From Komarekiella atlantica HA4396-MV6 (lineage in GTDB: Bacteria; Cyanobacteriota; Cyanobacteriia; Cyanobacteriales; Nostocaceae), in assembly GCA_019359395.1 (NCBI GenBank), contig JAHHHK010000007.1:186001-250000 (forward strand): DNA of 64,000 nucleotides, read 5' to 3'. This document shows positions 1 to 64,000 of this stretch, piece by piece. Below the pieces are notes generated by a model. The model did no database searches. It was not told where the DNA came from and worked only from the letters and a program-made list of their open reading frames with translations. Position numbers and translations under genes: made by a program. Position 1 is the first letter of the stretch; each line of letters opens with the position of its first letter.

Positions 1-384
1 ATCTCCTATTTTTGGCAGGCTTACGCAATTATCAGCGACTTTGACATTTTGAGGATATTGTATTGACTGCTTACCATGCTTGGATTTGAATCTGGGATAT
101 TTAGCTCTTTTTTCAAAGAAGTTGTTAAAAGCAACTCCCAAGTTTAAACAAACTTGCTGTAAGCATTGCGAGCAGGTCAAAGTTAACCACTCATGCTCTT
201 TTTTGAGCTGTGGAATTAGCTTTTTAACTTCATACCCAGAAAGTCCTTTACCTGTCTTTTTGTATGTTTGATTCATCAAATTCAGACAATAATTCCAAAT
301 CCAACGACAGCTGCCAAAAGCTTGCGCTAGTATCTGTTGCTGTTGAACATCTGGATATAATCTGACTTTGACAACCCTAAACAT
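1..384 (-). CDS. tnpB: TnpB/OrfB-type transposase accessory nuclease, N-terminal part (cut by window edge)
   Basis: An open frame of 128 codons starts at ATG 384-382 and runs off the left edge. The N-terminus reads VKVRLYPDVQQQQ, then FGSCRWIWNYCLN, then a basic YPRFKSKHGKQS stretch. This is the order seen in the N-terminal helix-turn-helix and beta-barrel region of IS200/IS605- and IS607-type OrfB/TnpB proteins. The family comprises RNA-guided RuvC nucleases that act with or without a TnpA transposase. The RuvC and zinc-finger parts lie outside the window, so activity cannot be judged. No tnpA is seen on the 5' side within the window. Confidence 0.85.
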   Translation of the reverse strand, partial: MFRVVKVRLYPDVQQQQILAQAFGSCRWIWNYCLNLMNQTYKKTGKGLSGYEVKKLIPQLKKEHEWLTLTCSQCLQQVCLNLGVAFNNFFEKRAKYPRFKSKHGKQSIQYPQNVKVADNCVSLPKIGD

Positions 385-420
385 TTTAGAGTGAAACGAA
401 TTTACTCTAAAACAGTATAA

Positions 421-660
421 CCCAAGATTTGTACCCCTTCGGGAAGCAAGCTACGTTTCCTCCATGTCTTCCTCCCTCTCTACGAGACGCTAGCGCGAAC
501 GCTTTCAGCTTTGGTCGCAAGACTGTCGTCAACTCACGCGCAATTCATGAGGCAGCGCGGTCTTCTCTACGAGAGGCTGCGCCAAGGAGGTTTCCCCCAT
601 GAGCGACTGCCATCTCAACGCCTACCCGAAGGGAGGCGTGAGGCTTCTTGCTGTTTCAGC
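421..660. repeat. cluster of Nostoc-type interspersed repeat modules
   Basis: No gene is seen between 385 and 844. The stretch carries modules that recur elsewhere in the window, such as CTCTACGAGACGCT followed by GCGAACGCT at about 476-505 and a diverged copy at 564-588. The same module appears near 31680, 35415 and 61075. It lies directly upstream of the TnpB gene, so part of it may be the element's end, but I cannot place a boundary. Confidence 0.6.
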
Positions 661-844
661 TAAAATTAATAGCAAATACGTTGATGATTGCTTTGTAGCC
701 CTACAACACCATCAACGATTCGCTTTTCCCTGTTTGTTTCGCCTTACGCATTGACATTAGTCTCCTAGAAACCAGCTGACATTATTAGCGAGGATGTGTA
801 AAGTAGTTTAGAGTTGACTACTCTTATACTTGACACATCCATCT

Positions 845-1084
845 ATGGATAGAAAAACCCGACGCTTTTTGCTGCTTGTTGTTTCTTGTAGTGTGACTGG
901 TGTAATTTTAGGAGGTACTGCCAGTTGGGCACAAAGCAGTCTTTGCTTGCAAGACAATAAGGTTACGAGTGAGTGCCTGACCCAAGACCCAATTCAAAAG
1001 ACTCTACAAGGAATGAGTACCGGATTGTTAGCCGGGGCTGGGGCTGCTTGCAGTGTAGTATGGCGTCTACGGCATGAAGATTAA
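845..1084 (+). CDS. small secreted or membrane-anchored hypothetical protein (79 aa)
   Basis: I do not recognise the family. The start is taken as ATG 845; an in-frame TTG at 830 is a less likely start. The N-terminus is a signal-like segment (basic DRKTRR, then a hydrophobic run ending near SWAQSS). The middle has two cysteines (SLCLQ and SECLT), and the C-terminal third is glycine/alanine-rich and hydrophobic (GLLAGAGAACSVVW) with a basic tail. This suggests either a cleaved signal peptide followed by one membrane helix, or a two-helix membrane protein. Its stop codon overlaps the stop of the convergent gene at 1081. Confidence 0.55.
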   Translation: MDRKTRRFLLLVVSCSVTGVILGGTASWAQSSLCLQDNKVTSECLTQDPIQKTLQGMSTGLLAGAGAACSVVWRLRHED

Positions 1085-1794
1085 AAGCGATAGTTGCGAT
1101 CGCGCACCCACATACTGATAGGCACTGCGTTACCTTGGGGATCGACTTTAGCTTTCACCACTATGGGTGGCTGCTGTCCTCTTCGATTCCGTTGAGCTCG
1201 TCGGATATCGTTGTTAATCTGCTGCCGTTGGTTTTCTGGGATGTAATATGTTTCTAAACCATAGTTAACGAAGCCATCCTGGTATACACCTTTTAAGGCT
1301 GCCTGATTAGCTCTTAGGGAAGTGGGGCGATCGCCAGTCACTCGTACTGGCCTCCAAGCTCTAGGAACACCACTACCAGACGAAAATTGCTCTTGCAAAA
1401 TCACGTATATGTTGGTTCCGTCGGGCAATCGTCTGCCACTTCCACGACCTTTACTAACCAATGTCTCCCAACCAGGCAATCTTCTCAAAGTTGCAGTACG
1501 GGATATGTTATAGTCCAGCGCCAGGGAATTACTCTGCTGTATATTGTTAGGATTTACAGGCGCAGTTTGCAAAATTACTGTCTTGCCCGTCATATCTGTG
1601 TACAGCGCTTGGGCTGGTACTGCCATAATTAACCCTGTTTGGATGAGCAAGGGAGCTATTAGCCGCCAAATAGGTAAAGGCTTATTCGATTTTTGTTCAG
1701 ATGCAATTAAATAATCTCGAAAAGTCAACTTTTCGGAGAATTCCGCTTCAGGAGACAACGATTTAGTTTTAGATTCAGAAGCGCTACTTTTCAT
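1081..1794 (-). CDS. GDYXXLXY-type membrane-anchored protein
   Basis: The protein is 237 aa from ATG 1794, or 250 aa from an in-frame TTG at 1833. It has a basic N-terminal tail, one hydrophobic segment (LIAPLLIQTGLIMAVPAQAL) and an extracytoplasmic domain. That domain carries SNSLALDYNIS, which keeps the L-x-Y end of the GDYXXLXY signature but has lost the leading GDY. It lies downstream of a DUF2157 gene on the same strand, the usual partner of this family, so the two probably form one membrane unit. Function is unknown. The exact pentapeptide RGSGR occurs at 1432-1446, identical to the PatS/HetN motif; see findings. Confidence 0.75.
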   Translation of the reverse strand: MKSSASESKTKSLSPEAEFSEKLTFRDYLIASEQKSNKPLPIWRLIAPLLIQTGLIMAVPAQALYTDMTGKTVILQTAPVNPNNIQQSNSLALDYNISRTATLRRLPGWETLVSKGRGSGRRLPDGTNIYVILQEQFSSGSGVPRAWRPVRVTGDRPTSLRANQAALKGVYQDGFVNYGLETYYIPENQRQQINNDIRRAQRNRRGQQPPIVVKAKVDPQGNAVPISMWVRDRNYRF

Positions 1795-1962
1795 GAGCGT
1801 AGTCCTAAAAAGAAAGGGTATTGTGGAGGTCAAAAGTAATAAGATTAGGACTGACGCAGAGAAACTCTAAATAGGGAAGCAGAGGGGCAGGAGGGCAGGG
1901 GCAGAATAATAACTTAGCACGGGCTAAACCATAGCTATCCGCGCTTCAGCACTCAGTACTCT

Positions 1963-3372
1963 TTACTTCTTAGTTGCAGAAGGTTTGCGGCGTTCAAACC
2001 AGAGTCCAGCGCTAATTAAAGCAGAACCGCATAGGACAAAGACGAGTGACTTGAAGAGTAAGTCAGTATCGTACTCCAGCATTCGACTGATAATTTGCAG
2101 CGTTAGCAACAGCATACCGCCCCAAAAGGAGTTTCTGTTGTTTAATTTCAATCCTTCTTGAATTAGTCCCCAGGCTAATGTTGCTAGAAGTACATTGAAA
2201 ATAAAAACGCCAAGTTCATCAATTCGGCTGATAGTTTGATGCCAAAAAGGTACTACAACAATGAAAGCAATAAAGGTACTAATGACAGCAGTCGTGAAAA
2301 TCACTTCGCGGCGAGGAGGGTTATTTCGTTGACGCATCAGAAACAACCATTGAAATACCGCTAAGCCGCTGAGAATCCCCAAATCGATGATCGGCAGAGA
2401 CTCGAACAAGTTTATCAAATTCGTTGGCTGATTATAACCGTAATTTGTAGATTCCCAGTTCCAACGAAAAGACAGAACATAAAAGACAGCCCCAAAAGCC
2501 ACCAACGCTAAATTACGGGCAAGAGTTTGAAACAACCTGTAATTTATGCTGGGGAATAGCAAGTCGTCATAACTCCAGAATAATGCAGGTGGGAGCGCAA
2601 AAGCAAAAGATGCCACCCAAGGTGCTACTTCAGCATAATTCAGCAGCGGCAGCGGATTGAGGTTGGCTTGCAAGGAACTAGCAAAGCAGAAGGCTGCTAG
2701 AGCAAAAATCCAACGCGATCGACAAAAATATGCTAAAGGTACAAATAGCAGCCATGACAGCAGAGGCATATGCTGCACCACTAGCCGCGCCCAAGTCGAT
2801 TCACCTGAAGAGTATAGCAAGTCATCCAGTCCCGTCCAGTACCCGATTTGCACTAAGATAATTGCCAGAATTCCCAAGGAATTTATGGACAGACTGTAAG
2901 CCATGACTAAAACACCCAACCCCCAAGCCAGAAAAAGTTGGGAAGTTGTACCGCTAATATTGAACATCTGGGCCATCAAGGCGAAATTTGCGCCTAAAAT
3001 AAAAGCGGCTAAAATTAGCAATCCTTCTCCCAGTATGCGTTTACTTTGTTCTGGTTTTTTTCCTTCCGGTTGTCTCCAAGTGTAAAAACCAGTGATAGTA
3101 ATTGTGAAAAACAAGCTCATTAATAAAATAAACTTGACTTCTCGTGATCCAGATTGCCAGTTTGCTCCAACAAAGGTAATTATGCCTAAGCATAAAAGGA
3201 TACTGCCTATAGCAACCACGATCGCAACAAAGCGATCGCGTGCAGCAGCTTCCAGGTTTTTAAATTGATAACGTTCTGCTATTTGCTCATACAGCGAAGA
3301 ACTAATTAGTCCTTCATCCCTCCACAATTGTGCCTCTTTGCGTAGTTTTTGCGAAAAATTATCTAAGATCAT
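1963..3372 (-). CDS. DUF2157 multi-span membrane protein
   Basis: The protein is 469 aa. The first about 45 residues are soluble and charged (LRKEAQLWRDEGLISSSLYEQ), typical of the DUF2157 N-terminus. Around a dozen hydrophobic segments follow, for example FVAIVVAIGSILLCLGIITF and FILLMSLFFTITITGFY. The C-terminus is basic (ERRKPSATKK). It sits about 170 bases upstream of the GDYXXLXY gene on the same strand, and the pair is common in bacteria. No enzymatic motif is seen and no function is established. Confidence 0.8.
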   Translation of the reverse strand: MILDNFSQKLRKEAQLWRDEGLISSSLYEQIAERYQFKNLEAAARDRFVAIVVAIGSILLCLGIITFVGANWQSGSREVKFILLMSLFFTITITGFYTWRQPEGKKPEQSKRILGEGLLILAAFILGANFALMAQMFNISGTTSQLFLAWGLGVLVMAYSLSINSLGILAIILVQIGYWTGLDDLLYSSGESTWARLVVQHMPLLSWLLFVPLAYFCRSRWIFALAAFCFASSLQANLNPLPLLNYAEVAPWVASFAFALPPALFWSYDDLLFPSINYRLFQTLARNLALVAFGAVFYVLSFRWNWESTNYGYNQPTNLINLFESLPIIDLGILSGLAVFQWLFLMRQRNNPPRREVIFTTAVISTFIAFIVVVPFWHQTISRIDELGVFIFNVLLATLAWGLIQEGLKLNNRNSFWGGMLLLTLQIISRMLEYDTDLLFKSLVFVLCGSALISAGLWFERRKPSATKK

Positions 3373-3524
3373 GACCTACTCCGGTGCAGTGGGGTAATTT
3401 GGCAATTGCGATCTGAAAAGCGGTCATTGTATTTTCAGTATGGAGCCAAGTACCTTACTTACATTGTTCTTGTGTAACAGTTTTATTTAGCATTCAAAGA
3501 CAACACAATTATTTATATATTTAC

Positions 3525-4490
3525 ATGGAAAAACCTTCTAATTTATTACTTAAACTTTCACGACGTTTGTTTACAAATCCAGACGAACAAGAAAGATTTA
3601 TCGAGGCTTTAATGAATCCCCAGCCTTTTCAACCAAGTATTCTTTGGTGTCAGGAAAAGCCAGAACTTACCTCTTTTTCGGTGGAAACACCAACGCATTG
3701 GCAACCAGATTTTATCGACCGTCTCTATTTAGGAGAAAAACCTGGTCAGCATCCACTACATGAAAAAGGATATTTCTATTGTTTAGATTTCTCTTCTGTA
3801 TTTGCTGCTGCTACTTTGTTAACAATTCCTCAGTCAGTGCGTTTAATTTTTGATATGTGTGCTGCACCAGGAGGAAAAAGTATCTTTGCCTGGAAGGCTT
3901 TACAACCGGAATTAATCATTAGTAATGAAGTAATTGGTAAACGTCTAGGAATGCTAATTTCTAATTTGAAGCGTTGTCATATTAACCCTAGTGCTGTGGT
4001 TAATAGAGATTCAAGTATATTTGCAGAATTAATCCCATTTTCTAGTAATTTAGTAATAGTAGATGCTCCTTGTACTGGACAATCTTTACTTGCCAAAGGT
4101 GAAAAAGCTCCTGGATGTTTTCATCCAACCGCTATTAATAAAAGTGCAAATCGACAGAAACGGATTATAGCCAACTCTGCTAAAATTGTCTCAGCACAAG
4201 GCTATCTTGCTTATATGACTTGCACATATTCAACTGAGGAAAATGAGCAGGTATGTGAATGGTTTTTAGAAAGATTTCCTCACTTTCAGGCAGTGCAAGT
4301 AAGCAATTTATTAAAATATCAGTCGCATTTAACTACAATGCCTTGTTACCGGATGTTTCCTCAAGATAGGTTAGGTGCTGGTGCGTTTACAGTATTATTT
4401 AAAAATACTAATGAAAATGAGAATCAGGAAGTAGATTTTAATGCCATTTCTTCTCAGTACATCTATCAAAAGTTTAAGAAATTGAGTTAA
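3525..4490 (+). CDS. RsmB/NOP2-family rRNA cytosine-C5 methyltransferase
   Basis: The protein is 321 aa. Expected reaction: transfer of a methyl group from S-adenosylmethionine to C5 of a cytosine in RNA. The SAM-binding motif is DMCAAPGGKS. The two catalytic cysteines of the family are both present, in VDAPCTGQSLL (motif IV, usually PCSG) and TCTYSTEENE (motif VI). It lacks the N-terminal NusB-like domain of full-length RsmB and the C-terminal RNA-binding extension of RsmF, so it belongs to the short class. The exact target base cannot be told. It stands alone between divergent DUF2157 and the NUDIX gene. Confidence 0.85.
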   Translation: MEKPSNLLLKLSRRLFTNPDEQERFIEALMNPQPFQPSILWCQEKPELTSFSVETPTHWQPDFIDRLYLGEKPGQHPLHEKGYFYCLDFSSVFAAATLLTIPQSVRLIFDMCAAPGGKSIFAWKALQPELIISNEVIGKRLGMLISNLKRCHINPSAVVNRDSSIFAELIPFSSNLVIVDAPCTGQSLLAKGEKAPGCFHPTAINKSANRQKRIIANSAKIVSAQGYLAYMTCTYSTEENEQVCEWFLERFPHFQAVQVSNLLKYQSHLTTMPCYRMFPQDRLGAGAFTVLFKNTNENENQEVDFNAISSQYIYQKFKKLS

Positions 4491-4892
4491 TTGCATCCAT
4501 AGCAAATCTTCAAGCTCATATCAGAGTAAATATTTTCTTTTAAAGAAGCCTGTGTTTGTCAATCATCCCAAAGGAAGACCCCTTTTACACTCAGTCAATT
4601 TTATGATTGTCAAAAGACAAATACTGTCTTTGAAAATTCTGGGCACTAGAAGCTAGCGTTTAGATTTTCTACAAATACACACCGAAGAATTAACTGTTTA
4701 ATCTTATGTTTATCTGTATTTTAAGATTTTCTTAAAGAAATTTTATATAAAATTCTATGCTTTAGAATAACTCTTGCTATAAAAATTATCTGTTTTATAA
4801 CCTGATATTAACCAAACAATATTTAGTATCAGATCTTGCCTTTCTGAAATAAAAATTGTACAAAAAACTAAGTTGTACACTTTCTAATTTAT
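4491..4892. other. AT-rich intergenic region, no gene seen
   Basis: About 400 bases of AT-rich sequence lie between the methyltransferase and the NUDIX gene. No open frame with a credible ribosome site and no strong hairpin are seen. The promoter of the NUDIX gene presumably lies in its right part. Confidence 0.5.
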
Positions 4893-5390
4893 ATGAGCCG
4901 AAAAGTCAGCAAAGTGTTTGAACAGTCTGGGGTAATTCCTTACAGAGTTAAAAATGGCAAAATCGAAATTTTACTAATTTCAACTCGGAACTATCAACAC
5001 TGGGTAATTCCGAAAGGAGATATTCCGAATGGAATGAGTCCACCTGATTCAGCAGCTAAAGAGGCGTGGGAAGAAGCTGGAGTTATTGGACAAGTAGATG
5101 CAAATGAACTGGGTACTTATAAGTACCGTAAACGAGGCAGGATTTATCAGGTCAAGATGTATTTGTTACCAGTTGAAACTGTGAGTGAAGATTATCCAGA
5201 AGCAAATCAAAGAAAACGGCAGTGGCTAGATGTGAATAAAGCCATCAGACGCCTTAAGTTTAGTTCACTCAAACGAATCCTTAAAAGCTTTTTTCAAAGC
5301 AAATTAATTTTTGTGCATCTTGATGCTGGCCAGATGAATTTTTCTATTGATGTTTACGCTCAATGTCCCAAATCTGAGGAAACACTTTAA
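4893..5390 (+). CDS. NUDIX hydrolase-domain protein with altered Nudix box
   Basis: The protein is 165 aa. The fold is recognisable from VIPYRVKNGKIEILLIST, HWVIPKGDI, and a Nudix box ending SAAKEAWEEAGV. Against the signature Gx5Ex7REUxEExGU, the first Glu is Met (GDIPNGM) and the Arg is Lys, while the metal-binding EAWEE core is intact. Many diphosphoinositol-polyphosphate or diadenosine-type cyanobacterial homologues share the PKG...SAAxEAxEEAG layout, so the protein is probably still a pyrophosphohydrolase. Substrate is unknown. The C-terminal half is basic (KRGR, RKRQW, LKFSSLKRILKS). Confidence 0.8.
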   Translation: MSRKVSKVFEQSGVIPYRVKNGKIEILLISTRNYQHWVIPKGDIPNGMSPPDSAAKEAWEEAGVIGQVDANELGTYKYRKRGRIYQVKMYLLPVETVSEDYPEANQRKRQWLDVNKAIRRLKFSSLKRILKSFFQSKLIFVHLDAGQMNFSIDVYAQCPKSEETL

Positions 5391-5408
5391 AAACGAGCCA
5401 AATAAATA

Positions 5409-6854
5409 TCACTCATGTTCTGTAACGATCGCTTTTGGGGTGTCGCCAACACTCGCCAGTTGTATTATGAAGCTAGAACCCTCATATAGCTTACTTTTTA
5501 CAGAAATAGAGCCACCACAGCGTAATAGCAACTGCTGTACAATCGTTAACCCCAACCCAGCGCCACCATAATCTTCAGTTGCACCTACACGTACTCGATA
5601 AAAGCGGTCAAAAATTTTGGGAATTTCACTTTCAGCAATACCGATACCTGTATCGCGGAATTCCAATTGAACATAATTGCCATGCACACGGGCACGCACC
5701 CATACTCGACCACCATTGGGCGTAAACTTAATACTGTTGTGTAGCAGATTGATCACAATTTGCCTCAGCCCACCACTTACACAGCGAACAGCAGGCAGTT
5801 CAGTAGGTACAGTATAGGCTAGCATGATGCCTTTTTCTTGCGCCACAGGTTGGTAGGTACTGACTACCCCAGGTACAATATCTGAGAGACGTACCGACTC
5901 TAAAGTCGTCTCTTCCAAATTACGCTCTAGTTGCACCAAGTCTAATAAACCAGTAATCAAAGAATTTTGGCGATCGCACTGGGTATTTAGCATTTGTAAA
6001 TAACGTTGTCGCTGCGGCGGTTTGAGATTAGGAGAATTCAACAAAGAGAGTGCTGTTTTCATGTGCGTCAGGGGTGTGCGTAGTTCTTGACACACATTGT
6101 TCAGGTATTCATCCTTGAGTTCCTCTTTACTGTGGAGGTTTTGATTCTGCTGCTGCAACTTAGCAGTGCGTTCTGCTATGATTTGACGGTTAATTTCATC
6201 TAATCGCTGGAGTTGTTTTGCTAAAAGTTGATTCATCAGTGCGGGTTCAGGCGCACTTGGGCAAATAAAATCAGCAAGTAACATGGGAAATGATTCTGGC
6301 GTAGTCGCCTGTTGAATGCCATCTAAAACTTGCTGAATTATTTTTCCATCAACAGTAGTTATAATCAGCAATGGCTGATTTTTTTTAGTATTTGCCTTCA
6401 CCAAAATGGGGGTTTCACGTTTTTTAAGTGGTCGATGCGCCAAAACTAAACTGCAAAACTGCGGCGACAACACCATCAGAAAGTTTTCCCGCCGCAATTG
6501 GCTATTTGCTGGTAGTTGAACGCGGACATGATTAGGGAATGAGGGGGATAAGGTAGAATCTTCTCCCTTGTCTGTTCCTGCTTCTGGTATCTCACTCTCC
6601 GCGAGTTGATAAATATAGATAAGACTAGACGCACCCACAAAGGATTGATAACGCGTTAATTCTGATTGCCAAATTTTTTCTGGTGGTAGTTTTACCCATA
6701 AAGTGGCTACAATCTGCTGCTCAATGAGTAAGTCTATTTGCGCTCTCACCAGTGATAGCAGAGTAGCAGGACTGAGGGACGATGGTTTAGGAGGCGATTC
6801 CACTCCCAAAACCAGCTGATAAACAGATAGATCCTTAGTCAGAGAAACATTCAT
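5409..6854 (-). CDS. DICT-domain sensor histidine kinase lacking the canonical phospho-acceptor His
   Basis: The protein is 481 aa with no membrane span. The first about 200 residues match the DICT sensory region linked to cyanobacterial two-component proteins and cyclases. A coiled-coil (about 210-250) follows, then a HisKA-like helix and a complete HATPase domain: N box LLHNSIKFTPNGG, G1 FRDTGIGI, F box FDRFYR, G2 GGAGLGLTI. The HisKA H-box reads VCQELRTPLTHMK, so the His of the usual SHELRTPL is Gln (codon CAA). It could act as a phosphatase, as an ATP-binding partner in a heterodimer, or be inactive as an autokinase. No response regulator is adjacent. Confidence 0.85.
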   Translation of the reverse strand: MNVSLTKDLSVYQLVLGVESPPKPSSLSPATLLSLVRAQIDLLIEQQIVATLWVKLPPEKIWQSELTRYQSFVGASSLIYIYQLAESEIPEAGTDKGEDSTLSPSFPNHVRVQLPANSQLRRENFLMVLSPQFCSLVLAHRPLKKRETPILVKANTKKNQPLLIITTVDGKIIQQVLDGIQQATTPESFPMLLADFICPSAPEPALMNQLLAKQLQRLDEINRQIIAERTAKLQQQNQNLHSKEELKDEYLNNVCQELRTPLTHMKTALSLLNSPNLKPPQRQRYLQMLNTQCDRQNSLITGLLDLVQLERNLEETTLESVRLSDIVPGVVSTYQPVAQEKGIMLAYTVPTELPAVRCVSGGLRQIVINLLHNSIKFTPNGGRVWVRARVHGNYVQLEFRDTGIGIAESEIPKIFDRFYRVRVGATEDYGGAGLGLTIVQQLLLRCGGSISVKSKLYEGSSFIIQLASVGDTPKAIVTEHE

Positions 6855-7033
6855 GAGTTAAGTACAATTAAGGAAAAACGAAGAAGGATTGAGAAAAAAA
6901 TAATACTGTCTTCGATTTTCACCCCTATATGTACATTTTTGACAAAAAAGCTACCGAAAAAACATAAATTCTGAATTATTTAATTATGTGACTCACTAGT
7001 TCTGGTTTGATAATTGCTAGTAATTATCAGAAT

Positions 7034-7411
7034 CTACCAGCCACGCGCCCCAATCTTCTGACACACAATTCGCATTGCTTTACCTGGTGAAGAACTTGCT
7101 ACAAAAGGAATTTCTCCTTTCTCATTATCATCTTCAAGTAGCTGTCCTTCTGTTCCATAAATGGCAATGCGATTTAGAAAAAGCCGTGATTCTGTGCATA
7201 ATGCAGAGAATGTAGTCTCGAATATACCGTCTCCGTAAAGTCCGTAAAGCTTGTATGTTGTACCATGAATAGTCTTAGTATCCAGAGCGACGCTGTTTCC
7301 TCCTTTATCGTGCCCCACGGTGACATATCTTTCCGTATTTTGGGCGATTGCCGCAGTACCACTTAAAAGAATAGCGATCGCTCCCACCGTGCCACCTATT
7401 TTAAAAAACAT
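7034..7411 (-). CDS. secreted hypothetical protein (125 aa)
   Basis: The N-terminus is a clear signal peptide (MFFKIGGTVGAIAILLSGTAAIAQ) with a probable cleavage after AIAQ. The mature part (VTVGHDKGGNSVALDTKTI...) resembles small periplasmic or cell-surface beta-rich domains of cyanobacteria. It has two cysteines (ALCTES and RIVCQK) that could form a disulfide. The family is not recognised with certainty. It lies alone between the kinase and murE on the same strand with long spacers, so co-transcription is not obvious. Confidence 0.65.
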   Translation of the reverse strand: MFFKIGGTVGAIAILLSGTAAIAQNTERYVTVGHDKGGNSVALDTKTIHGTTYKLYGLYGDGIFETTFSALCTESRLFLNRIAIYGTEGQLLEDDNEKGEIPFVASSSPGKAMRIVCQKIGARGW

Positions 7412-7601
7412 ACGCTTTGAAAGTATAAGATTTTCACATTTCTAGCCAGAATAAATCAGTTTAGGCATGGTAAAAGCACCGAAATAAAGTATTATACGTG
7501 TTTTGGTTCAGTGATGTTACTTATTAGAAAAGGGACTGGAGACTGAGGCTGAATTCTTCCCAATACCCAGTACCCGATCCTCAGTACCCAATTTTGCGTA
7601 A

Positions 7602-9104
7602 TTAACCCCGTATCTTCAGTCTTTCTTGTAAAGCATCGCGTGCGTGTTCTCGGTCGTCAAAGTGGATTTTTTCTGTACCGAGAATTTGATAGTCTTCGTG
7701 ACCTTTACCAGCAAGCAATACACCATCGCCAGGTTGTGCTTGTAAAATAGCGGTACGAATGGCAGTAGCGCGATCGCCATTCACAATAGGCTTTACTGTT
7801 TGGGGAATTCCCGCCAAAATATCTTGTAAAATCCGTTCTGGGTCTTCAGTGCGGGGATTATCCGATGTCACCACCGCAACATCAGCTAAGTCAGCGGCGA
7901 TTTTACCCATTTTTGGGCGTTTAGTGCGATCGCGATCGCCACCACAGCCAAACACGCAAATCATCTTCCCAGGTATAAACGGACGTGCGGCTTTGAGTAG
8001 ATTTTCCAAACTATCCGGCGTGTGGGCATAATCTACAATCACACTAATATCTTGCTCAGGAATAATCTGCACTCGTTCCATCCGTCCGGGAACTCCCGGA
8101 AACTCAGGGATCACAGATACGAGCAACTCTAAATCTAACCCTAAATGTAAAACTGCTCCTACCGCTGCCAATAGATTTTCTAAATTGTATTGCCCAACCA
8201 AGGGAGAACGAAAAGCCACATTACCCTTTGGTGTATGCAACATACCGCTAACACCATTTGGCTCGTAACTTAAATCACTCATCCATAAATCAGCACTGTT
8301 ATCGTTGACACTGTAACTCCAAACCCGTTCTGAATCCAACGACGCAATTAATCGCTTACCGTAGGTGTCATCAGCATTAATTATCGCCCGTCCCTTGAGA
8401 TAGTCAGGACTAAACAACAACGCTTTGGCAGCAAAATAATCTTCCATATCGCTGTGGTAGTCTAGATGGTCTTGAGTGAGATTGCTAAACACCCCCACCT
8501 CAAACTGACAACCCAAAACTCGACCTTGCGCCAAAGCGTGAGAACTAACTTCCATCACCCCAAACTCACAACCAGCATTTACAGCTTCCGCTAACTGCTG
8601 TTGTAATTCCACCGCAAACGGCGTAGTGTGAACAGCAGTCTGCTCAAAACCAGCCCAGCGAGTGTAGAGAGTTCCCATCAAAGCCGTAGATAAATTGGCT
8701 TTGGTGAGCAGAAATTCAATTAGGTGAGTGGTTGTAGTTTTGCCATTAGTACCAGTTACACCTACCAGCTTGAGTTTTTGCCCTGGATAACCGTAAAAAG
8801 CACTAGCTATTTGGCCACAAGCTTTAATCATGTCCGTAGCACTAATGACCAAAGCCTCAGCCGTAGGAGGACTTTTTTGGACAGCTTCGGGAGAGATAAT
8901 CGCCGCCACCGCACCCGATGCGATCGCACTTGGCCAAAATTCCCCACCATCTACGCGCGTTCCTGGCATCCCAATAAATAAATCTCCCACACTGCAAGCA
9001 TGAGAATTTGTCTTCAAACCCTTAACTTCCACATCCTCAAAAGCAGAATGGCTAGTCAAATGCTCAACACTGTCTACCGCTGCAAGTAATTCCCGCAATT
9101 TCAT
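7602..9104 (-). CDS. murE: UDP-N-acetylmuramoyl-L-alanyl-D-glutamate--2,6-diaminopimelate ligase
   Basis: The protein is 500 aa. It adds meso-diaminopimelate to UDP-MurNAc-L-Ala-D-Glu in the cytoplasm during peptidoglycan synthesis. The order is an N-terminal uridine-binding domain, the ATP-binding loop GVTGTNGKTTTTH, the central Mur ligase domain (NLTQDHLDYHSDMEDYFAAK) and a C-terminal domain with SDNPRTEDP. The DNPR motif marks diaminopimelate rather than lysine specificity. The start is taken at ATG 9104 because GAGGT lies about 8 bases upstream; an in-frame ATG at 9125 would add seven residues not seen in the family. The glutaredoxin-like gene upstream is on the same strand with a short gap. 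Confidence 0.95.
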   Translation of the reverse strand: MKLRELLAAVDSVEHLTSHSAFEDVEVKGLKTNSHACSVGDLFIGMPGTRVDGGEFWPSAIASGAVAAIISPEAVQKSPPTAEALVISATDMIKACGQIASAFYGYPGQKLKLVGVTGTNGKTTTTHLIEFLLTKANLSTALMGTLYTRWAGFEQTAVHTTPFAVELQQQLAEAVNAGCEFGVMEVSSHALAQGRVLGCQFEVGVFSNLTQDHLDYHSDMEDYFAAKALLFSPDYLKGRAIINADDTYGKRLIASLDSERVWSYSVNDNSADLWMSDLSYEPNGVSGMLHTPKGNVAFRSPLVGQYNLENLLAAVGAVLHLGLDLELLVSVIPEFPGVPGRMERVQIIPEQDISVIVDYAHTPDSLENLLKAARPFIPGKMICVFGCGGDRDRTKRPKMGKIAADLADVAVVTSDNPRTEDPERILQDILAGIPQTVKPIVNGDRATAIRTAILQAQPGDGVLLAGKGHEDYQILGTEKIHFDDREHARDALQERLKIRG

Positions 9105-9157
9105 CTTGTGAACCTCGTCACACATTTCTATTGCGCTTATTCTGCATTATTTTTTTT

Positions 9158-9445
9158 CTAATTGGATAAATACTTACGCAACATTTGCTCCAACTGTTGC
9201 ACATTAGCACGCGGAGAAGGACGCGGCAAAGGTTCCTCACTCAAACCTCCCTCCGCGCCCTTTGAGTCTCTGCGGTTCGACAAATAAAGTATCGGCACTT
9301 CATACTGATACGCACCGAACCAATCTTCACGAGTCGTAATATCCCGAATTTCCAACTCAAAACTGAGATTTTGAATTTGTTCTAACTTCTCCTGCAAACC
9401 CTCACACAAATGGCATCCAGGTTTACTGTATAAAATTAATCGCAT
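9158..9445 (-). CDS. glutaredoxin-family thiol protein
   Basis: The protein is 95 aa. It has a thioredoxin-fold start (LILYSKPGCHLCEGLQEKL) with a CHLC redox motif, and the cis-proline region YEVPILYL. This is the short glutaredoxin/YruB-like type found widely in cyanobacteria, often next to murE. It probably reduces a disulfide or binds a thiol in the cytoplasm; the partner is unknown. A less conserved insertion (NRRDSKGAEGG...) precedes the C-terminal helix. Confidence 0.8.
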   Translation of the reverse strand: MRLILYSKPGCHLCEGLQEKLEQIQNLSFELEIRDITTREDWFGAYQYEVPILYLSNRRDSKGAEGGLSEEPLPRPSPRANVQQLEQMLRKYLSN

Positions 9446-9570
9446 TTGCTTATACTAATTTTACCTATGTTAAAAAGACGTGATATGTCTCGTCTTTATA
9501 AGCCATGATAAGCATAAAATAAATAGCTACAGTGGGCTATGCCAACACATCCTTGATTGCTTTAGACACA

Positions 9571-9604
9571 AAATTTAAAAACCCTACTCAGTTTTGAGCA
9601 GGGC
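9571..9604 (-). terminator. Rho-independent terminator of the small peptide gene
   Basis: Read on the minus strand, an eight-pair stem with one mismatch (arms 9595-9603 and 9582-9590, loop AAAC) is followed by TTTTTAAATTT. It lies about 40 bases beyond the stop codon of the 29-residue peptide and faces the same way. Confidence 0.7.
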
Positions 9605-9641
9605 TATGTAAAGTTTCTTGCTAAAATTCTCAGTTTTATTT

Positions 9642-9731
9642 TCAAAACACGTTCATGATCGCAATAATGCTAACGCTAGTTAACATAATTAAAACGCCCA
9701 TAGTTAAAGATTGGCTTAATGTATTGTTCAT
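9642..9731 (-). CDS. 29-residue single-span membrane peptide
   Basis: ATG 9731 to TGA 9642 encodes a peptide starting MNNTLSQSLTMGVLIMLTSV and ending MNVF, with almost the whole centre hydrophobic. AGGA lies about 10 bases upstream of the ATG, and a terminator follows at 9571-9604. Length and layout resemble the very small subunits of photosynthetic complexes (PetN, PsaM or Psb30 size), but the sequence does not match those I know, so no function is assigned. An alternative is a non-coding transcript with a chance open frame. Confidence 0.5.
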   Translation of the reverse strand: MNNTLSQSLTMGVLIMLTSVSIIAIMNVF

Positions 9732-9967
9732 TTAAGTAAAATCCTTTTTGTTAAGGTTCTCTTAACCATATCAATAACAGTATAAATATCCATAAAACCA
9801 CAGCAAAACTTAAAATCCTGTAAAGTTTCTTAGTAAATACTATGATTTTTACTTCCTAGTCAATTGTACTGAGCATAAAAAATCGGACAATGACCGATGC
9901 TTGATAATGTAGCGATCGCCGAACATCCTAATTACCTAATATCCGAGCGGATTATGCGCCTTTTGTG

Positions 9968-9982
9968 ATGTAAAATTTACAT
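9968..9982. promoter_or_regulatory. perfect 7-1-7 palindrome upstream of cysH
   Basis: ATGTAAAATTTACAT is a perfect inverted repeat whose right end is 32 bases upstream of the cysH start. It is placed like an operator near the promoter or leader. No specific regulator can be named; it is not a GTA-N8-TAC NtcA site. Confidence 0.35.
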
Positions 9983-10014
9983 TAATCAAGGTAGATATTT
10001 GAACAAAAATTATC

Positions 10015-10740
10015 ATGACAGCTTTCACGGCATCTCAAAATCAAACGAGCGCTTTTGACCTAGAGCAATTAAATCAGCAATTTGAAACTGCCACTCCAAA
10101 AGAAATTTTGGCATGGTCTGTAGAGAATATCCCAACAGGACTAGTGCAAACTAGCGCCTTTAACGTGGATGACATGGTAATTACACATATTCTTTACAGT
10201 GAACTTAAGCATCCGGTTCCAGTGATATTTCTCGACACCTTGCACCACTTCCGTGAAAGCCTAGAACTAGTTGCCAAAGCCAAACAAGTTTATAACCTAA
10301 ATCTGCAAACATACAAAACTCCAGATGTAGACACCCGCGAAGCCTTTACCGCCAAATATGGCGAAGCACTTTGGGACAAAGATATTACCCAATTCCACCA
10401 CATTACGAAAATTGAACCACTGCAACGAGGTCTAGACGAACTAAACACCGTTGCATGGATCACCGGACGCCGCCGTGACCAAGCAGTAACTCGTGCTAAC
10501 ATGCCTATATTTGAATTGGATAACCAAGGTCGGCTGAAAGTAAATCCCATTGCCACCTGGACACGCCAAGATAGCTGGGTTTATGTGGCAGAACACAAAG
10601 TGATGTACAACCCTCTACACGACCAAGGTTATCCCAGCATTGGGGATGAACCTATTACCACCAAAGTAGGTCAAGGCGAAGACGAACGCGCCGGACGCTG
10701 GCGGGGAAGTAATAAAACTGAATGTGGAATTCATATTTAA
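10015..10740 (+). CDS. cysH: phosphoadenylyl-sulfate reductase
   Basis: The protein is 241 aa. It reduces PAPS to sulfite with thioredoxin or glutaredoxin in assimilatory sulfate reduction. Visible signatures are the P-loop-like NVDDMVITHILYS, VIFLDTLHHF, ITGRRRDQA, and the catalytic C-terminal ECGIHI with the single essential cysteine. The two extra Cys pairs that bind a 4Fe-4S cluster in APS reductases are absent, so PAPS is the expected substrate. It is monocistronic here. Confidence 0.93.
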   Translation: MTAFTASQNQTSAFDLEQLNQQFETATPKEILAWSVENIPTGLVQTSAFNVDDMVITHILYSELKHPVPVIFLDTLHHFRESLELVAKAKQVYNLNLQTYKTPDVDTREAFTAKYGEALWDKDITQFHHITKIEPLQRGLDELNTVAWITGRRRDQAVTRANMPIFELDNQGRLKVNPIATWTRQDSWVYVAEHKVMYNPLHDQGYPSIGDEPITTKVGQGEDERAGRWRGSNKTECGIHI

Positions 10741-10883
10741 GGATAAGTAAAGAATAGGGAGTAGGGAGTGAGAAATGGAAGAAAAGAATAATTTCTCCAT
10801 TCTTCCAATCGTCCTCTCTCCTCGTTTACTTACTCTGCACCCCTACGGTTAGATAAAGAATCGCATACAAAAAATTCAGTAGT

Positions 10884-11093
10884 TTATTGACTATTTTGCT
10901 GAAAAAGTTTCTCTAAAGAAGCTAATTCAACTTCTGTTGCTGCATTAATTTGTGGCAAAGGTCGCTGCATGATTGAATAAAGCGATCGCTTTTGCTCTTT
11001 TGTAGATTGCAAACCAAGTCCCTTCAATTCCTCGCCAATTTTTAAGATTACATTCCGTCGGCCAGCTTTAGCTACATCAGGACTTTGCAGAAT
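10884..11093 (-). pseudogene. gene fragment abutting the 3' end of tRNA-Cys
   Basis: A 69-codon open frame without a start codon (SPDVAKAGRRNVILKIGEEL ... LASLEKLFQQNSQ) begins right after the tRNA 3' end, where it meets an in-frame stop, and ends at TAA 10884. Its composition is protein-like and charged. It looks like the C-terminal remnant of a gene whose 5' part is gone. The parent family is not recognised. Confidence 0.4.
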
Positions 11094-11096
11094 TTA

Positions 11097-11168
<72 letters not shown>

Positions 11169-11472
11169 AGACATTGTAATGATTTATTATATCAAAATTT
11201 TATCTAAATTTGCACTTTCTATCTTGGTAAATCTTTCGTAAATCAAAAGTTAATGCAACAAATAAACAATGATAATCAGCAGAAATTATACTTTAGAGCC
11301 AATTCATCTCCGTGATAATTAGCTATATTTTGTATATAGTGTAATGTTGCTTAATATATAGATATAACGAAGAGACTCAATAGATTTGGTGTGCAATGGA
11401 GTTATGAGATTGTGCCTTAGTGATGATCGCTATCTTTATGACTAGTTTAATGTAAACCACAAGAAATCCTCC

Positions 11473-11643
11473 ATGCTTATGACTGTAAAACTCCAGACCG
11501 AAAACGACTTTCTTACGGCAAGCACCAGTATAAAGATAAATCAGGAAACAGAAAACGAAAAAGTTTTATGTTCTCATTGTCAGCGCACCGCTACGAATGG
11601 TATTAAATGTAAAGGAATTTGTGTTGCTGACAATGATTATTAA
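11473..11643 (+). CDS. small cysteine-rich protein (56 aa)
   Basis: The frame runs from ATG 11473 (or ATG 11479) to TAA 11641. After a polar N-terminal half, the C-terminal end reads CSHCQRTATNGIKCKGICVA, giving CxxC...CxxxC spacing like a small metal-binding knuckle. No good Shine-Dalgarno is seen (TCCTCC precedes the start). The family is not recognised. The cysteine pattern and clean coding composition argue against a chance frame. Confidence 0.5.
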   Translation: MLMTVKLQTENDFLTASTSIKINQETENEKVLCSHCQRTATNGIKCKGICVADNDY

Positions 11644-11711
11644 GGTATGAATTTTATCGCTGCAATCCAGATGGCTGAGCGGGATTTCTAAGATTCTTCA
11701 TAACTGTAGCC

Positions 11712-12812
11712 CTAGCCCCTCGTACCTAACATTTGCCTCCTGACAAGAGCATGGCCAGATTGAACATCAAACCAGTGAATATCCTCAGAGGGCAATGCCA
11801 GTGTAATATCTTTGCTACTCCAATTTTGGTCTGTTGGCAACAAAGCACGTACTATAATCGCTCCAGTTTGTGAACCCCCAACCCTGACACTAACCAAATA
11901 ATGCATACCCAAGTTTTCTACTAGATACACTTGCCCTTGGATAGTTTGGGTATCATCTGGTTGGGCAACGCGAACGTTTTCTGGGCGGATACCTAGCACA
12001 ATTTGGGGTGGTACAGTTGGGATATCTGGCAGAGCAACTTGGAAGTTACCTAGTATTGCGTATCGTCCTTTACAAGGTAGAGTCAATAAATTCATCTGAG
12101 GACTACCAACAAATCCAGCCACAAATAAATTAGCTGGATGATTATAGATGAGTTCGGGCGGGTCAAGTTGCTGGACATAGCCATCGTTGAGCAAAGCTAC
12201 TTTTGTGGAGAGTGTCATTGCTTCTGTTTGGTCATGGGTAACATAAACCACTGGGACTTTTTGAGCTGCAAAAATTTGCTTGAGGTCGGCTCGGACTCGT
12301 TCCCGCAACAGGGCATCCAAGTTACTTAACGGTTCATCTAGCAGGTACACATTGGCATTACGTACTAAGGCACGACCGACTGCAACACGCTGGCGTTGAC
12401 CTCCAGACATTTGACCAGGCTTGCGGTTCATTAACTCTGCTAATCCTAAAACTTCTGCTACTTCTGCTACTCGCTGTTTAATTTCTGTTGGTGGTACTTT
12501 TCTTAGCTTGAGTCCAGAAGCGAGATTTTCGTACACTGTCATGTGGGGATAGAGTGCATAGCTTTGAAACACCATTGCGATGTTGCGATCGCCTGCTGGC
12601 TTATAAGTGACATCCACATCCCCAATCTTAATCTGACCGCGAGTAGGTTCTTCAAGACCCGCAATCATGCGTAGGACGGTAGATTTGCCACAGCCAGAAG
12701 GGCCAAGTAAAGTCAGAAACTCATCGTTATCTACTGTTAAGCTAACGTCTTTGACAGGGACGATTTTAGAAGTATAGGTTTTATTCAAGTTTTTGAGTTC
12801 AAGTTTAGCCAT
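11712..12812 (-). CDS. sugar ABC importer ATP-binding protein (MalK/UgpC type)
   Basis: The protein is 366 aa. The nucleotide-binding domain shows Walker A GPSGCGKST, Q-loop FQSYALYPHMT, signature MSGGQRQRVAVGRAL, Walker B VYLLDEPLSNLD and switch His YVTHDQ. The C-terminal third is a TOBE-type regulatory domain (IVLGIRPENVRV). It powers the importer encoded just upstream (binding protein and two permeases, same strand). A long GC/AT hairpin at 12905-12961 lies between it and the preceding permease. Confidence 0.92.
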   Translation of the reverse strand: MAKLELKNLNKTYTSKIVPVKDVSLTVDNDEFLTLLGPSGCGKSTVLRMIAGLEEPTRGQIKIGDVDVTYKPAGDRNIAMVFQSYALYPHMTVYENLASGLKLRKVPPTEIKQRVAEVAEVLGLAELMNRKPGQMSGGQRQRVAVGRALVRNANVYLLDEPLSNLDALLRERVRADLKQIFAAQKVPVVYVTHDQTEAMTLSTKVALLNDGYVQQLDPPELIYNHPANLFVAGFVGSPQMNLLTLPCKGRYAILGNFQVALPDIPTVPPQIVLGIRPENVRVAQPDDTQTIQGQVYLVENLGMHYLVSVRVGGSQTGAIIVRALLPTDQNWSSKDITLALPSEDIHWFDVQSGHALVRRQMLGTRG

Positions 12813-12904
12813 TTTTCTTTAAGGAGGCAGGGGGCAGGAGGCAGGAGGTAGAAGGTAAAGCCCTTCTCCCAAGGGGAGACGCTAACGCGAACGGGCGGGG
12901 AAAA

Positions 12905-12961
12905 GGGTAAGGGGTAAAGGGAAAAGTTTGTTTTTTCCCCTTTTCCCTTTCCCCTTTACCC
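12905..12961. repeat. long imperfect hairpin between permease and ATPase genes
   Basis: A purine-rich arm at 12905-12926 (GGGTAAGGGGTAAAGGGAAA...) pairs with a pyrimidine-rich arm at 12937-12961, with a T-rich loop. It belongs to the GGGGTAAAGGG-type repeats common in Nostoc intergenic DNA. On the minus strand it lies in the operon, so it could dampen read-through into the ATPase gene. Confidence 0.55.
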
Positions 12962-12977
12962 AGCGAAGCTTTGTCCC

Positions 12978-13859
12978 TCATCCTTTGACAGCACCAGCGG
13001 TAAGACCTTGGACAATCCGGCGCTGGAAAAACAAAACTAGTAAAACTAGAGGTAAGGTTCCGACAACAGTAGCAGCAGCGATCGCACCATAAGGAATTTC
13101 AAATACTGTCGCACCACCCAACTGAGCAGCAGCAACGGGAATTGTCTTCAACTCTTCACGAGTCATAAACGTCAAAGCAAAGATAAACTCGTTCCAGGCA
13201 AAAATAAAGGTGAGAATTCCAGTAGTCACTAAGGCGGGAAGTGTCATGGGTAGCACGATTTGCCACAGTAGTTGAAAGGTGTTGTAGCCATCGACCCTAG
13301 CAGAATCTTCTAAGTCTTTAGGTAATTGCTGGAAAAAGCTTCTGAGTACTAGAATTGTTAGCGGCAAATTGATGGCAGTGTAGGGTATAATCAGCGCCAG
13401 ATAGTTGTTACCCAGTCTCAGAGCTTGGATAATTTCTAATAGTCCCAAGAACAACAGAATTCCCGGAAATAAGGTGACAATCAAAACGCCGGCGAGGATA
13501 AATTTTTCACCCCAAGGGCGTAACCGTGCCAGGGCATAGGCAGCGGGCGCTCCGATCGCTAAAGCTAAAGCTGTAGAAGTAATCGACACAAAGGCACTGT
13601 TAAAGATGTAGCGCCAAAATGGGCGACGGGTGAATAACTCAATGTAGTGATTGAAAGTGAATCGTGTGGGGAAATAGACAGTAGGAACAGCTGCAATATC
13701 TTCGTTAACTTTAAACGAGGTCAACAATTGCCATAGGGCTGGCGTTAGGCTGAATAACATTACTAATACAATTGCTATTACTAGCAAGATTTTTTTAAGA
13801 GAAAACTTGGTTTTCCCTATTCGACCTGGAGTTGTTGAAACTGTTTGTGGAGAACTCAT
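12978..13859 (-). CDS. sugar ABC importer permease (MalG type)
   Basis: The protein is 293 aa with six predicted membrane spans. The binding-protein-dependent transport signature (EAA-like loop) is EDSARVDGYNTFQLLWQIVL, which contacts the ATPase. A long periplasmic loop follows span one (FKVNEDIAAVPTVYFPTRF), typical of MalG/LacG proteins. It works as a heterodimer with the MalF-type permease encoded 87 bases upstream. Confidence 0.9.
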   Translation of the reverse strand: MSSPQTVSTTPGRIGKTKFSLKKILLVIAIVLVMLFSLTPALWQLLTSFKVNEDIAAVPTVYFPTRFTFNHYIELFTRRPFWRYIFNSAFVSITSTALALAIGAPAAYALARLRPWGEKFILAGVLIVTLFPGILLFLGLLEIIQALRLGNNYLALIIPYTAINLPLTILVLRSFFQQLPKDLEDSARVDGYNTFQLLWQIVLPMTLPALVTTGILTFIFAWNEFIFALTFMTREELKTIPVAAAQLGGATVFEIPYGAIAAATVVGTLPLVLLVLFFQRRIVQGLTAGAVKG

Positions 13860-13946
13860 GAGTTATATCATGTCCGATTGATTATGTAATGGTCTATGTA
13901 TGTATGCAAAAATGTAAAAACTCTTTCTATCCCTGCTCTCTGCCCC

Positions 13947-14858
13947 TTAAGTGGCTCCCGGTGTTCTGGCACGGTACTTGTTAAGCAAGAAACTAGCGAT
14001 CGCCACCGCAGCAATTAATATTAGAAATGTTACTACTACAAGAGCTGCTCCATAACCAAAATCTAAGTAGCGCATCACCGTGGAGTAAATGTACAGCGAC
14101 ACTACTTCAGTAGCACCACCAGGGCCACCCCCAGTCATCACAGCAATCAAGTCAAAAATTCCGAAAGCTTGAGCAAATCGAAATAGAACTGCAATTAAGA
14201 TTTGCGGTAGCAGCAGTGGCAGGGTAATATTGCGGAAGCTTTGCCAAGTATTTGCCCCATCGACTGAGTAAGCTTCATAGAGGTCTTTTGATATCGACTG
14301 TAAGCCAGCTAGCAGCAAAATACTGATAAAGGGTGTAGTTTTCCAAACATCAGCAAATATCGCTGCGCTCATTGCCAGAGTTGGATCTCCTAACCAGTTA
14401 ATTCCAGTTTGAATCAACCCCAATCGCAGTAGAATATCGTTTACAATCCCAAACTGGTCGTTAAAAATCCAAGCCCATGCCAGACCAATCAGAGCAGTAG
14501 GCAAAGCCCAAGGTAGAATAGCGGTCGTCCGCACTATGCCCCGTCCAAAAAACGCTTGATTGAGAACTAGGGCAATCCCCAATCCTAGCAACAATTCTGA
14601 GAGTACGGATGCTGTTGTGAACACAGTTGTTGCCCATAAACTCTGCCAGAAACGACCATCTCCCGCCATCCGCACATAATTGTCTAAGCCAGAGAATACA
14701 GGTTGTAATTCAGTTCCCAAATTCCTGGTAAATACACTTAACCAGAATGCTCGTAAAATCGGATAGGCAAATACAAACAACAACAGCAGCAATGCTGGTG
14801 TTAGTAAGATCCAAGCAGTCCGTTGTTCCCGACTTCGGAGTGAATGCAGATTTGTCAT
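13947..14858 (-). CDS. sugar ABC importer permease (MalF type)
   Basis: The protein is 303 aa with six spans. The EAA-like loop is LYEAYSVDGANTWQSFRNIT. It lacks the large periplasmic insertion of enterobacterial MalF, as is usual outside enterics. The start codon (ATG 14858) is formed by the first unit of a run of ATGACAA heptamers on this strand, so translation could also start 21 bases upstream in the same frame. Confidence 0.9.
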   Translation of the reverse strand: MTNLHSLRSREQRTAWILLTPALLLLLFVFAYPILRAFWLSVFTRNLGTELQPVFSGLDNYVRMAGDGRFWQSLWATTVFTTASVLSELLLGLGIALVLNQAFFGRGIVRTTAILPWALPTALIGLAWAWIFNDQFGIVNDILLRLGLIQTGINWLGDPTLAMSAAIFADVWKTTPFISILLLAGLQSISKDLYEAYSVDGANTWQSFRNITLPLLLPQILIAVLFRFAQAFGIFDLIAVMTGGGPGGATEVVSLYIYSTVMRYLDFGYGAALVVVTFLILIAAVAIASFLLNKYRARTPGAT

Positions 14859-14892
14859 TTGTCATTTGTCATTTGTCATTGGTCATTTGTCT
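14851..14892. repeat. heptanucleotide tandem repeat spanning the permease start codon
   Basis: Six heptamers occur in a row: four exact TTTGTCA, then TTGGTCA and TTTGTCT. Read on the minus strand each exact unit is TGACAAA with an ATG at the junction, so the array supplies start codons in all three frames. It belongs to the short tandemly repeated heptamers known in heterocystous cyanobacteria. Confidence 0.85.
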
Positions 14893-14945
14893 TTTATTTA
14901 TTCTTCTCCCGCTCCCCCTGCTCCCTGCTCTCTGCTCCCCATTCC

Positions 14946-16259
14946 CTAGCCCCTAGTCCCTAGCAGTCGGCGCGTTTCATTAGCAGCAGCTTGCATTGCT
15001 TGTTCAGGACTTGTCCTACCGGATAGCGCGGCGCTGAGATAACGCTGTAAAATATCCGATGTCTGGGCGTATTGTGCAATCGGTGAGCGTAAAACTGCAT
15101 TGTTCACGACCTCCAATAACTGCGGATAGTGGGGATATTTAGCAACAATTTCTGGATTTGTAAACAAATCTCGGCGACTTGGCACATAGCCTGCACTCAA
15201 AATGAATCGGCGCTGTGCCTTTTCACTGGTAAAGTACTGAATTGCTTTCCAAGCTTCTTCGGGATGTTGAGAAGATTTGGCAATTCCTATACCCCAGCCT
15301 CCTAAGCAAGCTGCTCCAGTCTGACCAGGAGCATGAACCATTGGTTTAATTGCAATTTTGCCTTGGATTGGCGAACCTTTGGCTTGGGCTAAAGGCCATG
15401 CATAAGGCCAACTGCGTAAAAACGCCACTTGACCACTTTGGAACAAACGTCGAGTGTCTTCTTCTTGATAAGTCGTAACTCCCGGAGGAGAAACGCCCTC
15501 CCTGATAGTACTACGCAAAAACTCAATGGCTCGTAATGTTTCTGGTCGATCTAGTCCTACTTCAAGGGTGTCGGGATTAACCCAGAAGCCACCAAAACCA
15601 TCAAGGACTTCCACAAACATTGCCACGAGTCCTTCATATTGACGTCCCTGCCAAACATAGCCCCAATTCACCTTGTCTTTTTTCTGCAAGGCTTGGGAAA
15701 TTTGCATCAACTCCTCAAAGGTTTCTGGCGGTTTAAATCCTGCTTCTTTGATTAAGTCTTCCCGGTAGTAGAGCATTCCCACGTCGGAACGCAAGGGAAT
15801 ACGGTACAGCTTGTTTTGGTAACGTCCGCCTTCTACATCTTTGGGTGAAAATGCTGCCAACTCCTGCTTGGAAATGCGATCGTCTAGGGGTAGCAACCAT
15901 TCAGCAGCAGCAAACTTGGATGTCCAGATGACATCCATATTCACTAGATCGTAAGGGGATTCACCTAGGATAAAAGATGAAGTATACAGGTCTTCGAGCA
16001 AATTTGTGGCATTCGGCCCCTCAACCAAGTTAATGCGAATGCCTGGGTTTTCAGCTTCAAAGTCTCTAATCAACCCCTGCTTCCAAGGTTGGGCATCAGG
16101 GGCAGTAATTAACATACTGAGGGTAACTGGTCGTTGCGAGAGTGCTACCCAATTGAAAAATATGATACCCAACAGAATTGCTATAAAAATCCCCATACGC
16201 AAAAAACTTTGTTTTTGGATGAATTTTTGCAGCTTGTTTATTGGGTTTTGGTACAACAT
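14946..16259 (-). CDS. sugar ABC importer extracytoplasmic binding protein
   Basis: The protein is 437 aa. It begins with a basic segment and one hydrophobic helix (MGIFIAILLGIIFFNWVAL), then a family-1 sugar-binding fold (LIRDFEAENPGIRINLVEG, LYRIPLRSDVGMLYYREDL, GGWGIGIAKSSQHPEEAWK). There is no lipobox cysteine after the hydrophobic part, so it is probably anchored by an uncleaved helix or processed by signal peptidase I. It is the first gene of a four-gene leftward operon encoding a complete importer. The sugar (maltodextrin, trehalose, glucosylglycerol or sucrose are all possible) cannot be read from sequence. Confidence 0.88.
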   Translation of the reverse strand: MLYQNPINKLQKFIQKQSFLRMGIFIAILLGIIFFNWVALSQRPVTLSMLITAPDAQPWKQGLIRDFEAENPGIRINLVEGPNATNLLEDLYTSSFILGESPYDLVNMDVIWTSKFAAAEWLLPLDDRISKQELAAFSPKDVEGGRYQNKLYRIPLRSDVGMLYYREDLIKEAGFKPPETFEELMQISQALQKKDKVNWGYVWQGRQYEGLVAMFVEVLDGFGGFWVNPDTLEVGLDRPETLRAIEFLRSTIREGVSPPGVTTYQEEDTRRLFQSGQVAFLRSWPYAWPLAQAKGSPIQGKIAIKPMVHAPGQTGAACLGGWGIGIAKSSQHPEEAWKAIQYFTSEKAQRRFILSAGYVPSRRDLFTNPEIVAKYPHYPQLLEVVNNAVLRSPIAQYAQTSDILQRYLSAALSGRTSPEQAMQAAANETRRLLGTRG

Positions 16260-16308
16260 TATTATTAATGTAGCGATCGCTAGCTAGTAGGGATAATTAT
16301 ATCTTTAT

Positions 16309-16736
16309 CTACACTTTTTTGATATTGTTCTCTAACTTAGTACAAGTTTGGCGATCAAGCCGCATGTTATAAATAATACCAATTTTGCTATCATCAACTA
16401 CGACTAAGTTATCTAGTTCAATCCCGTCATGAACCCAATGAGATAGCTGTGGGTTTGACGTCAAATCGTCCAAAAAGCCTAAATAGCCAAGGATTTTTCT
16501 TGATTTCCTGTGGCTTCTACCAGTAATTAATGGCTAACCAAGTATTACTCTCATAGTTGATTTAGCCATGCCACCTTTTGACTGTTCCAACTCAGTTTAT
16601 CTACGATTTTTCTATCTTTAACTAGATAGTTGCGTGGAGTCGGTAAATAAAAGTTCTGTTTATCTGAAATTACCTCATCTAAATTCCCCCAAAATGGCGC
16701 TGCTAACATCAAATCCCGGATGTCTGCGTTTTTTAG
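16309..16736 (-). pseudogene. probable frameshifted gene remnant
   Basis: Two minus-strand open stretches follow each other in different frames. The first, 16551-16736, encodes DLMLAAPFWGNLDEVI ... VAWLNQL. The second, 16309-16533, encodes LGYLGFLDDLTSNPQLSHW ... LENNIKKV. Both have protein-like composition and neither has a good start. The simplest reading is one gene broken by at least one frameshift and truncated at its 5' side. The family is not recognised, and it may instead be two unrelated scraps. Confidence 0.4.
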
Positions 16737-16793
16737 TTATAGCAATACCCAAGCACATGAAATACACCCCACCCGCGCTGTCGCGCATCCTCC

Positions 16794-17198
16794 CCTTAGC
16801 AAGGCTACGGTGTACACACAAATCGGAAAAACCTCATCACCAAAGATTTGCAGTATTGCAATAACGGCGATGCCTACAGCTGGCTACGCTTACGCATTTG
16901 CTATTTCGGCGATCGCATTTGCTATTTCGGAGAACGCATTTGCTATTTCGGCGAACTCATTTGCTATTTCGGCGAACTCATTTGCTATTTCGGCGAACTC
17001 ATTTGCTATTTCGGCGAACTCATTTGCTATTTCGGAGAACGCATTTGCTATTTTGGAGAACTCATTTGCTATTTTGGAGAACTCATTTGCTATTTTGGAG
17101 AACTCATTTGCTATTTCGGCGATCGCATTTGCTATTTCGGCGATGCCTATGGCTGGCTACGCCTACGCATTTGTGTGTACACCGTAGACTTAGCAAGG
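16794..17198. repeat. 21-bp tandem array inside direct and inverted repeats
   Basis: Twelve head-to-tail 21-bp units of the form KCATTTGCTATTTYGGMGAWS lie at 16894-17145. They are flanked by a direct repeat of about 33 bp (16868-16900 and 17141-17172; GATGCCTA...GCTGGCTACGC). Outside that are inverted repeats (16794-16823 and 17169-17198) whose inner 19 bp, ATTTGTGTGTACACCGTAG, match perfectly. Because 21 is divisible by three, all three forward frames stay open across the array (for example a FAISANS heptapeptide repeat). No frame has a normal start or protein-like flanks, so I do not call a gene. Confidence 0.9.
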
Positions 17199-17399
17199 TG
17201 AGGGTTAGGGAGGAGTGATTTTGTAGCTCACCGGAGTTGGAAACGCTATAAGATTCCCAAAAAATTAACAATAACCGCACCTTTACGGACGGACACCACT
17301 ACAGTTACCAAGATTAAAACCTCTTAACATCTCGTTACACTAAAGACATCGAGACAGACGAAAGTCAACATCTCGCAGATGAAAACAAAGGTGAACGAC

Positions 17400-18524
17400 A
17401 TGAATGGCACAATTCGCGTTGGTAATCTCTTCGGCATTCCCTTCTATATCCATCCATCGTGGTTTTTAGTTCTGGGTTTGGTAACTTGGAGCTATAGCAG
17501 TGGACTGGCGGCGCAATTTCCCTTAATATCCGGGGGATTAGCTGTACTATTAGGATTGATGACAGCGCTGTTGTTATTTGCCTCTGTCGTCGCCCATGAA
17601 TTAGGACACAGTTTCGTCGCCATTCGCCAGGGAATTGATGTCAAATCAATTACACTGTTCATATTTGGTGGTTTGGCCAGCTTAGAAAAAGAGTCGAAAA
17701 CTCCAGCAGAAGCTTTTTGGGTGGCGATCGCCGGGCCTTTAGTTAGCCTACTGTTATTTGGAAGTCTAACAGCAATTGGATTTGCTACCGCTGCATCCGG
17801 GCCATTGGCAGCAATTCTTGGTGTTTTGGCTTCTGTTAACCTGGCATTAGCGCTATTTAACCTGATTCCTGGTTTGCCATTAGATGGCGGTAATATCCTC
17901 AAGGCGGCTGTTTGGAAAATTACAGGTAATCCTTACAAAGGTGTAGTTTTCGCCAGTCGATTTGGACAAATCTTTGGTTGGGTAGCGGTTCTTTCCGGTG
18001 TACTTCCACTGTTCTTATTTGGCAGCTTCGGTAACTTCTGGAACTTATTAATTGGTTTCTTCTTATTACAAAATGCTGGTAATGCGGCGCAATTTGCCAG
18101 AGTTCAGGAAAAACTTACAGGATTAACAGCTGAGGATGCTGTCACACTCAATAGCCCAATTGTATCAGCTAATCTTACCCTAAGAGAGTTTGCCGATCAG
18201 CAGGTTGTGAGTGGACAAAACTGGCGGCGGTTCTTGGTGACTGATGATGGGGGACAATTAGTAGGTGCGATCGCAGTTGATAATATGCGTTCTATCCCGA
18301 CAGCAATGTGGTCAGAAACTCAAGTTAGAGAAGTAATGCAACCAATTGCTCAATCTACCACAGTCCAATCTGATCAACCACTTTTGGAAGTCGTACAGCT
18401 ACTCGAACAACAAAAGCTATCTGCGCTTCCTGTAATTCGTAACAACGGCGTGCTAGTGGGAATTTTAGAAAAAGCAGCGGTTATCCAGTTACTCCAAAGC
18501 AGAACTCAACCCAATCCTGCATAG
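17400..18524 (+). CDS. site-2-protease-family (M50) membrane metalloprotease with CBS pair
   Basis: The protein is 374 aa from ATG 17400, chosen for AAAGGTG about 9 bases upstream and because MNGTIRVGNLFGIPF is the usual family start; an ATG at 17379 is in frame. Membrane segments carry the zinc site HELGH (residues 66-70) and the second motif NLIPGLPLDGGN (Asp about 162). The C-terminal about 130 residues contain two CBS units (VREVMQPIA..., LSALPVIRNNGVLVGILEK) that may bind adenine nucleotides. Such enzymes cleave membrane-bound regulators; the substrate is unknown. Confidence 0.9.
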   Translation: MNGTIRVGNLFGIPFYIHPSWFLVLGLVTWSYSSGLAAQFPLISGGLAVLLGLMTALLLFASVVAHELGHSFVAIRQGIDVKSITLFIFGGLASLEKESKTPAEAFWVAIAGPLVSLLLFGSLTAIGFATAASGPLAAILGVLASVNLALALFNLIPGLPLDGGNILKAAVWKITGNPYKGVVFASRFGQIFGWVAVLSGVLPLFLFGSFGNFWNLLIGFFLLQNAGNAAQFARVQEKLTGLTAEDAVTLNSPIVSANLTLREFADQQVVSGQNWRRFLVTDDGGQLVGAIAVDNMRSIPTAMWSETQVREVMQPIAQSTTVQSDQPLLEVVQLLEQQKLSALPVIRNNGVLVGILEKAAVIQLLQSRTQPNPA

Positions 18525-18557
18525 TTATTTCATCAAAAATACTCTTCTTGGCTATTA

Positions 18558-18633
18558 GATCCCCGACTTCTTAAAGAAGTCGGGGATCTTTCTTAAAGAA
18601 GTCGGGGATTCTATCTTAAAGAAGTCGGGGATC
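18558..18633. repeat. palindromic repeat with two extra half copies
   Basis: A 31-bp near-perfect palindrome (18558-18588, core GACTTCTTTAAGAAGTC-like) is followed by two more copies of its right arm, CTTAAAGAAGTCGGGGAT, at 18592-18609 and 18615-18632. It lies just after the protease gene and may act as a transcript end. The GTCGGGGAT module is a common Nostoc intergenic repeat. Confidence 0.75.
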
Positions 18634-18772
18634 TATAGATATTAAGAAAAGGTTATTAAAAGATAAAGCCTAATGTAGGATTATTGTTGTGGTGCTGAAT
18701 TCTGCCATAAGTAAAATTTTTACTTAATTTCTCTAATTAAAAGAGTGATTGATTGTAACTGGTGAAGTGCGA

Positions 18773-20365
18773 ATGCCTGTGTCAAAAGTTATTTTGAATC
18801 TTTGCAATGTCGGCTTGGTTGTGACAACTGTCCTTTTACTGGCAGGAGGGGCTTATGCCAACGAAGCGCCTAAAAAGACCAAGACTATAGCTTTACCAGA
18901 CCAGTCACATCCCTTAACTAATATCAATCCTGTATCTGAGTTAGTAGATATTCAACCTACAGACTGGGCTTTTCAATCTTTCCAATCTTTAGTCGATCGC
19001 TACGGTGTAGTTACAGGTTATCCCGATCGCACATTTCGAGGTAATCAAACTATGACTCGCTATGAATTCGCAAGCGGTCTTTTGATCACCATAAATCACA
19101 TTAACAACTTGCTCCTCACGGGGACTTCTCACCAAGTAAGTCAAGAAGACTTGGAAACTCTCAACCGATTGCAAACAGAGTTTGCCCAAGAACTAAAAGA
19201 TCTTCAAGGACGAGTAGATAAATTAGAATCACGTTTAGCGTCTACAGCCCAACAGCAGTTTTCTACGACTACTAAACTGCAAGGAGAAGTTCTTTTTGCC
19301 TTGATTGGACTTGGTGGCGGTGACAAAGCTGATAGCAGTGGGGATGCTATCGACAGTAATTTAACTTTCAGTAGCCGGGTACGGCTAAATTTTGATACTA
19401 GCTTCACTGGTAAAGACCGCCTCAGAACTCGCTTGCAAGCTACAAATATCGCGGCAGTAGATAATGCATCTGGAACTGAAATGGCACGTTTAGCTTTTCA
19501 AGGCGATAGCGAAAACCAGTTTGAAATCAACGTCTTAGAATACCGCTTCCCATTGGGAGAGAACGCGATTGTTTATCTGGAGGCGGTAGGCGGCGACTTG
19601 GATGAATTTGTTGCCAATACTTTCAATCCCTTTTTGACTGGTAGTGGTCGTGGTTCCCTCTCCCGCTTTGCCCAGCGCAACCCAATTTACCGCCAGGGAG
19701 AAGGAGCAGGATTAGGTATAGTTTATAACTTTAATGAGACAGTCAACTTGAGTTTGGGGTACATTGCTAATGATGTTCAAGACCCAGAAATTGGGTTTGA
19801 TGAGACAGCATACGGAGCGATCGCTCAACTCTCCTTTGAACTTAGTGATAGCTTTGGAGTAGGCTTTACCTACGTCCGTTCTTACAATAACCTCGACGAA
19901 AGCGGAACCGGTAGCCGTCGTGCTAACGATCCTTTTAATAACGAGAGTAATGCCATTGTTGCCGACTCCTTCGGTTTGCAATCTGCGATCGCAATTAACT
20001 CTAACTTCACACTCTCTGGTTGGGTCGGCTTCACCAATGCTACAGCTACCGATTTACCAAACGACCCAGCAGCAAATATTTTTAATTGGGCGCTGACTTT
20101 GGCTTTAGTTGATTTAGGCAAAGAAGGGAGCCTTGCAGGAATTGCGATCGGTCAACCACCCAAAGTTACCAACAATGACTTTCAGGTTGCAGGTCAGGCA
20201 TACGCAGATACAGACAACTCTATGCATATAGAAGCTTTTTACCGCTTCCCCGCTAATGACAACATTGCCATTACCCCAGGGCTGCTGGTGATTACTAACC
20301 CAGAACACGATCGCAACAACAATACAATCTATATTGGTCTGATTCGGACAACTTTCAGCTTTTAA
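18773..20365 (+). CDS. SLH-domain OprB-type porin (iron-uptake-porin family)
   Basis: The protein is 530 aa from ATG 18773 (GGTGA upstream; an in-frame TTG lies at 18749). It has a signal peptide with likely cleavage at AYA-NEA, one SLH domain at about 60-110 (DWAFQSFQSLVDRYGVVTGY, TMTRYEFASGL), then a coiled-coil (LQTEFAQELKDLQGRVDKLE) and a C-terminal OprB beta-barrel of about 370 residues ending in the outer-membrane signature TTFSF. The SLH domain anchors such porins to peptidoglycan-linked polymer. Cyanobacterial relatives pass inorganic ions, including iron. Confidence 0.92.
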   Translation: MPVSKVILNLCNVGLVVTTVLLLAGGAYANEAPKKTKTIALPDQSHPLTNINPVSELVDIQPTDWAFQSFQSLVDRYGVVTGYPDRTFRGNQTMTRYEFASGLLITINHINNLLLTGTSHQVSQEDLETLNRLQTEFAQELKDLQGRVDKLESRLASTAQQQFSTTTKLQGEVLFALIGLGGGDKADSSGDAIDSNLTFSSRVRLNFDTSFTGKDRLRTRLQATNIAAVDNASGTEMARLAFQGDSENQFEINVLEYRFPLGENAIVYLEAVGGDLDEFVANTFNPFLTGSGRGSLSRFAQRNPIYRQGEGAGLGIVYNFNETVNLSLGYIANDVQDPEIGFDETAYGAIAQLSFELSDSFGVGFTYVRSYNNLDESGTGSRRANDPFNNESNAIVADSFGLQSAIAINSNFTLSGWVGFTNATATDLPNDPAANIFNWALTLALVDLGKEGSLAGIAIGQPPKVTNNDFQVAGQAYADTDNSMHIEAFYRFPANDNIAITPGLLVITNPEHDRNNNTIYIGLIRTTFSF

Positions 20366-20450
20366 TGATTATTACAAACCATCCGTAGCGGATGCTGCAT
20401 TATTACTCAACGGTTAGACTAGAACCAATGGTAATAATTGTAGGAATAAT

Positions 20451-21056
20451 ATGATGAGCGATCGCGACTATACATTAATCATTGACAAAAGTGGTAGTAT
20501 GTCCACCCCTGATCAAGTCGGTGGTAGAAACAGATGGGATATAGCCCAAGAGTCTACTCTGGCTTTAGCAAGAAAATGCGAGCAGTTTGACCCAGATGGC
20601 ATCACTGTTTACGTGTTTTCCGGTAGATTTAAACGCTATGACGATGTTACCTCAGCCAAAGTAGCGCAGATATTTCTAGAAAATGACCCTGCTGGTACGA
20701 CAAACTTAGCTGGTGTACTTCAGGATGCACTCAATAATTACTTTAAACGCAAAGCCGCTGGTCAAACCAAACCCAATGGCGAGACAATTTTAGTAATTAC
20801 CGATGGCGAACCAGACGATCGCAAAGCAGTATTTGAAGTCATAATTCAAGCCACTCGCCAAATGGAACGTGATGAAGAATTGGCAATTTCGATGATTCAA
20901 GTCGGTTCAGATTCCCAAGCTACCAAGTTTCTCAAAGCTTTAGATGATCAGTTGCAAAGTGTTGGCGCTAAATTTGATATTTGCGACACAGTGACTTTAG
21001 ACGATTTAGAAGACATGAGCCTCGCAGATGTGTTGATGAATGCAATAACGGACTAA
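20451..21056 (+). CDS. von Willebrand factor A domain protein, first of tandem pair
   Basis: The protein is 201 aa and consists of a single vWA domain. The metal-ion-dependent adhesion site is complete: DKSGS near residue 11, the Thr in GTTNLAG, and the Asp in ITDGEPDD. There is no signal peptide, so it is cytoplasmic. AGGA lies just upstream. It is followed after 47 bases by a paralogue of identical length, which points to local duplication. The closest known types are TerY-like vWA proteins of stress systems, but no ter genes are adjacent. Confidence 0.88.
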   Translation: MMSDRDYTLIIDKSGSMSTPDQVGGRNRWDIAQESTLALARKCEQFDPDGITVYVFSGRFKRYDDVTSAKVAQIFLENDPAGTTNLAGVLQDALNNYFKRKAAGQTKPNGETILVITDGEPDDRKAVFEVIIQATRQMERDEELAISMIQVGSDSQATKFLKALDDQLQSVGAKFDICDTVTLDDLEDMSLADVLMNAITD

Positions 21057-21103
21057 TGCGTCGATCGCCTAAAGGTTTTGACTCTTAATTGGAGAATTGA
21101 ATA

Positions 21104-21709
21104 ATGCTAGAAAATCGTGATTACACCTTAATTATTGACAAAAGCGGCAGCATGGCCACCCCAGATCAAAAGGGTGGTAGAAGCCGATGGGTAGCAGCAC
21201 AGGAATCTACCTTAGCTTTAGCGAGTAAGTGTGAGCAATTTGATCCAGATGGCATCACTATTTATGTATTTTCTGGTAAATTCAAGCGCTATGAAAACGT
21301 CACATCAGGTAAAGTAGCACAAATTTTTCAAGAAAATGATCCCTCTGGTACTACTGATTTGGCAGCAGTATTAAAACACGCAACTGATGATTACTTTCAA
21401 CGCAAATCATCTGGTAAAACTAAACCAAATGGTGAAACAATTTTAGTAGTTACTGACGGTGAACCAGACGATCGCAAAGCGGTAATGAGGGTAATTATCG
21501 AAGCTTCCCGCCGTATGGATCGAGATGAAGAATTAGGCATTTCCTTTATTCAGGTTGGTACAGATCAGCAAGCTACCCGCTTTCTTAAAGTCTTAGATGA
21601 TGATCTCCAAAGTGCTGGTGCTAAGTTTGATATCTGTGACACCATCACTATGGAAGATATGGAAGATTTAAGTTTATCAGAAGTGTTGCTGAATGCTATT
21701 AATGACTAG
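21104..21709 (+). CDS. von Willebrand factor A domain protein, second of tandem pair
   Basis: The protein is 201 aa and collinear with the preceding gene over its whole length. The same site residues are present (DKSGSM, GTTDLAA, VTDGEPDD), and the C-terminus ends in a shared DICDT...EVLLNAIND. GGAG lies about 9 bases upstream of ATG. Differences cluster in the surface helices (for example ARKCEQ versus ASKCEQ, FKRKAAG versus FQRKSSG). This suggests two related partners or subunits of one complex. Confidence 0.88.
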   Translation: MLENRDYTLIIDKSGSMATPDQKGGRSRWVAAQESTLALASKCEQFDPDGITIYVFSGKFKRYENVTSGKVAQIFQENDPSGTTDLAAVLKHATDDYFQRKSSGKTKPNGETILVVTDGEPDDRKAVMRVIIEASRRMDRDEELGISFIQVGTDQQATRFLKVLDDDLQSAGAKFDICDTITMEDMEDLSLSEVLLNAIND

Positions 21710-21817
21710 CAACGCTTTACGGAAAATCCTTGTTTTCTAAGCTTCTAATATCTTGTCAGTGAGTATGTTTATTTCCGCCGTGCAGTACTAGCTATACTGT
21801 TTATAGGACTTGCAACA

Positions 21818-22210
21818 ATGGATTCTATTGATGATTTGTTAGCTCAACTCAAAGCTGAGTACGAAGAAGTACAACCTAAACAGCAGCAACTAAAATCAAA
21901 TGCAGCCAAATCATTTATCCAACCGTCAAAAAAGTCGGCATCTTTAATAGATAATCTTTTAGCAGAAGTCAAGGCCAATTTTGCAGAGCAGGATGCTGCT
22001 GAGGAGTTAAAAAGGCAACAAGAACTAGAACAAGAAAGAATTCAACAAGAAAAACTCAAAGCCAAACAAATAGAAGCTTTGAGAGTACAAGCAAAAGAAT
22101 GGTTAGCTAAATTAGATCCTTTCTCATCTGAAGGACTTTGGTTTGAAAGGTTCGCTGAAAGATATTCCTCAAAATTAGAGGCGGCGATTGAATATTTGCA
22201 AAACAACTAG
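21818..22210 (+). CDS. Slr1339-family salt-stress-type protein
   Basis: The protein is 130 aa. The start MDSIDDLLAQLKAEYEE is echoed inside as SLIDNLLAEVKANFAE. A long charged coiled-coil (AAEELKRQQELEQERIQQEK) and a conserved tail (LDPFSSEGLWFERFAERY) follow. This layout is that of the family named after Synechocystis Slr1339. It lies 108 bases after the vWA pair on the same strand, so it may share their transcript. No enzymatic motif is seen. It is probably a soluble helical adaptor. Confidence 0.72.
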   Translation: MDSIDDLLAQLKAEYEEVQPKQQQLKSNAAKSFIQPSKKSASLIDNLLAEVKANFAEQDAAEELKRQQELEQERIQQEKLKAKQIEALRVQAKEWLAKLDPFSSEGLWFERFAERYSSKLEAAIEYLQNN

Positions 22211-22220
22211 GCTTTTCATC

Positions 22221-22289
22221 TTCGTGTCTTTGTGTCTTGGTGGTTAAACAATTGATTTTTTAACCACGAAGGCACTAAGACACCAAGAA
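22221..22289. repeat. inverted repeat between convergent genes
   Basis: Two imperfectly complementary arms (22221-22247, TTCGTGTCTTTGTGTCTTGG..., and 22260-22289) flank a 12-base AT-rich loop. Lying between the convergent Slr1339-like and HxlR genes, it could end transcription from both sides. The motif is a common Nostoc intergenic repeat. Confidence 0.6.
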
Positions 22290-22330
22290 CAATACATTAC
22301 ACCTTGAAAAGCAATGCCCATTTTTCAACT

Positions 22331-22672
22331 TTAAGGTAATTTATTTGAGCTGTAATGTTTAATAGCCCATTCATGCATTGCATAAAGAATTGGTCGTAAA
22401 CTTTCTCCCAAAGAAGTTAATGAATATTCGACTTTGGGAGGGATTTGAGGATAAACTTCTCGATGAATAATACCGTCTTCCTCCATTTCTCTAAGTTGCT
22501 GGGTCAGCATTTTTTGGGTAATTCCGGGTAAGGCTCGCTGCAATTCACCAAACCGTTTTATGTCAGCCATTAATTCTCTAATAATCAAAACCTTCCAGCG
22601 TCCGCCAATTACCTTTAGCGTGGTTTCTACTTCACAATTCAGCCTGCTATGGTTTTCTGCTTCAGCTTTCAT
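22331..22672 (-). CDS. HxlR-family winged-helix regulator
   Basis: The protein is 113 aa and one HxlR domain: [35 protein letters not shown] (recognition helix), [20 protein letters not shown] (wing). A single cysteine at residue 13 (RLNCEVE) sits where redox-sensing relatives such as Bacillus YodB carry their reactive cysteine. It is divergent from an azoreductase gene, the same pairing that YodB controls in Bacillus. It probably represses that gene and itself through the sites at 22684-22717. Confidence 0.88.
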
Positions 22673-22683
22673 AGTGACTTTTT

Positions 22684-22717
22684 AGTAAGTATCTTACTTT
22701 TCAGTGCCTACTTTTCA
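22684..22717. promoter_or_regulatory. candidate HxlR operator
   Basis: AGTAAG-TAT-CTTACT at 22684-22698 is a perfect 6-3-6 inverted repeat, 11 bases before the regulator's start codon. It overlaps a direct repeat, CTTACTTTTCA/CCTACTTTTCA (22693-22703 and 22707-22717), spaced 14 bases apart. The TACT-rich content resembles sites bound by HxlR-type repressors. Confidence 0.5.
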
Positions 22718-22820
22718 TATTAGCTATACATAGTTTAAAGTCAACTCGGCAGGTGTTTTGTAATTTGACCTCAACACTGTTAAAGGCTTGTAGGGGCGAT
22801 TTTTTGTAGGAAATTTATTT

Positions 22821-23444
22821 ATGACAAATATTCTCCATATTGATTCTAGTCCGCGTGGTGAGCGTTCTCATTCACGCACACTTACCCATAAATTTGTCAC
22901 AGAATGGCAAGCCGTTCATCCTAAAAGCTCAGTAACCTATCGGGACTTAGGTCATAATCCTGTTCCCCATGTAGACGAATCATGGATTGCTGCTGCTTTT
23001 ACACCACCGCAGGCACACACACCTGAATTAGCAGAGGCAATTAAGGTGTCTGATGCCTTAGTTGATGAGTTTCTTGCAGCCGAGCGCTACGTCTTCGGTG
23101 TACCGATGTACAATTTTAATATACCTTCTACCTTCAAGGCTTACATTGACCAAATTGTTCGTGTTGGTCGCACCTTCGCTGTTACAGAACAAGGGAATTT
23201 TCAAGGACTGGTTGAAGGGAAAAAGTCGTTAGTGATTACGGCTCGTGGTGGTAGTTTTACAAATGGAAGTCCCGCAGCTCCTTATGATTATCAAGAACCC
23301 TATCTGAGAGCGATTTTTGGCTTTATCGGTATTACAGACGTTTCTTTCATTCATCTGGAAAACCTCAATGCGGGTGAGGCTGCTCGTGAACAGGCTTTCG
23401 CTGAAGCTCAAGAGGCGATCGCTCAAGCAGTAACTAACTGGTAA
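22821..23444 (+). CDS. azoR: FMN-dependent NADH:quinone/azo oxidoreductase
   Basis: The protein is 207 aa with a flavodoxin-like fold. It shows HIDSSPRGERSHSRTLTHKF (FMN phosphate loop), VFGVPMYNFNIPSTFKAYID (flavin binding) and ITARGGSF. The enzyme reduces quinones and azo compounds by two electrons and protects against electrophile stress. It is transcribed away from the HxlR regulator, with the candidate operator in the shared region. Confidence 0.92.
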   Translation: MTNILHIDSSPRGERSHSRTLTHKFVTEWQAVHPKSSVTYRDLGHNPVPHVDESWIAAAFTPPQAHTPELAEAIKVSDALVDEFLAAERYVFGVPMYNFNIPSTFKAYIDQIVRVGRTFAVTEQGNFQGLVEGKKSLVITARGGSFTNGSPAAPYDYQEPYLRAIFGFIGITDVSFIHLENLNAGEAAREQAFAEAQEAIAQAVTNW

Positions 23445-23509
23445 TCTTAATACCTGTTACTAATTGACTGGCACTCAGGGAATTTTTCCAGAACAGAGTG
23501 CCAAATCGT

Positions 23510-24253
23510 TTACTCAACCACTGATGTGGAAGCTCCCTCAGCTGATGGAGGTACACCGGGTAACTCTAGACAATATCCCGCGCCATATACAGTTTTAATA
23601 TAACGAGGATGGCGGGGATCTGGTTCTAACTTAGTTCTCAAGTGGCGGATATGCACCCGAATTGTTTCAATGTCATCATCTGGATCGTAACCCCAAACTT
23701 CTCTAAGGATTTCGCTGGGGGAAACTGTCTGACCGTGGCGTTGAAGCAAGCAGTGAAGTAGCTCAAATTCCAAGTGAGTCAATTTCACTGTCTCATTGAA
23801 CCATATCGCCTCAAATCTTTCGGGAACGAGGGTGAGTGATCCATAGTTAAGAATTTCACTATGCTTGGCTGCTTGGGGAATGCGGTCAGTACGCCGCAAT
23901 AGTGCTCGTACCCGCGCCAGCATTTCTTCAACTTCAAAGGGTTTGGTAAGGTAGTCATCTGCGCCAGCATTGAAGCCTTCTACCTTATCCTGAGTTTGGC
24001 TTAGAGCCGTCAACATTAACACGGGAATTTCAGCGGTGCGATCGTCCCGACGCAGGCGTTGACAAACGGTAAATCCATCTACTCTTGGCAACATCAGATC
24101 GAGCATGATCAAGTCTGGTTGTAGCTGGAGAGCCAATGCCTGACCTTTGATGCCGTCTTCAGCTTGACTAACATCGTAGCCGGCCATTTCTAAGTTGACG
24201 GCAACGAGTTCTGAAATTGCTGGGTCATCGTCTATGACTAGAATCCTCGGCAT
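23510..24253 (-). CDS. rpaA: OmpR-type response regulator RpaA
   Basis: The protein is 247 aa. The receiver domain ([20 protein letters not shown], phospho-Asp in [14 protein letters not shown], Lys in [10 protein letters not shown]) is followed by a winged-helix DNA-binding domain ([31 protein letters not shown]). The linker [18 protein letters not shown] and [20 protein letters not shown] match RpaA of other cyanobacteria nearly word for word. RpaA is the main output regulator of the circadian clock through SasA and affects phycobilisome coupling. The gene stands alone; its kinase is not in the window. Confidence 0.88.
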
Positions 24254-24406
24254 CTTAAAAAATTATTACTACTTATTAAGGATAAAGAAGAACCTTTGGT
24301 AGATACAAAGATTTCTGCACAGATTATAAAAAAGTTTTAAAATCTAACATAAATCTTAAGATGAAAGAATTGTGAAATCAAGACTAAATTACAGGAAAAT
24401 CTAGCT

Positions 24407-25459
24407 ATGATGTGTCACCCTCCCTACAAACCGCCTAAGTTTTTGCAAAACGGGGTGGCAATGACTGTTTACACGGCTTTGTGGGGAAAAAGATCCTGGG
24501 ACATTAATCGATATCCTGAGCCGTTATACCATAAAAAAATCTTTACGGGTGGGCAAGATGTACCAATTTTTGGTTGGGTTGCCATCCCTGAAAATGCTCA
24601 TAGCACAATTGTGGGTACTTATGGCATCACAGGTGAGCTAGAGACGGAATGGTCTTTGAAGCTTCTAGGACAAAAGGCATACGCTCAAGGCTACGCTGTA
24701 GTGTTATTTGATTGGCGTGCTCACGGCAAAACTGCTGAATTATCCCCGACTTTGACTTCTGATGGGTTGTACGAGGGGGAAGATTTTGTTCGCATTGCAG
24801 CAGCAGCAGCAGAAATGGGATGTCCGAAAAAGTTTTGGTTCACAGGGTTTTCTTTAGGGGGACAATTGGCGTTGTGGGGGGTGAAAACTGCTGAGGATTT
24901 ACTAGCTAGGGACAATGAGTATTTAGGGCTAAAAAACAGCGATATTGCTGGTGGTGCAGTGATTTGCCCAAGTTTGGATTCTTTGCGATCGCTATCTTAT
25001 TTAGTCAAGAGGCCTTTTGGCAAATATTTAGAAGCTGGGATTGCACGGAATTTGAAAAAACTCGCATGGCGAATACATGATGCTCATCCTGGAACCATTG
25101 ACCCAGCGGCAATTGAAAGAGCAAACAGCATTTGGGATTTTGACAAGGAACTGGTAATTAGCCGACTAGGTTTTGATTCTGTAGAAGCATATTATCAAGC
25201 TAGCAGTGCACTGCAAATACTGCCGCAGCTTGCAAAACCAACCTTAATTGTATACGCTGCTGATGACCCACTTTTTCACCCAGCTATCATACCTGATTTA
25301 GAAGCTGCTTGTGCTGGCAATCCTGTAATAGATTTGTTGCTGACTCGTTACGGAGGTCATGTTGGCTATTTGAGCAGCAAAGAGTGCCAGCGTCAAGCAA
25401 AAGACCCTGACCCTTGGTGGGCATGGAATCGAGTTTTAAAATGGCTGGAAGAAAAGTAA
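24407..25459 (+). CDS. alpha/beta-hydrolase (YheT-like)
   Basis: The protein is 350 aa. The nucleophile elbow is GFSLGGQLA. The strand before it carries VVLFDWRAHGKT, the acid region is PTLIVYAADDPLF and the catalytic His is GGHVGY. The N-terminal PEPLYHKKIFTGGQDVPIFGWV is typical of the large single-domain hydrolases related to YheT. Substrate is unknown, probably an ester or lipid. Divergent from rpaA across about 150 bases. Confidence 0.8.
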   Translation: MMCHPPYKPPKFLQNGVAMTVYTALWGKRSWDINRYPEPLYHKKIFTGGQDVPIFGWVAIPENAHSTIVGTYGITGELETEWSLKLLGQKAYAQGYAVVLFDWRAHGKTAELSPTLTSDGLYEGEDFVRIAAAAAEMGCPKKFWFTGFSLGGQLALWGVKTAEDLLARDNEYLGLKNSDIAGGAVICPSLDSLRSLSYLVKRPFGKYLEAGIARNLKKLAWRIHDAHPGTIDPAAIERANSIWDFDKELVISRLGFDSVEAYYQASSALQILPQLAKPTLIVYAADDPLFHPAIIPDLEAACAGNPVIDLLLTRYGGHVGYLSSKECQRQAKDPDPWWAWNRVLKWLEEK

Positions 25460-25533
25460 AGTTCCTAATTCAATCATCGAACCAGATACGGCTATCATTG
25501 CAAAGCAGAGAGAGGATGGCATTGATTGAGACG

Positions 25534-25701
25534 CTACCACAACATTATTGGTAAACCAGCAATCACAGAAGCAATACTTGTCCAGAGAGTAAAGCGCTCA
25601 ATATCTACTTCATCTAGGGCAACGCTCATTTGCTTGATTGCTAATAGCAACGCTGCTAGTAGGAGCACAAAGAAGGCAACATAGCCCAAATTTATCATCA
25701 T
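25534..25701 (-). CDS. small membrane protein (55 aa)
   Basis: The frame runs from ATG 25701 to TAG 25534, with AGGA a few bases upstream. The layout is a hydrophobic helix (LGYVAFFVLLLAALLLAIKQ), an amphipathic link (VDIERFTLWTS) and a second hydrophobic stretch ending PIMLW. It lies 42 bases after the 89-residue gene on the same strand, so the two look co-transcribed. The family is not recognised. Confidence 0.6.
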   Translation of the reverse strand: MMINLGYVAFFVLLLAALLLAIKQMSVALDEVDIERFTLWTSIASVIAGLPIMLW

Positions 25702-25743
25702 TTATCCTGATTATCTTGACAAGGAAATAACCCTAATAGGTTT

Positions 25744-26013
25744 TTAGCAAGCTTTGGCAAGGGTTTTTTGTTGCATATTTAGCACTTTCTGAGAAAAACT
25801 ATTGAGCAGTGAAGAGATATCTCCCTCAGATAACCAAATCATAGTTTCATAACCAACCCGGCCCATTTCTGGCTCTGGCCCCATAGGCATTTCCACCAAA
25901 TAGTCCCAGCTATCTGACTCAAATCGATAGTTTTTGATAACGCCTTCCCCACCAATAAAACTTACTATTTGACCTTCACGAAACTTAGGTACTGCCAAAA
26001 AAGTTGCAGACAT
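25744..26013 (-). CDS. conserved-looking cyanobacterial hypothetical protein (89 aa)
   Basis: The protein is soluble. The first half looks like a small beta-barrel (FREGQIVSFIGGEGVIKNYR, WDYLVEMPMG). A helical second half (DISSLLNSFSQKVLNMQQK) follows. The GQIVSFIGGEGVI stretch resembles SH3-like carboxysome or repair-associated folds, but not enough to assign a role. The small membrane protein gene follows 42 bases downstream. Confidence 0.6.
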   Translation of the reverse strand: MSATFLAVPKFREGQIVSFIGGEGVIKNYRFESDSWDYLVEMPMGPEPEMGRVGYETMIWLSEGDISSLLNSFSQKVLNMQQKTLAKAC

Positions 26014-26379
26014 TCCTTGTAATTCCTCTGAGTAATACAGTCATAACTAATGTTGTAGCTAAAAGAAAATTTGCTATTCTCTGTCAAGAGTTTCAACGTA
26101 CTCTCTTTCAGAGGTTCCAACATCGAATTAGGGATCGTACATCTAGAGTGATAAAGGAGGCACGTATATTTAGAGTAATCATTAGACCCACTGAAGCGAT
26201 CGCGGCTAATTATAACCGAGTATTAAGTAGTGATGCTTACATTTAAACTTAATATTTAGTCATTAGTCCTTTATAAACACAAATGACTAATTGACGGTCT
26301 TTAGGAGAAAATGCAACATGTAGGCGCGTTAGCTCATAACAGCTGCTTCTATTTACCTGTCCCTTGACTTTCTGACTTA
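26014..26379. other. intergenic region upstream of hetI
   Basis: The region contains one GCGATCGC site and the promoter regions of hetI and of the divergent 89-residue gene. An open frame at 26004-26246 overlaps the start of that gene and has no ribosome site, so I see no gene here. No clear NtcA-type GTA-N8-TAC site is seen. Confidence 0.45.
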
Positions 26380-27099
26380 ATGATTGCACCTAATCATCTC
26401 TGGCTACCTGCACCGACAGATTTAACTTTGTTACCAAATGATGTCCATGTCTGGCAAATAAACCTTGACCAACCAGAACAACAGATACAATATTTGGCTA
26501 CAATCCTGTCCAGTGACGAAATTGCTCGAGCTGAACGGTTCTATTTTCAAAAGCATCGGCAACATTTCATCGCTGGTCGCGGTATCCTCCGAACTATATT
26601 AGGTCGCTACTTGGGCATTGAGCCGCAAAAGATCCGATTTGATTATCAATTGCGAGGAAAACCAGTATTAGCGGATATATTTGCTGAGAGTGGACTGGTG
26701 TTTAATTTGTCTCATTCTCAGAACTTAGGTTTGTTTGGGGTGAATTGCACTCGCCAGATTGGTGTGGATTTAGAGTATATTCGCCCGGTTTCTGACTTAG
26801 AATCTCTTGCCAAACGGTTCTTTTTAGCTAGAGAATATGCTGTATTGCGATCGCTATCTCCCAACCAACAGCAAGAGGTATTTTTTCGTTACTGGACTTG
26901 CAAGGAAGCTTATTTAAAGGCAACTGGAGATGGATTAGTTGGGCTAGAGCACATTGAAGTATTACTAACTCCCACAGAACCAGCCATATTACAGACATCG
27001 CAAGACTGGGGTCTTGTTGAGCTAATACCTGCTAAAGATTATGTTGCGGCGGTAGCTGTTGCAGGTTTAGGTTGGCATTTAAAATGCTGGCAGTACTGA
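26380..27099 (+). CDS. hetI: 4'-phosphopantetheinyl transferase HetI
   Basis: The protein is 239 aa, Sfp type. It moves the phosphopantetheine arm of coenzyme A onto carrier-protein serines. Motifs are GRGILRTILGRYLG, FNLSHSQNLGLFGV, GVDLEYIRPV (Mg-binding Asp/Glu) and WTCKEAYLKATGDGL. Its neighbours are hetN and the HGL synthase genes, whose ACP domains (two in HglE, one in HglB) are the expected targets. It is probably the only transferase of the cell, also serving fatty-acid ACP. Convergent with hetN. Confidence 0.93.
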   Translation: MIAPNHLWLPAPTDLTLLPNDVHVWQINLDQPEQQIQYLATILSSDEIARAERFYFQKHRQHFIAGRGILRTILGRYLGIEPQKIRFDYQLRGKPVLADIFAESGLVFNLSHSQNLGLFGVNCTRQIGVDLEYIRPVSDLESLAKRFFLAREYAVLRSLSPNQQQEVFFRYWTCKEAYLKATGDGLVGLEHIEVLLTPTEPAILQTSQDWGLVELIPAKDYVAAVAVAGLGWHLKCWQY

Positions 27100-27160
27100 T
27101 TAGACTTGTCTTGAGAATGGGGACTGGGGATTGGGGAAGAATAAATATTATCTCCTGCCT

Positions 27161-27238
27161 CTTGACCCTTGTACAGACGCGATTAATCGCGTCTCTACTC
27201 TTGACCCTTGTACAGACGCGATTAATCGCGTCTCTACT
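27161..27238. repeat. two perfect 39-bp tandem copies between hetI and hetN
   Basis: Positions 27161-27199 and 27200-27238 are identical. Each contains the perfect palindrome AGACGCGATTAATCGCGTCT, so each copy can form a hairpin. Sitting between convergent hetI and hetN, it may terminate both transcripts. Confidence 0.9.
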
Positions 27239-27242
27239 CTTG

Positions 27243-28046
27243 CTATTTATTTTCTTGCATACTTCTGACAATTTTTGTCACCTGTTTTCTGGGTATAAAT
27301 CTGACACTTTTAGCGAGTATTTTATTTATAAAACCAGGAATAACAACTGTTTTACCGCGCATTAAGGCTTGATAACCAATCTTAGCGACTGTTTCTGCAT
27401 CCATCATCTTTTTACCCTTGAGCAGCTTAGAGCCGGCCATCCCTGTTCTTTCATGAAAGGCGGATTCGGTTGAGCCAGGGCAAAGAACTGTCACCGTAAC
27501 ACCTGTACCTTCTAATTCGTTAGCGATCGCTTCTGAAAACGATAAAATATAGGCTTTAGTTGCAAAATAAACTGCCATTAAAGGCCCTGGTTGAAAAGCA
27601 GCAGCAGAGGCAACGTTTAAGATTTTGCCATCGCCCTGCTTTACCATATCCTTGAGAAATAATTTAGTTAAATGAGTCAGACACACCAAATTTACCTGGA
27701 GCATTTCCAATTCAGTGGTCAGATTTGTTTCATTAAATAATCCATAAGTCCCAAATCCAGCATTATTCACTAGCACATCAATTTTGATAGTTGCTTTTTG
27801 TAACTCAGTGAAAATTTCTTCGGGAGATGTTGATATAGATAAATCCTTGATCATAGGTTTGATGAAAATGCCAAATTCTTCTTGGAATTTAGACACCATC
27901 TCTACGAGTTTTAATTCGTTTCTGTCTACTACAACAAGATCATAATCATGAGCGGCAAAAATCCGTGCTAATTGGTAGCCAATGCCACTAGCTGCCCCAG
28001 TAATAAGAGCAATTGGTTTACACTGACTTTGGTGTATTGTATTCAT
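27243..28046 (-). CDS. hetN: HetN-type short-chain dehydrogenase/reductase, without RGSGR
   Basis: The protein is 267 aa. NAD(P)-binding motif TGAASGIGYQLA, NNAGFGTYG, catalytic Ser in VASAAAF and YFATK. Position opposite hetI and beside the HGL genes identifies it as the hetN locus. In Anabaena PCC 7120 HetN carries ERGSGR around residues 132-137 and suppresses heterocyst formation. Here the same place (residues 135-141) reads VKQGDGK, so RGSGR is absent. The reductase site is intact, so the protein may serve mainly as a ketoreductase of glycolipid synthesis. A C-terminal basic hydrophobic helix (INKILAKSVRFIPRKQ) may bind membrane. Confidence 0.85.
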   Translation of the reverse strand: MNTIHQSQCKPIALITGAASGIGYQLARIFAAHDYDLVVVDRNELKLVEMVSKFQEEFGIFIKPMIKDLSISTSPEEIFTELQKATIKIDVLVNNAGFGTYGLFNETNLTTELEMLQVNLVCLTHLTKLFLKDMVKQGDGKILNVASAAAFQPGPLMAVYFATKAYILSFSEAIANELEGTGVTVTVLCPGSTESAFHERTGMAGSKLLKGKKMMDAETVAKIGYQALMRGKTVVIPGFINKILAKSVRFIPRKQVTKIVRSMQENK

Positions 28047-28994
28047 GTCATAAAGTTGGTGAATTCAACATGATTAAGCTGTGTTGCATTGACATTTACA
28101 GTGGCGATCGCTTGCCTAAAATCAAGTAAATTTAATGACTAAAGCTACAAGAAACATCTTGAGTCTTTAGCTTTTTAAATGCTTGTGTAGTGCATTGGTA
28201 GAGAGCTTGATAACTGTAGCAGTGGAAAGCTAAATTTAGGACTTACGCATTGTAAAAATTAAGCATCAATGCACTTAGTTCCTTTCAAACTGCTAATTGA
28301 CTACTCTGTAATACATGTAATACATTATCCCCAAAAGCATAGAAAAGTCAAACTTTTGTGGATAACAACTACCATTGTATACTCGATTTTTTATCTCAAT
28401 GTGGAAGTTCTAAAAATTTATTTTTAAAACCACGGATAATTAGGGCAATTATATTGCTGTTGCTGGTTTTGATGTTTTTAGCTGATTTCTGAATTGCTGA
28501 TTTCTGAGTAAAGAATGAAGAAATGTTGGATATATTATTTGGTTACTTAGAATTCAGCACTAATACCTAAATAATCTAACTAAAATATCGATTGACACCC
28601 TTGTAAGTAGAGGGGTTGAATTAAATATAAAACCCCTATAGGGTGTGTTCCCGCGAAGCGCGTGACGCACCATTTCTAAGTTTTTGATATGTTACGGAAG
28701 CCAGTAACACACCCTACTAGCATGACCGGGCTAAAATGTTGCAATAAATTTCTTGTAGTGTGGGATGGTCGCCCGCACCGGACGGGCGAGACGCCATTGT
28801 TGTCAACTTAAGCTACAAATAGGTTCACTGTTGGCTTTGTCACCTGCCTTGAACTTTAGTTCCTTGCAGGATATAGATTTCACGTTAAATTGACACTTAT
28901 GGCGAGATGCCCATCCCACAAAAGGAAAGGTAATGCACTATTTTAGCCTTGCCACGCCACTACTATCTTCTAATTATTTGTGCCTACCCACTTA
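28047..28994. repeat. intergenic region with repeat elements between hetN and padR
   Basis: No gene is seen in about 950 bases. At 28636-28716 lies a GGGTGTGTT...AACACACCC inverted repeat with a GCGAAGCGCG core, a common Nostoc type. At about 28757-28921 a segment starts GTGGGATGG and ends CCCATCCCAC, with a GCCCGCACCGGACGGGC hairpin inside its left end. This may be a small non-autonomous element. The left part is AT-rich and holds the hetN promoter. Confidence 0.5.
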
Positions 28995-29528
28995 CTATCC
29001 ATTTACCGTTTGCGTAATCAAGTTTGTTTGCTCCCTAGCAAGTTGTTCGCTTAGCCATTGTATTTCACTTTCAAGAAACGCAGTATACCTTTGCCATGCC
29101 GCAGTCTGATAGGGGTCTGATGGGAGTGGTTCCATTTCTTGGCTTTCCAAGCGTAGCCGACAAACCATTAAACGATGCTCCAGTAACTTTAGCCGTTCTT
29201 TAGATTCTAGGGAACTAAAAAAGAAAAACTTGATCATAAAGCGAGAACGAGCGTGTACCCAGCTTTCATGGGGGTGTTCCAGCATCTCTTTTTTCCAACG
29301 TTCTCGCCCTAGCTCAGTAATTCTGTAAACCTTACGAGTCTGACCCCCATCTGCACCCTCAACTAGCACAGAAATTGCTCCTTGTTCTTCTAGTCGCTTC
29401 AACAGAGGGTAAATCGCACCATAATTGACGCTGATGCAACCGCTCATAAACAGTTCTATTTGCTGCTTCAGGCGATATCCATGTAGGGGTTCACGTAGCA
29501 GTAGACCTAAAGTGGCTAACTCAAGCAT
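28995..29528 (-). CDS. PadR-family transcriptional regulator
   Basis: The protein is 177 aa. N-terminal winged helix: LATLGLLLREPLHGYRLKQQ, GAIYPLLKRLEEQGAI, RKVYRITELGRERW. A long C-terminal helical dimerisation arm follows (SKERLKLLEHRLMVCRLRLES). It is divergent from an RND efflux operon. PadR proteins commonly repress neighbouring efflux genes and release DNA on binding a hydrophobic drug or phenolic ligand, so local control of that pump is the likely role. Confidence 0.88.
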   Translation of the reverse strand: MLELATLGLLLREPLHGYRLKQQIELFMSGCISVNYGAIYPLLKRLEEQGAISVLVEGADGGQTRKVYRITELGRERWKKEMLEHPHESWVHARSRFMIKFFFFSSLESKERLKLLEHRLMVCRLRLESQEMEPLPSDPYQTAAWQRYTAFLESEIQWLSEQLAREQTNLITQTVNG

Positions 29529-30187
29529 TTATATCAAACTGATGTATCTATATAGTATCATGTTAATTTGTAGTCACATTTTGCACTTAACTGTGAGTAC
29601 ACCCTGAACTAAAGTTCAGGGCTTCATAGCCAAAATCCGCTAAAACCGACTGAAATACATATTAAGTCAGTTAAAGCTGACTTAGAGCTATGAGCCAAGA
29701 ATTTATTTCTTGGCGGGCGAAAAGTTAGGTGCAAGATATTTAGTATATGAAAACCAGCTAGCTTACCAAGAAAAGTTAAAAAAGTCACTTGAGGAGTATT
29801 GAAGGGTATTGCTTAATTTACCTGACCAAACACTCCTTGATAAAGTTATGCGTTAGGAGAAAATTGTCTTGATTTAAGAACTTCTCAGATATATCTTTAT
29901 AAAGATTGAAAAGGTTATTAAAACTTAAAATATCTATCTATAGGAGAAGTTACAAATCACAAGTAAAAAGATTTTAATAAGACATTAAAACAATTGACTA
30001 TCAAGCTAAAACATCTATATAAATTTCAGGAGATATGAATTTGCAACGATAAATCATTAGTTAGATATTTATAGTGATTTTGTATGGAGGGAGTAAATAA
30101 AGTGAAATTCAAATGTCATTAAAAGCATCTGTTGAGTGCTAATTTTTCCTGCCTCAAGGAGATTATCCAATTAGGTAGTTACGCATT
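29529..30187. other. regulatory region between padR and the efflux operon
   Basis: About 660 bases without a gene. A perfect palindrome, CCCTGAACT-AA-AGTTCAGGG (29602-29621), and hairpins around AGTCAGTTAAAGCTGACTT (29665-29685) and GCCAAGAATTTATTTCTTGGC-like arms (29694-29715) lie in the left half; these are repeat-like. The right half is AT-rich and should hold the efflux promoter and any PadR site, which I cannot pinpoint. Confidence 0.45.
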
Positions 30188-31600
30188 ATGAAGAACTCAG
30201 AATCTTTCGACGAAACAAAGCAGATAAGAGCGGGTAAAGATGACAGCGATGATCAGCGCTCTAACGTGGCAGTTATATCGGGAGATACTGACACGGTGGG
30301 TGAAGTCAATGCTGATGCTTCGCAAGAATCTGAACAGAAATACTCATCATCAAGAAAACGGAAGTGGCTGCTGGTTTTAGGGGCGATCGTACTGCTAGCT
30401 GGCGGAGGTATTGGCTGGCGTTGGTGGCACAGCAATGCTCAAACGCAAACACCACCAGGTCAAAGCCAAGCCCAAGCGATACCTGTAAAAATATCGCCAG
30501 TGGAGACAGGAACAATTAGAGAAAGTTCGGAGTTTGTCGCCAACTTAGAGTCACGCCGTGCAGTCACTCTTGTGCCTCAGATTCAGGGTCGAGTATCTCA
30601 GATTTTTGTCAGACCAGGGGATGTGGTGAAGACTGGTACGCCGATTCTCCAAATCAATCCTGATGAACAACAAGCAGCAGTTAGTAGTGCAAGTGCTAGT
30701 ATTGCAGCGGCACAAGCTGAAGTCAAAAATGCTAGAGCAACACTCAGTTCTCTAGAAGCTGAGCGGGTTTCTAACCAATCTCAGTCAAGATTAAGCCAGC
30801 AGCAATACGAAAGATACTCTCGTCTAGCAACAGAAGGAGCAGTATCACGAGACACTAGAGATCAATATTTCAATCAACTCCAAGCAGCTAGCTCCAGCCT
30901 TGCTGCGATCAATCAACGGATTGAAGCTCAGCGAGCTGTTGTAGCCCAGGCTGAAAAGGCTGTGCAGCAAGCACAAGCAAATGCTAAGCAAGCACAAGTT
31001 CAACTTCAGTACTTCCAATTGAAAGCACCTTTTGCGGGCACTGTTGGTAATATTCCAGTTAAGCTAGGAGACTTTGTTAATACTTCTACTCAACTAACAA
31101 CCATTACTCAAAATCAACCCTTAGAGGTCAATATTTCTCTGCCTTTACAGCAGGCTACTAGAGTGCGCGAAGGTACTCCAGTAGAGCTAATTAACTCACA
31201 GAATCAGGTAGTTGGTACTAGTAAAGTATTCTTCATTTCTCCTCAAACTGCTGATGAAACTCAATCTGTACTAATTAAAGCCCTATTTGATAATGCTAAA
31301 GGTCAACTGCGGGCTAATTCATATGTGCAAGCAAGAGTCATTTGGCAAGAACGTCCTGGGGTTCTGATCCCAACTGAGGCAGTCTCTCGCGTGGGAGGAC
31401 AAACTTTTGTTTATGTGGCTGAACAAGCACAAAACGAACAAGAACAAGCTCAACTGGTAGCTAGACAAAAGCCAGTTAAGTTAGGCAATATCCAAGGTAA
31501 TAGTTATCAAGTATTAGAAGGATTAAAACCAGGAGAAAGAATCATTGTCACAGGTTTGCTTAACCTGAGAAATAATGCTCCTATTACCCCACAATCGTAG
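30188..31600 (+). CDS. RND efflux periplasmic adaptor (AcrA/HlyD type)
   Basis: The protein is 470 aa. It has an unusually long acidic cytoplasmic N-terminus of about 55 residues, then a membrane helix (WLLVLGAIVLLAGGGIGW). The barrel-sandwich part (VTLVPQIQGRVSQIFVRPGD), a long alpha-hairpin rich in Ala/Gln (about 165-290), LKAPFAGTVG and the C-terminal beta-barrel and membrane-proximal domains follow. No lipobox is seen; it is anchored by the helix. It joins the inner-membrane pump encoded downstream to an outer-membrane TolC-type channel, which is not in the window. Confidence 0.9.
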   Translation: MKNSESFDETKQIRAGKDDSDDQRSNVAVISGDTDTVGEVNADASQESEQKYSSSRKRKWLLVLGAIVLLAGGGIGWRWWHSNAQTQTPPGQSQAQAIPVKISPVETGTIRESSEFVANLESRRAVTLVPQIQGRVSQIFVRPGDVVKTGTPILQINPDEQQAAVSSASASIAAAQAEVKNARATLSSLEAERVSNQSQSRLSQQQYERYSRLATEGAVSRDTRDQYFNQLQAASSSLAAINQRIEAQRAVVAQAEKAVQQAQANAKQAQVQLQYFQLKAPFAGTVGNIPVKLGDFVNTSTQLTTITQNQPLEVNISLPLQQATRVREGTPVELINSQNQVVGTSKVFFISPQTADETQSVLIKALFDNAKGQLRANSYVQARVIWQERPGVLIPTEAVSRVGGQTFVYVAEQAQNEQEQAQLVARQKPVKLGNIQGNSYQVLEGLKPGERIIVTGLLNLRNNAPITPQS

Positions 31601-31919
31601 GATTGGGGACTGGGGGATAGGGTGAATAAATAATCGGCGTTGCTGAATCCAGATATGAATTTACCGGGCTACGCCCCGCTTCTCTACGAGACGCTTCGCG
31701 AACGCTAACACGCAGAGACGCAGCGAAAAATATGAGCGCCGGCTCCCGGCGATCATACTTTTCAAGACAGAGGCGCAGAGAGTAAGAGCTTAAGATGTTA
31801 AGTTTTTAAATTTCATACTTCAATTCAGCAATGCCAAATAATCAATATCCAATCCCTAATACTTAATCCCCAATCCCCAATCCCCAGTCCCTTTTACTAG
31901 TCCTACGGCCAATCTACCT
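31601..31919. repeat. repeat-rich spacer between adaptor and pump genes
   Basis: The spacer holds a CTCTACGAGACGCT module (about 31681-31706). A hairpin element at 31719-31772 has flanks CGCAGCGAAAAA and ACTTTTCAAGACAGAG around a GCGCCGGCTCCCGGCG core. A copy with the same flanks occurs at 45942-45998 and another at 60991-61046. The CCCCAATCCCCAATCCCCAGTCCC heptamer run near 31867-31889 is an STRR-type repeat. No gene. Confidence 0.7.
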
Positions 31920-34900
31920 ATGTTTGTTGATTTTTTTATTAAGCGACCTGTATTTGCTAGCGTCTGCACTATACTTATCTTGCTAGTCGGAGCAATTAGT
32001 ATTCCCACACTATCAATTGCTCAATATCCTGAAATTAGTCCTCCTCAAGTTAACGTTAGTGCCAACTACACTGGGGCTAATGCTGAGGTTGTCGAAAATA
32101 CAGTTACGACTGTTTTAGAAAGAGAAATTAACGGTATCCCTGCTCAGAGGTATATCAGTTCGAGCAGTAGTAACTCTGGTAGTAGTTCAATATCAGTCAC
32201 ATTTGACGCGAACCGTAACCAAGATATTGCAGCTGTTGATGTCCAAAACCGTGTGTCTGCGGCCGAAGCTCAGTTACCAGAAGTAGTGCAGCAGACGGGA
32301 GTTACTGTTACAAAAAGATCTAGCTCTATTCTCATGGGTTTTGGTCTGTATACAGACAACAACGAGTATGACACCATCTTTTTAAGTAACTACGCTGACA
32401 TCTATTTAGTAGATGCCCTCAAACGTGTAGAAGGCGTTGGTGATGTCACTATTTTTGGCGAACGTAGGTATTCGATGCGTGTGTGGCTAGAGCCAAGCCA
32501 GCTTGCTAGTCGCAGTCTCACTGCTGAGGATGTAACCGCAGCCCTTCAAGAACAGAATTTACAAGTAGGTGCGGGGCGACTCGGACAGCAGCCAGCACCA
32601 GACGGGCAAAGATATCAACTTGACGTGCAGGCCCAGAGCCAACTACAAGATGCTACAGAGTTTGAGAATATCATCATTAAAACAGGGGAAAATGGCACGC
32701 TGGTCAGACTGAAAGATGTTGGGAGGGTGGAATTAGGAGCAGAAAACTACGATTCTTTCCTACGATTTCGGGGCAAAGATGCTGTGGGGTTGGGGATTTA
32801 TCAACTTCCTGGTAGTAATGCTTTGGATGTTGCTAGCGCAGCTAAAGCTGAAATGCAAAGGCTGGCTCTTAATTTCCCCCCAGGAATCAAATATGATATT
32901 GGGTTTGATACAACTTTGTTTGTGCAAGCATCACTTACAGAAGTGGTCGTGACTTTAGCGATTGCGATCGCTTTAGTTGTGTTAATCATCTTTGTCTTCT
33001 TGCAAGACTGGCGCACCACAATTATCCCGTCCCTGACAATTCCAGTTGCTTTGATTGGGACTTTTGCTTTCATTAAGGTTTTTGGGTTCACGATTAATAG
33101 CTTGACATTGTTCGGTTTGACTCTAGCAAGTGGGATGGTCGTTGATGATGCGATCGTTGTGGTTGAGGATATCTCGCGCCTGATTCAAGAAAAAGGTATG
33201 GAGCCGCGTGAAGCCGCTTCCACAGCAATGCACGAGCTATTTGGCGCAGTCATTGCAACTTCACTTGTACTCATGGCAGTATTTGTTCCGGTTGCTTTTT
33301 TCCCAGGAACGACGGGAGCGCTTTATCAGCAGTTTGCCTTGACTATCGCCTTTTCTATTGCGATTTCTACCTTTTTAGCGTTGACAATTACTCCATCGCT
33401 CTCAGGTCTATTACTACGTCAAAGGGAAAAACCTGGCGGTTGGTTGGGGTGGATTTTTGACCGCATTAATGGATTTCTTGACTGGTTAGGCCGAGGTTAT
33501 CAGCGAGTTCTGAATCAGATAGTCAAGATTAAATACATCATTCTGGCGGTGTTTGTCGCCAGCTTAGGGTTAACGGCTTGGCTGTTTTTCAGCGTCCCAA
33601 CAGCCTTTTTACCTGAAGAAGATCAAGGTTACTTTATTACCCTGATCCAAGGGCCACCAGGAGTATCGCTAGAATATACCGATGACGTGATAGCTAAAGT
33701 AGAACAAGAAATCTTGAAATTGCCCGAAGTCAGAAGTACTTTTGCAATTGGTGGTTTTGGTTTCTCTGGTAATACTGCTAACAATGGTGTAGTTTTTACT
33801 TCCCTCAACCCTTGGGAAGACCGAACTGGAGCAGAGCAGTCAGTACAGGCAATTATCAATAAGTTAAGAGGAGGGCTGTCAGCGATATCCGAAGCCAGAG
33901 TTTTCCCAAGTAATCCCCCAGCAATTCCAGGTTTAGGCTCTACTGGTGGTTTCCAATTTCAGCTACAAGACCAAGGAAACGTCGGTCTTGATACTTTAGT
34001 TCAAGTGGCAAACCAGTTGATTGCAAAAGCCAATCAAACACCAGGATTGCAAAGTGTATACACCACTTTTTCAGCAGATACGCCACAGGTACTTGTAGAA
34101 GTGAATCGCAACCAAGCTAAGGCGTTACAAGTTCCCATTGCAGATGTCTTTAATACACTGCAAACTCTGTTGGGATCTCAATATGTGAATGACTTTACGT
34201 TACAGCAGCGAAATTACCGCGTTTATGTGCAAGCAGATGCACAGTACCGAGCTAACCCTGATGATATCGGTCAATTATATGTTCGGAACGAACAAGATAG
34301 GATGATTCCTCTGAGCAACTTGGTGAAGATTACTCCCACTACTGGAGCACAAACAATAAATCGCTATAATCTGTTGCGCTCGATTGAAATCACTGGCTCA
34401 GCAGCTTCAGGTTCTAGTTCTGGGGAAGCAATTGAGGTAATGGAGCGGCTAGCTCAAGAGATTTTGCCACCGACTTTAGGCTATGAATGGTCTGGTATTT
34501 CTGCCGAAGAACAGGAGTCTGGCGGTCAAGCACCGATCATTTTTAGTCTTGGGCTTGTTTTCGTTTTCTTGGTTTTGGCTGCCCAATACGAGAACTACGT
34601 CGATCCTTTTATTATTCTGCTAGCTGTACCCTTAGCTATCTTGGGGGCGCTGGCGGCTCAATCTTTGCGTGGTTTGCCCAACGATGTTTACTGTCAAATT
34701 GGTCTGGTGATGTTGATTGGATTAGCGAGTAAAAACGCGATTTTGATTGTAGAATTTGCTAATCAGCTGCGCGATCGCGGTTATTCAATTACCAAGGCTG
34801 TTCTTGAAGCGTCACAACAGCGTTTGCGCCCAATTCTTATGACTGCTATTTCTACGTTGTTAGGGATTTTTCCGCTAGCAATTGCTACGGGAGCAGGAGC

Positions 34901-35111
34901 GGGTAGCCGACAGTCACTTGGTACAACAGTATTTGGGGGGATGCTTGTTGCAACTTTCTTAACTTTGTTTGTAGTGCCAGTTTTGTATATCTTAATTCAA
35001 ACACTGAGCGATCGCGTCTTCAAGAAAAACCGCAAATCTAATCAATCTAATAACTCTAAGAAGCTAAAGACTACTTCCCAGGAAAAAACTCACGTTGAAA
35101 GCCGTCGTTGA
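31920..35111 (+). CDS. RND-type inner-membrane efflux pump (AcrB/HAE1 family)
   Basis: The protein is 1063 aa, the full length of the hydrophobe/amphiphile efflux family. The start MFVDFFIKRPVFASVCTIL and ISIPTLSIAQYPEISPPQV are typical. Twelve membrane spans surround two large periplasmic loops. The proton-relay Asp pair is present in ASGMVVDDAIVVVED. The signature GLASKNAILIVEFA is in the second half. It exports hydrophobic compounds using the proton gradient with the upstream adaptor. Its position inside the HGL island raises the possibility that a lipid or an HGL by-product is a substrate, which is inference only. Confidence 0.93.
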   Translation: MFVDFFIKRPVFASVCTILILLVGAISIPTLSIAQYPEISPPQVNVSANYTGANAEVVENTVTTVLEREINGIPAQRYISSSSSNSGSSSISVTFDANRNQDIAAVDVQNRVSAAEAQLPEVVQQTGVTVTKRSSSILMGFGLYTDNNEYDTIFLSNYADIYLVDALKRVEGVGDVTIFGERRYSMRVWLEPSQLASRSLTAEDVTAALQEQNLQVGAGRLGQQPAPDGQRYQLDVQAQSQLQDATEFENIIIKTGENGTLVRLKDVGRVELGAENYDSFLRFRGKDAVGLGIYQLPGSNALDVASAAKAEMQRLALNFPPGIKYDIGFDTTLFVQASLTEVVVTLAIAIALVVLIIFVFLQDWRTTIIPSLTIPVALIGTFAFIKVFGFTINSLTLFGLTLASGMVVDDAIVVVEDISRLIQEKGMEPREAASTAMHELFGAVIATSLVLMAVFVPVAFFPGTTGALYQQFALTIAFSIAISTFLALTITPSLSGLLLRQREKPGGWLGWIFDRINGFLDWLGRGYQRVLNQIVKIKYIILAVFVASLGLTAWLFFSVPTAFLPEEDQGYFITLIQGPPGVSLEYTDDVIAKVEQEILKLPEVRSTFAIGGFGFSGNTANNGVVFTSLNPWEDRTGAEQSVQAIINKLRGGLSAISEARVFPSNPPAIPGLGSTGGFQFQLQDQGNVGLDTLVQVANQLIAKANQTPGLQSVYTTFSADTPQVLVEVNRNQAKALQVPIADVFNTLQTLLGSQYVNDFTLQQRNYRVYVQADAQYRANPDDIGQLYVRNEQDRMIPLSNLVKITPTTGAQTINRYNLLRSIEITGSAASGSSSGEAIEVMERLAQEILPPTLGYEWSGISAEEQESGGQAPIIFSLGLVFVFLVLAAQYENYVDPFIILLAVPLAILGALAAQSLRGLPNDVYCQIGLVMLIGLASKNAILIVEFANQLRDRGYSITKAVLEASQQRLRPILMTAISTLLGIFPLAIATGAGAGSRQSLGTTVFGGMLVATFLTLFVVPVLYILIQTLSDRVFKKNRKSNQSNNSKKLKTTSQEKTHVESRR

Positions 35112-35119
35112 TTAAAAAA

Positions 35120-35142
35120 CTCTATCCCCTTACGGGATAGAG
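35120..35142. terminator. hairpin after the RND pump gene, T-tract on the minus strand
   Basis: CTCTATCCC-CTTAC-GGGATAGAG forms a nine-pair perfect stem eight bases after the pump stop codon. The run of six T lies on the minus-strand side. It is therefore a stronger terminator for leftward transcripts (from hglB) than for the pump, though it may stall both. Confidence 0.65.
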
Positions 35143-35844
35143 TATAGGGCATTAGTAACTTTTCTCCATGCCTAATGCTCAATAGATTTTTTGCAAAGAT
35201 TGGAATAAGACCAAAATAAACCACAGATGAACACAGATGAACACAGATGAACACAGATAAATATCGGTGTTCATCTGTCTTGAAAAGTTGAGCCACTGCG
35301 TTGGACGGGTTTCCCGGCTTGTAGCAAGTGGCGTTCCTAGGTTGGGAAACCCCGTTCGCATGATTGCGTCTCACGCCACTTGCTCCACTTGGGGAGACCC
35401 CAAGACCGCAGTGGCTCCCCTTCTCTACGAGACGCTACTTCGCGTTGGGAGAAGTTCTGAACGCTATGCGGGTCTGACTGCCCAACCGTTCTAAAAGAAC
35501 GGTTGCCTTATGTCTTTTAGACACAAGGGAGAGGCGCAAGGCTTTGCGCCTCTCGGCAGTGAAACAGACTATCGCCGGACGCCGGCGCACCCTGCGGGAT
35601 CTTGCTACAGACTTCTCTCCGCCTACAGAACTTTTCGCTGTGGTTCGATTTAATAAATCTCGACTTATGCAAGAGGTCTAATACCGATTCAATTAAATTA
35701 ATGATTGCAACAAATCTTTTGGTAGAGACGTTGCATTACAACGTCTCTACATGGTCTATCTGTCACATTCTTTTTTAAATTGGTATAACGACGTGCGGCT
35801 ATCCCTCTTTGCCCACGAGATAACGGAGTCTCCCACCGACTTAC
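35143..35844. repeat. repeat-filled region between the efflux operon and hglB
   Basis: No gene is seen. Contents include four 10-bp units CACAGATGAA (35222-35260), modules CTCTACGAGACGCT (about 35413) and TTCTAAAAGAACGGTT, and a GTAGAGACGT...ACGTCTCTAC inverted repeat (35722-35750). Short open frames here run through repeat sequence on both strands and are not convincing. Confidence 0.6.
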
Positions 35845-37344
35845 TTATGCGACATTTAAGAAGCCACTTTGAATCAAATAAGCGGTATAAGTCATCAACA
35901 ATTTAGAGTCAATTGGTGGACAAACAATAGAGCTACCAGCTAATGCGTGAAGAGTATCTTGGCAGCTAATGTGGGGTCTTCTGGCTTGCAAATACAAATC
36001 AGGAATGGTCAGTTGTTCATCAGACCAGCGCTCTAGTAAAAATGGTCGCAGGGTATATAAAGGATTGTCTACAGAAGACACATTATTAATTAACTCTGCT
36101 TGCCATTGTTCATAGGGAATCATCTCAACTGGATAACCAAAAGAACGTATCCACTCAACTAAATTCTTTAAGGAAATGGGTTGAGGATGTTGCAAATGGA
36201 AAGCCTTGCCTATAGATGATTTCTGCTTTGATAGATAAACAATAGCTTTGCTAACATAGTCCACAGGAGACATATCCAACATATAGTCTACATCGGGAAA
36301 ACTTCCCATTTGTAGACAGCCTTTGGTCATCAGATTGATAAAGTCATGTGTGTTACAAATACCTGTTTGGCTATCACCTGAAATTAATGGCGGTCTATAG
36401 ATAGTTACAGGAAGTCCTCGTTCACCAGCAATCTTAACTAACTTTTCAGCCACCCATTTAGTCTGAGAGTAACCCAGATAAATACCTTCCCAATGACTAA
36501 ATTCATCCTGTTCTTTAACTATTTTGCCAGCATAAGCAGGTGATTCAAAAACAGCAACACTAGAAACGTAATGTACAGGTTTGACTTTAACTAGACATGC
36601 CAATCGCAAAACTTCTTGAGTTCCTAAAACGTTAGCTGTCTTCAATGCTGAATAGGGATAAACATAATTCAGCAAAGCAGCACTATGATAAATAGTATCA
36701 ATGTTGGCAGCTAAGATTTGAAACTGTTCAGAGCCAATACCTAAAAGTGGCTGAGATAAATCACCAACAACAGGAATAATTCTGGAATTAAACTGTTCTT
36801 GCCAAACTGCATATTGTTGCAGATTTTTTTGGAGTTTGCTCTTACCTTCTTCTGCATTAGCAGCACGCACTAAGCAATATATATCTGCCTTAGTTTCTTG
36901 TAGTAATCCCTGGATTAAAAAAGCTCCTAGAAAGCCTGTTCCTCCAGTTAGAAAGATTTTCTTGGGTTCACCTAGTATTTTAGGTACAGCACCAGGATGA
37001 ATAGTAGGGTCAAGAACAGCTTCGGCTTTCAAATTTAGAACAGGGGCAGCAGTGTTGACATTTCCTGTATCTTGAATCTCTGACTTTTCTTGCAACTCTT
37101 CAGCTAAACGCTGCGAAAGAGCTTCAATATTTGGGTAATGCCACAAGAGAAGTGGAGACGGTTGAAATCCCAGCAATTTCTCCAATTTACCCACTAGAAT
37201 CATTGCTTGGGCTGAATCCAAGCCATAGCTTTCTAAATGCTCTTTGACATCTATTTCATCAGTTTCTAACTCTAGCAAAGCAGCCAGATTAGACACTAAA
37301 AATACTTGAATATCTGCTGCGGTACAAGTCTGTTTTATACTCAT
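35845..37344 (-). CDS. hglB: HGL synthase: acyl carrier protein plus thioester reductase
   Basis: The protein is 499 aa (also known as HetM). An N-terminal carrier domain (about 5-85) has the phosphopantetheine serine in [10 protein letters not shown] thioester reductase/SDR domain follows: [42 protein letters not shown] and [10 protein letters not shown] (Tyr/Lys pair). It releases the finished chain from the carrier as aldehyde or alcohol using NADPH. It is the last gene of the leftward hgl block, starting three bases after hglA; GGAG inside the hglA stop region is its ribosome site. Confidence 0.92.
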
Positions 37345-37347
37345 TTT

Positions 37348-39018
37348 TTAGCTCTCCAATAGTGTAGAACAAGGGTGATAATGACTGTAATAATTAGGTA
37401 TTTGCAATCCTTGAATTTTTAAACTTTGGATGCGGTATAAAAAGACTGCACCAGTCATAATTTGGTCAGCAACATCAACTACGTAACGATTTTTGGGTTC
37501 AGATAAATAAGAACCACGTACCCAGTCATTGAAACTACCCATTGCCGGGCCACACCAAATTTGATAATCGACTTCTCGACCTTTTTCACCAGAACTAGAC
37601 CACCGAGAAGATAATCCTAAATACCAGCGGAAAATTAGAGCCATTTTCAGCTTAGAATTATTGACCGCTTTACCTAGCTTTTCAGGATTTTTTTGAGACA
37701 AATAAGTCGCAGTTCCTTCCCATACCTCAGCAAGACTTTTGCGAAAAACTTGCTTTTCTAATTTCTCTCTTTCTGGTATAGGAATGTCTTCAATCGAGTC
37801 ATAAGTTCGATATAATTCAAATAATTTCTGCGCTCGCATGGGGAACATCGTACCCCGTTTGAGAACTTGCAGTTTCACCCCCATTTCAAACATATCTGCG
37901 GCTGGAGCCATCATCACATCAGCCATTTCAGCTTGAGCGAGTAATTTCTTGGTATGTTCACAAGCTCCAGATTCAACGCATGACTGATTAATTGAGCCAG
38001 TCATAATATAAGCAGCACCCATCATAAAAGCTGCTAAAGCTGATTGTGGTGTAGCAATTCCTCCTGCTACGCCAATTCTAACGGGTGTTTCGTAATCATA
38101 TTGTGATTGAATTTCATCACGCAAAGAAATAATAGAAGGCAACAAACAAACCAAGGGACGATTGTCTGTATGACCACCAGAATCAGCCTCGACGGTAATA
38201 TCATCAGCCATCGGAACTTGGGCGGCAAGAGTTGCTTGTAGCTCAGTAATGAGTCTTTGCTCAACAAGTTCTTTGAGGATTCTAGCTGGTGCTGGTTGGA
38301 GAAATTTAGTCGCTACTTCTCGGCGAGAAATTTTAGCAATGACTTTATTTTTGATTTCAATTTGATTGGCGTCATTTAAACCAAGTCCAGCAGCACGGTA
38401 GTAAACAATGTTGGGAGTCAAGTCGAGAAATGCTGAAGCTTCTACCGTTCTTACTTGATATTTGAGGTATAAATCTACTGCACGTCGTTCAATTGCGGGT
38501 TCATTGGGGCTGTGAATTAAATTAAAAGCATAAGGGCCTTGAGGTAAAGCTTGTTGAATGCGATTAATCGCTGCTTCTAAACGTTCAGGAGTTAAACCAC
38601 CCGCACCAAAGGAACTCAAAATTTTCTCTTTACCGAGTGCAATCACCATTTCTTCAGAAGCGATACCACCAGCCATTGCACCAGTGACGTAGGCATATTT
38701 GACGCCATGAAAGGAGAGAAAATTGGGATCTCCTAGCTGTTGAATACGAATTGGTGGCACAAATGTCAGCAGTTCTGCTTGTGATGTTGTGCCATTTTCG
38801 GCAGGAGATAAATATCCTTCGTTAGTGACACCAATTTTTCCGGCAACTTTAACGATGTAGCAAGGTTTATCTAATACCATCAATTTATCTTTGATGGCTG
38901 ATTGCTCAAAAGATATAGATTCTAAAGAACCTTTCCACACTTGGTTTTGGTTATGAGAACAGGCAGCAAATCCAAGACAATTATCGTGTTTACTGAGTAC
39001 CGCATCTACGGTTGTCAC
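37348..39018 (-). CDS. hglA: HGL synthase: PfaD-type enoyl reductase
   Basis: The protein is 556 aa. It is a TIM-barrel flavoprotein of the 2-nitropropane dioxygenase/PfaD class: VTGAMAGGIASEEMVIAL, GVAGGIATPQSALAAFMMGA and YIMTGSINQSCVESG, which bind FMN. In polyunsaturated and long-chain PKS systems the separate PfaD protein supplies enoyl reduction in trans; the HglE/HglD/HglC proteins carry no ER domain, which fits. The symbol is by synteny and domain match with Anabaena. It precedes hglB with a three-base gap. Confidence 0.86.
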   Translation of the reverse strand: MTTVDAVLSKHDNCLGFAACSHNQNQVWKGSLESISFEQSAIKDKLMVLDKPCYIVKVAGKIGVTNEGYLSPAENGTTSQAELLTFVPPIRIQQLGDPNFLSFHGVKYAYVTGAMAGGIASEEMVIALGKEKILSSFGAGGLTPERLEAAINRIQQALPQGPYAFNLIHSPNEPAIERRAVDLYLKYQVRTVEASAFLDLTPNIVYYRAAGLGLNDANQIEIKNKVIAKISRREVATKFLQPAPARILKELVEQRLITELQATLAAQVPMADDITVEADSGGHTDNRPLVCLLPSIISLRDEIQSQYDYETPVRIGVAGGIATPQSALAAFMMGAAYIMTGSINQSCVESGACEHTKKLLAQAEMADVMMAPAADMFEMGVKLQVLKRGTMFPMRAQKLFELYRTYDSIEDIPIPEREKLEKQVFRKSLAEVWEGTATYLSQKNPEKLGKAVNNSKLKMALIFRWYLGLSSRWSSSGEKGREVDYQIWCGPAMGSFNDWVRGSYLSEPKNRYVVDVADQIMTGAVFLYRIQSLKIQGLQIPNYYSHYHPCSTLLES

Positions 39019-39168
39019 GGCAGTTATTCCTCAAATTATAAGCAGGACTGGGTACTGGGGATTGGGCATTATTATTCTTTTTCTGCACCTCTGCTTTTTT
39101 CCCAATCCCTAACACCTAATAAAAGTTGAAAGATGTAGACTCCCTAAAAGAGTCTACCCACTTCATTT

Positions 39169-42100
39169 TTAGGAGTCTTCGTTAAGCAGATTTTCGGCAC
39201 AAGCTAATTGCAATTGAATGATTTCACTCATTTGCTGACTAAAGTCTTGTCTTGCTTGTAAAAAAACAGTATGTGCTCTAGTTAACTTTGAATTATTAGA
39301 GTTGAGCTTCTGATACTGGGACTTATTTAAATCGAACATACTGATGGTTTTACCAAATTTTTGGGTTATGGCAGGTGGAGAAGAAATAGGTTGAGGAATT
39401 TGCTGCTCAATTGCGCTTAACTCAGAAGATTGTAATTGTTCTTTAAGTTCAAAACCGTTATCAATGATATTTTTCGTTTTGACTTCTTCTAGTTGAGTAT
39501 TGGATGGTAAAATGTGATGGGAATTACTTTTGTCTTGAGCGATCGCCTCAGCACTGTTCAAAGAATTTATTTCCAATTTTGGGAAATTAGGTATATTTAG
39601 CTGCTGTTTTTCGGTGCGTTGGCGCAGCCTCTCCAAAGGAGAATCGCGTCTAATTTGTTCACCTATATCTTGAAAAAGTTTCCGGTTTTCTTCACTCAAT
39701 ATTGCGTGAGTAATTGGGTTCCCACCTAGGGTTATTGTTCTCAAGGTTGTTTTATGGTTATTAGTTTCTGGGGTGAGGCTGTACAGTGGTGATAAATCTA
39801 CATTCACCTGATGGCTAAGTAGTTTTGCCAGCGCTTTGACCATTGAAGTATGGTCATCCATACCTCTACGATTTAGGGATATTGTGATGTGTTCTTGATT
39901 GCCGAGGGTTTTATCAATCCATCGTGAACAAACACTACCAGCACCCGCTTCGAGAAATATTCGGACACCATCATCATAGACACGGTTAACTAATCGGGGA
40001 AAATCTAGTTCTTGGCATAATCCTGTGGCAATATTGTGAGCAATAACCTCACTATCCAGTGCGATCGCTTGATAATTAGCCGCAGAATAGAATACAATAC
40101 CAGGAAGATTTTGCGATGGTAAAGTATTTACCTTCTTAATTTCCTCGTATTGCGATCGCATTGCCTCACAATGGATCACATGGTCGAAAGGAGCCGGGAA
40201 AGCATTACAACCAAGAGTTTGAATCACTCGCTGACAAGCTGCTGTCTCACCAGCAATTAAAACTTCCTCTGGTGTATTAATCTGAGTTAAATAAACATGC
40301 TTCTCATGTTTTAGACATTCCCTGATTTGTGATGGGGTAGCCATGAGAACATAAGTACTCCAAAAATCATTGTTTTGTGAACTTGGTGTTAATCCCCAAT
40401 ATTCACGCACCGCATTTTTCGGGCCAGATAACTTATCTCCAAACAATGGAGACGAATTTAAAGTGTTACTTCCACCCTCAAAATCACTCCAAACACCTTG
40501 GGCAACCATCATGCTAGTTTCACCCAAGCTATAGCCAAAAACGCATTGTGGCTTGACTTGAAAATCATCTCTAAAAATTGCCGTCATGTATCTGGCGAAA
40601 GCTATTTCACTTTCAAACATTGCCAGAGAATCATCTAACAATTGCTTTTCAAGAGTCTCTAATTGCCTAGTTGACAACTTATTCAAACTTCTGGGATAAA
40701 CCAGTTTCTCAACATCAGCAGCACGGTTGTAGAGATTATTACTTTTCAAGTCTTCAAAGACTTTAGGAAATAAGCGGAAGACAGTCCGACCAATACCGAT
40801 ATAAGAATTGACCGCCGCTGGATAAACGTAAGCAACTGCCCCAGTTTTACCTAATGGTTTAGCTGTGAAATAACTACCTAAAGGTGTTTGCCAATCTGTT
40901 CCATTTTCAAAAGCATTATTTACACCTTTGCGAGCCGATTCAATTTCTTTGAGTAATTCTTTTTTGTTGCGTCCTGTAATTGCTAGCGCATATTTTGCTT
41001 CAGGATGCTGCCCAAAAGTAGCAAATGTTTGACTAGCGATCGCCGCCAAAGAAGAACTATCCTCAATAGTATGTTGGAGACTGTTCAGCAATTCAGGTAA
41101 ATCTGATCTATTTTCCGCTGCTATGGGGAAAAGATGGAAAGGCATTTGCTCCAAATACCTGCTATCACGCTCCTCTTGAACGGGTTCTTCTGACAAGATT
41201 AAATGGGCGTAAGTCCCATCTATCCCCATACCATTAATTGCTGCGACTCTGCGTGTACCACCTTTGTCCACAAACCAGGGTCTTGATTCCGTGGCGACAT
41301 AGAAAGGACTGCCTTCCCAAATTTGGGGTGTTTTGACGCCAGACCAGTTGGGGGTTGCCGGAATGTATCTGTAATGCAGACACAAAGCAGTTTTGATGAG
41401 GCTAGCAATTCCCGATGCTACATAGGTATGACCAATATTAGCTTTGACACTACCTAACGCGCAGTGTAGACCATCTCCCACCGGCGGATAAGCTTGCAGT
41501 AAACCTGTAATTTCGGCTGCATCTTCTTGGGGAATACCACTACCGCAAACTTCCACATAGTTGACCTCTGTGGGGTCAATACCCGCCATCTGGAAAGCTT
41601 GGTTGCAAACTTGGTTAACCGTTCCCGCATCTACAGAGGTTGAATTAGCTTGTCCAAAACTAATGGCATCAATTACTGCATAGATGCGTTCATTATTTTC
41701 TTGAGCAGTTTCGTGACGCTTCAGGACGACTGCACCTGCACCTTCGCCAACCATCCAGCCATCTGCTTTCTGGTCATAACTTAAAGTATTGACACCAGTG
41801 TTAATTTGTGCATACTGGTTTCGCAGCAAGACATTTTCCACGCCGCCGGCTAAATCAACTGCACCAACAACTACAGCATCAACTTCCCCAGTAGTTAGTA
41901 GCATTTGTGCCACTTCCAACGCCTTGAGGACAGAAGTTTCCACCGCCGCAACTGTGAACGCTGGCCCGGTGAAATTCCACAGTGCAGAAATGCGACTCGC
42001 CATGATGTTGGCGATGTAACTGAGATATTCACCAAGTTCTACTGGATTGTGAACACTGTCTTTGACAATGCTTTCCAGTTGAGCAAGTTTTTCTTCTGGC

Positions 42101-43935
42101 AAAGTAATTCCTGCATCGTTCAAGCCATCTTGAATTTGCCAAGACGAATTCCATCTCTGCTGTAACTGATGTACAGAAAATTCGGCTTCTGCGGCAATGA
42201 TCACTGCAACATTGCTACCTTCTTGAATTTTCGCATCTTTGAGGGCGCGATCGCTCACCTTCAGCAGTAACAATTGTTGCGGATTCAGCTTTTCAACTTC
42301 ATTCGGGGGGATTTTGTAAGCTAAAGTATCGATATCAAAATCTCTGATATATGCTCCTACTGGTGCTTTCCCCTCAGTCAATCCGTATTCTTTGAGTAAG
42401 TTTTCTTGCTGTTCAATTCCGTGCCATCTGTTTGGTGGTAGGGGAATAAAATGCTGTTTACCATCGTAAATACTGCGTTCAAAAGCATCTAATCCATTGC
42501 AGCCACCAAAAAAGGCATCCATACCGACAATGGCGATTTTCGCTGGTGGAAGCGGTGCAATTGAGTCAACTGGTGTTGTAGTTCCTTGCTCAACAATTAG
42601 GTGGGAATTTGTACCGCCAAAACCAAAAGCACTTACGGCTGCTCTTTTAATTGATGTATTCTTGTGTGGCCATGCTGTAGCTTTCCTGACAATTTTATCG
42701 GCGGAAATTACACCACTTTCAGATGTTAAAGGATCTGAAACATTAATAGTTGGCGGAATTACACCATGAGCCATACTCAAAACTACCTTAGTCAAGCCAA
42801 CCATCCCAGCGGCGGTTAACAAGTGACCAACATTCGCTTTCACAGAACCCAGTTGCGGGGTAGCATGATGTTGACCAAAAAATGTTTCTATGGATTTGAC
42901 TTCGGTGGTATCTCCTAGTAATGTACCAGTAGCATGGCACTCTAGATAATCAATACTTTGAGGACTGATTTGTGCTTCAGTATAGGCTCTCTCAAAAGCC
43001 AAAGTTTGCCCTTTAGAATTAGGGCTAAGTAAATGCTTCCCTTTGCCATCATTCGATAGTCCATTACCGCAGATTGTGGCGAGAATATGATCGCCATCTC
43101 TAACGGCATCAGAATATCTTTTTAGCATTACCATGCCAATACCATCTGCGGGAGTTAGCCCTCTAGATGACTTATCAAATGGGGAACTAATACCATTGTC
43201 TGGATATCCTTGAACACCGGAAAATAACATCCGCACAAACAGAGAATCTGCACAACTAATTGCTCCAGCCAACATCACATCAGCTTTGTGCGATCGCAAA
43301 TAATGAGACGCTAGCTTGATAGCATAAAATGATGAAGAACAAGCAGCATCCAAACATAAATGAATCTGCGATAATTCAAAAGCTCTAGCAACTACGGCGG
43401 CTGGTAAGCCAGATATCATGGCATTGTATAAAGACGCTTTACCTGTAGTTGGGAAAGAAGCCAAATCGAGGTCTTCATGCTGCAAAAGTTCTCTAACAGC
43501 AGGCGTAATAGTTTGCTGGTAAATTGGAGAGAATAATTGATTAGAAAATTTTGTTGGGAATGAAAGATTTCCCAAAATTACGCCACACTTTGAAAGAACA
43601 TTTTGATTACCCCAATATCCACTTTGGACAATTGCTTGTTTAGCAGCATAGAGCGACCATTTAAAGGTATCATCCAAGCTTTCTGCAAGTTCTGCCGGTA
43701 GATTGTATTCGGATGGTTCAAATTGAAAATTGCGGATGTATCCGCCTTTGAGAGAATATGTTTTATCTGGTGTACCTTTAACTGGGTGGTAAAACATTGT
43801 CGGGTCTACCCCCATTTCCGCAGAAGTTGCAGATGATGTCGAATCTTTTTGAGCAATAAGATTCTGCCAAAATTCTTCAGGATTTTGAGCATCGGGGAAT
43901 AGACAAGATAATCCGATGATAGCTATTTTTTCCAC
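39169..43935 (-). CDS. hglC: HGL synthase: ketosynthase, chain-length-factor-like ketosynthase and acyltransferase
   Basis: The protein is 1588 aa. The first KS (about 1-455) is complete: DAACSSSFYA with the active Cys near 198, ECHATGTLLGD and VKANVGHLLTAAG. The second KS-like domain (about 465-915) has AAVETSVLKA where the Cys should be and EVCGSGI in place of HGTG, while VKANIGHTYVASG is kept, so it resembles a chain-length factor. An acyltransferase (about 1030-1330) has GYSLGE. The last about 250 residues are polar linker and helix without a clear domain. PfaC of polyunsaturated fatty-acid synthases has the same KS-CLF start. It lies between hglD and hglA. Confidence 0.9.
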   Translation of the reverse strand: MEKIAIIGLSCLFPDAQNPEEFWQNLIAQKDSTSSATSAEMGVDPTMFYHPVKGTPDKTYSLKGGYIRNFQFEPSEYNLPAELAESLDDTFKWSLYAAKQAIVQSGYWGNQNVLSKCGVILGNLSFPTKFSNQLFSPIYQQTITPAVRELLQHEDLDLASFPTTGKASLYNAMISGLPAAVVARAFELSQIHLCLDAACSSSFYAIKLASHYLRSHKADVMLAGAISCADSLFVRMLFSGVQGYPDNGISSPFDKSSRGLTPADGIGMVMLKRYSDAVRDGDHILATICGNGLSNDGKGKHLLSPNSKGQTLAFERAYTEAQISPQSIDYLECHATGTLLGDTTEVKSIETFFGQHHATPQLGSVKANVGHLLTAAGMVGLTKVVLSMAHGVIPPTINVSDPLTSESGVISADKIVRKATAWPHKNTSIKRAAVSAFGFGGTNSHLIVEQGTTTPVDSIAPLPPAKIAIVGMDAFFGGCNGLDAFERSIYDGKQHFIPLPPNRWHGIEQQENLLKEYGLTEGKAPVGAYIRDFDIDTLAYKIPPNEVEKLNPQQLLLLKVSDRALKDAKIQEGSNVAVIIAAEAEFSVHQLQQRWNSSWQIQDGLNDAGITLPEEKLAQLESIVKDSVHNPVELGEYLSYIANIMASRISALWNFTGPAFTVAAVETSVLKALEVAQMLLTTGEVDAVVVGAVDLAGGVENVLLRNQYAQINTGVNTLSYDQKADGWMVGEGAGAVVLKRHETAQENNERIYAVIDAISFGQANSTSVDAGTVNQVCNQAFQMAGIDPTEVNYVEVCGSGIPQEDAAEITGLLQAYPPVGDGLHCALGSVKANIGHTYVASGIASLIKTALCLHYRYIPATPNWSGVKTPQIWEGSPFYVATESRPWFVDKGGTRRVAAINGMGIDGTYAHLILSEEPVQEERDSRYLEQMPFHLFPIAAENRSDLPELLNSLQHTIEDSSSLAAIASQTFATFGQHPEAKYALAITGRNKKELLKEIESARKGVNNAFENGTDWQTPLGSYFTAKPLGKTGAVAYVYPAAVNSYIGIGRTVFRLFPKVFEDLKSNNLYNRAADVEKLVYPRSLNKLSTRQLETLEKQLLDDSLAMFESEIAFARYMTAIFRDDFQVKPQCVFGYSLGETSMMVAQGVWSDFEGGSNTLNSSPLFGDKLSGPKNAVREYWGLTPSSQNNDFWSTYVLMATPSQIRECLKHEKHVYLTQINTPEEVLIAGETAACQRVIQTLGCNAFPAPFDHVIHCEAMRSQYEEIKKVNTLPSQNLPGIVFYSAANYQAIALDSEVIAHNIATGLCQELDFPRLVNRVYDDGVRIFLEAGAGSVCSRWIDKTLGNQEHITISLNRRGMDDHTSMVKALAKLLSHQVNVDLSPLYSLTPETNNHKTTLRTITLGGNPITHAILSEENRKLFQDIGEQIRRDSPLERLRQRTEKQQLNIPNFPKLEINSLNSAEAIAQDKSNSHHILPSNTQLEEVKTKNIIDNGFELKEQLQSSELSAIEQQIPQPISSPPAITQKFGKTISMFDLNKSQYQKLNSNNSKLTRAHTVFLQARQDFSQQMSEIIQLQLACAENLLNEDS

Positions 43936-44100
43936 TGTTTATATCCTCATCAGCCGCTAGGCATTTAACTTACCTGTTTGGGTATTAGGCAAGAAGTAAC
44001 TAAGAGACGGTAGGATTTACGCTGTTCCCCAAACTTAATAAATGCAAGTCAAGATGCGATGAAAGCTTGCTAACTGAGTGTTAAAGGAAAATGACTGTTT

Positions 44101-44146
44101 GTAGTAAGCACTTTAGTGCTGAATTGAGCGCTGAAGCGCTCACTAC
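44101..44146. repeat. double-hairpin repeat with GTAGT/ACTAC ends
   Basis: The outer pair GTAGT/ACTAC encloses two hairpins, AGCAC-TTTA-GTGCT and GAGCGCT-GA-AGCGCTC, in the spacer between hglC and hglD. A copy with the same plan lies at 60800-60849, and a related palindrome at 57261-57284. Confidence 0.7.
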
Positions 44147-44161
44147 TAACCTGATAAATTA

Positions 44162-45892
44162 CTAGCTTTTGAGTAATTTCATAGACCAAATAATCGCATT
44201 AGCTCCGAGCATTTGTGAGTAGATTTGCCCTTGAGCATTGTGTATGATAAAGTTGGCGATCGCACTACTTGCTGTTTTGGCTTTTACTTCGCAAGAAACA
44301 TAAAAAGTTTCATTGCATGGTACAGCTGCAAATTGTTCAAATTTCTCTACTCTTCCAGGTAAACAACCTTCTTGATGGAAATGCTGTGTCCAAATCCATA
44401 AAGCGTGCATACTCAAGTCAGTTGTATAAGGATTCACCCATTGAACTGGAAACTGTCCTTGTTCTTGTTCGCTAATTCCTTGCCAAAAACATTCTGTAGT
44501 TATCTTTTCAGGACTAATGTTTAAAACTCTTTTAACTTCCTGAAAAGCTGGCCCGTGAAATAATGTAGCTCCCCCATTCTGATAAAAATCTTTTCCTGTA
44601 GCCGTAATAATATTATCCGGCTCAAGATTAATTGATTCGTAAGTGGGAACAATGGGAATTTCTCGCTGGAGATTGAGTTGAGCGCTAAAGTTATAATGAA
44701 CTTTGCCTTCTGGGTTTTTACTCCATATTTGAGCTTTAATTTCAATGTTGTGATCATTAACTTTAGAAATCTCTTGTATTTCTAAAACATGTTCCTTTGC
44801 GAGTTTTTCATTGAAAGTAATTCCTTTCAAAACTTTGAAATCTTTGTAACTAAACAATCTATAACCTGGATAAAGTTGCTCACAGGCATTGATAATCCAT
44901 GTCATTGCACAAGTGGCTGGTAAAACCGGATAACCAGCAATCATGTGATCCCGCAAAAAGGGATTTGCTTCCAATGTCATTTGGCGACGAATACGATAAG
45001 TTCGCAGTTCAGTATCTAACTCCATTGCAGGTGGAGTTAGGGGGCTACCAATGACAACTTGCGTATTATCGTGATGAGCGGGATGCAGTTCATTAACTAA
45101 CATTTGTGTCCCAACTTCTACAGGAATAACCTCAATTCCTCGTTCCGCAAAAGCCTTTTTGAGTTCCGGCGACACCATCCCACTATCCCAGGCTCCCCAA
45201 TTGATTGCTACTACATGACAAGCCGGATAGTTTTGTTTGATTAAATGCGCTGATTTGTTGAGAATTTCATTAGCGATCGCATAATCAGTTTGACCAACAT
45301 TACCGTAAAATCCTGTTACGGAAGAAAACAAAACTAAATGCTGAAGCTGATTCGGATTAATACAAGCAAGTAAGTTTTCTAAACCTTGAACTTTAGCGGT
45401 ATAAACTTTCTCAAAATCCTGTTCTGTTTTCTTTTCAATCAACTTATCAGCTAAATTTCCCGCACCGTGGATAATTCCTGTAATCGTACCCAAACGTTGC
45501 ACAGCAGCAGCTAATTTTTCTTGTAAAGCCGCTATATCTGTGACATCAACACTAATATATTCTGCTTGCGCTCCAGTTTGTTGAATTGAAGAGAGGGTTT
45601 TTTTGATTTCGCGGCTGGAAGTAATCTTGTTATAAACTTTTTGCACACTCATGGGTGTAGGCTTCTCGCCTTGAGCAAGAAGATTCTCCATGATCCGTTT
45701 TTTCAATGCGGAATCTTCAAAACAACCTTGAGCAAAATCTGGTTCGGTTTCTAATAGTTCGGAGCGACCGAGGAGGATGAATTTGCAGGGTTGGTGTTGT
45801 GCTAATTTGATAGTACACTCAGCCGTAATCCCTTTTGCACCGCCGCTCACAACAAAGACTGATGATGGGTTAAGCTGGGCTGTTTGTGTCAT
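44162..45892 (-). CDS. hglD: HGL synthase: ketoreductase plus dehydratase-like domain
   Basis: The protein is 576 aa. The N-terminal catalytic KR subdomain has VVSGGAKGITAECTIKL, LLGRSELL, IIHGAGNLADKLI and FSSVTGFYGN...YAIANEIL. A hot-dog dehydratase-type domain follows from about 300, with FLRDHMIAGYPVLPATCAM (the catalytic-type His in RDH). A full PKS KR normally has a structural half before the catalytic half; that half is at the C-terminus of HglE instead. The symbol rests on position upstream of hglC and KR content. Confidence 0.82.
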   Translation of the reverse strand: MTQTAQLNPSSVFVVSGGAKGITAECTIKLAQHQPCKFILLGRSELLETEPDFAQGCFEDSALKKRIMENLLAQGEKPTPMSVQKVYNKITSSREIKKTLSSIQQTGAQAEYISVDVTDIAALQEKLAAAVQRLGTITGIIHGAGNLADKLIEKKTEQDFEKVYTAKVQGLENLLACINPNQLQHLVLFSSVTGFYGNVGQTDYAIANEILNKSAHLIKQNYPACHVVAINWGAWDSGMVSPELKKAFAERGIEVIPVEVGTQMLVNELHPAHHDNTQVVIGSPLTPPAMELDTELRTYRIRRQMTLEANPFLRDHMIAGYPVLPATCAMTWIINACEQLYPGYRLFSYKDFKVLKGITFNEKLAKEHVLEIQEISKVNDHNIEIKAQIWSKNPEGKVHYNFSAQLNLQREIPIVPTYESINLEPDNIITATGKDFYQNGGATLFHGPAFQEVKRVLNISPEKITTECFWQGISEQEQGQFPVQWVNPYTTDLSMHALWIWTQHFHQEGCLPGRVEKFEQFAAVPCNETFYVSCEVKAKTASSAIANFIIHNAQGQIYSQMLGANAIIWSMKLLKS

Positions 45893-45941
45893 AAATCCTC
45901 TGGAATATCTGCGTAAATCAAATTACTTATTTCCTCTTTGA

Positions 45942-45998
45942 CTCTGTCTTGAAAAGTTCAGATCGCCGGAAGCCGGCGCTCCGACTTTTCGCTGCGTC
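45942..45998. repeat. conserved-flank hairpin element
   Basis: CTCTGTCTTGAAAAGT on the left and ACTTTTCGCTGCGT on the right enclose a GATCGCCGGAAGCCGGCGC hairpin core. Same flanks with different cores occur at 31719-31772 (inverted) and 60991-61046. It lies in the hglE-hglD spacer. Confidence 0.75.
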
Positions 45999-46065
45999 CT
46001 CTGCGGTTATAAAATTTAAACGAACCGCAGAGGCGCAGAGAACGCAGAGAGAAGAGATGAGGTGA

Positions 46066-49000
46066 TTAACTTGCGATGAGGGTGACTCGTCCTTGGGAAC
46101 CGTAAGCAACTTCGCTGATATAAAGATTGGGATCGTGAAGTTCAGCAATGATGTGTTGTGCTGATTGTTGAGGATCTATGGCTGGATTTAGGTCGATCAC
46201 CCGCGCAAATACTTTTGGCCATTCCCATCTGAGGGTTTTGGTTAATCCGAATAAACCAGCGCCAACTGCACCAAAGTTGACGCTATGCTCTAAGCCAAAG
46301 GCTCCGTCGAGATGTGCTACTGTGCAGAAACAACTACGTCCGTGATGTGCTGCTTGGTTTAGGGATGGTTTGAGATGTTTCGCCATCAAAAATACGTGTT
46401 TGACGATCGCCTTTTCTTGTTCGAGATAAGAGATGCTTCCGGTGTCTGCTGTAAATACAGGATGTAGGTGGATAAAAGCCCCAATCACTCCGCAGTGAGA
46501 TGCGATCGCCTGCAATTGTTGTTGAAGATGTTCTTCACTCAAGTTTGCTAGGGTGACGCGAGTCACGCCTGCGGGTAAAGGTGATTGTTGGGGAATCAGC
46601 GATTGGGGAAAATTCACAACTACTACCTTCCAGCCTTGCTCAATTAGCGACTCAGCTAATTTAGAGGTGGTAAGGGAACCATCATCGGTGATTAAGCCGA
46701 CGTGTCCCTCTGGTAAACTGAAATCTAAATAATCTGGTGGCGCTAAGGGTTTGAGTTTGGCTGGACGGCGGGGGATATTGTGAACTATTTGAGGTGGCTG
46801 CTGCTCAAACTCAGACTCAGACTTTTTTTTTTCACCTCCAACCAACTGCTGGAGATAATCGACTATTTGACCGATGGTGCGTAGTTCCCCCAAATCTTCC
46901 ATGTTTGGCTTGGGTAGATTGGGGTACATTTCTTGCATCGCCCCCAAGATTTCCACTCGTTTGATGGAGTCAATCCCCAAGTCGGCTTCCATGTCCATTT
47001 CCAACTCCAGCATTTCTACTGGATAACCAGTTTTATCACTGGTGATGGTTAACAGAGTTTGACCTAAGTCTGCGAATTCATTACTTACTGCTGGTTCCGG
47101 TTCTGCTGTGAATTCAACAACTACGCTTGGTTCAGGTGAAGTGACTACCTCAGCCACAGGCGCAGTCACCTCTGGAGTCTCGGTTGCGTGTTGTACTTCG
47201 TGAATGGCGATTTCTACAGAAACACTTCTAGAAGCATGGGATTGCAGATACTCTACAACTTGGCCGATGGTGCGTAGTTCTCCCAAATCTTCCATATTTG
47301 GTTTGGGTAAGTCAGGATACATCTCCTGTAGCGCCCCTAGGATTTCCACTCGTTTGATGGAGTCAATCCCTAAGTCGGCTTCCATATCCATATCCATTTC
47401 CAGCATCTCTACTGGGTAGCCCGTTTTGTCGCTGGTGATAGCTAACAGGTTTTTATCCAAGTCAACAACATCAATGGTTGCACTTGGTGCTGGTTCTGGA
47501 CTAAATGCAACAACTTCGTTGACTGCTAGCTCAACATGGGGTTCTGCGATGGGGACAGATACTTCTACTACAGGCTCTACTGCGGGGATGGGTGTCTCAA
47601 CTATCGGCTCAACTACCTTGGAAATGGCGGAGAGAGGTGCTTGGGTAAAAGTTACGCCATTTTTAGCTACAGGCGCGATCGCAGGTAAAGGCTGGCTTTC
47701 TACAATCTTGGTAGTTGGGGATACAGGTGCGTCTGTAACGGTTGTTTCGGTGGTGAAAGGTACAAAATGATGGCGTTCGCTTACCCCGTTGCTGAGCGTC
47801 TCTTGCGGTTGAGCGGACACCACAGATTGAGTTGTTCCCTCACCAGAAAGTAGCTGAGAATACTCTAGTTGGATGAGTTGGAAAAAGTTTTTGGTATGTT
47901 CTACCTGCTCTTGAAGATATTGTTCATGGATGCGTAGAGTTTCACCTTGTTGAGAGTGAAATTGCATCATGCTACGCTCTAAGCTTTCCATAACAACTTG
48001 CTTCAGCTTGGCAGTTTCTATTGAAGGTTTACTATTACTCAACAAAGAATTTTGCTGTTGCATCAGTTGGAAAAACGTTTTGGCGTATTCCATTTGATGG
48101 TTGAGATAAGTTCCGTGAACTTGTAAATTCTCCGCTTGATTTTGCTGGAACTGTGTCAGCAGGTATTCTAAGCTTTCTAAAAGCTGTTGATAATTTGCAA
48201 GTTTTTCTGGTGTTGGTTGCATCTTCCCTCCGGGATGCTGGGCGTAAGACTCCTGGGCTGTTTGATATGCAATTACAGGATTCATCTGTTGCTCTGGTTG
48301 AGTAGCAATACTAGTGGGGGACTTAATCACACTGCTCACTAATGGGGTTGTAACAGGGGATGTTTTTTTATGCCCATTACTCCCAGGAGAGTGCTGAGTA
48401 TTAACTGTTAACTGTTGACTGTTAACTGTTGACTGTTGACTGTTTACTGTTAACTCTTGACTGTTTACTGTTAACGTCGCTTTGTGCCCATTCTGCAAAG
48501 CTAAAGCAAAGGCATTTTTCGTTTTTTCGGATCTATGGTTGATGCCGTTTAAACGTACATTTAACGCCTTCTTGTTCTCAACTGGCGGTAGTGTTTGGGG
48601 AAGGTGGTAAGGATCGAGGTTATTCAAAGCCAAACCAATTACGCGCAACTGCACAACCGCTTCTCGCAAAGAGCGATCGCTATTCTTTTGAGCGCTGGGG
48701 TTCAGAGATACGGTAAGATGTGGGCGATCGCCGAGGGTATCTTTTACCAAGTTAGTCAGAATTCTCCTGGGGCCAAATTCCACAAAGCAATAACCACCAG
48801 CCGCATAGATATTTTCAATCTCCTGCTTAAACAGCACCGAGTTTGAGAGGTGGGTTTCCAGGATTTTTTGAATAGTTTGCGGTTCTTTGGGATACTGCTT
48901 ACTGGTGACGTTGCTGTAAACAGGGATTTGAGGATTTTGGAAGGTGACAGCTTTAGTAGCGATCGCAAAGGATTTTTGAGCAAAGGCGATTAACGGTGTA

Positions 49001-51492
49001 TGGAAAGCTGCTGATACAGGTAATAAAACAGCCGTATATCCTTTGTCGTGTAAAGCCTGACGGACTTTGGCGATTTCTGCGGTAGGCCCTGCTAAGACAA
49101 ATTGAGTTGGGGAATTTTGGTTTGCGATCGTAACTTGCGGAAAATGTCTCAGCACTACTTCTACTTTGCTGATATCTTCTTTGACAGCCAACATACTTCC
49201 CGCATCATGATCAGGGTCTTCTGGAGCCGCCATTGCTTGACCCCTAGCCTTCACTAGAAACAAGTAATCTTCCTCACTCAAAACGCCCGCAGCCCACAAG
49301 GCTGTAAGTTCTCCAAAGCTGTGTCCCGCGACAAAATCTGATTTGAACCCAGCTTGTTGCAGTATGGAATAAAGCCCAGCACTAAACACCCCAATAGCTG
49401 GTTGAGCATATTCTGTGCGTTGCAAAGCAGCAATTTGGGCATTCTTTTCTGCCTCTTCAAACACAGGATGAGGAAACACTATCTCTGAAATTGGCCGCAA
49501 ATTATCCTTGAGTAACAAGCTATCCATCTGCCCGTAAAGACGCCGCAGAGCAGGAAAGTTCATCACCGCTTCCCGGCCCATTTCCAAGTATTGTGAACCT
49601 TGTCCAGAAAACAGCGCGACTACTTTTCCGCCCAGATTCATCCCAGAGGAACGATAGTAAATTCCTTGGGGATGCTCCCAAGACGCTACTGATCCTTTGT
49701 GTTTCAGCCAGTCGATACTAGTTTGCAGGAACTTGCAAGCTTCTTGCAGATTTTCGGCAACAAACCCAACTCTGGCATTAGAGAGAGGAATTTCTTGTGA
49801 TTTGCACTCTTTGACTAATTCTGCATAGTGTCTATCACCTCCATCTGACTGCAACTTAGCTAAAATCTCTTCAGATTTAGCTAACAATTGGGCTGGGGTG
49901 GGAGCAAACAGCAACACTTCACTAGGAGCATTGTGTAAGCGATAAGCGCAATCCGATTCTGCTTCATATTCTTCTAAGACGACGTGATAGTTAGTGCCGC
50001 CAAAGCCGAAAGAACTTACACCCGCGCGTCTTGGTGCTTCGCCCTCTGCACGAATCCAAGGCCTGGTTTCAGTATTTAAATAAAATGCCGAATTTTTGAT
50101 ATTAAGTTTAGGGTTCGGCTCGGTGATGTTAATTGTGGGTGGTAATACTTTGTGATGTAGCGCCAAAGCAGTTTTAATCAGACTTGCTGCACCCGCAGCT
50201 GCTTTTGTGTGTCCGATTTGGGATTTCACACTACCCAAAGCAATATGCTGTCTTTTCGAGTCATGTTCAGCAAAAAAGTCACTTAAAGATCCGAATTCCG
50301 TCGGATCTCCAGCCATTGTGCCTGTACCATGCGCTTCCATCAAACCAACTGTGGCGGGAGAAAAGCCGGCATCCTCATAAGCACGCTCTAAGGCTTTAAC
50401 TTGCCCTTCTTTGCGAGGTGCATAAATGCTCTTGTAACGCCCATCGCTAGAAGTACCAATCCCCTTGATGACTGCATAGATTTTGTCGTTGTCGCGTTCG
50501 GCGTCTTCTAGGCGTTTGAGGACAATCATGCCGATACCTTCACCCAGCATCATCCCATCCGACTTTGCATCGAAAGGTTTGACATTCTCACTAGGAGAGA
50601 CAGCCGGTGTTTTGCTGAATGATATATAAGCCATGATTGTGTTGTCGGTGTCAACACCACCAGTTAGCATCATGTCAGAGCGATGCTCAACTAGCTCGCT
50701 AATTGCCATCTTTAAAGCACCGAAGGAACTCGCACAAGCAGCATCAACTACGCAGTTCAGCCCGCCAAAATTCAAACGATTGGCAATTCTGCCGGCGACT
50801 ACGTTAGCCAACATCCCTGGGAAGGCATTTTCATCCCACTTTACATAAGCGCTTTTGATTTTATCGACGATTTTTTGCGTATCTTCATCAGATAAGCCGC
50901 TACTTTTGAGAGCTTTTTCCCAAATGGGATACTCTAATCTGGCGGAAAGTGGCATTCCCAATTGCTTGGCCATTGCCACACCTAAGATGACGCCAACCAT
51001 CTCACGATTAAAGTCACGTTGTTCGCCGTAACCTGCGTCTTCCATCGCCTCTTTCGCAACTACTAAACTCAATAGTTGTGATACATCTGTGACTTCTAAA
51101 ATGCTTGGTGGTATACCAAATTCCATTGGGTTAAAATCCACCTCTGGAATAAACCCACCTCTTTTACAATAGGTTTTATCTTCAGCAGTTCTCGGATTTG
51201 GATCGTAGTAATCTTCTACGCTCCAATGGGTGGATGGAACATCAGTAATACAGTCAATTTTGTTGACTATATTTTGCCAGTATTCCCGCAAATTTCTGGC
51301 TTTGGGTAATAAAGATGCCATCCCAACGATCGCTATAGGATTATGTTGCAGTTGTCTGTTAATTTTGTTGATTGATATTGATTTTTCTGACTTCATGTTT
51401 TTTTCCTCTATAGACCTAATCAAATCCTTTTCACAATTGTTGATCTGAGCTTCTAACTCCGCTAAGGCAGTATCAATTGAATAAGCAGGCAT
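46066..51492 (-). CDS. hglE: HGL synthase: KS-AT-ACP-ACP with N-terminal half of a KR
   Basis: The protein is 1808 aa from ATG 51492; ATG 51396 (residue 33) has a better ribosome site, AGAGGA, and may be the true start. The KS (about 50-500) has DAACASSFGA (Cys about 251), EAHGTGTMAGD and VKSQIGHTKAAAG. The AT (about 635-940) has FSGQGSQYLEMG and AGHSFGELTALWA. Two nearly identical carrier domains follow at about 1345-1420 and 1475-1550, each with LGIDSIKR. The C-terminus (about 1580-1808) is the non-catalytic Rossmann half of a PKS KR. This is a PfaA-like layout cut within the KR. A heptamer repeat lies in the AT-ACP linker (residues about 1007-1031). Confidence 0.9.
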   Translation of the reverse strand: MPAYSIDTALAELEAQINNCEKDLIRSIEEKNMKSEKSISINKINRQLQHNPIAIVGMASLLPKARNLREYWQNIVNKIDCITDVPSTHWSVEDYYDPNPRTAEDKTYCKRGGFIPEVDFNPMEFGIPPSILEVTDVSQLLSLVVAKEAMEDAGYGEQRDFNREMVGVILGVAMAKQLGMPLSARLEYPIWEKALKSSGLSDEDTQKIVDKIKSAYVKWDENAFPGMLANVVAGRIANRLNFGGLNCVVDAACASSFGALKMAISELVEHRSDMMLTGGVDTDNTIMAYISFSKTPAVSPSENVKPFDAKSDGMMLGEGIGMIVLKRLEDAERDNDKIYAVIKGIGTSSDGRYKSIYAPRKEGQVKALERAYEDAGFSPATVGLMEAHGTGTMAGDPTEFGSLSDFFAEHDSKRQHIALGSVKSQIGHTKAAAGAASLIKTALALHHKVLPPTINITEPNPKLNIKNSAFYLNTETRPWIRAEGEAPRRAGVSSFGFGGTNYHVVLEEYEAESDCAYRLHNAPSEVLLFAPTPAQLLAKSEEILAKLQSDGGDRHYAELVKECKSQEIPLSNARVGFVAENLQEACKFLQTSIDWLKHKGSVASWEHPQGIYYRSSGMNLGGKVVALFSGQGSQYLEMGREAVMNFPALRRLYGQMDSLLLKDNLRPISEIVFPHPVFEEAEKNAQIAALQRTEYAQPAIGVFSAGLYSILQQAGFKSDFVAGHSFGELTALWAAGVLSEEDYLFLVKARGQAMAAPEDPDHDAGSMLAVKEDISKVEVVLRHFPQVTIANQNSPTQFVLAGPTAEIAKVRQALHDKGYTAVLLPVSAAFHTPLIAFAQKSFAIATKAVTFQNPQIPVYSNVTSKQYPKEPQTIQKILETHLSNSVLFKQEIENIYAAGGYCFVEFGPRRILTNLVKDTLGDRPHLTVSLNPSAQKNSDRSLREAVVQLRVIGLALNNLDPYHLPQTLPPVENKKALNVRLNGINHRSEKTKNAFALALQNGHKATLTVNSQELTVNSQQSTVNSQQLTVNTQHSPGSNGHKKTSPVTTPLVSSVIKSPTSIATQPEQQMNPVIAYQTAQESYAQHPGGKMQPTPEKLANYQQLLESLEYLLTQFQQNQAENLQVHGTYLNHQMEYAKTFFQLMQQQNSLLSNSKPSIETAKLKQVVMESLERSMMQFHSQQGETLRIHEQYLQEQVEHTKNFFQLIQLEYSQLLSGEGTTQSVVSAQPQETLSNGVSERHHFVPFTTETTVTDAPVSPTTKIVESQPLPAIAPVAKNGVTFTQAPLSAISKVVEPIVETPIPAVEPVVEVSVPIAEPHVELAVNEVVAFSPEPAPSATIDVVDLDKNLLAITSDKTGYPVEMLEMDMDMEADLGIDSIKRVEILGALQEMYPDLPKPNMEDLGELRTIGQVVEYLQSHASRSVSVEIAIHEVQHATETPEVTAPVAEVVTSPEPSVVVEFTAEPEPAVSNEFADLGQTLLTITSDKTGYPVEMLELEMDMEADLGIDSIKRVEILGAMQEMYPNLPKPNMEDLGELRTIGQIVDYLQQLVGGEKKKSESEFEQQPPQIVHNIPRRPAKLKPLAPPDYLDFSLPEGHVGLITDDGSLTTSKLAESLIEQGWKVVVVNFPQSLIPQQSPLPAGVTRVTLANLSEEHLQQQLQAIASHCGVIGAFIHLHPVFTADTGSISYLEQEKAIVKHVFLMAKHLKPSLNQAAHHGRSCFCTVAHLDGAFGLEHSVNFGAVGAGLFGLTKTLRWEWPKVFARVIDLNPAIDPQQSAQHIIAELHDPNLYISEVAYGSQGRVTLIAS
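48402..48471. repeat. in-frame STRR-type heptamer array inside hglE
   Basis: Ten consecutive heptamers TNACTGT (TAACTGT, TGACTGT, TTACTGT and one TAACTCT variant) lie within the coding sequence. On the coding strand they read as a TVNSQ(Q/E)x heptapeptide repeat, about four copies, in the linker between AT and the first ACP. The same heptamers occur in the intergenic region at 57693-57727. Confidence 0.92.
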
Positions 51493-51725
51493 AGGACATA
51501 GACTAATCTTGAGTACTGTGGATTGTGTAGCGACAGTAATTTCTGTTGCCTACGAACAATGAGGAGCTACTTTTTCTGACAAGCAGCTAGCTATCTTATC
51601 TACGTTTACGTAGCGTGGCGCAGCTAAGACTAAATGCTTTTCTCCAAATCAACACCACACGATACATACTGTCCTCATAGAGCCACAGATTTATAGGCAT
51701 GGCACATAGCGATCGCGTCAGAATG

Positions 51726-52019
51726 TTATACAGAGCTTGACTCTTGGTATTGTGGTAATAGGTCAACGATGTTGGTGAAACTGGTAAAATAGTCTCGGAG
51801 TCCGTTAGCTGCTTGACCAGTGAATTTAATCCATTCGTAATCACACATATTTTGATAAATGGTATCCCACTGGAGCAATGGAAACTTAGGAGCAGCTATT
51901 AGAACAGAAACGCTTTTTTCTCCTGAAGTAGTTTGATTTTCTAGCCTAATTGCAGCTATATAGCTGGTATTAATGACAACGTTCTGTATCTTGAAAAATG
52001 TCATAGCCAGTTTCGACAT
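51726..52019 (-). CDS. hypothetical protein upstream of hglE (97 aa)
   Basis: ATG 52019 or ATG 52004 (MTFFKIQNVVINTSYIAAIR). A small soluble alpha/beta protein with SVSVLIAAPKFPLLQWDTIY and a C-terminal LRDYFTSFTNIVDLLPQ. Composition is protein-like and codon use resembles the neighbours, but there is no strong ribosome site. It points the same way as hglE, about 230 bases upstream. In Anabaena PCC 7120 small genes also lie between hgdB and hglE. Family not recognised; an overlapping frame at 51596-51844 is less likely. Confidence 0.5.
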   Translation of the reverse strand: MSKLAMTFFKIQNVVINTSYIAAIRLENQTTSGEKSVSVLIAAPKFPLLQWDTIYQNMCDYEWIKFTGQAANGLRDYFTSFTNIVDLLPQYQESSSV

Positions 52020-53558
52020 CCAGGATAATTATCTTATGGAATTTGACCACAAAAAGAAGACAAGTTCGTTACAGAAAAGACATTACCTATAATCAAAATT
52101 TGTGCAATACGAACAACTGCATAAATGGTTTAAAGGTAATGACAAAGTAGTTAAATTTAGTTATTTATGCTTTTAAAATCTCAATTAAATAACTAATTTA
52201 TCTGACCGCTTTGAAGCATTGAATTAATAAAAACCCTAGCATACTTTATAGAAACTAAATCATTACTTTAAATTTATTTTATAAATAAAGTAACCTCTTG
52301 CTGATGTAATTTTTGCATAAATTTCAATAAAAAAGTATAATTTATAACCTTTATTCTAGTAAATAATTTTGTTTTATGCGGGTAATTCATCAATTTTCTC
52401 TTGATTAAGTTAACAACGCAAACATATTGTCTAATAAGTAACAATTCAATGAATACATAAATAAATTGAATAGCCATAAGTGTCTTTTTCTCAGAGGAAC
52501 ATCATAATTGAGCTAAGATTTTTGATGAATTTTTAATTTAAATCAATTTAAGAACTAAAGCGGTTGTTTATAAAGCAAATATTAATTTTTAATATGTTGC
52601 GTGATAAACATAATAATGATTTCGTTTTCCAGTTTATTCGTTCCTAGGAGACTTCCCAGTCAAGCCCTTCGGGCAGGGAAAAGGTTAAAGGGGAAAGGGA
52701 AGCCAATAACTTTAGTTATGGGCTCTGATCTAAGGATGCTGTATTTCTCGTACTACGTCAGAGCGAAATACATCTTTTTCCTTCTTCATCTTTAAAAAGA
52801 GGCGATGCACTCACTGAGCGTACTTGTGCTGAGTTTCGGCTACGCGGCAGTTGAGCGAAGTCGAAACTCAACTACCGCGTAGCCGTAAAGCATGCGACAT
52901 AGCTACGCTTAGGGCGCAGCCTCAAAGTAGAGAAGTAGCCGAAGTGGGCTTTATACTTGTGGAGAAAAGTTTTTAATTCTTTCCCTTTACCCTTCTCGGT
53001 AAAACTAATGATAATGTCTCATACTACACAACTATGCTGACAATAATCTGCTAATAATATTAAAACCAATTGATAACTAATAATCTGTTGTAATTGCAAT
53101 TAGTAGATGAGTAATTTTTCTCAGTCTTTAATTATTTACATGACAAATATCATAGTAATTTCATTAAAAATTAGATAGACTTAACCGATTGACAAATCAC
53201 AAGTTTTTTGCCATACTTGAACACAAGTTTATCCGAGTTTTACCAGCACTTCATTCTTTTTGAGATTTAATTTTTTTAGCTAGCGCTATTGTATTTTACG
53301 CTACTGGCTTCGAGGTCAAATTAGGATAAAATTTAGGAAGCTTTGGAGTAACGCCACTATTAATTTTGACGCCAACCTAGTGCTTTATGGCGGCTGTAAA
53401 GGTGTACAACAATTCATATAAAACCAATTAGACTTCTTTGATGTCTTCAGGTAAAACCGTAGAGGAAAAGCCCTCTTAGTTAATCGAATAAGTCTGCTTT
53501 AATCGACTGATGTAGCTATTTAGGCTATCCCTTGGTAAAACAGAATTGGAATAAAAAT
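52020..53558. other. long divergent regulatory region between the synthase and export arms
   Basis: About 1.5 kb without a convincing gene. 52020-52620 and 53020-53330 are very AT-rich. 52837-52885 is a strong hairpin (19-base arms with one mismatch, CGGCTACGCGG...CCGCGTAGCCG). A weak NtcA-like site, GTAATTGCAATTAG, lies at 53090-53103 (last base differs from GTA-N8-TAC). The hgdB promoter should lie in the right part. An open frame at 52274-52477 follows the AT-rich stretch and is not supported. Confidence 0.5.
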
Positions 53559-54764
53559 ATGGCAGTAAATAAAGAAAGCCGATTATTCACAAAACACGTA
53601 GGTCGGTGGCGAGTAATATTGGCAACCTCTATCCTTTTAGCTACCGGACTAGTATCTTTTTACAGTTTTTCACCATTTTGGTCTAAACCTAAAGTTCAAA
53701 CACCCCCAGCGAATCCACCAAAGGCTGTGACTCCGGTAAAAGTTGCTGTAACTGCACTAGGACGTTTGCAACCAGAAGGCGAAATTACCTCTTTGTCTGC
53801 TCCTAGTTCTAATAGCGGTGTACGAGTAGACAGACTTTTGGTTAAGGAAGGAGACGAAGTTAGAGCAGGGCAAGTATTGGCTTATCTAGAAGACTATACT
53901 CGTTCGACAGCGGCTCTACAACAAGCTTTAGATAAACTGCAAGTTGCTAAAGCTAAACTAGCGCAAGTCAAATCTGGCGCGAAAACCGGAGACATCAATG
54001 CTCAAGAGGCTGCGATCGCTACTTTAGAGTCTCAATTCAAAGGAGACACTGCAACGCAAGAAGCGACAATTGCGCGTATCCAGGCTCAGGTAGACAACGC
54101 TCAAGCCGAGAATGAGCGATATCAGCAGTTATACAGACAAGGTGCGATCGCAGCTTCCGTAGCAGATACTAAAGCTTTGCAATTGAAGACTACACAACAA
54201 CAATTGACAGAAGCTCAAGCTACTCTCAAACGAACTCAGGACACTTTTCAAGAACAACAAAAGCAAGCACAAGCCCAACTCAACAGTATTAGCGAAGTAC
54301 GTACTGTAGATGTTGAAGCAGCACAAGCCGATGTCAACAGTGCCGTAACCAGTATTAGACAAGCAAAAGCAGACCAAGAGTTAACCTACATCAAATCTCC
54401 CATAAATGGCAAAATTTTGAAAATTCATGCCAAAACCGGAGAAGTCATTACTAATACAGGATTTGCTGAGATAGGTAAAACCTCTCAAATGTACGTGATT
54501 GCAGAGGTGTACCAAACCGATGTTCAAAAGGTGCGTGTAGGACAAAAAGCCACCATTACCAGCACTGCATTTACTGGAGTATTACGAGGAACTGTAAAAG
54601 AAATCGGTTGGCAAGTTGACAAACAAAGTATCTTCAGCCTCAACCCAGGCTCAGACACAGATCGCAGAATAGTTGAGGTAAAAATCTCCATCGATAATCC
54701 CGCAGATAGTGAACGAGTGGCTCGTCTAACCAACTTGCAGGTAGATGTTGCGATTCAAATATAG
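53559..54764 (+). CDS. hgdB: HGL exporter adaptor (DevB/HlyD type)
   Basis: The protein is 401 aa from ATG 53559 (TTGGAAT upstream; an in-frame TTG at 53532). One N-terminal membrane helix (VILATSILLATGLVSFYSF) and a Pro-rich stretch precede ITSLSAPSSNSGVRVDRLLV (lipoyl half). A long alpha-hairpin (about 115-275) rich in Gln/Ala follows, then LTYIKSPINGKILKI and a beta-barrel. This is the DevB class that links an ABC permease to TolC (HgdD) for glycolipid export. The order hgdB-hgdC-hgdA matches all5347-all5346-all5345 of Anabaena PCC 7120. Confidence 0.88.
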   Translation: MAVNKESRLFTKHVGRWRVILATSILLATGLVSFYSFSPFWSKPKVQTPPANPPKAVTPVKVAVTALGRLQPEGEITSLSAPSSNSGVRVDRLLVKEGDEVRAGQVLAYLEDYTRSTAALQQALDKLQVAKAKLAQVKSGAKTGDINAQEAAIATLESQFKGDTATQEATIARIQAQVDNAQAENERYQQLYRQGAIAASVADTKALQLKTTQQQLTEAQATLKRTQDTFQEQQKQAQAQLNSISEVRTVDVEAAQADVNSAVTSIRQAKADQELTYIKSPINGKILKIHAKTGEVITNTGFAEIGKTSQMYVIAEVYQTDVQKVRVGQKATITSTAFTGVLRGTVKEIGWQVDKQSIFSLNPGSDTDRRIVEVKISIDNPADSERVARLTNLQVDVAIQI

Positions 54765-54931
54765 TCATTACTCATCGGTTAGTAGTTATAACCAACAAAT
54801 GACAAAGCGCAAAGTCTGAGCAGAGGCTTCCTCTGTTGGCGCAGCCCGCCGCAGGCATCAGAACTTTGTAAGAGAGGACAAAGAAAAAATGACAAAGGAC
54901 AACTGACAAATAACAAATAAAAAGTAAATCC

Positions 54932-56110
54932 ATGAATTTTAAGATTCCTTTGGCATGGCTACAGCTAGCTCAACAAAAAGTGCGTTTTGTAGTAGCTGTA
55001 GCGGGTATTGCTTTTATTGTCCTGTTAATGTTTGTGCAACTTGGTTTCCAAGATGCTCTTTATTCTAGCGCTACCGCAGTACATCAAAATCTGCGAGGAG
55101 ATTTATTTTTAGTCAGTTCGCAATATAAATCTTTGACCTCAAATCAAAGCTTTTCACGAACTCGTTTGTACCAAGCTCTGGGGTTTGATGGTGTAGAGTC
55201 AGTTAGCCCCATGTATTTACAGTTTGCAAAATTAAAAAATCCGGCAACTGGAGAGAAATATTCAATTTATGTGATTGGTTTCGACCCAGGAAACCCTGTG
55301 ATGAATATTCCAGAGGTTGATCGAAATTTAGATAAACTAAAAATTCCCGATGTCATGCTTTTTGACCGGGATTCGCGTACAGAGTTTGGGCCAATTGCTG
55401 AGCAATTTAATGTGGGAGATTCTAAGCAGACAATTGAAATATTTCCCTTTAATTCATTAATTGGCTATAGGGTGAGAGTTGGTGGCTTGTTTAGCTTAGG
55501 CCCTTCCTTTGGAGTAGATGGTAATTTAATTGTCAGTGACTCTACTTTCCTAAGAATAAATCCAAATAGCCGCCCGGCAGAAATGATCGATGTTGGTGTG
55601 ATCGCCCTGAAACCTGGTGCTGATCCAGAAAAAGTGCTAAAAAATTTGCAAGCCAGTTTACCTAATGACATCCAAGTTTTTACTCGTCAAGGCTTCATTG
55701 ATTTTGAGAAAAAATATTGGTCTGTCAGAACACCTATCGGTTTTATTCTTAACTTGATGCTGACAATGGCTGCTGTGGTTGGTGTGGTTATTGTCTATCA
55801 AATTCTTTACAGCAATATTGCTACACAGTTCATTGCTTACGCTACCTTGAAAGCAATAGGTTATGCAAATAATTATTTACTGAATGTGGTTTTTCAACAA
55901 GCTTTAATCTTGGCGATTTTAAGTTATATCCCAGGCTTTCTTGCTTCAGTAGCTTTATATGATTTTGCCATGAAAGCCACTAAATTGCCAATAATCATGA
56001 CTGTTAATAATGCAATAATTGTTCTCACATCAACAATTCTTATGTGCATAACTTCTGGAGCGCTGGCGATTAATAAACTCCGTTCCGCAGATCCAGGAGA
56101 TATTTTCTAG
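54932..56110 (+). CDS. hgdC: HGL exporter permease (DevC type)
   Basis: The protein is 392 aa with four membrane spans: one N-terminal (VRFVVAVAGIAFIVLLMFVQ), then a large periplasmic MacB-core-like domain (about 45-260), and three C-terminal spans (LNLMLTMAAVVGVVIVYQIL and on). This is the FtsX/MacB-type permease found with DevB. No ATPase gene follows; the next gene is the epimerase-like hgdA. The ATPase must be supplied from elsewhere, for example by a DevA-type protein. Confidence 0.88.
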   Translation: MNFKIPLAWLQLAQQKVRFVVAVAGIAFIVLLMFVQLGFQDALYSSATAVHQNLRGDLFLVSSQYKSLTSNQSFSRTRLYQALGFDGVESVSPMYLQFAKLKNPATGEKYSIYVIGFDPGNPVMNIPEVDRNLDKLKIPDVMLFDRDSRTEFGPIAEQFNVGDSKQTIEIFPFNSLIGYRVRVGGLFSLGPSFGVDGNLIVSDSTFLRINPNSRPAEMIDVGVIALKPGADPEKVLKNLQASLPNDIQVFTRQGFIDFEKKYWSVRTPIGFILNLMLTMAAVVGVVIVYQILYSNIATQFIAYATLKAIGYANNYLLNVVFQQALILAILSYIPGFLASVALYDFAMKATKLPIIMTVNNAIIVLTSTILMCITSGALAINKLRSADPGDIF

Positions 56111-56245
56111 ACAAGTCATAGCAAGAAAAGTCATCCAATTATATATGCAAATAAGCAAGCGATCGCTGTACCACTTCCTACGGCGGATCACAGTCTTATA
56201 ACCGACAAATTAACGTAAATTAATCTACCAAAAAAAGCCTGCAAT

Positions 56246-57247
56246 ATGAACCTCAAAAACAAAACTCTCCTAATTACCGATATTGACGAATTTATCGGTT
56301 TACGTACAGCCGAGTTAGCCATAGCGCAGGGAATGAAAGTTCGTGGTTTACATTCCACAGAACAGAACAAACAAGCACAAAGTTTAGGTATTGATGTAAT
56401 AGTTGGCAACATTACAGATCTCACCACTGCCAAAAAGGCTTGTCAGGGAGTAGATATTGTTTTACATACAGCCCAAATTGCCCAAGAAGCAGGCTCAATT
56501 AATGATTTTCGAGAAATCAATGTTGGCGGTAGTGTCAACATGGCTAAAGCTGCTAAAAATGCTGGTGTCAAAACATTTGTACATCTCTCCAGTGTAATGG
56601 TCTACGGTTTTGATTATCCTGATGGCGTCACAGAATCCGGGCCCATATCTGGCGACAACAATCCTTATTGTCAAACAAAAATAGAAGCGGAAACAGCACT
56701 TTTAGAACTAAATGCTTCACCAGATTTTGGCATTATTATTATTCGAGCTGGAGATATTTACGGCCCTGGGAGTATTCCCTGGATAGTCCGACCAATTCAC
56801 ATGATGCGTCAAAAATCATTTGCCTATGCTAATGATGGCAAAGGAATTATAAATCATGTGTATATAGACAATCTAATCGATGGCATCTTTCTGGCAATAG
56901 AAAAAGAAACTTATGGTGAAATATTTAATATCACCGACGGACAAGAAACTTCCTGGAAAGAGTATTTTATGCGCTTAGCAGCAATGGAAAGTTTACCTGC
57001 ACCACTTTCATTACCAAAAGATGAAATCAAACTGTTTCTACGGTTGCGCGTCCAAGGACAAAAGCTTTTTCGGAAAAAAGTGGATATTTTACCAGAGTCT
57101 ATAGATTTTATGACTCGTCCTCATGCCTGTTCTATTGCCAAAGCACAAAGCCTGTTAAATTTCAAACCAACAATTGATTTAGAAGAAGGAATGCAGCGAA
57201 CACATGAATGGCTGCAAAAAACAGATATTCAAAAGTTGCTTCAGTAA
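56246..57247 (+). CDS. hgdA: NAD-dependent epimerase/dehydratase-like protein HgdA
   Basis: The protein is 333 aa, extended SDR fold. The catalytic set is present: Ser in VHLSSVMVYG and the Tyr/Lys pair in NPYCQTKIEAE. The N-terminal glycine motif is altered: LLITDIDEFIG instead of the usual VTGATGFIG, so two glycines are acidic residues. DIYGPGS and the substrate-binding C-terminus are normal. In Anabaena PCC 7120 HgdA affects the sugar composition of heterocyst glycolipids. It follows hgdC on the same strand. Confidence 0.85.
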   Translation: MNLKNKTLLITDIDEFIGLRTAELAIAQGMKVRGLHSTEQNKQAQSLGIDVIVGNITDLTTAKKACQGVDIVLHTAQIAQEAGSINDFREINVGGSVNMAKAAKNAGVKTFVHLSSVMVYGFDYPDGVTESGPISGDNNPYCQTKIEAETALLELNASPDFGIIIIRAGDIYGPGSIPWIVRPIHMMRQKSFAYANDGKGIINHVYIDNLIDGIFLAIEKETYGEIFNITDGQETSWKEYFMRLAAMESLPAPLSLPKDEIKLFLRLRVQGQKLFRKKVDILPESIDFMTRPHACSIAKAQSLLNFKPTIDLEEGMQRTHEWLQKTDIQKLLQ

Positions 57248-57756
57248 TGAGATGAGTTAGTAGTTAGCGCTTAAGCGCTAACTATGAACAATGTAGCATC
57301 AAAGTAACTTTACCAAAATTTATTTTACTAGACCAAAAATGAGCATTTTATTAACAGTTATCAGTCAAGATAATTGGGTTTAAGAGCACCCCCTTAGTGG
57401 TTCCTCATTTTCAACTGAAAACTAATAACAGCCGATTAGTGGCAAGCACTATCTGGCGGGTTTAAATTCCTTATATCGTTTCCTAGTCGCTAAGGTGCAA
57501 ATTTATCAGTATTTATCAGTGTTTACACTGAAGTTTAGATGCCCTCGGCTGGCTGCGCCAACGGCGGAAGCCGCCGCACCCTGCGGGTTCGCGTAGCGTT
57601 CCGTAGGAAAGCAAGCTACCAACTTCTCTCTGTGGTTAATTACTTCTTGTTGTACTTCACTCAAGTGAGAACCGCTATAGTATACCCCTTGATAACTGTT
57701 TACTGTTTACTGTTCACTGTTCACTGATTTATAGATTTTCCAAAACATTGTTTATC
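57248..57756. repeat. repeat-rich spacer before the first glycosyltransferase
   Basis: A 24-bp perfect palindrome lies at 57261-57284 (core TTAGCGCTTAAGCGCTAA). Nostoc repeat modules lie around 57543-57605 (GCCGCCGCACCCTGCGG, TTCGCGTAGCG). Five TNACTGT-type heptamers lie at 57693-57727. No gene is seen. Confidence 0.65.
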
Positions 57757-58740
57757 ATGAGCAATAATCAGCCGCGATTGAGTATTGGATTACCTGTATA
57801 CAATGGTGAAAAGTTTATTAAAGAAGCCATAGATTCGCTCTTGGCTCAGACCTTTGAAGATTTTGAGCTAATTATTTCAGATAATGCATCTACAGATAAA
57901 ACTGAGGAAATTTGTAGAGCCTATGCTGCTCAAGACCAACGTATACGTTACTACCGCAATCAAAAGAATATCGGTTGCGCTCGTAACTTCAATCGTACCT
58001 TTGAATTAGCTTCAGGTGAATACTTTAAGTGGGCAGCTTATGATGATCTACACGCGCCTGATTTTCTCATGAAATGTGTAGAGGTACTTGATAAAAACCC
58101 TACTGTAATTTTGTGCCACTCCCAGGTATATTTCATTGATGAACAGGGTAAATTTCTCCAAAACTACAACGTCAAACTCAAGACAGATTCACTACAACCA
58201 CACAAGCGTTTTCACGAATTGCTTACTAAACATTTATGTTATCAATGTTACGGAGTAATTCGTACTAGTGCTATCAAGGCGATACCACCTATGGGAAGTT
58301 ATGGTCTTGCAGATGGAATTTTATTATCAAGGCTGGGTCTTCTTGGTCAGTTTTATGAAATCCCAGAATACCTATTCTTTGCAAGAAGCCATCCTCAACA
58401 ATCAATGAGTATGTTCTTTCCTGATTATTTGTCGTTTACTAGCAATAATCCAAAATATTCATTGAAGATGTTGCCAGATTTCTACTCATATACAGTCTGG
58501 TTTGATTCAGCTAAAAATGGGCAAATTTTGTTTCCTCATTGGAGAATTGTATGGGAGTATGCGCTCTCTATATGGCTGTTTAAACTGAGTTTGTACGAGC
58601 GGCTATGTTGTCATATCAGCATATATCAGCAGTTAAAAGGTACAGAGTATCTTCTGCTGAAAGATTTTCTAAAAGTGCTACAAGTACTTTGGAAAAGTTG
58701 GCAACGATTACCAATTCAAGAACCTCAAATCACACTTTGA
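57757..58740 (+). CDS. family-2 glycosyltransferase (soluble)
   Basis: The protein is 327 aa from ATG 57757 (an in-frame TTG lies at 57748). GT-A fold: LSIGLPVYNGEKFIKEAIDS, LIISDNASTDKTEEI, NIGCARNFNRTFELA and the metal-binding region KWAAYDDLHAPDF. No membrane helix. It lies in the HGL export and sugar gene arm, so it may glycosylate the envelope lipid or another envelope polymer; donor and acceptor are unknown. Confidence 0.85.
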   Translation: MSNNQPRLSIGLPVYNGEKFIKEAIDSLLAQTFEDFELIISDNASTDKTEEICRAYAAQDQRIRYYRNQKNIGCARNFNRTFELASGEYFKWAAYDDLHAPDFLMKCVEVLDKNPTVILCHSQVYFIDEQGKFLQNYNVKLKTDSLQPHKRFHELLTKHLCYQCYGVIRTSAIKAIPPMGSYGLADGILLSRLGLLGQFYEIPEYLFFARSHPQQSMSMFFPDYLSFTSNNPKYSLKMLPDFYSYTVWFDSAKNGQILFPHWRIVWEYALSIWLFKLSLYERLCCHISIYQQLKGTEYLLLKDFLKVLQVLWKSWQRLPIQEPQITL

Positions 58741-58830
58741 ACTAATAGCGCGAAGAATAAAAGCTTGCATTCACAGCTTTTATTAAACGCCAATCGCAAA
58801 CCCAAAAACTACCTTTTTCATTACCAGATT

Positions 58831-59298
58831 ATGCTGAAAATATCTCAATTCCATCATCTTTTACTTGCTACTTTAATGAGCTTTAGCCTTGCTGAAACCG
58901 TACATGCTGAGCAGACTGCAACCCTAACTATTGCAGTAAATGGCATCCGTCACCAAAAAGGTGAGATTTGTTTTAGAGTTTTTGCAAATGAGCAAGGATT
59001 TCCTCTGAGTGATACTAGTGAAGTACAAAGTGGCTGCGCTAAGATTACCGGAAATTCTGTCAAAAAAGTGTTTTCTAGCTTGAAACCAGGCGCTTATGCT
59101 GTCGCCGTAGTTGACGATCAAAATGGCGATCGCAAACTCAACACCGATTTTTTTGGTATTCCCAAAGAAGGCTTTGGAATTTCCAAAAATCCCACTGTCT
59201 CAATCCAAACAGGAACACCAAAGTTTCGTGATGCAAGTGTTGCAGTCAACAAAAATACAACACTCAACATCGTCATGAAATATTCACTTGATCCATAA
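58831..59298 (+). CDS. secreted DUF2141 protein
   Basis: The protein is 155 aa from ATG 58831; an upstream TTG at 58765 is in frame but would bury the signal peptide. Signal peptide with likely cleavage at VHA-EQT. The mature domain is one DUF2141 unit: GEICFRVFANEQGFP, VFSSLKPGAYAVAVVDDQNGDRKL and FFGIPKEGFGISKNP. DUF2141 proteins are periplasmic or outer-membrane-side beta-sandwiches of unknown role. It lies between two glycosyltransferase genes. Confidence 0.85.
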   Translation: MLKISQFHHLLLATLMSFSLAETVHAEQTATLTIAVNGIRHQKGEICFRVFANEQGFPLSDTSEVQSGCAKITGNSVKKVFSSLKPGAYAVAVVDDQNGDRKLNTDFFGIPKEGFGISKNPTVSIQTGTPKFRDASVAVNKNTTLNIVMKYSLDP

Positions 59299-59454
59299 GT
59301 ATAAAAGTAATTGCTAATTGGAGAAAATTTATTACCAATTAAGCAACCAGTGAAGAAGTAGAGGGGTAAAGACTTACTACAAGTTCCCCTCTACACCCCA
59401 GGCAATTAACCACCGCTAGAAACAAGCCGATATTCTGCCGGAGACTAAAATTTA

Positions 59455-60714
59455 ATGAAAGATTTGACGATATTTCTGTCTAAGTCTTTGCTAGGTTGGC
59501 TGGCTATTCAGGTGTTTTTAACACTTGTCTTCATATGGTATCTGCGCTTGTCCCAAAAAAACTTATTACCAGATGACCAGTTGCCTAAAACAGCAGTGAT
59601 TCTTTGCTTACGTGGAGCTGATCCTTTTTTACCTAACTGTTTGCGATCGCTCCTCAAACAAAACTATCCAAACTATGATTTAAAGCTGATTGTTGATAGT
59701 CACGAAGATCCTGCTTGGAAAATCGCCAGCAATACCATCACTGAGCAAGGAGCGACTAACGTTCAAATTAGCCCTCTGAGAATCGTACGCAACAATTGTA
59801 GCCTCAAATGCAGTTCCCTAGTGCAAGCTGTCCGTGAGTTGGACGATTCCTACAAAGTAGTTGCTTTAGTAGATGCCGATACAATAGTCCATCCCAATTG
59901 GCTGCGAGAATTAGTCAGTCCTCTAGCTGATGCCAAAGTGGGAGCAACAACGGGGAACCGTTGGTATGTTCCGACAGGTAAGCATTGGGGATCTTTAGTA
60001 CGGTACATAGGTAATGTATCTACAGTCGTGCAAATGTTCCTCTTCCAAATTCCTTGGGGTGGGACTTTGGCTGTAAAAACAGAAGTGCTTCACAAAACAG
60101 GACTGCTAGATAAATGGGCACAAGCTTTAGGCGAAGATCTCATGATCCATAAAGCCTTGAAAAAACAAGGTTTACAGGTAAAGTTTGTGCCTTCTTTATT
60201 AATAGTTAATCGTGAAGAAAGTGATTTACCGAGCTTACTAGACCATCTCAAACGCCTGATGGTTTATTCTCGACTTTATCACCCACAATGGTTAGCTTTA
60301 GTTAGTGAAGCGATTTCTAGCATACTGTTTCCTACTACAGTCATAGTGTTATTTTTAGAGTCATTGTTAGAGACACAATGGGAAACAGCGGCTCTTTTGT
60401 TTCAAAGCTATAGCATCTATACCATAGGATTACTTTTGCTAATGCTCATCGTAGAGTATGGTGTACAGCAAGTAATTCGCTTGAATGAGCAGCCGATGAC
60501 AGAATTATCGGCTACCACAATCATCAAAATGTTGATTGGGATTCCTCTCACACAGTGGGTTTATGGGTTAGCGCTAGTATCATCACTGTGGATATCAACA
60601 GTCACCTGGCGTGGTGTCAGCTATCGAGTTAAAGGGCCCTGGAATATCCGACTAGTTGAATACCGCCCTTATCAGTGGTTGGATCAACCTGTTGATAGTA
60701 AGGTTTCTCTTTAA
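59455..60714 (+). CDS. membrane glycosyltransferase (ceramide-glucosyltransferase-like)
   Basis: The protein is 419 aa. One N-terminal helix (LLGWLAIQVFLTLVFIWYL), then a GT-A domain: VILCLRGADPFLPNCLRSLL, VVALVDADTIVHPNWLREL (metal-binding DAD), TGNRWYVPTGKHWGS, ALGEDLMIHKALKKQ and a following HLKRLMVYSRLYHP in place of QRRRW. Three C-terminal helices follow. The D..DxD..ED layout is that of lipid-linked GT21/GT2 enzymes acting at the membrane, so a lipid acceptor is likely. Together with HglT it gives the region two candidates for glycolipid sugar addition. Confidence 0.82.
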   Translation: MKDLTIFLSKSLLGWLAIQVFLTLVFIWYLRLSQKNLLPDDQLPKTAVILCLRGADPFLPNCLRSLLKQNYPNYDLKLIVDSHEDPAWKIASNTITEQGATNVQISPLRIVRNNCSLKCSSLVQAVRELDDSYKVVALVDADTIVHPNWLRELVSPLADAKVGATTGNRWYVPTGKHWGSLVRYIGNVSTVVQMFLFQIPWGGTLAVKTEVLHKTGLLDKWAQALGEDLMIHKALKKQGLQVKFVPSLLIVNREESDLPSLLDHLKRLMVYSRLYHPQWLALVSEAISSILFPTTVIVLFLESLLETQWETAALLFQSYSIYTIGLLLLMLIVEYGVQQVIRLNEQPMTELSATTIIKMLIGIPLTQWVYGLALVSSLWISTVTWRGVSYRVKGPWNIRLVEYRPYQWLDQPVDSKVSL

Positions 60715-61185
60715 CGTCATTTGTCCTTTGTTATTGGTCATTAGTTTATCGTTACAACTTACTGGTCTGTCCCATTAATTCTGCTGGTCATACCTGTTTG
60801 TAGTAAGGACTTTAGTCCTTGATTTTTTAAGCACTAAAGTGCTTACTACGAACCGTCAAAACTTTTGCAACAGACCACTACTAATACTAATTCGTAATAT
60901 TTCGGCTCTACTTTAGAGAATTGGTATAAGGACAAGTGACAAATGTAGGACTTACGCAAAAAACCTCTCAAACCCTCATTCCTCCGTGACCTCTGTCTTG
61001 AAAAGTTTTGCGCCGGGAAACCCGGACGCGCAAACTTTTCGCTGCGCCTCTGTGGTACCCTTCGGGAAGCCACTTCTCTACGAGACGCTCCGCGAACGTG
61101 TCTACGATTTTCCGTAACCTATGCGTAAGTCCTGAAATGACAAAAGTTTTTCCCTCTAAAAAATATCCGATAATTCTCTTGAACT
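60715..61185. repeat. repeat-rich spacer before hglT
   Basis: A double-hairpin repeat with GTAGTAA/TTACTAC ends lies at 60800-60849 (same plan as 44101-44146). The conserved-flank hairpin element is at 60991-61046, and a CTCTACGAGACGCT module at about 61077. Short open frames on both strands run through these repeats. No gene is seen. Confidence 0.7.
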
Positions 61186-62445
61186 ATGAAAACACCACCT
61201 CTTCGGATTGCGCTGTTTACAGGATTGTATGCGCCGTTCTTGACAGGGGTTTCGGTTGCAGTACACCAACGAGTTCGTTGGTTATTACAACAGGGACATG
61301 AAGTCTTACTTGTCCACCCTCAAATCAACGACCAGTATCCCGAAAAAGTTGGCAAACGTCCGATGCAAGGACTGGATGAACTACAGCCCTTCCCCAACTT
61401 TTCTGCTTATTCATTCCCCACCAAGCCGCTAATCTTCTACAAATCTTTGCCCCAACCGTTAAACTATCGACATTGGAGTGATACCAAGTTACTTGAAAAC
61501 TTTCAGCCTGATGTTGTAGTGGTTGAAGAAGCGGCGCAAATGAGAGGATTGTACTCACTTTTGTTGCAAGGTTATGGTCGCCCTGTTGGCACTGAATACG
61601 CAAGGCGAACAGGCACGCCAATAATCTCGCTTTTCCATACTGATATCGTTGCCTATATCAAATATTATTTGGGAGATCAGTTTTTTAGTTTGGTGCGTCC
61701 AATCATTCCGGCTTTAATCAAGCAATTTACTGAGTCTTACGACTTCAATTACTTTTCTTCTCAAGAACAGTTGATTAAGTACAGGGAGATGAAATGCCAA
61801 CGCGCCGAATATCTTCCCTATCAAGGTATCGATTGCGAAAAATTTCATCCGCGAAATATCTGTTATAACCCGATTCCCAATGACCATCGACCGACTCTGT
61901 TGTTTGTTGGACGCATCACTGCGGAAAAGAATGTCAGCCAACTTCTAGATGCATATCCGCTCATCGCTGCAAAAATTCCTGATGTCCATCTAGTTATTGT
62001 TGGTAGCGGCCCCCAGGATGAAGAAATTCGTGAGCGCGCTCAAAAGTTTAAATCTGGAATTACTATGTGGGGTGAATCCCACGGCGCAGAACTTTTAGGT
62101 TGGTTTGCTAGAGCGGATGTATTTGTTAATCCATCCGTTACTGAGAACTTCTGCACTACAAACAACGAAGCACTGGCGTCTGGAACCCCTGTAGTTGCTG
62201 CGCTTGCTCCCTCAACTTCAGAGCAGGTATTCCCTGGACAAAACGGCTTCCTAGCTGAACCCAACAACCCGGCAGATTTCGCCCAAAAGGTGATTGCAAT
62301 TCTGGAAAATCCTGACCTGAAAGCAGATTTGACTAGACAAGCTCGTCCTTCTATACTCGAATTCGATTGGTCGGCATGTATGCAAAAGTTTGAAGACAAA
62401 CTTTACCAGATCGTTGAAATATCAAAGAAAGTTGAGGCAGCTTAA
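61186..62445 (+). CDS. hglT: heterocyst glycolipid glycosyltransferase (GT4)
   Basis: The protein is 419 aa, GT-B fold. N-terminal domain: GLYAPFLTGVSVAVHQRVRW and VLLVHPQINDQYP. C-terminal domain: LLFVGRITAEKNVSQLLDAY, LVIVGSGPQDEE and the nucleotide-sugar EX7E region SVTENFCTTNNEALASGTPV. The match in type and in place (end of the hgdB-C-A arm) is to HglT (All5341) of Anabaena PCC 7120, which glucosylates the HGL aglycone. Transcribed alone after a repeat-rich gap. Confidence 0.85.
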   Translation: MKTPPLRIALFTGLYAPFLTGVSVAVHQRVRWLLQQGHEVLLVHPQINDQYPEKVGKRPMQGLDELQPFPNFSAYSFPTKPLIFYKSLPQPLNYRHWSDTKLLENFQPDVVVVEEAAQMRGLYSLLLQGYGRPVGTEYARRTGTPIISLFHTDIVAYIKYYLGDQFFSLVRPIIPALIKQFTESYDFNYFSSQEQLIKYREMKCQRAEYLPYQGIDCEKFHPRNICYNPIPNDHRPTLLFVGRITAEKNVSQLLDAYPLIAAKIPDVHLVIVGSGPQDEEIRERAQKFKSGITMWGESHGAELLGWFARADVFVNPSVTENFCTTNNEALASGTPVVAALAPSTSEQVFPGQNGFLAEPNNPADFAQKVIAILENPDLKADLTRQARPSILEFDWSACMQKFEDKLYQIVEISKKVEAA

Positions 62446-63176
62446 GAGTCTCATGCAATTGAGATTTTACCAGATTCTCAATTAGCTTCATATCCTGCCC
62501 GGAATAATCCGGGCTAGGAGCTAAATTCCACGCTTAGCGGACTGAAATAGAACGATAAATCACTCACTACATACAAAATTACATTTATTTTTAGTGGCGA
62601 TCGCTTAAATTTTTGTGCCGCAAGTTTTGGTGCAGTAGGGGCATGGGTACTAAAGCACAAATTTCATTAACGCCAAAAGCATTTGCATTCTAACAATATA
62701 AAGAAGCTTGTTAATAGCATAGCAATAACTAAAACCACTACTTTTGACTAACACCTACCTGCTACAAAAACGGATCTGACAATCGCAAACATTGCCTTAC
62801 AAGTGGGTTTTTCTAGTTAAAGCCATTTGACGCAACAGTTTAAGCGATTCACCGGAATGACACCCCTTCAGGTGCGCCCTTCACCATAAGAATCTGATAA
62901 ATTGTTGTAAGAATTACCAAAGAAGTTAAGCGTTGGAAGTCATTACACTTTAGGTAAATAAAACGAGTAAATAGAAGGAATGCAAACACGCTCTCATCTT
63001 CTGTCTAAGTGTACATATTGGGTGTTTCCGCCTTGCTTTGCCCCTAGAGGGCGAGCCGTTTAGCAAAGCCAGCACCAGGCAAAGTTGCCCAATTACTTTA
63101 TTTTTTGGAGTTTGGCAAACGACACAAACAATATACTTTATAATACAGCTGATGACACTCATCGGGAGAGAGTTAT
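62446..63176. other. spacer with decayed regulator fragment
   Basis: GCCCGGA-ATAA-TCCGGGC at 62497-62514 is a strong small hairpin after hglT but has no T-tract. The rest is AT-rich up to the AraC-type remnant at 62774-62889. The promoter of the kinase gene lies near 63120-63170. Confidence 0.5.
62774..62889 (+). pseudogene. AraC-family DNA-binding domain remnant
   Basis: The frame reads TDLTIANIALQVGFSS, stop, SHLTQQFKRFTGMTPLQVR, stop. This is the second helix-turn-helix of AraC/XylS regulators (usual form: VGFSSQSHLTQQFKR), with the Gln codon turned into TAA at 62818-62820. No N-terminal part is found upstream. It is a dead fragment. Confidence 0.8.
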
Positions 63177-64000
63177 ATGATCGCCCTACCTGGAGTTGCC
63201 ATCCACAGCAAGATCTATGAGAGTTCAGCATCTCTAGTGTATCGGGGTATCAAAGAGCCAGACGATCGCCCGCTCATCGTCAAACTGCTCAAGCAAGATT
63301 ACCCCTCTCCCCAAGAATTAACTCGCTACAGACAGGAATATGAAATTACGCGCTCCCTGAATCTTACAGGAGTTGTCAAGGCGTATAGCCAGCAAGATTA
63401 TCAACGCACACTCGCTATTCTCTTAGAAGATTTTGGTGGAGAATCTATCGAGAGATGGATGCAGCAGCGAAAAGAAAGATTCTGCCCCATGCCCTTATCC
63501 AATTTCTTCAGATTAGCCATTGACATTACAGAGATTCTGGGCAGAATTCATCACGCTAATATCATCCACAAAGATATCAACCCTGGCAATATCGTCTTCA
63601 ATTCAGATACGGGTGTGGTTAAAATTATTGATTTTGGCATTGCCACCCGATTTAATCGCACAAATCCAACCTTCAAAAGTCCTCATGTATTAGAAGGTAC
63701 ACTTGCATACATTTCTCCTGAGCAGACGGGGCGGATGAATCGCTGGCTCGATTACCGCACCGATTTTTACTCGCTCGGTGTAACGTTCTACCAACTCCTC
63801 ACCGGACAGCTACCGTTCCCGACAACAGATATACTAGAGCTAGTTCATTGCCATATTGCCAAATCGCCACCTCCGCCTCACGAATTAAATGCAGCGATTC
63901 CTAAAGCAGTTTCAGACATGATCATGAAACTGATGGCAAAAAACGCGGAAGATCGCTATCAGAGTGCCTGGGGAATTAAAGCAGATTTAGAACGCTGCGC
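63177..64000 (+). CDS. Ser/Thr kinase domain of a large hybrid kinase, 5' part (cut by window edge)
   Basis: GGGAGAGAG precedes ATG 63177. 274 codons are visible. The kinase domain is of the Hanks type: ESSASLVYRGIKEP, VKLLKQDY (Lys), IHKDINPGNIVF (catalytic loop with HKD), IIDFGIATRF (DFG), LEGTLAYISPEQTGRMNRW and DFYSLGVTFYQLLTGQLPF. The PEQTGRMNR sequence is typical of the very long cyanobacterial proteins that join a kinase, an AAA-type ATPase, a GAF domain and a histidine kinase. The later domains would lie beyond the window. Confidence 0.9.
   Translation, partial: MIALPGVAIHSKIYESSASLVYRGIKEPDDRPLIVKLLKQDYPSPQELTRYRQEYEITRSLNLTGVVKAYSQQDYQRTLAILLEDFGGESIERWMQQRKERFCPMPLSNFFRLAIDITEILGRIHHANIIHKDINPGNIVFNSDTGVVKIIDFGIATRFNRTNPTFKSPHVLEGTLAYISPEQTGRMNRWLDYRTDFYSLGVTFYQLLTGQLPFPTTDILELVHCHIAKSPPPPHELNAAIPKAVSDMIMKLMAKNAEDRYQSAWGIKADLERC

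Follow-up and report, generated by a model that had tools for sequence, protein, structure and literature searches.

An in-frame heptamer array in the HglE linker of Komarekiella atlantica occupies a protein slot that holds other dispersed repeats in related cyanobacteria

The hglE-type polyketide synthase gene of Komarekiella atlantica HA4396-MV6 contains, in frame, a tandem array of the heptamer TNACTGT. We consider it highly probable that this array is a heptamer repeat of the short tandemly repeated repetitive (STRR) type that a disordered HglE linker has captured, and that this linker is among three or more protein slots which, in the Nostocaceae compared here, are filled by unrelated dispersed repeats, depending on the species. 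The gene lies in a 64,000-nucleotide stretch of the genome, hereafter the window (contig JAHHHK010000007.1, positions 186,001 to 250,000). The most likely explanation is that repeat DNA is captured where disorder makes a protein tolerant and is filtered there for open, hydrophilic frames. The strongest evidence is that identical DNA elements at one slot are translated in one frame in some species and in another frame elsewhere, which argues that the DNA rather than the peptide recurs. Moreover, because the slot takes unrelated repeat families, capture and replacement are indicated, and not merely local expansion. Judged from the sequences, the HglE linker appears to be rebuilt by genome repeats and not kept as a peptide, and a loop of an M16 peptidase and a UvrD-like helicase show a similar turnover.

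The synthase, which we take to be HglE (also the name used in the earlier note), gave Pfam matches to ketoacyl-synt, to Acyl_transf_1 and, in two stretches, to PP-binding. The array begins at residue 1007, after the acyltransferase match (627–951) and before the best PP-binding match (1478–1547), which agrees with the AT–ACP linker position that the earlier note had assigned to it. The ten TNACTGT units that the note had placed at 48402–48471 are present back to back: TAACTGT, TAACTGT, TGACTGT, TAACTGT, TGACTGT, TGACTGT, TTACTGT, TAACTCT, TGACTGT and TTACTGT, one of them deviating by TCT in place of TGT. On the minus strand they encode TVNSQEL-TVNSQQS-TVNSQQL-TVN, that is, three full heptapeptides and a final TVN, so that a previous count of about four was right. 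A ACTCAGCACT-type seed adjoins the array; such a seed also flanks a 42-mer repeat in two relatives, in HglE of Nostoc sp. B(2019) and in the helicase of Nostoc sp. MG11. An AlphaFold2 model of a 301-residue fragment (19 sequences) had pLDDT below 50 over residues 72–163, with the array at about 78–102 within this run; beyond the run come two long helices, where pLDDT is mostly above 80. The model supports a disordered array segment; because the mean pLDDT of the fragment is 55, this disorder is supported and not proven. The features in the window are listed in Table 1.

Table 1. Positions of the synthase gene, its repeat slot and related repeats in the window
Feature	Position	Strand	Basis
39-mer tandem copies containing palindrome CAGACGCGATTAATCGCGTCTCT, the family that fills the slot of aff. 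Roholtiella LEGE 12411	27159..27242	+	Tandem Repeats Finder, repeat search
hglE-type PKS gene, KS-AT-linker-helices-ACP-ACP, 1808 aa	46066..51492	-	ORF and translation, Pfam
Repeat slot: variable HglE linker segment, GHKATL to SNGHKKT; four dispersed repeat families across five congeners	48382..48475	-	Linker alignment, repeat searches; predicted disordered
ACTCAGCACTC (peptide TQHS), adjoining the hglE array	48389..48399	-	Sequence; heptamer-type seed
TNACTGT heptamer array (coding strand ACAGTNA), aa 1007-1031, TVNSQ(E/Q)(L/S)	48401..48475	-	Sequence, Tandem Repeats Finder
Intergenic TNACTGT array (units TTACTGT, TCACTGT), lying upstream of a gene for a family 2 glycosyltransferase	57693..57731	+	Sequence, Tandem Repeats Finder, Pfam

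Of 60 genomes searched, the 30 with the best scores each contributed one locus, and the HglE linkers of these loci were compared by alignment; three of the loci (L022, L023 and L027, with ORFs near 2300 aa) are probably paralogues. Five congeners are referred to by label: the source genome (G000), Komarekiella delphini-convector SJRDD-AB1 (G001), aff. Roholtiella LEGE 12411 (G002), Nostoc sp. B(2019) (G003) and Nostoc sp. MG11 (G004). The array was found in two of the 30 loci, those of G000 and G001. It is missing in G002–G004 and in the 25 other loci, and those 28 linkers hold at most two ACAGTNA words; the relatives therefore do not share the constant array that the earlier note had held would speak for a selected peptide. 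In G002 the slot contains CAGACGCGATTAATCGCGTCTCT, the palindrome, in a copy that deviates at a single base; in G003 it contains an exact copy of the 42-mer and in G004 an exact copy of a 30-mer. Insertion of the 30-mer at a HIP1 site, as described for SDR5, was considered and is not claimed: in its place several Nostoc linkers have GCGATCGA, but others, such as L167, have GCAGTTAGAG. Each of these sequences belongs to a family: the palindrome gave 48 strand-hits in G002 (at most two mismatches; one site may count twice, once per strand), the 42-mer 13 hits and the 30-mer 41 hits (at most three mismatches each). All four slot families, TNACTGT included, are in frame across the five congeners. 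At the search thresholds used, they were found in the five HglE genes in the slot alone, and among the 30 loci there was one extra hit, in G010, elsewhere in the protein; this absence elsewhere is partly a matter of ascertainment, because the families were recognised from slot sequences. A repeat present in one HglE orthologue and missing, with the frame intact, in close relatives is the pattern by which in-frame capture is recognised, and it was found here.

The arrays of G000 and G001 are of equal length. Over residues 1007–1031 they differ by four silent and three amino-acid codons, and the two codons past residue 1031 add one more silent and one more amino-acid change; the full linkers measure 152 and 149 aa, with the 3-aa difference lying outside the array. 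It had been proposed that such arrays grow by 21 bases without a frameshift and so vary in length between strains. A 21-base step was indeed observed at the M16 peptidase slot, where the segment comprises 58 aa in G000 and 65 aa in G001. For hglE, length variation is not shown, because the two carriers found are different species with the same array length.

A further sample comprised 80 named HglE loci, of which 70 were parsed (the linker pattern was unmatched in ten). The array occurred solely in L158, which is the gene of G001 itself, and one of the 66 parsed loci outside the four congeners carries any of the four families (L216, Westiellopsis, the palindrome). Among loci L159–L198, nearly all of them named Nostoc or Desmonostoc (37 of 40 parsed), none of the four families was found and the top period-7 score was 12. 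A period-7 score of 16 was reached by five of the 70 loci, G001 included, and by 0.6% of random windows. From these comparisons, most HglE linkers do not appear to show repeat capture. Repeat-like linker stretches were also seen in Dendronalium (L209, EDTGTWGRGD), Cylindrospermum (L215, KIQNSKFKIQN), Westiellopsis (L216, the palindrome copy) and Fischerella (L223, EDTGTFGRGD).

A linker search also retrieved an M16 peptidase with an in-frame TNACTGT array. In G000 the loop spans residues 269–302, within the Peptidase_M16_C match; in other species it holds other heptamers, the palindrome or the 42-mer. At this slot L247, L269 and L274 read the 42-mer as RAKRPATANS or something close to it, and L263 reads it in another frame, as HGLNAPLPLT. 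Likewise, the palindrome is read as TRLIAS in L094 and L098 and, in another frame, as DAINRF in L102. A period-7 score of at least 16 of 21 was reached at the slot by 13 loci in a set of 30 from different genomes and by 25 in a set of 30 from the genus Nostoc (26 of 31 once G000 is added). The sets hold the top-scoring 30 loci out of 60 and 53 genomes, respectively. No random window drawn from these genes, with up to 200 windows for each, reached this score. The M16 slot of G004 (L095) carries some 50 inserted residues in frame (LRGASAVVRQSGLL...TTGGTPARQ), and this insertion looks like another dispersed repeat.

In the UvrD-like helicase of G000, one loop (slot 1) contains the palindrome and another (slot 2) contains seven TNACTGT units. 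At slot 1, G004 has the 42-mer, and G002 and G003 have neither the palindrome nor the 42-mer, so that in-frame presence and absence are again found side by side. Slot 2 of G001 contains a shorter STVNSQ run. In this G001 helicase (L238, L241) the flanks of slot 1 lie in different frames, one in an ORF of 401 aa and the other in an ORF of 492 aa. Either a break in the gene at slot 1 or an assembly error may account for this, and because of the two frames the gene was left uncounted.

The hglE array is beyond chance: three perfect TNACTGT units, our measure of abundance, gave 229 hits in the genome of G000. Corresponding counts were 392 in G001, 1 in G002, 2 in G003 and 3 in G004, so that among the five congeners the heptamer is abundant only in the two that carry it in the HglE slot. 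A reversed control pattern gave 20 hits in G000 and 13–26 in the other four, and is probably itself a repeat, because these counts exceed chance for 18 fixed bases. G010 has 330 TNACTGT hits, yet its HglE slot is without the array; abundance is therefore insufficient for an array to be present. Statements about the whole genome rest on the first 100 listed places and on 34 stretches of DNA (33 from G000 and one from G004). The 59 arrays sampled from these places are dispersed and mostly intergenic, one lying within a credible gene and three within short repeat-made ORFs. Identical heptamers had also been claimed for the intergenic region at 57693–57727. An array is indeed located there, and TAACTGT and TTACTGT are common to both sites; however, its TCACTGT unit is absent from hglE and the TGACTGT unit of hglE is absent there.

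We also compared 18-mers of hglE with 297,586 bases of G000, in stretches that partly overlap and are enriched in TNACTGT. The comparison flagged the array and, near residue 935, a single stray pair. Against the part of this DNA that lies outside the window, three of the 36 listed window ORFs had matches: hglE, a tandem-repeat ORF at 16720 and the ORF at 54932–56110 (two positions). The second of these (16720–17187, 155 aa) consists for the most part of 11.9 tandem copies of a 21-base unit, with edges that encode MPTAGYAYA and MPMAGYAYA; the edges resemble the 30-mer family of the G004 HglE slot, and the ORF is possibly not a real gene.

Since seven divided by three leaves one, the units of a coding array are read in three successive phases, in which the degenerate base falls in GTN (always valine), NAA (a stop when N is T) or TNA (a stop with either A or G). 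In hglE this base is A, A, T and T in the first phase, C, C and C in the second, and T, C and T in the third, choices that leave the array without a stop. When the ten degenerate bases of hglE were shuffled, the frame stayed open in approximately 10% of cases, and for this reason an open frame taken by itself is weak evidence. All three degenerate-base changes between G000 and G001 sit in the silent GTN phase. The ACAGTNA orientation is used by all five of the coding arrays that were compared, two each from G000 and G001 (in hglE and in the M16 gene) and one from the G000 helicase. It yields a hydrophilic peptide (TVNSQQS, mean Kyte–Doolittle value of −1.23), whereas the opposite orientation yields a hydrophobic one (LLFTVYC, 2.16) and, given the sampled units, meets fewer stops. 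A common T(A/T)ACTGT-TTACTGT core occurs in 48 of the 59 sampled arrays, many of which also have common flanks. We used no P value from a χ2 test of unit composition or from simulated openness, because both treat the units as independent, which the common core and flanks contradict.

These observations are consistent with a sequence of events in which the heptamer repeat would have entered the HglE linker in an ancestor that G000 and G001 share. The length of the array would then change by slippage, three heptamers per step, and small elements may insert into heptamer seeds, a movement that was not itself observed. Selection would purge only the outcomes with stops, frameshifts or hydrophobic peptides, and no function is ascribed to the peptide. 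A bolder version, which we offer tentatively and would sooner doubt than accept, is that the slots are lasting landing sites: a heptamer seed in a disordered loop would keep attracting unrelated small mobile repeats, linkers would be rewritten continually and a family in a burst would tend to fill the slots of its genome.

Growth in place was weighed against capture. In that case a chance ACAGTNA word would have expanded by 21-base steps, independently of any genome-wide family. In its favour, Tandem Repeats Finder scored the hglE array higher at a period of 21 (3.6 copies, 92% match, score of 122) than at a period of 7 (10.7 copies, score of 101), and the M16 slot shows a 21-base difference. 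However, among the congeners the array is confined to genomes with a roughly 100-fold higher count of the heptamer, the same heptamer occurs in the M16 and helicase genes of G000, and sister species carry a different sequence at the slot. These findings make slippage alone an unlikely origin. Still less probable, in our estimate by a wide measure, is a selected peptide in which the TVNSQ heptads set the length or flexibility of the linker, or serve to dock a partner, within the glycolipid synthase. Its frame is open and the degenerate base obeys the phase in both carriers; nevertheless, 28 of the 30 loci lack the array, the congeners have copies of other repeat families in its stead, three of the seven differing array codons alter the amino acid, and similar peptides occur in the M16 peptidase and the helicase.

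We give almost no credence to a DNA or RNA regulatory element that came to lie in the gene by accident. In its favour, the sampled arrays of G000 are non-randomly placed at gene ends, with every contact within 20 bases oriented into the gene; yet this orientation was not seen in 29 arrays of nine other genomes, the hglE array lies mid-gene, and other repeat families occupy its place in relatives. Capture of dispersed repeat DNA in a tolerant linker thus remains the reading that we prefer.

Several known systems resemble the one described here. STRR sequences, short tandemly repeated repetitive heptamers of heterocystous cyanobacteria, were reportedly described by Mazel in 1990, and CAACAGT, presumably one of the units in that work, is a rotation of ACAGTCA. 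Like STRR sequences, which are degenerate seven-base tandem units, dispersed and mostly intergenic, TNACTGT is a tandem seven-base unit with many dispersed, mostly intergenic copies; unlike them, the present array forms part of the coding frame of a long enzyme, at a slot common to unrelated families. The small dispersed repeats (SDR) of Nostoc are said to have been reported by Elhai in 2008, often embedded in tandem heptamers. The 42-mer is similar in being a very short dispersed element that adjoins ACTCAGC heptamers (it is flanked by heptamers of this type in G003 HglE and the G004 helicase), a likeness by description; the insertions here differ in being in frame in proteins and in varying between sister species at one slot. 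Rickettsia palindromic elements (by repute from Ogata, 2000 and 2002) lie in frame in unrelated protein genes. Dispersed repeat DNA in frame in unrelated genes is common to both cases, a likeness in mode of life for which no homology is claimed. Those elements are about 150 bp in length according to PMC10969869, whereas the words here are of 7–42 bases, include tandem heptamers and belong to several families that alternate at one slot.

Three tandem heptanucleotides are mentioned for Calothrix PCC 7601 in PMC4692102, and SDR5 inserts into HIP1 according to PMC4390886. Direct repeats of another heptamer, TAACTGA, also occur in cyanobacteria, some of them within ORFs in a stop-free orientation (MacGregor 2015, PMC4679880), and that paper suggests that they are tolerated between modules or at the ends of proteins. 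They resemble the present arrays as heptamer direct repeats that lie partly in ORFs. However, the ORF cases in that paper are mostly short function-unassigned proteins or protein ends, with the exception of an RNA polymerase β′-like ORF, and the section on them describes no replacement by other families in orthologues. Our literature search on repeats and hglE, of incomplete coverage, found no description of in-frame heptamer repeats in HglE or of families alternating at one protein slot. In-frame capture of repeats is already known; turnover between families at an orthologous slot looks like a new form of it. Slots with different families in sister species provide with-and-without pairs for studying these elements, and one DNA element in two frames at one slot separates a DNA-driven origin from selection of a peptide. 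For work on polyketide synthases, the results counsel caution, in that part of the HglE AT–ACP linker is replaceable with little sequence conservation.

The arrangement of the arrays at gene ends was also recorded, for 58 arrays (C2–C30; the helicase array, C17, was left out). TNACTGT points into the gene in all 24 array–gene contacts within 20 bases in G000, 19 of them at 3′ ends and five at 5′ ends. As a general rule this orientation was rejected: 29 arrays from nine other genomes gave eight contacts into genes and seven away. A similar two-sided arrangement at genes is noted for GGGGAYT repeats in PMC4692102. In five of the 24 contacts in G000, the array itself forms the stop codon.
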